Source: an uncultured Mucilaginibacter sp. (GTDB taxonomy: Bacteria; Bacteroidota; Bacteroidia; Sphingobacteriales; Sphingobacteriaceae). From it: a stretch of DNA of 33,743 bases. The position numbers were made by a program, and so were the translations under genes. Positions 1-33,743 of this stretch are shown piece after piece. The notes under the pieces were generated by a model that did not search any database, had not been told where the DNA came from, and was given only the letters and a program-made list of their open reading frames with translations. The stretch lies in assembly GCA_913777515.1 (NCBI GenBank), contig CAJYSL010000040.1, positions 1 to 33,743 of the forward strand, in the 5' to 3' direction. The stretch's first letter is position 1, and each line of letters begins with the position of its first letter.

Positions 1-368
1 TGCACGGTGCTCACCGCCTGGCCCGCGCCCGGCATCCATTCCTGACCCTCGGCAACGCCCAAATCAATGAGCGTTTGCTGGCGGATGCCCCGCGCGGCAA
101 ACCAATCTACCCAGGGCTTGCTGAGCGGCGTTCGGTTAACAAAGGTGGGCCGCACATAGGTTTTGCGCTCAAAAGCCGCCATATCCAACGCACGGCCCTT
201 CCAGCCGCAATGGTGGCAGTGGTAGGTACCATCGGGGATGTTCACGCTCAGGCAGGGGTCGTTCTTTTTGCGCCTTTGGTGCGAGCATTTGGGGCAAAGC
301 GTTTTGCCGGTGGTGGTGATGCGCCTGAGGTCGATACCCAGGGCCTGCAGTTTTTCTTTCTCGTTCAT
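1..368 (-). CDS. N-terminal part of phage/plasmid-type primase-helicase (zinc-binding primase domain), truncated by the window edge
   Basis: Manual translation from ATG at 368 to position 1 has no stop: MNEKEKLQALGIDLRRITTTGKTLCPKCSHQRRKKNDPCLSVNIPDGTYHCHHCGWKGRALDMAAFERKTYVRPTFVNRTPLSKPWVDWFAARGIRQQTLIDLGVAEGQEWMPGAGQAVSTV. CPxC...CxxC zinc ribbon typical of gp4/Twinkle-like primases. Not in the supplied ORF track. Confidence 0.8.
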   Translation of the reverse strand, partial: MNEKEKLQALGIDLRRITTTGKTLCPKCSHQRRKKNDPCLSVNIPDGTYHCHHCGWKGRALDMAAFERKTYVRPTFVNRTPLSKPWVDWFAARGIRQQTLIDLGVAEGQEWMPGAGQAVSTV

Positions 369-1726
369 TGTACAAAGCGTGATTGGGTGGCTATGATGCG
401 GTTTTCGGGCGTGAACCAGATGGTGCGGCACTTTTGCTGCCAGTTGAGCACCGGCCTGCCCTGCACATCGTGCCAGTTGGCCTGCCGGTAATGCGCCCAG
501 GCCTTGGCCGCCGCACCAGCCGTGTAGCCATGCTCGGTAAAAAACCTACTCACCTCGCTCAAGTCCGGCTCCTCCACCGCTCCAAAACCCATACGCGCGC
601 CGTTTACACCGTTTTTTTGGTTTGAATAGTTTAATCCTTTATAAGAGTGGGCAAGCGCCGGGGAAGCGGTGTTTCCGCGCTGTTTCGGCGGTGGGCCGTT
701 TCTTGCCTTAGTGGTATTTGAGGACGGAGGGGTGTGGTCGGAGGTCAGGGGGATGAGTGATTTGGTCGGAGAAGTGGGGTCGGATGTCGGGGGTGTGAGG
801 GCAGAGTAGTGAGGTGTGTGGACGGAGGTCGGGGGTGTGAAGGTTGAGGCCGGGGAAGTGCCGGGAAGAGAGGTCGGGGGCGTGGTAGTTTGGGTATGGC
901 GAAACGCTAACTGAGGGCGGGTTGCATGATGCAGTTTAAGGGTTGATGCAGGCTTACTACGGGCGCCTTTTTTGCCGGCACGTTTCTTTTTTGGAAATGG
1001 GCTATCTACCGTGTTATCCGCCGAAATATCTTCGCTAAAGTTTAACTGTTTAACATCATCTGATACACTAAGCCTATCATGAATACTATTATTTAGCTGA
1101 GTAACGATGATTGCACCGATGCCGGATGCCGGAGCGTTGCTACATAATGTATGGACATCAATACCGGCCACAGGACAACCGTTTTGCAGCGCCTCACCCG
1201 TTTGTTCTGCCACCAAATCACGAGCCTCATTACGCAGCTCTCCCACCCCATATTGCATCCCGCCGTCATCCGGCAATCCGCCACAGGCCACCGTATTCAG
1301 CCCCCCGACCTCAGTCCGCAGAAGTCCTACATCAATCCCCAGATCTCCGACCACAGACCTCATCCCTCCGGCCTCACACCTCAGTCCCTCGTCCTCAGTC
1401 ACCATCCTTCCGGCCTCAGCCCTCAGTCCCCCGGCCTCAACCCACAACGACAACACCGACGGCCGCTCCTGGTTGTTGGATTTATAAACCACGCGCACCA
1501 GCCCGGCAGCCTCCAGTTGCACCAGGTATTTCCACACCGTTTTGCGGCTTTGCATACCGCAGGCATAGCCGGCATCTTCGGCGTTAAAGAAAAAGTTTTG
1601 AGTAAAGCGGCTGCGGTTGTTCACCTCCACGAGCCACATAAAAAGAGCGCACATCCCCGGCGTGGTTGCCCCCGGATTTGCCGCCGCAAAAGCGAAATAT
1701 TGTTTAGTTAATTGGTAACCGTTCAT
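365..1726 (-). CDS. HTH-containing replication/initiator-like phage protein with low-complexity heptapeptide repeats
   Basis: 453 aa ORF. N-terminus resembles DnaD/replication-initiator winged-helix proteins of Bacteroidota mobile elements. C-terminal AAKAWAHYRQANWHDVQGRPVLNWQQKCRTIWF resembles the C-termini of such proteins. Stop overlaps the start of the primase gene (ATGA). Confidence 0.7.
   Translation of the reverse strand: MNGYQLTKQYFAFAAANPGATTPGMCALFMWLVEVNNRSRFTQNFFFNAEDAGYACGMQSRKTVWKYLVQLEAAGLVRVVYKSNNQERPSVLSLWVEAGGLRAEAGRMVTEDEGLRCEAGGMRSVVGDLGIDVGLLRTEVGGLNTVACGGLPDDGGMQYGVGELRNEARDLVAEQTGEALQNGCPVAGIDVHTLCSNAPASGIGAIIVTQLNNSIHDRLSVSDDVKQLNFSEDISADNTVDSPFPKKKRAGKKGARSKPASTLKLHHATRPQLAFRHTQTTTPPTSLPGTSPASTFTPPTSVHTPHYSALTPPTSDPTSPTKSLIPLTSDHTPPSSNTTKARNGPPPKQRGNTASPALAHSYKGLNYSNQKNGVNGARMGFGAVEEPDLSEVSRFFTEHGYTAGAAAKAWAHYRQANWHDVQGRPVLNWQQKCRTIWFTPENRIIATQSRFVQ
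720..887. repeat. Degenerate 21-bp tandem array 1 (about 8 units, e.g. ggaggtcgggggtgtgaaggt)
   Basis: Units read directly from the sequence in 21-bp register; encodes TPPTS-type heptads on the minus strand. Confidence 0.75.
1210..1446. repeat. Degenerate 21-bp tandem array 2 (about 11 units, e.g. ttccggcctcagccctcagtc), opposite orientation to array 1
   Basis: 21-bp register visible; encodes LRxEAGG-type heptads on the minus strand. Confidence 0.7.
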
Positions 1727-2082
1727 GGGTTGGTTGGTGGGTTATTGAGTTATTGGGTTAATAGGTTATTGGGTGGTTTGAGGTGCTTTTAAATTGATGA
1801 TTTTGTTTTGCTTGATTGCACTGATTTAGGTGTTTGATTGCACTGATTTTTGAAGTGATGATGATGGTGATTTTTGAGCCGATGGATTAATAAATTGACG
1901 CCATAAATCGATTCCAATTCTTGGTTCTTGGCTCTTGTTTCTTGGCTCTCAAATCCTGATTCTCCCCTCTCTCCCCACCCTGTCATTTCGAGTGATAACG
2001 AGAAATCTTGCTCGAAGCAGCGAGTCTGTTTTGAGCCGTTCAACGCCTGAAAAGCCCTTGTTTTGAATGCTTAATTTTTACT

Positions 2083-2292
2083 TTACCTGATGAATGACCG
2101 GCACTCTTGGTGCTGTCTTTTAACTAAAATTATGCCTTTCATTTTTTCCAACCTAAAATCCAAACTATATAAATAGTTCAAAATTAAGGTATCGCCGTAA
2201 GACAGAAGGGCATCAAAATGACTATAAGCAATCTCAAACATATTGCCGATTATATTATCTCGAAGGAAGTACTTTAACATCGTTTGAAGCAT
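2083..2292 (-). CDS. Small hypothetical protein
   Basis: 69 aa ORF, no recognised motif, repeat-rich intergenic setting. Confidence 0.2.
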   Translation of the reverse strand: MLQTMLKYFLRDNIIGNMFEIAYSHFDALLSYGDTLILNYLYSLDFRLEKMKGIILVKRQHQECRSFIR

Positions 2293-2523
2293 TAATCATA
2301 TATTTATATAAATCACATAAACGTTTGTTTTTAATTAACTTAATATGCATTACATAAGGCATAGATACATTTAAAATGTATATGTTAACATTGTATAAAA
2401 TAAACCTATATTTCCCACTTATCTCGTGCTGTTATGACACCCGCCAGTGATATTTTACTTCCTACAGTCGCCTCATTGCCGGCGATGCTATTTCTTTTGT
2501 CATAGCCACAAAAGAAACAAAAA

Positions 2524-2590
2524 GGCCTAGCTGTTGCGATCACCTCACTGCCGCACGATGCCTACGCTGGCCCGGGCGCAACAGCGGGCC
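2524..2590 (+). repeat. 67-bp GC-rich palindromic repeat, copy 1
   Basis: ggcctagctgttgcg...cgcaacagcgggcc, inverted termini; three further copies in the window. Confidence 0.85.
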
Positions 2591-3797
2591 TTTGAGCTTT
2601 TTTTTTATCCGAACCGGAATTTTCAGGATTGTAAGAATCACCAGAATTGACTATCGCATTTTCAATCAAAAAAGCCCCCCTTTGGGACGGATTTAGGTGG
2701 GGCTTTTCGCTACCGCGAGCCTCCTGGCTTGTGGTTTTGCCGACCTTGTTAAACGGCCTTGAAAGCGCAGCTCCGTTAACCGAAATTCAACCACTCGCAG
2801 TGGCCAAAAAGCCGCCAAAATTCGGCGGATTTATTGCCGCTTTTACCCCTAATATCTGCTATTGTTTTCCCCGATTTTTAGCCCGACCGCTTACCGCTTT
2901 GTGAACTCATTTTGTTGCCGGCAACCATTCATTTTCACTATTTTTTTTCACATCACTCGTTTCATCAATTTACAAAATATCGCCGTCAGTTTTGGTGACA
3001 GCGTTGTGTCGGTACTCCCACAGTCCACTGAAGGTGGAGCCCACTCAAACCCTGACGCTCTCAAACAGCCCCTCCTAAATCCTCCCCGGCAGGGAGAACT
3101 TTAAATGGCAGGGCTATGTTTGAGGTAAAGCCACCTTTGGTTTTAGTGACTTTTCTAACCTATCAGCGGGCCACAAGCCAGGAGGCTTGCGACAGCAAAG
3201 CCCCCCCAGCCCCCTAAAGGGGGGCTTTGATTAGCGGCAATCAAAAACTCCCTCTATAGGCGACTGGAACTTCCCCGTCATCCTCCCCGGCTTCGGCCGA
3301 AAGACGGGCGGCACATGGTGGCCCGTGCATTGGCAAAGGCCTTTTATATTTTGCAGAAGCTACAGCCTTGTGCGGCGAAGCAAGGGTAAAATATAAACAG
3401 CCTGTGGTGCAGCCCGGCTTTGCAGGGTAAAGGCCATGTGCGGCAAAGAAGCAAGCGGGAGGTGACTTGATCTTTTGCTTACTTTTGTATCAAGACAAAA
3501 GTAAGATGCCACTGCGGCATAGAGCAGACTGAATTGTGTAAACACCCACAAGCCAAAATCGAAAACTCACACCACCTCATTACACTAAGCCCAACGAATC
3601 GGCAAACCCAAACGCTGGCTCAGCTTAAAGAGATGGCTTCGTACCTCGCCATGACGAGGTGGAGACAGAGAACATTTTAGAGCCAAGAATCAAGAACTAA
3701 GACTTATCTGCACATCCGCACATTTGCATATCCGCACATAAAAAATCACTCACTCAATCAATCACTCACTCAATCAATCAATCACTCAATCAATCAA

Positions 3798-4040
3798 TCA
3801 ACAACCACCCTCCTCCTCATCCAGCATCTCCCGCACCTCATCCAGCAGTTCTTCCATGGTCATAAAGTCCTGCCAGCGGCGGTTGGTGCCGTAGAGGCGG
3901 TCGGTGTGGTAGATGACGTGCATACGCCACATTTCGTAGCAGGTAACGCAACCCAGCTGACCAGCCGTAGGGTACGCCGTGCTTTGTACGCGGCGGGTGC
4001 GCACTTGTCCGTTGGCGTATTTAACCATCAATTCAGGCAT
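3798..4040 (-). CDS. Small hypothetical protein (phage/mobile-element type)
   Basis: 80 aa ORF overlapping the end of the upstream ORF by a few bp; acidic C-terminus. Confidence 0.5.
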   Translation of the reverse strand: MPELMVKYANGQVRTRRVQSTAYPTAGQLGCVTCYEMWRMHVIYHTDRLYGTNRRWQDFMTMEELLDEVREMLDEEEGGC

Positions 4041-4275
4041 TCGGCACCTCCTTTACCCAAAAGGTATTGCCCTCCTCGGGGCGTTCTACCTGCAGCGGCA
4101 GTTCGAAACTGCGCACCAAGGCGCGGGCCGCACTCATACTGTCGCGCAACTGGGTAGGCGGCACCTTATACACCAGCATATCCGGATACTGCCGCACCCT
4201 AATGAGCGGATAATGCAATCGGAAGGTATCAAGCGGTGTTGTTTGTTGATTAGTTGGTTGGTTGGATTGGTTCAT
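4033..4275 (-). CDS. Small hypothetical protein (phage/mobile-element type)
   Basis: 80 aa ORF, short overlap with 3798..4040, same strand. Confidence 0.5.
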   Translation of the reverse strand: MNQSNQPTNQQTTPLDTFRLHYPLIRVRQYPDMLVYKVPPTQLRDSMSAARALVRSFELPLQVERPEEGNTFWVKEVPNA

Positions 4276-4613
4276 GATTGGATTGGTTCATAGTTCATGG
4301 TTCTTGGCTCTTGGTTCATGGTTCATGGTTCCTGGCTCTTGGCTGTTGCTCCTCCCCGCCTCGTCATTGCGAGGATACGAAGCAATCTCTTTAAGCTGAG
4401 CCAGCGTTTGAGTACCGCGTATATTTCCGTCCAGCGGTTACATACGCAGCGGCCACTTATCTAGCGGCGAGCTTGTCCTAAAGAGATTGCTTCGTATCCT
4501 CGCAATGACGGGCTTGATTAGGGATGCACGCAGAGGCAATTGCTCACGGCCCAGCCCACCAGGACGCAAAACCACTCAACCATTTAACTACTCAACCAAG
4601 CAACCTCACCACC

Positions 4614-4889
4614 TCAATTCAAAAACTTTATATTCGTGTACACCTCGTATTTAAAATCCTGACTCAGGTTCCAGATATGGTCGTAGCGTTGCTGCAGGGC
4701 AGCTTCGTCGTGGGGGCAGTAGTCGGCCACCAGTCGGGCGGCGCGCAGTTGCAGGTCCAGCTCGTCAATCTGCTGGTTGTAGCTTTTTACTTTCACCATG
4801 GCCAAGGGCAGCTCAAACAAACGCTGTTCGCGCAGTTGCAGCACCTTCTCGACCGTATGCATCAGTTTTATTTTCTTGGCGGTATTCAT
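4614..4889 (-). CDS. Hypothetical protein, coiled-coil-like
   Basis: Start moved to MNTAKKIKLMHTVEKVLQL (ATG at 4889) from the ORF-track start at 4937. Confidence 0.5.
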   Translation of the reverse strand: MNTAKKIKLMHTVEKVLQLREQRLFELPLAMVKVKSYNQQIDELDLQLRAARLVADYCPHDEAALQQRYDHIWNLSQDFKYEVYTNIKFLN

Positions 4890-5214
4890 ATGTGTTATTT
4901 TTTTGATTGCTGTTGATTTTGGGGGATTGGAAGCCAATTAGTGAATGAGAGATTGAGTGAATGAGTGAATACACCGCCAAGCCACTTCGCTCAAAATGCA
5001 CACCCGTATGCTGTTTACAAACCGCGAGTAGCAAGATTTCTCACAATCGTTCGAAATGACAGGTTGGCGAGAGAGCCAAGATTTTAAAACCAAGAGCCAA
5101 GAATTTACTCAATCGCTCATTCAAAAATTGCTCATTGGCATTCACTCAATCTGTCATTCACTCATGGGCTTCCAATCACTCAATAACCTAATAACTCAAT
5201 AACTCTCATCTCCC

Positions 5215-5246
5215 TTTGCTTTACGTCAATATTTACACTACTTTTG
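5215..5246 (+). promoter_or_regulatory. Bacteroidota-type sigma-A promoter for the repressor
   Basis: TTTG (5215-5218), 20-nt spacer, TACTTTTG (5239-5246), matching TTTG-N19-21-TAnnTTTG. Confidence 0.6.
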
Positions 5247-5288
5247 TACTGTAAACGGTATATACAAATGTAAATACATTATTTACAT
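5232..5288. promoter_or_regulatory. Candidate repressor operator cluster
   Basis: TTTACA/TGTAAA half-sites at 5232, 5250, 5269 and 5282; perfect dyad ATGTAAATA-CAT-TATTTACAT at 5268-5288. Confidence 0.55.
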
Positions 5289-5331
5289 AAATACTAAAAA
5301 CATTAGCATTAATTTTTGGTTTATAGGTGAT

Positions 5332-6072
5332 ATGACTGAATATCAGGGAATAAAATTTAAGGAATACCTTAACCGGAAGAATATAAAAGTGGTTGATGCA
5401 GCCCGGCAGTTGGGTGTGAGCCGGCAAAATTTGTATCAGTATTTCAGGTCTGATACACTCTCGCGCGAGACTGTCAATAACTTATTGACAGTCTTTAAAA
5501 CCTCGGAGCAGGAAATTTTCGGCACCCAGCCCGAACCGGTTAACGGCAAGGCCATGGGCGAAGTAAACTACCCGCTCGACCCTAACGACACACCTTTTGT
5601 GGACATTGGCGGCGGCCAGTACCTCATGATTGTGCCCCTGGTAAACGAGTATGCCTACGCCGGTTACCTGGCAGGCTACAAGGATACCGAGTACATTGAG
5701 TACCTGCCCAAGCATACCATTGTGGTGCAAAAGCAGCACCGCGGCCACTACCGCGCCTTCGAGGTCATCGGCGAGAGCATGGAAAACCCCGAACTTCCGC
5801 GCGAGAGTATTTATGACGGGTCTATTGTAACCGGCAGAGAGGTGCAGCCTCACCTGTGGCGCAGCCGCCTGCACACCCACCGCTGGAAAGATTTTGTAAT
5901 TGTGCATAAAGAAGGCATCCTGATTAAACGCATCGCCAGCCATAACGTAGACAACGGCCTGGTAGAGCTCGAATCGCTCAACCCCAACAAAGCGCAATAC
6001 CCCAACCGCACCGTGCACCTGGATGATGTGGACCAGATTTATAATATTGTAAATGTGACGCAGTATAGGTAG
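5332..6072 (+). CDS. Phage-type repressor: N-terminal HTH plus LexA/S24-like C-terminal domain
   Basis: HTH VVDAARQLGVSRQNLYQYF; S24-like Ser in FEVIGESM and Lys in GILIKRIASH; divergent from the minus-strand early genes. Confidence 0.8.
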   Translation: MTEYQGIKFKEYLNRKNIKVVDAARQLGVSRQNLYQYFRSDTLSRETVNNLLTVFKTSEQEIFGTQPEPVNGKAMGEVNYPLDPNDTPFVDIGGGQYLMIVPLVNEYAYAGYLAGYKDTEYIEYLPKHTIVVQKQHRGHYRAFEVIGESMENPELPRESIYDGSIVTGREVQPHLWRSRLHTHRWKDFVIVHKEGILIKRIASHNVDNGLVELESLNPNKAQYPNRTVHLDDVDQIYNIVNVTQYR

Positions 6073-6228
6073 TGGTTAACTCGTTAATGGTTTATTGAGT
6101 TATTAGGTAATTGGGAGAAGTGAATTTTGGATGTGCAGATGAAAGCTAATGAGTGAATGACAGATTGAGTGAATGAGTGAATTCTTGGTTCTTGGCTCTC
6201 TGCTTTGGTTCTTGGCTCTCTCCACCGC

Positions 6229-6300
6229 GTCATGGCGAGGACACGAAGCCATCTCTTTAAGCTGAGCCAGCGTTTAGGCTTGCCGATTGGTGTAGGTTAG
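6229..6300 (+). repeat. GTCATggcgaggacacgaaGCCATctc hairpin repeat with ctgagccagcgttt tail
   Basis: Same module near 3630, 4361, 4477, 10549, 12187, 12274 and 28440. Confidence 0.75.
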
Positions 6301-6405
6301 GTTAGTGTAACGAGAAGTTTTGCGTTCTAATATTAGGTTCTTTATTAACTTATTTCAATCTCCTCATTGTATTCTAAGTAAAAAGCAAGGAATAATTTAA
6401 TTTTT

Positions 6406-7395
6406 TCAGGCAGCTGAGAGGACAAACGGCGTTTGCCTTTTGACCACGGCAAAGACCCTTGCAATAAGTTTATTTTTGATGATGTTGAGCGTGCTCATTT
6501 TGCTTTTGCCTTCCTGGGTTCTTTTCTGGTAATAAGCTCTGAGCTCACTATCAGTTTTAACGGCATTGTTGGCACACAAAAACAGCAGGCTTTTGATGTG
6601 CTTGTTGGCCAGGTGCGACACTCTTGTTTTGCCCTTGATGGAGGTGCCCGAGGAGTGCGGAAAAGGCGCAATGCCGCAATAGCAGGCAAACTTTCGCCAA
6701 CAGTCAAAGCGGCTGAAGTTGTGCGTGTATACAATCAGATAACTGGCTGTCAGCGGACCGATGCCCTTGATGCCGGTCACCAGCTTAAAGGTGTTTTTCA
6801 CAGCCGGGTCCTGACTGATGATTTCGGCAATGGCTGCTTCCAGTTTTTTGATCTGTACCGACAAGTCACGGATGATCTGGGCATACACTGCAAAAAGGTC
6901 TTTATGATCCTTTTTTACAAATACAGATTGGCGCTCCTGACAGGTGGCACGGTAGGTTGCCCGCTGTGTAACTAACTGATCTCGAAGAGAAAGCAGGGGC
7001 TGCAGGCGCTGAATACTCTGTCCAGGCAACTGGCTGGGTTTTAGTTGGTCTTTTTTCAGGCAGGCATAAGCAGCAATCCTTCGGGCGTCGAGCTCATCGC
7101 TTTTGCCGCGCGTAGTACCCAGTGAGCGCTTGATATCCAGGGCCGGTACGATCGCAAAAAGCAGGTTCTTGCTTTGTAAAAACAGCGAAAGGTTGAGCGA
7201 GTAAATGCCGGTGTGCTCAAAGCAGATCAGTGCGCTTTTAAGCTCCTGTGCACCCAGGTGAGTCTGTAGCCAGCGTAGCAGCAGGGCAAAGCCTTTGGCA
7301 TTGTTGGCGAATGGTTGTTTAAGGTTTTTAGCGTGGATGAAAGCATCGAAGGTAAGTTTAGAAACATCGATACCAATGAATGCGGTGTAATGCAT
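6406..7395 (-). CDS. IS110-family transposase (DEDD/RuvC-like plus Transposase_20-like C-terminus)
   Basis: 329 aa; FIGIDVSK, CFEHTG, GKSDELDARRIA, TGIKGIGPLTASYLIVY, ACYCGIAPFPHSSGTSIKG. Confidence 0.92.
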   Translation of the reverse strand: MHYTAFIGIDVSKLTFDAFIHAKNLKQPFANNAKGFALLLRWLQTHLGAQELKSALICFEHTGIYSLNLSLFLQSKNLLFAIVPALDIKRSLGTTRGKSDELDARRIAAYACLKKDQLKPSQLPGQSIQRLQPLLSLRDQLVTQRATYRATCQERQSVFVKKDHKDLFAVYAQIIRDLSVQIKKLEAAIAEIISQDPAVKNTFKLVTGIKGIGPLTASYLIVYTHNFSRFDCWRKFACYCGIAPFPHSSGTSIKGKTRVSHLANKHIKSLLFLCANNAVKTDSELRAYYQKRTQEGKSKMSTLNIIKNKLIARVFAVVKRQTPFVLSAA

Positions 7396-7570
7396 AACTT
7401 TGTTATTAAAGGTTTAAAAAACAAGTTGCCGGACCAAGACCTTTACCAGACCCTCGGAAGTCTAAAATTCTAACTGGTTCTTTGGCAACAGTAGTGGATG
7501 GAATGGGGACTGATACAATGAATAGGTCAGTAACCTGGCCGGCGTGAAAGTTCACCCCATTCCGTTCCAC
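7396..7570 (-). ncRNA. Candidate IS110 bridge RNA / structured noncoding end
   Basis: Long-range 9-bp pairing GGAATGGGG (7500-7508) / CCCCATTCC (7555-7563) enclosing smaller hairpins, upstream of the transposase where IS110 bridge RNAs are encoded. Confidence 0.4.
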
Positions 7571-7705
7571 AAAGCTATCACTTATGGCTTGTTTACAAAC
7601 CTAAAGGCCGGCGAGGCTACTTCTTTTGACATAGCCTCAAAAGAAACAAGACTTAGCGCAGCGGTCTCATGAACACATATAAAAAACAAACAATGGGTGA
7701 ATAAC

Positions 7706-7773
7706 GGCCTAGCTGTTGCGATCACCTCACAGCCGCACAGGGCCTAACGCTGGCCCGGGCGCAACAGCGGGCC
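7706..7773 (+). repeat. 67-bp GC-rich palindromic repeat, copy 2
   Basis: ggcctagctgttgcgatcacctc...cgcaacagcgggcc. Confidence 0.85.
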
Positions 7774-8324
7774 TCTGCGCTTTTTTTCTGAATCAGAATT
7801 TACAGAATTTATATAATAGACGAACGCAGCAAATTAGGCTCTATTCAATTTTTCCTCCCTCGGGAGGACAGGGAGGGGTTTAGCCCGCTCATGTATCTGA
7901 ACCGGAATTTTTAGAATGATAAAAATTTTCAGAATTGCCAAACATGCTTTTAAAGTTCTCCCTCTCCGGGAAGAGTTTAGACGGGTCTTTTTCCACTGCC
8001 GCAAGCCTACTGGCTTGTGGCCCGACGACAGATCAGGCGTTTATGCCGTCAGCTTATCCAAAAGCCAGGAGGCTTGCGGTAGCGAGCGGATGTACAGATA
8101 GGACGGCAATGGGTAAATGAATGCCAATAAGTATATAGAATGAGTGGGTATCCTTGGTTCTGACTTCTCACCGCTCGATTCCTGGCTGTCGGTTCTCGGC
8201 TCTTTACACTCCGGCCTGTCATTTCGAATGATAACGAGAAATCTTGTTACTTGCGATAAGACGCCGTCGACAGGTTAAACAACCCAAGCAAATTTCTGCT
8301 GGGTTGGTGTATCCCCCCAACGCA

Positions 8325-9131
8325 CTATTTTTTATTCACCAAGTACTGCACGGTATCTTTTTTTAAAAGATGATTTGCTTCGGTTAACAAAACAGCTTCA
8401 ATGCGTACGGCGTATTTCCCCGGGGCTTTAAATGCGTTTTTTAGTTTCACCGTTCCGGCGTCTAAAATAAAATCTGTTCTTTGCGTGTTGTTCAGCCAAA
8501 TGTTAACCTTAAGTTTAAGGAGAGGTGGATTGGCTATTTTGAAGTTTAAATCGCTGATATTCTCCGCAGTTTTAGTTAGCAGATGCCATTGATAATTTGA
8601 TACACCTCGTACATAGAGATTAGGGCCGATGATATTGCCAAATACATTTTTAATTTTCCAGTGGTGCACGGTGTCATAAGCAATTGCAAAAAACTCATCT
8701 TCCTGGTCAAAAATACCATAGTTGTCTAATGCACGGGTGTTTAAGTAATGGTACTCCTCGCCGGTTCGTTTGCCTTTAATCCATTCTACAATATAATCCA
8801 GTTCTCCGTTGGCATAGTAAGCCTTTTCGGTACCGTCTAAAAGGCCGTTCTGATAAGTAGCCTCGCGTTTGACATGGCCATCACCATAGTAAATAATGTT
8901 CGACCCATCCCTTACACCATTTTCAAAATAAGCTGCTGCATAGCGTTTGCCGCGTACATAGGCTGTAAATCTGCCATCAAGTTTGCCATTTTTGTTGGTT
9001 GTTTTGATGATGCCTGATTGATGAAATGTAATTAAGTAGACTTCATAAATCACCAGCCTATACCTGATAGCAAGGAGCGCCATTATTGCAACACTTGCCA
9101 AGATGAGTAAACGTTTTTGGTGAGATGACAT
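8325..9131 (-). CDS. MORN-repeat (YwqK-like) membrane-anchored protein
   Basis: N-terminal TM helix, then repeats GKLDGRFTAYVRGKRYAAAYFENGVRDGSNIIYYGDGHVKREATYQNGLLDGTEKAYYANG. Confidence 0.75.
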   Translation of the reverse strand: MSSHQKRLLILASVAIMALLAIRYRLVIYEVYLITFHQSGIIKTTNKNGKLDGRFTAYVRGKRYAAAYFENGVRDGSNIIYYGDGHVKREATYQNGLLDGTEKAYYANGELDYIVEWIKGKRTGEEYHYLNTRALDNYGIFDQEDEFFAIAYDTVHHWKIKNVFGNIIGPNLYVRGVSNYQWHLLTKTAENISDLNFKIANPPLLKLKVNIWLNNTQRTDFILDAGTVKLKNAFKAPGKYAVRIEAVLLTEANHLLKKDTVQYLVNKK

Positions 9132-9458
9132 GCGAAGATTTTAGAACCGGGATTTAAATAAATAGTATAGGATTCGAAATGTAGATTTTACGGCTTATCC
9201 GATCACTCATCGCGAGTAACAAGATTTCTCGTTATCACTCGAAATGACAGGGTGGAGAGAGCCAAGAGACAAGAGCCAGGAACCAAGATTTGAAATCAAG
9301 AGTATAGAATCAGGAATACAGAGTCAAGAGCAAAAATTGAGAACAATTTACGCATGTCAACTTTATCAATAACGGAATAACGTATTCCCCACCTGCACAT
9401 TTGCATATCTGCACATCAAAAATTCACTCATTCACCACCCACTCATTCACTCATTGGC

Positions 9459-10367
9459 TTACCATCTCCACACCAAAATGCGGCTTACTTTTTGACCTTG
9501 CGACATGGGGATGGTTTTTACTTCGGCGGCGCCCAGGTAGTCGAGCGATTTGTAGCAGCCCGGCAGGGTGGTTTTTTGCGAGATGAGCGACGAAAACCAC
9601 TTGCACTGACCGGCAAACTGTTTGCTTTCGCTCATCATTTTGTTTAAAAAGCGAGGTTCGCCGCCTTCGCACCACAACTCGTTATTGCGGCCGCCAAAGT
9701 TGAGGCCCGCGCCCGTATCCTGTCCCAGTTTTTCCCACTTGCGCTGCGATTTTTCTTTCACCTCGCGCGATGACGAATGGAAAGGCGGGTTGCACATTGT
9801 AATGTCGAACTTTTCGCCAGACTTAATGATGCCCTCGAAGATATGGTTGTACGACGTTTGCTTACGGATTTGAATGGCCTTGCCCAGCCCGTTGGCTTCT
9901 ACCGTTTTTTGGGCCCAGGCGGCGGCAATATAGTCGGTCTCGCTGCCCACAAAGTTCCAGCCGTAGGTTTGGTGCCCCAGCAGCGGGTAAATGCAGTTGG
10001 CGCCTACGCCCACATCCAGCACCTTGATGCCGGGGCCGGTAGGGATGATGCCGTTGTTGCCCTCGGCCAGCACATCGGCCAGGTAATGCAGGTAATCGGC
10101 CCGGCCGGGTATGGGCGGACATAAAAAGCCTTCGGGAATGTCCCACGAAGTTACTTTGTAATAATTTTTTAGCAAAGCCTGGTTAAGCACCTTTACAGCC
10201 TCCGGGTCGGTAAAATTAATGGTCGGCTCGTTCTGCTCGTTGCGGGTAAGGTACCGGCGCAGGGCAGGTAGGGCTTTGGTTAGCTCGCTAAAGGGGTACC
10301 GCCCGCGGTGCAAATTGCGCGGGTGCAGGTTGGTTTTATCGGCCGGGGTAGTAGGAGGTGTGCTCAT
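9459..10367 (-). CDS. rlmF: 23S rRNA (adenine(1618)-N(6))-methyltransferase
   Basis: NPPFHSS motif, GGRNNELWCEGGEPRFLNKMM, SRILVWRW; likely start MSTPPTTPADKTNLHPRNLHRGRY. Confidence 0.92.
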   Translation of the reverse strand: MSTPPTTPADKTNLHPRNLHRGRYPFSELTKALPALRRYLTRNEQNEPTINFTDPEAVKVLNQALLKNYYKVTSWDIPEGFLCPPIPGRADYLHYLADVLAEGNNGIIPTGPGIKVLDVGVGANCIYPLLGHQTYGWNFVGSETDYIAAAWAQKTVEANGLGKAIQIRKQTSYNHIFEGIIKSGEKFDITMCNPPFHSSSREVKEKSQRKWEKLGQDTGAGLNFGGRNNELWCEGGEPRFLNKMMSESKQFAGQCKWFSSLISQKTTLPGCYKSLDYLGAAEVKTIPMSQGQKVSRILVWRW

Positions 10368-10766
10368 GTATCGGGTGCTGCTTTGGCGCAAAGGTACGGA
10401 TTTAGTCCGTGAGTCGGTCGAGTTGGGAAGTCAATGAGTAGATGATAGATTGAGTGAATGAGTGAGTGAAAACCAATGAGTGAATGAGTGGTGAGTGAGT
10501 GATTGTTTTGATGCCTGGTTCCAGGCTCTTGGCTCATTTTCCCCAGCGCGTCATGGCTTCGTATCCTCGTCATAACGCGCTGAGGAAGAGAATACAGATT
10601 AAAGAATCAAGAATACAGACGTCTGATTAGGTCGGTTACCTATCACGAGTAACAAGATTTCTCGTTAGTACTCGAAATGACAGATTGATGAAGGAAGCTA
10701 CGAACCAAGAGCCAGGAATCAAGAGCTAAGAACCAAGATTTGTATGCGCATCTGCAAATTAATAAT

Positions 10767-11165
10767 TCACCACTCACTCATTGGTATCGGCTCTGCTACC
10801 ATCAGGTTGCCTTGCAGGTCGAGGTAGGAGCATAGCATTTTTTTGGTATCAATTACCCAGCGTTCAACCCCGGCATCGGCAGCCTGGCGGCAAAAGGTTA
10901 AAAAGTCGGTTTGGCCTTGCTGGTGTATGCTGATGGCGTGCTGCAGGGCTTGGGCCGATGGGGTGGGGCTGATGGTAAGGTCGTCATAAATAGCATCTGC
11001 AGTTACGGTATGGCCGCCTGCACCATGGTAAACGGTAACGCCGTTTTGTACCAGGTAATCGTAAGTAATTAATCCGAGGGCTTTAATCTCCTGAATGTAT
11101 ATTGGAAAATCGGCGCCGGTTTTTACGCGGGCATGGGCGGCTTTAAGTTGTTGTAAAGTAAACAT
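10767..11165 (-). CDS. DUF1398 family protein
   Basis: FPIYIQEIKALGLITYDYLVQNGVTVYHGAGGHTV pattern; adjacent to an AraC regulator. Confidence 0.75.
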   Translation of the reverse strand: MFTLQQLKAAHARVKTGADFPIYIQEIKALGLITYDYLVQNGVTVYHGAGGHTVTADAIYDDLTISPTPSAQALQHAISIHQQGQTDFLTFCRQAADAGVERWVIDTKKMLCSYLDLQGNLMVAEPIPMSEW

Positions 11166-11232
11166 GGTTTTGATATTTGATAAGTCAAAGCTACAGCGTA
11201 GAGCAACGCTGTGATTGTAAAAAATCGTTTTG

Positions 11233-12015
11233 TTATGATTGTTTTCGGCGGCGCACCATGGCCAGGTACTGCTCGGGCGTGTACGAACTGAATTGCTTAA
11301 AATCCTTAATAAAATGGGCCTGGTCGTAATAGGCCAGCAGTTGTTCGGCCAACGGCAAACGGTTTTGCTCGATGGCCATCAGCGTGTGTCGGGCGCGTAC
11401 AATATTGGCAAACTTTTTTGGCGACGCGCCCACCATGGCTCTGAAACGCTTTTCGAGCGGACTGGCGCTGGTATTGAGCATCTGCGCAAGCGCCACAATA
11501 CGTACCGTGCCTTTGCATTGATGGATGATGCCGAGCGCACCAGTCACCAGCTTATCTGCCGGGCGCTCGATGAGCTGGCTCAGTAAAAAGCTTTGCACCA
11601 GTCGCAATAGCTCCCGGTCGTGCCGGGCTGTGTTTAAACGGTCTTCTAAGCTGCTGATTTCGGCGGTGTTAAAGCAGTTTAGTAAAGCTGTACTTTGCTC
11701 AAACAGTTCGTGCAGGGGCAGGCGGGTAAAGTGGGCGGCGCCGGTTTCGGTAAACATAACCAACACGGTGCCGGTACGTGGCGCACTGCAAAAAGTGCGG
11801 TAGCCATGCAACAAACCCGTAATGCCCGAGCGTTGTAGTAGTTGCTGCTGCCCCTGATGCTCAACACTCAAACTGCCCCGGTACTGAAACCCCACCACCA
11901 GCGCTGTATCGGGCAGCACCCGGTAAGTCTGCACCTCATCGCCCGACTCGGAAATCACAAGATGCTTTACATAAGGCTGCAAGCGCAAAACCGGAAGATA
12001 AATGTCGTATCGCAT
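11233..12015 (-). CDS. AraC family transcriptional regulator
   Basis: C-terminal AraC HTH: SPKKFANIVRARHTLMAIEQNRLPLAEQLLAYYDQAHFIKDFKQFSSYTPEQYLA. Confidence 0.88.
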   Translation of the reverse strand: MRYDIYLPVLRLQPYVKHLVISESGDEVQTYRVLPDTALVVGFQYRGSLSVEHQGQQQLLQRSGITGLLHGYRTFCSAPRTGTVLVMFTETGAAHFTRLPLHELFEQSTALLNCFNTAEISSLEDRLNTARHDRELLRLVQSFLLSQLIERPADKLVTGALGIIHQCKGTVRIVALAQMLNTSASPLEKRFRAMVGASPKKFANIVRARHTLMAIEQNRLPLAEQLLAYYDQAHFIKDFKQFSSYTPEQYLAMVRRRKQS

Positions 12016-12186
12016 GGGTTGAGTATTAGAGCCAATAGCTAAGAACCAAGAGTACAGATTTTAGAGCCAAGAGACAAGAACCAGGAGCCAAGGTTTGGAA
12101 TTTGGAGTCGAGAGTATAGAATCAAGAGTACAGATGGGGGGTATCTTCACTCTTTCTTTTTCGCATTGCGGCAATCCGAAAAGCGC

Positions 12187-12301
12187 GTCATGGCGAGGTA
12201 TGAAGCCATCACTTTAGGATAAGTGAACGCCGGGCAGGCTTAACCTGTACGCCTAAACGCTGGCTCAGCTTAAAGAGATGGCTTCGTACCTCGCCATGAC
12301 G
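12187..12301. repeat. Inverted pair of GTCATGGCGAGG hairpin repeats
   Basis: gtcatggcgaggtatgaagccatc and gatggcttcgtacctcgccatgac face each other. Confidence 0.75.
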
Positions 12302-12372
12302 ACGTTGGGGTATACTCACTCATACACTCATTCAAAATCCACTCATTGGCTTCTATTCACTCATTCACCAAT

Positions 12373-13686
12373 TTACCTATAAAACGGCGCTTCGTTTATC
12401 CAGTGGAAGCCGCGGTTGAGGAGCAGGGCAGAGTCTGGGTGATAGGCGCTCTGGAAGGCTAATTTGGCAATGATGTTTTGCTTCATAAAAACACCTTTCA
12501 GGCTCAGGCCGCTGTTTTTATCCGTTTTATATTTAAGGGTGAAGTCGGTTTTATTGGTATTGGGTTTAAAGCAAGTAAGTTGTTTACCTGCTGCATCAAT
12601 GTTGCAGGCGCAGGCTATGCGTGTGCCACCGGCCATGTAAACGCTCAGCGAGTCGGGCGTGACCATCACTTTTTGCCAGCGGGACGGGGCCATTTCAGTT
12701 TGGGCTTGAGGCCGGCCGGGTTCGCGATAGTTCACAACGATGTAATAGCCTTTTTTTAAGTCGGCGCTTTTGTGTTTAGCGTACAGAAATTTAATGATGC
12801 TCGAGGTGGCTATACCGGCAACCAGCAATAATACCAGGCATTTAAGTACCAGGCTGGTTACGTTAACCCACCGTTGTTTAAATTCTGGTTTAAGTTTGAT
12901 AGGGGCACCGGCAGGATGCCCTAAAATAAAAAAACGGATAAGCGGGCGGGCATCCGGTAGCAACAAAAATAAGCTCATCAACACCAACGCGGTAGATAGT
13001 ATCTTAACGGCCACATCAAAACAATAGTTGATGGCCATAATGTTTAAGCATACAAAAAAGGTAAGCATGGCGCCCAGCGTAACCGTACGCCTGAAGAGCA
13101 GCAAAAAAGCGCCGCTAATTTCGGCAAAGCCCATAAAGTAGTTATAGGCGGTAGAGTAACTTAAAAACCGCCAGGCCAATCCCATGGGCGACGAATCGCC
13201 GTAGCGAAGGTTAAGGTGGCGTTCGGTTAAATCCGGAAACTGCCACTTTAATAGCTTCACCATGCCGTACTGAAACATAGTAACGGCCAAATAATAGCGC
13301 ACCAGCACGGTTACCCAATACAGTGCCTGGTTATAATTGCGCCTTCGCCAATCAAGTGCCGACCATACCATCGTACCCAACACTGATAGTGCAAACCCTA
13401 CAAACAAATGCAGAAAATCAATGAGCCGGTCGCCACTGCCCGACATTTTTTCGTTTAGCGGGAGAGCGATATGAAATATCCACCGCGCTGCTAAGTTAGT
13501 AAGCCAACCCACTGGTATTTTTACAAGCAGCCAAAACGGATACACAAAAGCAACCACGTTAGGATTAAATACCATAAACAGCAAAAACAACAGTGTAAAA
13601 AAGCGGAAGGCAACGAGCTGACCGGTGTTCCAGTGATTAGCGGGCAAAGTGGCGGAAGCGTTCATAAGGTTGGTATTGAACAGCAA
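12373..13686 (-). CDS. Polytopic membrane protein, DoxX/HTTM-like
   Basis: Multiple hydrophobic helices, RYYLAVTMFQYGMVKLLKWQFPDLTERHL, GFAEISGAFLLLFRRTVTLGAMLTF. Confidence 0.65.
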   Translation of the reverse strand: MLFNTNLMNASATLPANHWNTGQLVAFRFFTLLFLLFMVFNPNVVAFVYPFWLLVKIPVGWLTNLAARWIFHIALPLNEKMSGSGDRLIDFLHLFVGFALSVLGTMVWSALDWRRRNYNQALYWVTVLVRYYLAVTMFQYGMVKLLKWQFPDLTERHLNLRYGDSSPMGLAWRFLSYSTAYNYFMGFAEISGAFLLLFRRTVTLGAMLTFFVCLNIMAINYCFDVAVKILSTALVLMSLFLLLPDARPLIRFFILGHPAGAPIKLKPEFKQRWVNVTSLVLKCLVLLLVAGIATSSIIKFLYAKHKSADLKKGYYIVVNYREPGRPQAQTEMAPSRWQKVMVTPDSLSVYMAGGTRIACACNIDAAGKQLTCFKPNTNKTDFTLKYKTDKNSGLSLKGVFMKQNIIAKLAFQSAYHPDSALLLNRGFHWINEAPFYR

Positions 13687-14123
13687 GATAGTAAGATTTT
13701 TAAGTGGTTAGCGCTTTTTACATAGAGGCCGGCATTATTTTATTGAGCTGTTGTTTTAGCTAAACATCTTATTTTTGTCTTCGCTTCGTAATGCTTTATT
13801 TTACCAGGCTCCAATACACTAACCGAGCGAGATTGGGCGATCGTCAATATGAATAGGTTTTGATGCAGAGCGTTATGTGTACAGACAATTGAGCCCGCCA
13901 CCCCCTAAAGCAGAAGCCCCACCTAAATCCTCCCCGGGAGGGAGGACTTTAAAAAGCATGATTGGTAATTCATTTAATACTTTTCATATTGCTTTTGCTG
14001 CCGTAAGTTTCTGGCTCGTGGTGTAATTGGCTGAATAGGAATTTGCTGGATTAATGAATTTACAGAATTAAAAGTCCACTCCGCAACTCAAACTTCTGCT
14101 CCCCCTTTAGGGGGCCGGGCGGC

Positions 14124-14960
14124 TTAAAAAGAATGCAGCCGGGTAACCAGCCCCTGGTAGTTGCCAAGGTTCTCTTTGATTTCTTTGGCGTAAGAAATTA
14201 CATTAGTTTCGTCCCAAATTTTGTCCATTAACTTATACAGGTACCTTAAACGGCCATGAGGCGTAATAACTTTGATAGGATTATGCTGTTGCCTAAACGA
14301 CGTTGGCTTAGGTTTTAGCTGCATGGCAATGTCGTACTGCAATCTGTCTTCCTCAAATTCGGCCAGGGCCAGTTGATGGATGTAGTGGCCGCGTTGCTGG
14401 TTAATTTCGTTTATCAGTTGCCGTATTTCCTGATTTTCTTCATCATCGTCGGCCCGGTTGTGTTTATGACGATTGACGTATACATTTACCTCGCCGCTGT
14501 AACAAATCATGTAATCGAGCAAGGTTCGCAAATCATCGGCCGTGGTACGGGATAGCAAGTCATCTTTTCCGGTGAGGGTTTCAACGTCATAATGCCACGT
14601 CGTTGCATGAAACGCACGAACAGGCGATTTCGAAGGTATTTCGGCAAATAAATCAAGCCCGTAAAAGCGCATCTCATCGTGCCAACGTTTTACCAGTACA
14701 AAATAGTCCTTGCCCGGATTTTCACGTTCGGCTTTTTCGTAAAACCAATTAAACAAGCTCCACATTTCCTCGATGGATAGTAGCTCTACATTTTCATCAA
14801 TTTTGAGCAGTACGTTTTCAAAAACTACCGGCTCGTCGTATCGCGACGCGGGCAACTTGGCAATCTGCTGTTGGTAATCGGTAGCTGCGGTAAGCAAAGC
14901 CGGCAAATTTGCACGGGCAGCTTCTTTATCAAATCTAAAAAAGTAAAGTTCTTCGGCCAT
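14124..14960 (-). CDS. Hypothetical protein
   Basis: 278 aa ORF with normal composition; no recognised family. Confidence 0.7.
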   Translation of the reverse strand: MAEELYFFRFDKEAARANLPALLTAATDYQQQIAKLPASRYDEPVVFENVLLKIDENVELLSIEEMWSLFNWFYEKAERENPGKDYFVLVKRWHDEMRFYGLDLFAEIPSKSPVRAFHATTWHYDVETLTGKDDLLSRTTADDLRTLLDYMICYSGEVNVYVNRHKHNRADDDEENQEIRQLINEINQQRGHYIHQLALAEFEEDRLQYDIAMQLKPKPTSFRQQHNPIKVITPHGRLRYLYKLMDKIWDETNVISYAKEIKENLGNYQGLVTRLHSF

Positions 14961-15017
14961 CGGATTTTATATGAAGTTAAAATTAGGAGCCCCCCCCCTT
15001 TAGGGGGCCGGGGGGCT

Positions 15018-15800
15018 TTAAAACGTCTTCTTCTTTTCTAACTCCGGCAGGGCTTCGTCGATGCGGCGGGCCAGTTCGGGCATTTTGATGGTGGGCACGG
15101 CCGGGAACAGGTGGTGTTCCAGATGGTACAGCATGCCAAAGGTGATGAGGTTTTTCCAGCCCTCGCGCTGGGTGCGGGCAAACTCGGGCTGGTCGTGCGT
15201 GTCGTGGTGAACGGTCCACACGGCAAAAAACGAAATCAGGAACTCACCCACCAGCATTACGGCCATGTGGTACATCACAAAATGCAGCCGAAAGTAAAAG
15301 GCCGCAAATACCATGGCCGCGATAGACAGCATCTCGAGGATGACGTTGCGGCGGTAATTGCGGTTGGCCAGTTGCAGCGTTACCTTATGGATGAGAAACA
15401 TGTGCACCGGTCCGTACAAAATGGCGCCATACCAGGTCATGCCGGCCGACCGGCCTTCATGGTCTTGCTCGGTCATAGTGTATTTGTGGTGGCGCATGTG
15501 GGTAAACTTAAACGCGTGGATAGACACCATCATGAGCATGCTGTTGAGGTACATAGACAGCCAGGTTAAAAACCTATTGGTGCCCAAAGAGTTATGAAAT
15601 CCGTTATGCACCTGCCGCAATCCCGTCAAAAAGAAGAAAGCCGAAAACGGCAACGCCAATAAATAATATCCCTTGTAAGCCAGCCCTATCGAAATCACAA
15701 ACCACGGAATGGTAAGGTTATTTTCGATGAGCATCTCCTTGGGCGACAGATTTTTTAAATCCTTCCACTTTACCTTTTTGAGTATTTCCTGGTGCGTCAT
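15018..15800 (-). CDS. Fatty acid desaturase family protein
   Basis: Histidine boxes HNGFHN, HMRHHKYT, HHDTHD, HLEHHLFP. Confidence 0.88.
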   Translation of the reverse strand: MTHQEILKKVKWKDLKNLSPKEMLIENNLTIPWFVISIGLAYKGYYLLALPFSAFFFLTGLRQVHNGFHNSLGTNRFLTWLSMYLNSMLMMVSIHAFKFTHMRHHKYTMTEQDHEGRSAGMTWYGAILYGPVHMFLIHKVTLQLANRNYRRNVILEMLSIAAMVFAAFYFRLHFVMYHMAVMLVGEFLISFFAVWTVHHDTHDQPEFARTQREGWKNLITFGMLYHLEHHLFPAVPTIKMPELARRIDEALPELEKKKTF

Positions 15801-15951
15801 GCCGTGGTGTGTTTGGGTAAGTTAAAGGTAGGGAATTACCCCCCAACCCCCTAAAGGGGGAGTAGAAATTTTATTTGCCCGCTAGCTCGAGCCCCCCGGC
15901 CCCCTAAAGGGGGAGCAGAAGTTTGATTTGCTACCTATTTAGCGAAAGCCC

Positions 15952-16069
15952 TATTTAGCGCTAGTCTTAGTGCGGCTGTTTGGTGTGGTGGCCTGACTTG
16001 TGCTTTCGATTAAACAAGCACGAGTCTGGCCTTTGCTCAATTCCCCGGCACTAAGACTTGCGCTAAATG
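15952..16069. repeat. About 118-bp foldback repeat, copy 1
   Basis: Arms ATTTAGCGCTAGTCTTAGTGC (15953-15973) / GCACTAAGACTTGCGCTAAAT (16048-16068), 20/21 complementary; copy 2 at 19679-19797. Confidence 0.85.
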
Positions 16070-16100
16070 AGGGGGCGGGGCGATATTTTTCTCCCAACCC

Positions 16101-16140
16101 GTCGTGCCGAATTCATTTCGGCATCCCACATGCTAAGTGA
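16101..16140 (+). repeat. gtgccgaattcatttcggcat hairpin repeat
   Basis: Near-identical copy at 30511-30550; variant gatgctgaaataaattcagcatgac at 16769-16800. Confidence 0.75.
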
Positions 16141-16204
16141 TAGATTTGCAAGCGGGAATGCATGGTATAATGCTGAACTCAGTTAAGTATTAATTCGCGG
16201 GGGA

Positions 16205-16654
16205 CTATTTATTAGGATAACTCATTTTAATATTATCAGTAAGATATTTGTTTACAATAGTAATCAGCTTCGCAAGTTGGCTATTGTAAACATTAGAAAA
16301 GTCAACAACTTTTTTGGTGCCGGATGTTACCCAAACAAATCGTTTTTGGTCGCCATCCTGTGTTAAAGGGTTTTTATAGGTTGCCTTCAGGTGTTTAGTT
16401 GGTGCCGAATTAAGGAAATGAGATAATTGGTTAACAGCTTGTTTAGCTAACGTTTTCCGGAATAATACTTTTGATGGCTCGCCCTGTAGTCCACTTAGTT
16501 TTACAACAATCAGCTTGTTGCCAATGATATGATAATGCAATGTGTAAGACATAGAAGCATTGTAATCATAAATGTCCAATGCGAGTTCATTAAACTTCGG
16601 AGGCGAAATAGCGTTTGTTATCAATATCCATAAGATGGCTAATAGTATTTTCAT
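16205..16654 (-). CDS. Hypothetical secreted protein
   Basis: 149 aa with N-terminal hydrophobic signal (MKILLAILWILITNAIS). Confidence 0.6.
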   Translation of the reverse strand: MKILLAILWILITNAISPPKFNELALDIYDYNASMSYTLHYHIIGNKLIVVKLSGLQGEPSKVLFRKTLAKQAVNQLSHFLNSAPTKHLKATYKNPLTQDGDQKRFVWVTSGTKKVVDFSNVYNSQLAKLITIVNKYLTDNIKMSYPNK

Positions 16655-16861
16655 GCGGTTTGCCTTGTAGTTGCGATTAATACCTATTTGACTTTATTCA
16701 TGTTTAAAATAACACTAATACTTGCACCAAAAAGATGTGTGGGAGTGTATGGAGGTCAACTTGTCTGATGGGATGCTGAAATAAATTCAGCATGACAGGG
16801 CGGGGAACGTAAGAAAATACTACACCATCAGCATTCAAAAAATCTTACCTTCAACACCCAT

Positions 16862-17269
16862 ATGGCAGCACTCGAATTACATTATACCGAAGCCGAATTT
16901 AACAAGCTATCCGGTAATCAAATAACCGCATTGGCTTTTTTGCAACAAGTAATGAAGCGCGAGGGCGACGAAACGGCTAACCAGGGCAACAAGCCCTTAG
17001 TGCTGGCCCAACTGGTGAGTTACCACAACCACACCGGCGCAGCGCCCCAGATTGAAGATTTTGAGTTGCTAGATGCTACCTGGGATGCAGCAACCTTATC
17101 CGGTAAAGTAAAAATCAAGTACACCATACAACGGTTTTACGGCTGCTCTGATATGAACACCGCCGAAAACGACCACGAAACCTGGAGTTACCACATGGAC
17201 ACCCACCGTAAATGTGTGGTGGTTAACGCGCCGGATTTTGAGAGGTTGAGTCCGGGTGATGAGTTTTGA
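16862..17269 (+). CDS. Hypothetical protein
   Basis: 135 aa ORF with coding-like composition. Confidence 0.65.
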   Translation: MAALELHYTEAEFNKLSGNQITALAFLQQVMKREGDETANQGNKPLVLAQLVSYHNHTGAAPQIEDFELLDATWDAATLSGKVKIKYTIQRFYGCSDMNTAENDHETWSYHMDTHRKCVVVNAPDFERLSPGDEF

Positions 17270-17304
17270 TTTGGGTGGAGGGTTGGTTTGATGAATTATT
17301 TAAC

Positions 17305-17397
17305 GCGAGTATGTAGGGTAGGGGTAGTGCAAGGGCTACTCGTGCCCAGGTGCTTAAGTCATGAGTAGCCAGCTAAAAGCCATTGCTACATACTCGC
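17305..17397. repeat. Nested-palindrome repeat, best copy
   Basis: Outer GCGAGTATGTA (17305-17315)/TACATACTCGC (17387-17397); inner GGCTACTCGTG (17334-17344)/CATGAGTAGCC (17360-17370). Degraded relatives near 19820, 23050, 26045, 26450 and 26935. Confidence 0.85.
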
Positions 17398-17458
17398 GGC
17401 AGGTGGGAGGGCTATATTGAGCACCTTAAACTTAAGGGAAAATACAATATTTTAAATA

Positions 17459-17491
17459 CAAAAAAGCCCGGTTTTTAGCCGGGCTTTTTTT
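17459..17491 (-). terminator. Rho-independent terminator (bidirectional)
   Basis: aaaaaagcccggtttttagccgggctttttt between convergent genes. Confidence 0.85.
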
Positions 17492-17525
17492 AGACATTAC
17501 TGGATATAATGATTTCTTCTCCAGA

Positions 17526-18287
17526 TTAAACCATACTATCCAACGTGAGGTTGATGCCTCCCTTTGATGTATTAACGTCTCTGGTTAGTGTAATCGAATA
17601 CCAGCCTGTACCACCCAAGCCTACAAAAGGTTCACAGTACCCATCTTCCTGGTAAGCCAAAACAATCTGCACAAAAGACGTAGTTGGGTCAGGCGTGGAA
17701 ACATGTATGTCTACTGTGGTTCCCGCAGGAATGATGCTCCCATTAGGGTTAGGAATTGCCCTATGGTTGCCAGGGGCTAAGTTAGGATACACGGTAGTAT
17801 AACCGTTAATAAGAACCTGGTCTATAGTGTATTTGTTAGTTATGGGGTTATCATTTGGGTCGCCATAGCTAAATTGGGTATTGAATAAATTCATAAAATA
17901 CCAACCGGTACCATTGCTTGTTGATGAGGCTAGAAATATATATTGTTGGTCATTCAAAGCATTGATGCCTGGGAAGGTAAAATTATTGCCTGGGGATGTA
18001 TCTTGGTACACCCAAAGTAATTTACCAGCACAACGACCAGAAAAATACTCGTATCTCTCAAGTATTTGCAATACTTTGAATGGATTTGCGCCTCCCGTGG
18101 GACTAATATCAGCATTGCACATTGCGGAGATGGTGTCTCCGTCGGAGAATGTGAACTCGGAATCATATGGGGTTGCATAGGCAAAGGCAACTTCGTTACC
18201 ATTTTGATAAACCCGAATATTATTATCAACATACTGAGGGTTTAACTCTTCGGCTAAGATTACTTGTACAGATGGTGTATAAGACAT
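17526..18287 (-). CDS. Protein of unknown function, tandem paralogue B
   Basis: 253 aa; shares VILAEELNPQYVDNNIRxYQNGNEVAFAYATPYD and PNPNGSIIPAGTTVxIHxSTPDP with 18772..19536. Confidence 0.85.
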   Translation of the reverse strand: MSYTPSVQVILAEELNPQYVDNNIRVYQNGNEVAFAYATPYDSEFTFSDGDTISAMCNADISPTGGANPFKVLQILERYEYFSGRCAGKLLWVYQDTSPGNNFTFPGINALNDQQYIFLASSTSNGTGWYFMNLFNTQFSYGDPNDNPITNKYTIDQVLINGYTTVYPNLAPGNHRAIPNPNGSIIPAGTTVDIHVSTPDPTTSFVQIVLAYQEDGYCEPFVGLGGTGWYSITLTRDVNTSKGGINLTLDSMV

Positions 18288-18677
18288 GATTTGATTTTTT
18301 AGAAATTATTTATGGTTGTTAGTATTTTATTAAAATCGAGGGCAATGAATAGTAAATTTTAGTTTTACTTTTGGCTATGGTAAGCCTTGGTTTATCAGTT
18401 AAATCTAATTATTGGTTATAGAAGGTTTTGTGATGAGCCGGCGGGGTATGTTGGTAAAAATGATTAAGCAATTGTCAGCTTTTAAAACCTGGGCAATAGA
18501 TCGACACGCTGACCTTGGCTCGAATTTACCTGGTTAGAAGTATCTGCGCTTTATTCATATAATCGGTTTGATTATCCATATTCGATAAGGATGGCAACTT
18601 AACCCCACGGTAGACAGGCGTATTTAAAGACCATCAGTATCTTGCACTTAAGTTAGAGTATAGGGTACTAAATCGAA

Positions 18678-18710
18678 ATAATAGCCCGGTTTGTAGCCGG
18701 GCTATTATTT
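18678..18710 (-). terminator. Rho-independent terminator
   Basis: aataatagcccggtttgtagccgggctattatt downstream of the 18772..19536 stop. Confidence 0.75.
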
Positions 18711-18771
18711 CTGTGTTGTACTGCGTGTAATTGACTAAGTGTTTTAATACACCCGCCAATGTAAAGCTTTA

Positions 18772-19536
18772 TTAATTCAAAGCAACTAACTGGATATTAA
18801 TGCCTCCCTGTGAGGTGTCAACGTCTCTGTCTAATACCAATGAGTACCAGCCAGTGCCATACACACGTTCAACTCCTGCATTAGCACCATCCAACTGATA
18901 ATCTGAAAGAAGATATATGTTAGCTACCTCGTTTGGATCAGGAGTGGATAAATGTATGTTCACGGTAGTGCCCGCGGGAATGATGCTCCCGTTGGGGTTA
19001 GGAATTGTCATGGCTTTACCGGGGGATAAATTGGGGTATACCGTGGTGTAACCATTAATATAAATTTCGTCTATGGTGTAGTTGTTATCAGGACCAGTAG
19101 GGAAATAATCCCTTATTTCATTAAATAAATTCATGAAATACCAATTATTGCCGTTACTCGTTGATGAGGCAAGAAAGGTGTAACTAACACCTCTTCTGGC
19201 AACTAAACCTGGAAATGTAAAACTATTACCCGGGGATGTATCCTGATATACCCAAGTTAATTTACCAAATCCATTAACTGACTGAGTAATATCTAAATCA
19301 TTCTCAAGTATTTGCAAAACCTTAAAAGGATTTGCGCCGCCTGTAGGGCTTACATCAGCATTGCACACTGCAGATATCGTATCCCCTGCGGAGAAAATGA
19401 AATAGGCGTCGTATGGAGTTGCATAGGCAAATGCTACTTCATTACCATTTTGATAAAGTCGAATATTATTATCGACATACTGAGGGTTCAACTCTTCGGC
19501 TAAAATTACCCTTACATAAACTGGGTTAACAGGCAT
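18772..19536 (-). CDS. Protein of unknown function, tandem paralogue A
   Basis: 254 aa, clear paralogue of 17526..18287. Confidence 0.85.
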   Translation of the reverse strand: MPVNPVYVRVILAEELNPQYVDNNIRLYQNGNEVAFAYATPYDAYFIFSAGDTISAVCNADVSPTGGANPFKVLQILENDLDITQSVNGFGKLTWVYQDTSPGNSFTFPGLVARRGVSYTFLASSTSNGNNWYFMNLFNEIRDYFPTGPDNNYTIDEIYINGYTTVYPNLSPGKAMTIPNPNGSIIPAGTTVNIHLSTPDPNEVANIYLLSDYQLDGANAGVERVYGTGWYSLVLDRDVDTSQGGINIQLVALN

Positions 19537-19678
19537 AAAGTTTTGATTTGGTTGTGAAATTATTTATGGATACTAATTTTATTAGCAATATACATACGTT
19601 TTTATTAAATAACAAATTTTTGTTATTTATTTTTATTGAATTAAGTCTGTTGCTTATAAATTTAATGCTCTCGCCTCC

Positions 19679-19797
19679 TATTTAGCGCAAGTTTAGTGTA
19701 GTTGCCCAGTGTTTGAGGCCTATCTTGCGCATGGTTAGCGGAAAGCACAAGTCAGGCCCTTGCTCAGAACCCAAAGCACTAAGACTGGCGCTAAATG
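19679..19797. repeat. About 119-bp foldback repeat, copy 2
   Basis: atttagcgcaagtttagtgta...gcactaagactggcgctaaat; similar to 15952-16069 in reverse orientation. Confidence 0.8.
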
Positions 19798-19898
19798 AGA
19801 TTGGGTTGGGTTAAAATGTTGGCTACTCGTGCCCACGCTCACAAGCCAGGAGTAGCCACTCCCACACCAGCCCCACGCAACCAAAAACCCCACCCCCC

Positions 19899-22475
19899 CT
19901 AAATCCTATAAGTAACCGTCAAGTAATACAAACCACCAATGGCTGGTCCGCCCAGAAAGGAGTTGTAGTAGCGGTTTAGCAGGTTGGTGGCGCCGAGTTT
20001 GAGGTTGAGGTGTTGTTTCAGTACATCGTAATTGGCTTGGGCATCCACGTTGCCGTAGGCTTTTACCTGACCGTTTACCAGGAACGATTGCCAGTAAAAA
20101 CTGCTTTGGTGTTTGTAGGTAATATTGAAGCTTAGGCTGCTGATGACGTGTTGGCCGCCGAAGGATACGTTGGTGAGCCAGTTGGGGGTGTTAAAACCGT
20201 CCTCAAAGCCGTCGGCATTATCGGTACGGCTTAGTTTGGCGTAGGCCACGTTGCCGCCCAGGGTGTACCGGCTTAAAAACAGGTAGCTAAGCCCCAGGCT
20301 GCCGCCGTAGTTGTACACCACGCTGCGCGAGTTGGTATAAATGCGGTAACGGTTTTGCTGGTTACGGTTGTTGAGGTAATAGGGGATAGAGTCGGCCTTT
20401 GGGGTTTGGGGCACGTTCATTTCAATCTGGGCAATAAAGTTTTTGTATTGATTATAATATACGTCGGCATCTATCCGCAGGGTGCGCGCTAAAAAAATGC
20501 CCTTGTAACCCAACTCCAGGGATTTGATATGTTCGGGTTGCAGGTAGCTGTAATAGTTTTTAACCAGTAAGCCTTTTTCGCGCTCAATGGCCTGCGCGGT
20601 GGTGAGGCCGCCAGTGTTAAAATCGTTGGTTACGGCGGCTTGGAAACGGTCGATAGAACTGCGCAGATAGGCATTTTCGAACACCCCGCTCGACATGACC
20701 CGCAAGCCGCCAACCCGCCTCACGCCGCCGCTGTTAACGTTGGAGTAAGCCTCAAAAATACTCGGAAACCGCGACCCGCTCTGGTACGACATCCGTATGC
20801 TCTGATGGTCGTCTGGCGTAAACACGGCCGTAAACCGTGGGTTGTATTTCACCAGAAAGTAGTCGTTTTTGTCGGCGCGCAAGGTGGCGGTCAGCTTTAG
20901 CCGGTTACCCAGCAAATATTTACCGGCCTGTACAAACCCGCCTGTTTTGCCGTAAGCAAAGGTTTTACCGGGGTCGGTGCCCTCGGGGTTTACAAAATAG
21001 TTGCCGTCGGGCTGAATGATGTACGCCTGGTAATCTGCCCCGGCCAAAATCTCTAAGCCCGTACGCTGGGTAAAACCGGCCCCAATGGCCTGGCTCACAT
21101 CCACCTGGGCTTCGGCATGCACCAAATCATCTTTTACCCGCAGCGCAGCTCCCTGGTCCCAGTTATTAATATCGGCAAGCTGGTTGAGGGTATTGCTAAA
21201 GGCGGCAGTACCGGGTTGGAACCGGCCGCGGTCGGCAGTTAGTCGTGCCTGGCCCAGCGCCTGCAGTGTGGTGGTTCCGGGCGTGCTGATGGCAGTGTTA
21301 AAGGCATTGGTATAGTCGGCATACCAGGCATCGTCCGACTTAAACCGGCGGTCCATATTTTCGGCCGCCGACCGCAGATTGTACGACTTGCCCGTATTTT
21401 CGCTGGTGACGAACGCCCTGGCCTGGAAAATATCGTTTTTAACCTCTACGGCATGCTGCTGCAATACATAATCTTTGAGCGCAAAACGGTTGGCACGCTG
21501 GTAAACATTGTCCAAATCGGCAAAGCGGTAGGTATAGCTCAGCATGGTTTTAGCGCTCAGCTTGTAATACAGGCCAACGTCTGCCTTGATGTTTTGAATG
21601 TTATAATCCGTCACATCCTTTTCGTCGTACCCCGTCCGGGCAACAACATACCGGCGGCCTTGTAGGGTAATGGTGCGCCGGTTTGATGATTCGTTGCCAT
21701 AGCCGTTCACCGGGTCGTAGGCGGGGTTGGTGGTGCCGCCCGTCAGGCCAACGCCTGTATTGGCGTTTGGGTTCAGGTCGGTTGGGTTATTGGCAACCCA
21801 GTCGTAACCCTTGGTGTAGGTGGCATTAATTTTAAAAGCAAAGCGTTCCGACAGTTTTTCGGCTATCCTGAAGTTGGTTTCCGAAAATAGTTTGGCACTC
21901 ACCTGGTTATTGCCCACGTGGTTAACGCCGGTTTTTTGCTGCAGGGTGATGCCTGTACTGGTAAACGGGTTGCGGGTAATGAAATTGGCCAGTCCGTTCA
22001 CGGCGTTTAAGCCGTACAGGGCGGAGGTGGTGCCGGGGATGATTTCCACACTTTCGATATCCAAATCGCTCGGCCCCATAGCATTACCAATAGGGGCGCC
22101 AATATGGGGTGCCTGGTTGTCAATACCGTCTACCAGCTGGGTAAAGCGCACATTGGTGGTGTTGGCAAACCCCCGGGTGTTGATAATTTTAAAGCCTAGA
22201 CTGGGGGTAAGCATCTGCACGCCTTTCACATTTTCGAGCGCATCAAAAAAGGAGGGCGCTGCGCTGGCCTTAAAATATTTGGTGGTGACGTTTTCGATGC
22301 TGACCGGCGATTTTAAAATACTTTCGGCCGTGCGCGAAGCCGATACCACTACCTCTTGCAGCGCCAGCCCGGACGAATCCCGCAGGGTCACGCTATCCTT
22401 GACTGGCCTTTTTTGCCCCACAGCGTTAACAGCGCAAAAGGTTAAAAGCGTAAACAGGTAAATATTAAATTTCAT
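19899..22475 (-). CDS. TonB-dependent outer membrane receptor
   Basis: Signal peptide, LQEVVVSASRTAESILKSPVSIENV plug, DLDIESVEIIPGTTSALYGLNAVNGLANFITRNPF, C-terminal beta-strand YLTVTYRI. Confidence 0.92.
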   Translation of the reverse strand: MKFNIYLFTLLTFCAVNAVGQKRPVKDSVTLRDSSGLALQEVVVSASRTAESILKSPVSIENVTTKYFKASAAPSFFDALENVKGVQMLTPSLGFKIINTRGFANTTNVRFTQLVDGIDNQAPHIGAPIGNAMGPSDLDIESVEIIPGTTSALYGLNAVNGLANFITRNPFTSTGITLQQKTGVNHVGNNQVSAKLFSETNFRIAEKLSERFAFKINATYTKGYDWVANNPTDLNPNANTGVGLTGGTTNPAYDPVNGYGNESSNRRTITLQGRRYVVARTGYDEKDVTDYNIQNIKADVGLYYKLSAKTMLSYTYRFADLDNVYQRANRFALKDYVLQQHAVEVKNDIFQARAFVTSENTGKSYNLRSAAENMDRRFKSDDAWYADYTNAFNTAISTPGTTTLQALGQARLTADRGRFQPGTAAFSNTLNQLADINNWDQGAALRVKDDLVHAEAQVDVSQAIGAGFTQRTGLEILAGADYQAYIIQPDGNYFVNPEGTDPGKTFAYGKTGGFVQAGKYLLGNRLKLTATLRADKNDYFLVKYNPRFTAVFTPDDHQSIRMSYQSGSRFPSIFEAYSNVNSGGVRRVGGLRVMSSGVFENAYLRSSIDRFQAAVTNDFNTGGLTTAQAIEREKGLLVKNYYSYLQPEHIKSLELGYKGIFLARTLRIDADVYYNQYKNFIAQIEMNVPQTPKADSIPYYLNNRNQQNRYRIYTNSRSVVYNYGGSLGLSYLFLSRYTLGGNVAYAKLSRTDNADGFEDGFNTPNWLTNVSFGGQHVISSLSFNITYKHQSSFYWQSFLVNGQVKAYGNVDAQANYDVLKQHLNLKLGATNLLNRYYNSFLGGPAIGGLYYLTVTYRI

Positions 22476-22508
22476 AGGCTCGATATTCCTCAAATGCTGT
22501 TAATTATT

Positions 22509-22532
22509 CGTTATTCCTTTTGGTGAATAACG
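22509..22532. promoter_or_regulatory. Candidate ModE-type operator
   Basis: CGTTATTC-CTTTTGGT-GAATAACG, perfect 8-bp arms, 24 bp in total, directly upstream of the receptor gene. Confidence 0.55.
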
Positions 22533-22544
22533 CCGGACAAAAGT

Positions 22545-22886
22545 TTAGCCCAGCCGTTTAAGCCGGTCAGATTCCTCCTGTAAAAATTGTTTAAACCGGG
22601 CATGAAAATCCCGAAACTCGCTGATCACCAGTTCGCCTTTAGCAGTAACTACCGCCTTGCCACCGCCGGCTCCACCACGGTTAATTACCACTAACGGTTC
22701 GGTAAACCGATTGTTTAGATGGTCGATAGCCTGCCAGGCCTGCCGGTACGACATATTCATCTCCTGCGCCGCCTTGCGGATGGACCCATGCTCGCGTATT
22801 TTTTCCAACAGCTCCACACGCCCGGGCCCAACGGTTTTTTCGCCATCCACTTCCAGGTATAATTTGCCGGTATATTTGAGTTGCAT
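22545..22886 (-). CDS. ModE-like winged-helix regulator (DNA-binding domain only)
   Basis: VGPGRVELLEKIREHGSIRKAAQEMNMSYRQAWQAIDHLNN...GGAGGGKAVVTAKGE, the ModE N-domain signature; no C-terminal Mop domain. Confidence 0.85.
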   Translation of the reverse strand: MQLKYTGKLYLEVDGEKTVGPGRVELLEKIREHGSIRKAAQEMNMSYRQAWQAIDHLNNRFTEPLVVINRGGAGGGKAVVTAKGELVISEFRDFHARFKQFLQEESDRLKRLG

Positions 22887-23265
22887 GGGGGTATTGGTTA
22901 TTGAGTTGAATAGGGGGTAAAGGTAGTGTAATGGATGTTTGCTTGTGTATTTAGTTTCGGTGTGAGGTGGTAGATGGATTGGGGAGGTTTATGGTTTCAT
23001 TAGGTTGGTAGAGTTTATGGTTTTTTATAAGCGTGTGAAGTGTAAGGTTTCCTATGGGCTACTTGCACCCAAGCGTTTAAGTCATGAGTAGCTTGCCCAC
23101 AAGCCAACGCTACATACTCGCGCCAGTTGGAGGGCTATTACTAAAATTTGTATTTAGTCAGTATTTTGCTAATTAATGATTTAAACAAGTTATTTTTACT
23201 GTAATTAACTATGTTAAATTCTTGGGTATATTTAATTATTAGACGTTAATCACTGAATAAGGATA

Positions 23266-25428
23266 ATGGAATTTATTGTAACATCAAGCGATATTAGGCA
23301 GAATGAAGGAGTAAATAATACTTTTGAGAACTTTAAATTAATTGCTCAAAGAAGGGATGGCTATTGTTATTACAAATATCCGATTGCCGGTGGGCTTAAT
23401 TCCGATATTCCTGATTTAGCAATTGCAGATTTGGAGTATGGTGTTTGTTTGTTAAACTTTCAATCTTTTTTGAAGCTTGATGATATAGCAGAACTGCGAG
23501 ATTATGAGTGGGTTGTTAGAAATTCGATTGTTGACTCTCCCGTTTTAAAATTAGAGGACTATGTTGTAAATCTAAAATCGAAATATGATAAGTTTCGCCC
23601 ATTAAGAGGAAAAATTAAGATCAACTATTTTGTAGTGTTTCCTTTAATTAAAAGAAGTGATTTTTTAAGAAAGTTTAAAGAATACGATATTGTAGAACAT
23701 TGTAAGTTTGCTGATGAGCTTAGTAGTCCTTATGATAGTTACTGGCCTCAAAAGGCTAATTTCTTTGATAGTCAGACAAAAAAATTGTTTCTATCGGTGA
23801 CGCAGGGAGCCGGACGATTGAATGATTACAAAAGGTTAATTGAAGGAGCCAAATCATCGGTGATCGGTGAAGCGATTAAATTGATTGATACGAAGATTGC
23901 TTATTTAGATAAGCAACAACATGCCGCTGCAGTCCAAATACCAGACGGTCCACAGAGGATCAGAGGAATGGCTGGGACTGGTAAAACAATTATTTTGACT
24001 ATGAAGGCCGCGTTCTTGCATAGCAGATATCCTGATAAAAAGATATTATATACCTTTCATACTCAAAGTCTATATAATCAAATAAGGGACTTAATAACGA
24101 AATTTTATCGCGAAAACGAAGAGAAGGATCCGAACTGGAGTAACTTATTGATAATGCATTCCTGGGGAGGAAAGGCAAAAGAGGGTGTTTACTCTAGAAC
24201 TTGTTTAAGAAATTCAATTTCCCCGCTACCTTATGTTATAAATAGTCAAAACGGTACTTTAGGTTACGTTTGCGAAAAGGCATTAGCTTATAAAATTTCG
24301 GAAGAATATGATTTTGTTTTGATGGATGAGGCTCAGGACTTTCCTCCAAGTTTCTTTCAATTAATCTATCGATTAACTTATGCACCGAAAAGGATCATTT
24401 TTGCATATGATGAGTTACAATCCCTGAACAAATTATCAATTTTAGATACTGGCGAATTATTTGGATTAGAGCCAGATGGTAGCAAAGTTGTTGATTTTAC
24501 ATCAGGTGTTTACGAAGGTGGAATTGAAATGGATTTCGTCCTTTATAAATCTTATAGGAATCCTCTAGAAGTTCTTATGACTGCTCATAGTATTGGTCTT
24601 GGAATTTATAACAGAGATGGTTATATGCAGATTATAGATAGTAGAGAGGTTTGGAGAGCTATAGGATATAACGTTTTGGAAGGAGAATTCACTCATCCCG
24701 ACGAAAACATAGTAATAGAACGACCTAAAGCTAACAGTTTAAGTTTGGCTTACGAATTATACTCTGGAAATCGTAAATCACTTGAATACAAAAGTTTTAA
24801 GTCGAGGGAAGAGGAGATCAGTTGGATTTCGAACTCAATAGTAAATGATATTAAAAATGAAGGTGTTGAGCCGGAAAATATCCTGGTGATCTCAATCAAC
24901 CAAAGCTTGATTGAGAAGTATTTTATACCACTTCAAAATAAGTTATTCAACAAAGGTATTCCAAGTATAATTCCTGGAGTTGGAGGAATTGACCGTGATA
25001 AATTTGGTGAGAAAGGATTTGTGACCTTATCAACTGTTTACAAGGCTAAAGGTAATGAGGCCTTCATTGTCTACGTTATGGCGTTTGACTTCTTATATGA
25101 TTTTGTTGATTTTGTCACTGCACGTAACAGAGCTTTTACGTCAATAAGTCGTTCAAAAGGATGGTGCACTATTACTGGGATTCAAGAAGCGATGGATCGA
25201 GCTGTTGCGGAAATAGATGAAACGATGAGCAATATACCAATGTTTAAATTTAAGTTTCCTGATCCGTTAAAAGTTGAAAGAAAATTAAGTCAAGAAGAAC
25301 ATGCTCGCAGGTTGCAAGTCAAACAACGTAGTAGTCAGGCTATCAAAGAGCTGTTAGCTGCTGATGACGAAGCCGTACAGTTGACTGATGAGGAGCGCGA
25401 AGCTTTAAGAAAAAAATTTAACTTATGA
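23266..25428 (+). CDS. SF1 (UvrD/Rep-like) helicase with a possible degenerate NERD-like N-terminus
   Basis: Walker A GMAGTGKT, Walker B LMDEAQD, FAYDELQSL motif III region, STVYKAKGNEAFIVYV and VTARNRAFTSISRSKGW motifs V/VI. Confidence 0.85.
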   Translation: MEFIVTSSDIRQNEGVNNTFENFKLIAQRRDGYCYYKYPIAGGLNSDIPDLAIADLEYGVCLLNFQSFLKLDDIAELRDYEWVVRNSIVDSPVLKLEDYVVNLKSKYDKFRPLRGKIKINYFVVFPLIKRSDFLRKFKEYDIVEHCKFADELSSPYDSYWPQKANFFDSQTKKLFLSVTQGAGRLNDYKRLIEGAKSSVIGEAIKLIDTKIAYLDKQQHAAAVQIPDGPQRIRGMAGTGKTIILTMKAAFLHSRYPDKKILYTFHTQSLYNQIRDLITKFYRENEEKDPNWSNLLIMHSWGGKAKEGVYSRTCLRNSISPLPYVINSQNGTLGYVCEKALAYKISEEYDFVLMDEAQDFPPSFFQLIYRLTYAPKRIIFAYDELQSLNKLSILDTGELFGLEPDGSKVVDFTSGVYEGGIEMDFVLYKSYRNPLEVLMTAHSIGLGIYNRDGYMQIIDSREVWRAIGYNVLEGEFTHPDENIVIERPKANSLSLAYELYSGNRKSLEYKSFKSREEEISWISNSIVNDIKNEGVEPENILVISINQSLIEKYFIPLQNKLFNKGIPSIIPGVGGIDRDKFGEKGFVTLSTVYKAKGNEAFIVYVMAFDFLYDFVDFVTARNRAFTSISRSKGWCTITGIQEAMDRAVAEIDETMSNIPMFKFKFPDPLKVERKLSQEEHARRLQVKQRSSQAIKELLAADDEAVQLTDEEREALRKKFNL

Positions 25429-25985
25429 GTACGATAAGAGCGTTGCATCATAATTTGGATATTTTCTATAAAAGCAATTTTGAGAAGTGGAGTATGTCAA
25501 ACCCTCTCTATGCAATATCGCCAGACAAAAAGACATTGACATGGTATAATTATCAAACTAAACAATCCTTTTACTCTTACGAAGAATATTATGCTTGGGT
25601 TGCCGATAATTTACAGTACAGTATAGCTTTGGGAGAAAATATTTTACTGCAAATATTTTATCAAGAATTAGAAAATGGTGTCAGTAAAGGATCGTTGAGT
25701 TTCCTACCTCATCCCGATTTGCTTATGACATATATGAGATTTGATATGGATAAAAATAATTGGAAACATTATTATCACAATTCTTTCCACATTCATTTTG
25801 GCTATAGATCAGAGGAATTGAGGTTTAGCTTAAATAGGTTTCCTCATCCAAGTGAATTTATTAGATTTTGTTTATTTCTTATGGGGAATGACGAGTTTGA
25901 AAATTTCAATAGAAATAGATTTTTCAATGACCTAACTACGTTTGGAGAACGCCACTCCCATATTTTTGATTTTACACTTACTTAG
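25425..25985 (+). CDS. DUF2290-like protein, translationally coupled to the helicase
   Basis: ATGA overlap with the helicase stop; TYMRFDMDKNNWKHYYHNSFHIHFGYRSEELRFSLNRFPHPSEFIRFCLFLM resembles the conserved core I associate with DUF2290. Confidence 0.65.
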   Translation: MSTIRALHHNLDIFYKSNFEKWSMSNPLYAISPDKKTLTWYNYQTKQSFYSYEEYYAWVADNLQYSIALGENILLQIFYQELENGVSKGSLSFLPHPDLLMTYMRFDMDKNNWKHYYHNSFHIHFGYRSEELRFSLNRFPHPSEFIRFCLFLMGNDEFENFNRNRFFNDLTTFGERHSHIFDFTLT

Positions 25986-26165
25986 TTAATTTACTAAATA
26001 GGTTAAATTAAACTTATTTGAATAGTTAATTACCCACTCACTGGCGGGAGTATGTCGCGTAGATCAAAGCGCTACCTACTCGTGCCCTTTTATCAAGTCA
26101 GAATTAGCCCACCCGCCACCAGGGTCTTCATACTAGCCAGTAAAATGTAATACCCAGTGTCCTAA

Positions 26166-26393
26166 TTAAATCTTCGCACGGCGAAGTATCGCATTCACCT
26201 CTAATTCGCTAACGCCTAGTTTTATAGCTATAAGAGCCTGTAGTTCCAGTTCCGCTGCTTGTATCTTTTTAAAGGTCGAGAGGTTATATAGTGCTTTGGC
26301 TATCAACACCATAATGATAAAACCTACGATGGCCATTGCTGCTCCAAAAAATTCCATGACGTAAATCGCCAATGCTCCACTAAATAATAACAT
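26166..26393 (-). CDS. Small membrane protein
   Basis: 75 aa, two hydrophobic segments. Confidence 0.5.
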   Translation of the reverse strand: MLLFSGALAIYVMEFFGAAMAIVGFIIMVLIAKALYNLSTFKKIQAAELELQALIAIKLGVSELEVNAILRRAKI

Positions 26394-26524
26394 AAGGTAA
26401 ATATCTTATAAAATTTATATCTATCAATTCGGCATGTGTATCCCAACCTAATGCGGGTATGTCGGGTCAGCAAAAGCACTATCTATTCCGGCTACAGCTG
26501 ACCGAGCCAAATTTCCACATAACA

Positions 26525-26896
26525 TCACCCATCAGCCCGCCCTGCTTCTTCCACGTATTCGATCCACAACTGCACTATAGTTCTCAAATCCTGTAAGGGT
26601 ACCGATTGCTGCAGTACGTTTGCTGTTGCCCCAATACCAAAAAAATGAACTTCGTTTTGGGAGATCCAGCCGATGTAGATTTCTGACTTCACGGTTTGTT
26701 TTTCTACGTCAAAGTCTCCGCCGTTAATGTGATGGTCCAGAATAGCTATCACCTCTTCCAAACTTTCTCTGTCTATGGAGGTGGCCAAAAAATCTGCTAC
26801 AGCACTGCCGGTAGCCACCGGCAGTGTGAGGTGGTGCAAATTTAATATCCAAAAACGAAGGTTATATTTTGCTAATACATCAACCATCTGCATCAA
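26525..26896 (-). CDS. Hypothetical protein
   Basis: 123 aa ORF, no recognised family. Confidence 0.55.
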   Translation of the reverse strand: MMQMVDVLAKYNLRFWILNLHHLTLPVATGSAVADFLATSIDRESLEEVIAILDHHINGGDFDVEKQTVKSEIYIGWISQNEVHFFGIGATANVLQQSVPLQDLRTIVQLWIEYVEEAGRADG

Positions 26897-27349
26897 AACT
26901 TAAATATACGTCTAAATGGGTTGCCCATAATTGGGCACAAGTATGTAGTATAGGTCAAAGCATGGGCTATTCGTGCCCTTGCGTACATAATCGAGAATAT
27001 TTTGCCACTATCCAGCCCAACATACTTGCGTCAGTAATCAACCATCCTCGTTTTAAAACTTCACCTGGTGCCAATTTAAATATTCTTGCGCGGGTTTAAA
27101 GTAGGGGTATTTCAATTAATTTTAACAACTCTGACATTCCATTATGTAATTGATAACGAGGTGGCAATAACCTAAAAATATCTTCAGTTTATTAAAGAAT
27201 AGTTAAGTTAATAGTGGGTATTAATTGTCTGGTATATAGAATTTTAAAGGTCAAAAAGATGCTAAGATGTTATCATAACATGAAAACATCTTACACGCTG
27301 TAAGCTCGTACGGAGTTTAGATTTGGTTAACCAATTTTATTCTCTTATT

Positions 27350-27859
27350 ATGAAAACACTAAAAACCTTATTATCGGGATCGTTTATCATGATCTCATTT
27401 TTGTGCGTGGCAGCTTCGTTGCAGAGCTTTACGGTCAGATCCGAAAACGGCAAAAAGCCACTTTTAATCCCCAAAGCGGTAAAATCGAATCTGGTCAACA
27501 AACAAACCGTTGCCGACAGTTCTGAGTTTACTGTTTACTTAGATCAAAACCTGGCATCTACCGATTGGACAGTCACATTTTCGGGGTACGATGACGATCA
27601 CAACTACATCACCAAAGTATTTACCGTTAATTCCGGCTCATATATCATGGGTAAGTTGCCTTACGGGTATTATGACGTAGACGTTAACTGCGATAACTAT
27701 AACGGAAGCACTGAGATAGACATGTCGGCCTACGGCTACAGCGATAATCTCCGCCACGAAACTGCGTACATCTTTTATTACGGCGCACCTAATAAAATAT
27801 TTCACAGCGTAGATTTACATTCATCTTACGGCATGCAGATAGGGTTTAGTAATTATTAA
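27350..27859 (+). CDS. Hypothetical secreted protein
   Basis: Signal peptide MKTLKTLLSGSFIMISFLCVAASLQS; followed by a terminator. Confidence 0.7.
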   Translation: MKTLKTLLSGSFIMISFLCVAASLQSFTVRSENGKKPLLIPKAVKSNLVNKQTVADSSEFTVYLDQNLASTDWTVTFSGYDDDHNYITKVFTVNSGSYIMGKLPYGYYDVDVNCDNYNGSTEIDMSAYGYSDNLRHETAYIFYYGAPNKIFHSVDLHSSYGMQIGFSNY

Positions 27860-27876
27860 AAATTGATGATTTTATT

Positions 27877-27908
27877 AAAGCCGCTTTTAAATAGAGCGGC
27901 TTTTTTTG
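27877..27908 (+). terminator. Rho-independent terminator
   Basis: aaagccgcttttaaatagagcggcttttttt. Confidence 0.85.
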
Positions 27909-28018
27909 TTAAAAAAGACCTGTCGTAGCTGGTACCTGGTGTTGTTGAGGCAAAAGGGGTTTGTGCGTTTACCTCAATTGCAAGGGGATGCCGAACCCCC
28001 CCAGCCCCTTCAGGGGGA

Positions 28019-28372
28019 GTTAGCCCCCAACCCCCTAAAGGGGGAGCAGAAGACTTAATAGAATTATCTTCCCCGAAAGGTAGTACTTTTTTTAGGTTGT
28101 GGTGGCTAATTCTGAAGATTCAATAATTCTGTAAATTCTGATTCTAACTAAATACATAGCAAGTTAAACTCCTTCCTGTCCTCCCGAGGGAGGGATGATT
28201 TGCATTAGGTTTGTCGCTCATCGCAAGCGCAAAGGCCCGCTGTTGCGCCCGGGCCAGCGTGGGGCATGTGCGGCGGTGAGGTGATCGCAACAGCTAGGCC
28301 TTTTGGGTACTTTGTGGCTATGACAAAGTACCTGGCCTCCGCGGCCAAGAGCGGACGAAGTAAGTAAACAAC
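28019..28372. repeat. Left arm of composite inverted repeat around the ompA-like gene
   Basis: Module order agrees with the reverse complement of 30581-30902. Confidence 0.75.
28234..28300 (-). repeat. 67-bp GC-rich palindromic repeat, copy 3
   Basis: ggcccgctgttgcgcccgggccagcg...cgcaacagctaggcc. Confidence 0.85.
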
Positions 28373-28783
28373 TACAAGCTTTAATTCAATGCACACAAGC
28401 TTTCATTACACTAAGCCTATCAAGTGGCAAGTCTAAATGCTGGCTCAGCTCAAAGAGATGGCTTCGTATCCTCTCCATGACGCGACGGGGAGAACCACGA
28501 ACTAAGAAAAAAAGGTCAGCCTGCCAACTCACTCGTTCACTCAATCTATCATCCACTCATTGGCTTTCACTCACTCATTATCCCCATCTGCACACCTGCA
28601 AATCCGCACATATGCAAATTCAAAACTCACTCATTAGCCTCAATTCGTCACAAAAAAGTTACACCCTCAGGTTGTAAAAATGGTGTTTTTGGGCTGTTTT
28701 GGGGGTTTTATCGGTCATTTTATATGATGTGGATAATTTTTGCAAAACCATTTTCGGGGTTTGTGCTTAATGGAGTGTGATTT

Positions 28784-30130
28784 ATGAAAACTCTATCTAT
28801 TATGAAAATTAACTTTACCAAATTGGCTCTCACCTTAGGAGTGGCGGGCCTGGCAACTGCCGCCTCAGCGCAGAGTATGTATTCCGACACCAGTAAACGT
28901 TTTGATAAACGCAGCTTCCGCACCTGGTCTATCGGACTTAACGGCGGTATGTTAACTCATTACACACCGTTTAACGGCCCAAGCAACGGCGATTTTGCTA
29001 CACCGCAAGAGCGTTGGGGTTACGGGGGTTACATCAAAAAGCAAATCGTACCTGGCTTTGGTATCCAGGCCGACTTTTTGGGTGGCCGCGTAAAAGGTTT
29101 CCGCTCAAACCAGTTGCCAACCGGTAGCGCTGCACAAAACAACAGCGATTTCCGTACTAAAATTGAGTGGTCGGCTTCGTTAAGCGGTAACTTTACCGTA
29201 GCTAACTTAAGCTTAAATCAAAAACGTAACATCTTGTCGCCATACTTAACCGGTGGTGCTGGTTATATGTCGTTTAGTCCGGCAGTAAACAACGTACCGG
29301 GTGCTGATGGACAAGGTTACCGCCGCAACTGGTTTGTACCGGTGGGTGCAGGTTTTAAATTTGGTTTGGCCAAGTTTGTTAATCTTGATTTAGGTTACAC
29401 CGTATACTTCATGAAAACCGGCCGTTTTGATGGTGTGCGCACTTCAACCAACGACCGTTTCTCATACGCTCACGCTGGTTTAGAGTTTGCCTTGGGCAAA
29501 CGCGGAACTTCGCAATTGCAAAACTTCAGCCCGATTGCCGCCATCCGCGAGGAAAGTGCTGCCGAGAGTGCTGAGCTGAGAAGAATGTTATCAACCGCTG
29601 AGCAAAACGCTGCCCGCGACCGTGAGCAATATGCCCGCGATATGGGTGATGATGATGGCGATGGTGTAGCTAACAAATTTGACAAATGTGCCGGTACTCC
29701 TGCTGGTACTGTAGTTGATGGTTCTGGCTGTCCGTTAAAAGTACCTACTCCGGTAATCCGCGAAAAAGTAGTTATCACCGAGGCCGACCGTCGTGTAGTA
29801 GGCGAGGCTATCAAAAACCTGGAGTTTGAATTAGGTAAAGCTACCATCAAAGAAAGATCATTCCCAACCTTAGACCGCGTTGCGGCCCTGTTGATGGAAA
29901 AAGATTTTGGTTTGAAATTAGCCGGCCACACTGATAACACCGGTTCGATGGAACTGAACATGCGTTTATCAAAAGAGCGTGCCGAAGCCGTTAAAACTTA
30001 CTTGGTAGAAAAAGGTGCCAACGCATCACGCATCGAAGCAACAGGTTATGGCCCAACTCAGCCTATCGCATCAAACAAAACTGCCGAAGGCCGTCAGAAA
30101 AACCGTCGTGTAGAGTTTACCTTGTTGTAA
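28784..30130 (+). CDS. OmpA family outer membrane protein (beta-barrel, TSP3-like linker, OmpA peptidoglycan-binding domain)
   Basis: Signal peptide, DDDGDGVANKFDKCAGTPAGTVVDGSGCPL, LAGHTDNTGSMELNMRLSKERAEAVKTYLVEKGANASRIEATGYGPTQPIASNKTAEGRQKNRRVEF. Confidence 0.93.
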   Translation: MKTLSIMKINFTKLALTLGVAGLATAASAQSMYSDTSKRFDKRSFRTWSIGLNGGMLTHYTPFNGPSNGDFATPQERWGYGGYIKKQIVPGFGIQADFLGGRVKGFRSNQLPTGSAAQNNSDFRTKIEWSASLSGNFTVANLSLNQKRNILSPYLTGGAGYMSFSPAVNNVPGADGQGYRRNWFVPVGAGFKFGLAKFVNLDLGYTVYFMKTGRFDGVRTSTNDRFSYAHAGLEFALGKRGTSQLQNFSPIAAIREESAAESAELRRMLSTAEQNAARDREQYARDMGDDDGDGVANKFDKCAGTPAGTVVDGSGCPLKVPTPVIREKVVITEADRRVVGEAIKNLEFELGKATIKERSFPTLDRVAALLMEKDFGLKLAGHTDNTGSMELNMRLSKERAEAVKTYLVEKGANASRIEATGYGPTQPIASNKTAEGRQKNRRVEFTLL

Positions 30131-30209
30131 GCAACACCAAAGCAGAGCGGGGCAGTTTATAGTCTGTTCCGCCCTGATTGTGATTTTGAATAAAGTTAAG
30201 TGATTATGC

Positions 30210-30243
30210 AAGCCGGCTCTGGTAAAACAGGGCCGGTTTTTTT
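30210..30243 (+). terminator. Rho-independent terminator
   Basis: aagccggctctggtaaaacagggccggttttttt. Confidence 0.75.
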
Positions 30244-30580
30244 GTTGATGTAATTTTAGGGGATTCCTGATTTCGCTGATGAGGAGAGTGATTGCACTGA
30301 TTTGGAACTAATGAGTGAGTTTTGATGAGCAGATATGCAAATGTTAGGATGAGAAAGTCCATTAGTGAGTGAAAGCCAATGAGTGATTGGTTGAATGAGT
30401 GAATGGAAGCCAATGAGCGAATTTTGAATGAGTGAATGAGCGAATAGCAGGTCGAACTTTTATCCTGGTATTTGGTTCTTGTATCTTGGTTCTTGGCTCT
30501 CTCCCGCCCAGTCATGCCGAATTTATTTCGGCATCCCACATGCTAAGTCATTTACGGTTTCTGCTGATTGTTAATTAAGA

Positions 30581-30902
30581 CAGTAGTTGTTTACTTACTT
30601 GGCCCGCTCTTGGCCGCGGAGGCCAGGTACTTTGTCATAGCCACAAAGTATCCAAAAGGCCTAGCTGTTGCGATCACCTCGCCACCGCACAAACCCCATG
30701 CTGGCCCGGGCGCAACAGCGGGCCTTTGCGCTTTTACCCCCCAGCCCCCTATAAGGGGGAGTTTTTGATTTCTAGGGCAGTGTTTAAAGAAATTTAGAAT
30801 CAGAATTTACAGAATTGCCCGTTTAGCCCTAAAAAGTACTACCTTTCGGGAAAGATAATTCTTTTAAGTCTTCTGCTCCCCCTTCAGGGGGTTGGGGGGC
30901 TA
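30581..30902. repeat. Right arm of composite inverted repeat around the ompA-like gene
   Basis: Reverse complement of the left arm modules, in the same order. Confidence 0.75.
30658..30724 (+). repeat. 67-bp GC-rich palindromic repeat, copy 4
   Basis: ggcctagctgttgcgatcacctc...cgcaacagcgggcc. Confidence 0.85.
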
Positions 30903-30920
30903 TTCACTTAAACTTACTGA

Positions 30921-31487
30921 ATGAAGAAAATTTCGACCTTGTTTAAAAAAGATCCCGAAAATTTGGGAAGAGTCATTAACGAAGTTAATTCCGAAAACGA
31001 ATGGGCTTTTGGGCAAAGCATGGCCACGCAAAAATTTGTTGGTACCGCCATGGCCATCATCGGCGGCGAGCTTTACAAACGTTACGACGTAAAAAAGGGC
31101 CGCGCCATCCCTGAGGGCGCTATTGCCTGCCAGGAGCCTGACGCCATCAGCGGCCACCATCCGCATTGGGTTAAATGCAGCCGCGACGCTAAAGAAGACC
31201 GCTATGCGTTTGAGGCTTTTGACCAGCTGGCGGCCAACAACGCAGTTACCAACGATACTTACGAGCTTTGCGGACCCAAAGTGCAAAGCAATCCCGAAAG
31301 TTTTGAGGCCCATGTACTGGTAAAGCACGGCGACGCTAAGCTGGACATCGACACCCAAACCATGACATTTGACAGCCTGAAACAATTTTTAGAAGAACAA
31401 AATCTCGAAGGCATCGTGTTTCATGCTACCGACGGCTCGGGCCGGATGTGCAAATTGCGCAAAGCCGATTTCGGCATAAAAAGGTAG
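30921..31487 (+). CDS. RNA ligase 1 family-like protein (DUF5565 / human C12orf29-like)
   Basis: ATQKFVGTAMAIIGGELYKRYDVKKGRAIPEGAIACQEPDAISGHHPHWVKC, TYELCGPKVQSNPESFEAHVLVKHG, NLEGIVFHATDGSGRMCKLRKADFG; the last resembles [23 protein letters not shown] of C12orf29 as I recall it. Confidence 0.75.
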   Translation: MKKISTLFKKDPENLGRVINEVNSENEWAFGQSMATQKFVGTAMAIIGGELYKRYDVKKGRAIPEGAIACQEPDAISGHHPHWVKCSRDAKEDRYAFEAFDQLAANNAVTNDTYELCGPKVQSNPESFEAHVLVKHGDAKLDIDTQTMTFDSLKQFLEEQNLEGIVFHATDGSGRMCKLRKADFGIKR

Positions 31488-31752
31488 CCGGCTAGTCTGT
31501 AGTCTGCCTCCAAAATACAATTATTTATTCGCTATACCATGATGCCGGTTACGCTGCAAAAGCTCTTTATCTTGCTCATAACCGGTATCATCTAAAATAA
31601 TTAGTTACCCAACCTTAGTCTTTATATTCAAGCCATACATACTGTGCCACCCGATTAATCAAAAACTCCCCCTTTAGGGGGCTGGGGGGCTTGGCGAGCT
31701 CTAATCGTCCAAAAAAATGCGTATCCTTACAGCCTTAAACTAAACTTATCCA

Positions 31753-32799
31753 ATGCATATCCGATTTTGTGTTTGGGCCTGTTTGCTGGGCCTGGTTGTT
31801 GTAACAGGATGTAAAAAAGACCGCGTGCCCGAGTATCATGCCGACGGCGATGTGCGGGTGCTGATGAAAAATAATCCCGACGGCCCCAGTATTGTTTTTT
31901 TAGGCGATGGCTTTATTAAAGAAGACCTGGTTGTAGGCGGCGATTATGACCAGAAGGTCAAAACTTTGGTCGACTACCTGTTCTCAGTTCCTCCATTTAA
32001 CCGCTATAAAAATGTGTTTAATGTATACCAGGTGTACGCTATATCTAATCAGCGTGGCGCCCTCGATAGGCTAGACCCGCAAAGTACAGCAACTAAATTC
32101 AAGTCTTATTTTCCTGAAAACGACAGGCTGTTACAGTACGGCAATTATGATACCGTTTCAAAATACCTCGACAAGGTGATGCCCTATTGGCAAGTAAATT
32201 TACCCGTATTGTTGGTAAATGATAGTCGCTATGGCGGTTCTGGCGGTGGCGTGGCTATTGTTTCTGTTCATAGCAGTATGAAGTCTACCTTTGTACATGA
32301 AGTTGGTCATACGTTTGCCAGGTTGGCCGATGAATATGTGGAAACTGCCAGAGAAAAAGACAGGCCTTTGTTTGCTACTCAGTTTTATCCCAATGTTGAT
32401 ACTAGTAATAACCCGGCTACAGTTAAATGGAAGCATTATTTTAACCGGCCCAGGTATGCGGGCGTTGTAGGCATCTTTGAGGGGGGATATTACCATGCCA
32501 AAGGCGTTTACCGTCCGGAAGAAAACAGCGTGATGCGGAATAACATCACCACCCGCAACTTTAACGCCCCCAGCCGCGAAGCCATCGTAAGGCGTATTTA
32601 CGAAATTATGGGCAAACCTTTTGATCTCGAAGCTTATTTTAAAGAGGATTTAAATGTGATGGGCTACGCCGTGCAGACCGAGGCCAGCCCTGGCACCAGT
32701 TTGCCGCCTTTAACCGCCGACCATATCAATCAGCAACAACAACTCAAACTGATGCAGCAGCAAAGGGAGTATCGCTCACAAAAAACCCGTATACATTAA
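31753..32799 (+). CDS. M64-like (IgA peptidase type) metallopeptidase lipoprotein
   Basis: Lipobox VVVTGC; zinc motif FVHEVGHTFARLADEY; GDGF near the N-terminus. Confidence 0.85.
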   Translation: MHIRFCVWACLLGLVVVTGCKKDRVPEYHADGDVRVLMKNNPDGPSIVFLGDGFIKEDLVVGGDYDQKVKTLVDYLFSVPPFNRYKNVFNVYQVYAISNQRGALDRLDPQSTATKFKSYFPENDRLLQYGNYDTVSKYLDKVMPYWQVNLPVLLVNDSRYGGSGGGVAIVSVHSSMKSTFVHEVGHTFARLADEYVETAREKDRPLFATQFYPNVDTSNNPATVKWKHYFNRPRYAGVVGIFEGGYYHAKGVYRPEENSVMRNNITTRNFNAPSREAIVRRIYEIMGKPFDLEAYFKEDLNVMGYAVQTEASPGTSLPPLTADHINQQQQLKLMQQQREYRSQKTRIH

Positions 32800-32874
32800 G
32801 GCGTTGCGTTGATCAATATCCTGCTTTAAAATATTGAAAATGTTTTTGTAGTTACCTTGGGGAAAGTGATTGTC

Positions 32875-32901
32875 AAAGGCAATCGTCTGGAGATTGCCTT
32901 T
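32875..32901 (+). terminator. Perfect 10-bp hairpin, possible weak terminator or regulatory element
   Basis: aaaggcaatc gtctgga gattgccttt; no good U-tract follows. Confidence 0.4.
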
Positions 32902-32964
32902 ATTGATGATGAAAATGCTTTAGGGACTAAAATATTAATCATACTATTGGTAAAACCTAAACAC

Positions 32965-33543
32965 ATGTTAAACGCCAGCATAAACCCACCCGCAACGTAC
33001 AGCGAGATACTTAAACAAAGCCAGGCCATACAATTCAGTATGCCGTCTGATCTCGAAACCGGCTGCCTGATCCGGTCGTTAGCCGCCTCAAAACCAGGCG
33101 GCGTTTTCTTAGACATCGGTACCGGTACAGGTTTATCACTAAGCTGGATGGCTGCCGGTGCAGATGCCGAATCTACCATCATATCCATCGATAACAACGC
33201 AGATTACCAGCAAATTGCAAAATCAGTTTTTGCTGATGACGAGAAAGTGTCAATCATCTGTGCCGACGGCGCAGCCTGGCTAAAGAGCTACCAAGGCCCG
33301 CTGTTCGACCTTGTTTTTGCAGATGCCTGGCCGGGTAAGTTCGAGTGTTTGGACAAGGCGCTATCGCTGGTAAAAAAAGGTGGCTTTTACTTAGTTGATG
33401 ATTTGCTGCCCCAACCTAACTGGCCCCAAGGCCACCAACCCAATGTAGACCAAATGCAGCAAACACTCCAAAACCGCACCGATTTTGTAATGACGCCGTT
33501 TAACTGGTCGACCGGGTTATGTTTGCTGACGAAGGTGGGGTAG
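32965..33543 (+). CDS. Class I SAM-dependent methyltransferase
   Basis: GGVFLDIGTGTGLSLSWMA motif I, FDLVFADAWPGKF; ATG at 32965 preferred over the TTG at 32857. Confidence 0.8.
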   Translation: MLNASINPPATYSEILKQSQAIQFSMPSDLETGCLIRSLAASKPGGVFLDIGTGTGLSLSWMAAGADAESTIISIDNNADYQQIAKSVFADDEKVSIICADGAAWLKSYQGPLFDLVFADAWPGKFECLDKALSLVKKGGFYLVDDLLPQPNWPQGHQPNVDQMQQTLQNRTDFVMTPFNWSTGLCLLTKVG

Positions 33544-33743
33544 AGAGAGTGTAGAGCCAAGAACCAAGAGCCAGAAGCCAAGACTGGAATCAAGAGTTTA
33601 GAGTACAGAGCCAAGAACTAAGAAACAAGAGCCAGTAGCCAAGATGAAAAATCTGTAAAAAATCACGTCATCCTATGTTTGTGTAGGCCTTGTTTTAGTG
33701 AGGAAAAGGAATAAATTTAAAGTAGAAGAAAACGGGTAAAGAG

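Follow-up and report, generated by a model that had tools for sequence, protein, structure and literature searches.

A divergent Helicase+DUF2290 gene pair in an uncultured Mucilaginibacter and a candidate effector role for its DUF2290 protein

Which member of a two-gene defence cassette is likely to do the damage? The question is raised by a pair of overlapping genes in an uncultured Mucilaginibacter sp. (contig CAJYSL010000040.1, positions 1 to 33,743; this whole stretch of 33,743 nucleotides is called the window below), the first encoding an SF1 helicase and the second a small protein of the uncharacterised DUF2290 family. Helicase+DUF2290 pairs are already known to be widespread and are included in defence-annotation tools, and another member of the family, Rst_HelicaseDUF2290, specifically inhibits phage T7 (Rousset et al. 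2022, PMC9122126). A first-pass annotation of the locus had pointed to such a pair in those tools, and it does exist there as PADLOC models. The same annotation regarded the mechanism as poorly described, and indeed none is given in the literature found on Helicase+DUF2290. What is new in the present analysis is family-level evidence on which of the two proteins is the likely effector.

The two open reading frames lie on the same strand and, as had been claimed, overlap by the four letters ATGA (25425-25428; Table 1). The cassette is set apart from its surroundings by composition, with a G+C content of 0.34-0.36 across positions 23001-26000 against 0.54 in the rlmF region (rlmF, 9459-10391; Methyltransf_10, 378 bits); most of the window lies at about 0.39-0.55. 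The AT-richness noted earlier by comparison with rlmF is thus real, and the cassette departs from its flanks. The two-gene module was probably acquired horizontally. Genes for a ModE/LysR-like HTH protein and a TonB-type receptor (both Pfam assignments) lie 5' of it. Promoter-like sites occur at chance frequency and terminator-like sites are only slightly more numerous than expected (5 against 2.4), and the argument below draws on neither. Elsewhere in the window, at 5332-7395, an HTH/S24-peptidase repressor-like gene adjoins an IS110-family transposase.

Table 1. Features of the cassette and its right border, in window coordinates
Feature	Position	Strand	Basis
SF1 (UvrD/Schlafen-helicase-like) helicase, 720 aa	23266..25428	+	PADLOC, Pfam, AF2 fold matches
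NERD-type (PD-(D/E)xK-like) domain without E-x-K, residues ~1-199	23266..23862	+	alignment, PADLOC, Pfam in relatives, AF2
Degenerate active-site stretch IPDLAIADLEYGVCLLNFQSF, residues 48-68	23407..23469	+	alignment
Walker A GMAGTGKT, residues 234-241 (K240)	23965..23988	+	sequence, 47-member alignment
Walker B DEAQD, residues 354-358	24325..24339	+	sequence, 47-member alignment
Charged helical C-terminal tail, residues 664-720; candidate docking element	25255..25425	+	comparison; AF2 helix 667-698
DUF2290-family protein of compact form (186 aa), putative effector	25425..25985	+	PADLOC, Pfam, iterated profile, AF2
Conserved 75-aa flanking gene, right edge of cassette	26166..26393	-	ortholog in sister genome G048 borders PDC-M30 pair

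The identity of the first protein is clear. It matches the PADLOC Helicase model PDLC03002 over residues 28-718 (E=2.1e-129), the PADLOC model C3a187 (NERD+UvrD) over residues 35-387, and Pfam UvrD-helicase (PF00580) at 37 bits. The intact SF1 motifs reported at first reading are present, with some 215 residues (estimated then as about 220) ahead of the helicase core. So are DELQ (Q385) and, in the later motifs, arginines R431 and R629. Across an alignment of 47 family members, K240, D354, E355, Q385, R431 and R629 are invariant. The AF2 model (pLDDT 88) finds its top PDB fold matches in SLFN11/14, Upf1, Dna2 and UvrD. Human Schlafen 11/14 are the best of these, and Pfam SLFN-g3_helicase is matched by 8 of the 47 relatives, a likeness that may possibly link the protein to RNA-targeting immune helicases. 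No homolog was found in a PDB sequence search with either the helicase or the DUF2290 protein (tail-spike matches at E=0.7 reflect chance), nor was any found in phage records by tblastn of the helicase.

The second protein had been described as DUF2290-like, and the assignment holds, with matches to the PADLOC DUF2290 models PDLC02998 (E=4e-7) and PDLC02999 (E=1e-5). Against Pfam PF10053 it scores 23 bits, below the cut-off of 25 bits, and would therefore be overlooked by Pfam-based annotation; a DUF2290 profile iterated on relatives scores it at 94 bits. The family carries a polar signature that is close to invariant among 54 members: R105 and R133 occur in all 54, D107 and H118 in 53, and H122 in 52, while position 71 is D or E in 53 (D in 52, and E71 in the window). 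The window protein is unusually compact, with a P97-R105 spacing of 8 residues that it shares with a likewise short (179 aa) DUF2290 protein from Tannerella, as opposed to 32-83 residues in the other 52. Its AF2 model is confident (pLDDT 87, pTM 0.83) and places helices around an antiparallel sheet, and a fold search of that model against PDB and BFVD gave nothing at E<=0.001, the best PDB match being no better than E=0.8. Searching plasmids by tblastn with this sequence, which is too divergent for the purpose, found none, and PHROGs held no match for the window protein.

Is the pairing of these two proteins more than an accident of one genome? A single scan across GTDB genomes turned up 80 loci with the helicase, and plasmid and other loci brought the comparable set to 87 helicases, the window included. 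A DUF2290 gene lies directly downstream in 64 of the 87, in the same order and on the same strand, mostly overlapping or within 10 nt. Such paired loci span Bacteroidota, Pseudomonadota, Bacillota, Planctomycetota, Cyanobacteriota and archaea, so that the arrangement has been kept from the window's own phylum to another domain of life. Approached from the other side, by a search with DUF2290 alone, all eight genes found adjoin a helicase. Given these two results, chance co-occurrence is untenable. The distribution is patchy all the same in the window's phylum (7 of 297 genomes). The nearest relative is the Tannerella pair, with a helicase about 50% identical. Some family members reside on plasmids, and one paired relative adjoins BREX genes.

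Judged by sequence, the window pair is an authentic, divergent copy of the Helicase+DUF2290 anti-phage system. Both proteins, the gene order, the overlap and homology along the full length of the helicase are common to it and Rst_HelicaseDUF2290; the window copy differs in its compact, sub-threshold DUF2290 protein, and its own role in phage defence is a prediction. A further pair annotated as Helicase+DUF2290 is PA1371/PA1372 of Pseudomonas aeruginosa PAO1, which lies in a low-G+C island. The PA1372 helicase is a repeated target of mutation, and its loss removes both the cost of a plasmid and the SOS response that goes with it (PMC4410645, PMC11637435). The pair thus combines a helicase with a DUF2290 partner as in the window, likened here by annotation, and is known for its part in plasmid cost.

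The genomic setting adds to the picture. In the nearest sister genome (G048) the OmpA protein is 92% identical and the flanking genes follow the same order, with matches to window 14081-17284 and 26177-32763, while the place opposite window positions ~23100-26100 is occupied by a different AT-rich (about 0.35) pair, PDC-M30A/B (L152:11979-13926), beside the conserved 75-aa gene. Both of its proteins are PADLOC phage-defence candidates (PDC-M30A, E=1.5e-134; PDC-M30B, a DUF5131 protein, 4e-114). Few as two genomes are, their simplest reading is that the site is likely a defence hotspot; in six other members of the genus only the OmpA gene was common to the insertion site, leaving one sister genome close enough to compare. 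Imperfect palindromes of ~45 nt, of the GGGCACAAGTATGTAG..GCTATTCGTGCCC type, occur at window positions 17302-17400, 23062-23130, 26043-26090 and 26934-26982; copies flank the cassette on both sides and one matches the sister genome. The motif CTACNTACTCGYGCC has 6 matches against 0.22 expected, and a first palindrome consensus, GTAGCG-N-CGCTAC, was rejected with 4 matches against 3 in the control. At 30921-31487 lies a gene for a 188-aa protein, 91% conserved in the sister species, that weakly matches RNA ligase 1 (PF17720, E=3.5e-6).

Much of the argument about mechanism turns on the residues that precede the helicase core. The first-pass annotation had called them non-helicase sequence and left them unnamed; they are indeed present, and can now be named as a NERD-type nuclease domain without E-x-K, an identity that accounts for the long N-terminus. 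The region aligns with the NERD helicases L005, L006, L009 and L025, Pfam NERD is matched by 7 of the 47 aligned relatives, and the order of helices and strands predicted by AF2 is consistent with a PD-(D/E)xK core. In stand-alone relatives the region is NERD nuclease-like, L005 for instance reading EPDILILHRELGLWVIECKG at the active site. At the same site of the window protein D50 is retained, and N64 and Q66 (NFQ) occupy the E and K columns, so that the PD...E-x-K pattern is absent. We infer that the NERD domain of the window helicase is catalytically dead.

Loss of this site goes hand in hand with the presence of DUF2290. E-x-K is found in 18 of the 23 stand-alone helicases and in none of the 64 paired ones (87 compared, window included). 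It is absent as well from six held-out paired loci, L103-L105 among them; the other three, L101, L102 and L106, duplicate loci already in the set at this site and are not counted as independent. A distant NERD helicase outgroup reads IEVKDW at the site and keeps E-x-K, which is therefore probably the older state. In a tree of the helicase core, from which the N-terminus was excluded, the main stand-alone group sits on one 100/100 branch. For that reason the mutual exclusion of E-x-K and DUF2290 is essentially a single evolutionary change, one event kept across many phyla without independent replicates. There are exceptions: the stand-alone helicases L056, L095 and L100 have a damaged E-x-K, and L079 falls within the paired clade with no visible DUF2290.

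The opposite end of the helicase also distinguishes the two groups. All 64 paired helicases bear a C-terminal tail of 47-74 aa, as compared with most stand-alone helicases, which stop 13-30 aa past the point where the tail starts or bear other extensions. The stand-alone NERD-UvrD helicases (C3a187; "nuclease-related domain-containing DEAD/DEAH box helicase") are homologous over the whole length at about 30% identity; they keep E-x-K, have no DUF2290 partner and mostly lack the tail. A further exception is the second closest helicase to that of the window, from Ktedonobacteria (L022), which has no DUF2290 within 5 kb. At this locus (L022:4962-10251) the helicase bears the C-terminal tail but no longer E-x-K, and the next ORF (463 aa), which looks McrB-like by eye, is possibly an alternative partner.

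Taken as a whole, these observations are best explained by a division of labour, a reading that we consider moderately probable. The SF1 helicase would act as an ATP-driven sensor that engages intermediates of phage (or plasmid) replication or repair, with the dead NERD domain and the C-terminal helical tail forming a platform that binds nucleic acid or docks the partner. The effector would be DUF2290, whose likeliest activity is that of a nuclease or RNase acting through D/E71, R105, D107, H118, H122 and R133, and it would stay inactive until the helicase is engaged. Once active it would halt phage propagation by cleaving nucleic acid, possibly through a translation shutdown like that of TumE (see below); this final step is the least certain. 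The case for DUF2290 as the damaging component is that a nuclease site has been lost from the helicases wherever a DUF2290 partner is present, while the partner itself carries the near-invariant polar signature. Weighing against the reading are the single event behind the exclusivity, the frailty of the likeness to TumE, the T7 inhibition having been reported for a different family member, and L022 with its lack of a nearby DUF2290. The nearest worked-out parallel is Hachiman, in which a helicase sensor (HamB) controls a nuclease effector (HamAB; PMC12278908). Gabija GajB and Nhi likewise combine a helicase with a nuclease function in defence, as proposed for the window pair. The likeness to these systems is distant: the window helicase matches GajB (E=2e-7) and Nhi (7e-7) weakly in PADLOC and otherwise shows no sequence similarity, HamB belongs to SF2, and the partners differ from DUF2290. 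Gabija itself was rejected as an assignment, the partner here being DUF2290 and not an OLD-family GajA nuclease.

Other accounts of the same data have to be weighed. The helicase could be the entire weapon, unwinding nucleic acid or displacing proteins in phage replication, with DUF2290 as an adaptor, specificity factor or inhibitor. The invariance of all its motifs would suit this account, as would the compensatory mutations recovered for the P. aeruginosa pair, which fell in PA1372, and DUF2290 has no recognisable enzyme fold. We nonetheless think it unlikely: the near-invariant D/R/D/H/H/R set of DUF2290 resembles an active site, and the loss of the nuclease site in cis coincides with obligate pairing. 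A different possibility is that the NERD domain of the paired helicases has stayed a nuclease by rearranging its active site, in the manner of restriction enzymes with E-x-E or E-x-Q (BamHI, BglII). The PD aspartate is retained in 48 of the 64 paired helicases and one large subclade reads FDLIEG at the site, but across the paired set the E and K columns hold 35 different residue pairs with no conserved acidic or basic residue, and the window has N and Q, which makes the idea improbable.

One may also ask whether the pair serves anti-phage defence at all, rather than DNA repair or plasmid maintenance. In P. aeruginosa the family influences SOS and the cost of a plasmid, and some members occur on plasmids, which would suit a repair or maintenance module. 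Against this stand the published inhibition of T7, the relative beside BREX genes, the occupation of the site by another candidate defence pair in the sister species and the patchy distribution, and we give the proposal very little credence.

If the division of labour is accepted, where might the effector have come from? TumE (PF20126/DUF6516) is a translation-inhibiting toxin (PMC10584680) whose DGS...RxD...H...H motifs resemble those of the compact DUF2290 protein in order and spacing. In both proteins helices accompany an antiparallel sheet, and neither has a match in the PDB; the partner of TumE is a small antitoxin and that of DUF2290 a helicase. The motif order prompted one planned profile comparison, as distinct from a screen. 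When the match states were taken from the window protein's residues, hhalign scored 24.2 locally (E=0.0024) and 22.0 globally (E=3.5e-4) at a probability of only 12-16%, set against maxima of 18.6 and 9.1 for 120 column shuffles, 18.1 and 9.8 for 17 helicase-segment decoys, and 16.1 and 8.6 for 12 neighbour-family windows. Different sequence sets or rules for choosing match states lower the probability to about 0.4-3%, and the RxD pairs of the two families align two residues out of register. Among single TumE sequences, 3 of 11 reached the top 0.5% of 514 decoys locally and 2 of 11 globally. Homology between DUF2290 and TumE is thus no more than suggestive. It would fit a scenario, doubtful but worth stating, in which a NERD nuclease-helicase gained a TumE-like nuclease/RNase toxin in trans and its own site then decayed, the helicase sensor now controlling a toxin effector; the DUF2290 protein of the window would lie near the minimal catalytic core.

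For the family, the analysis turns an uncharacterised DUF2290 protein into an effector candidate with named conserved residues. The compact DUF2290 protein is in addition a small construct suited to structural work, and the exchange of this cassette for a PDC-M30 pair at one site suggests where further systems may be sought.
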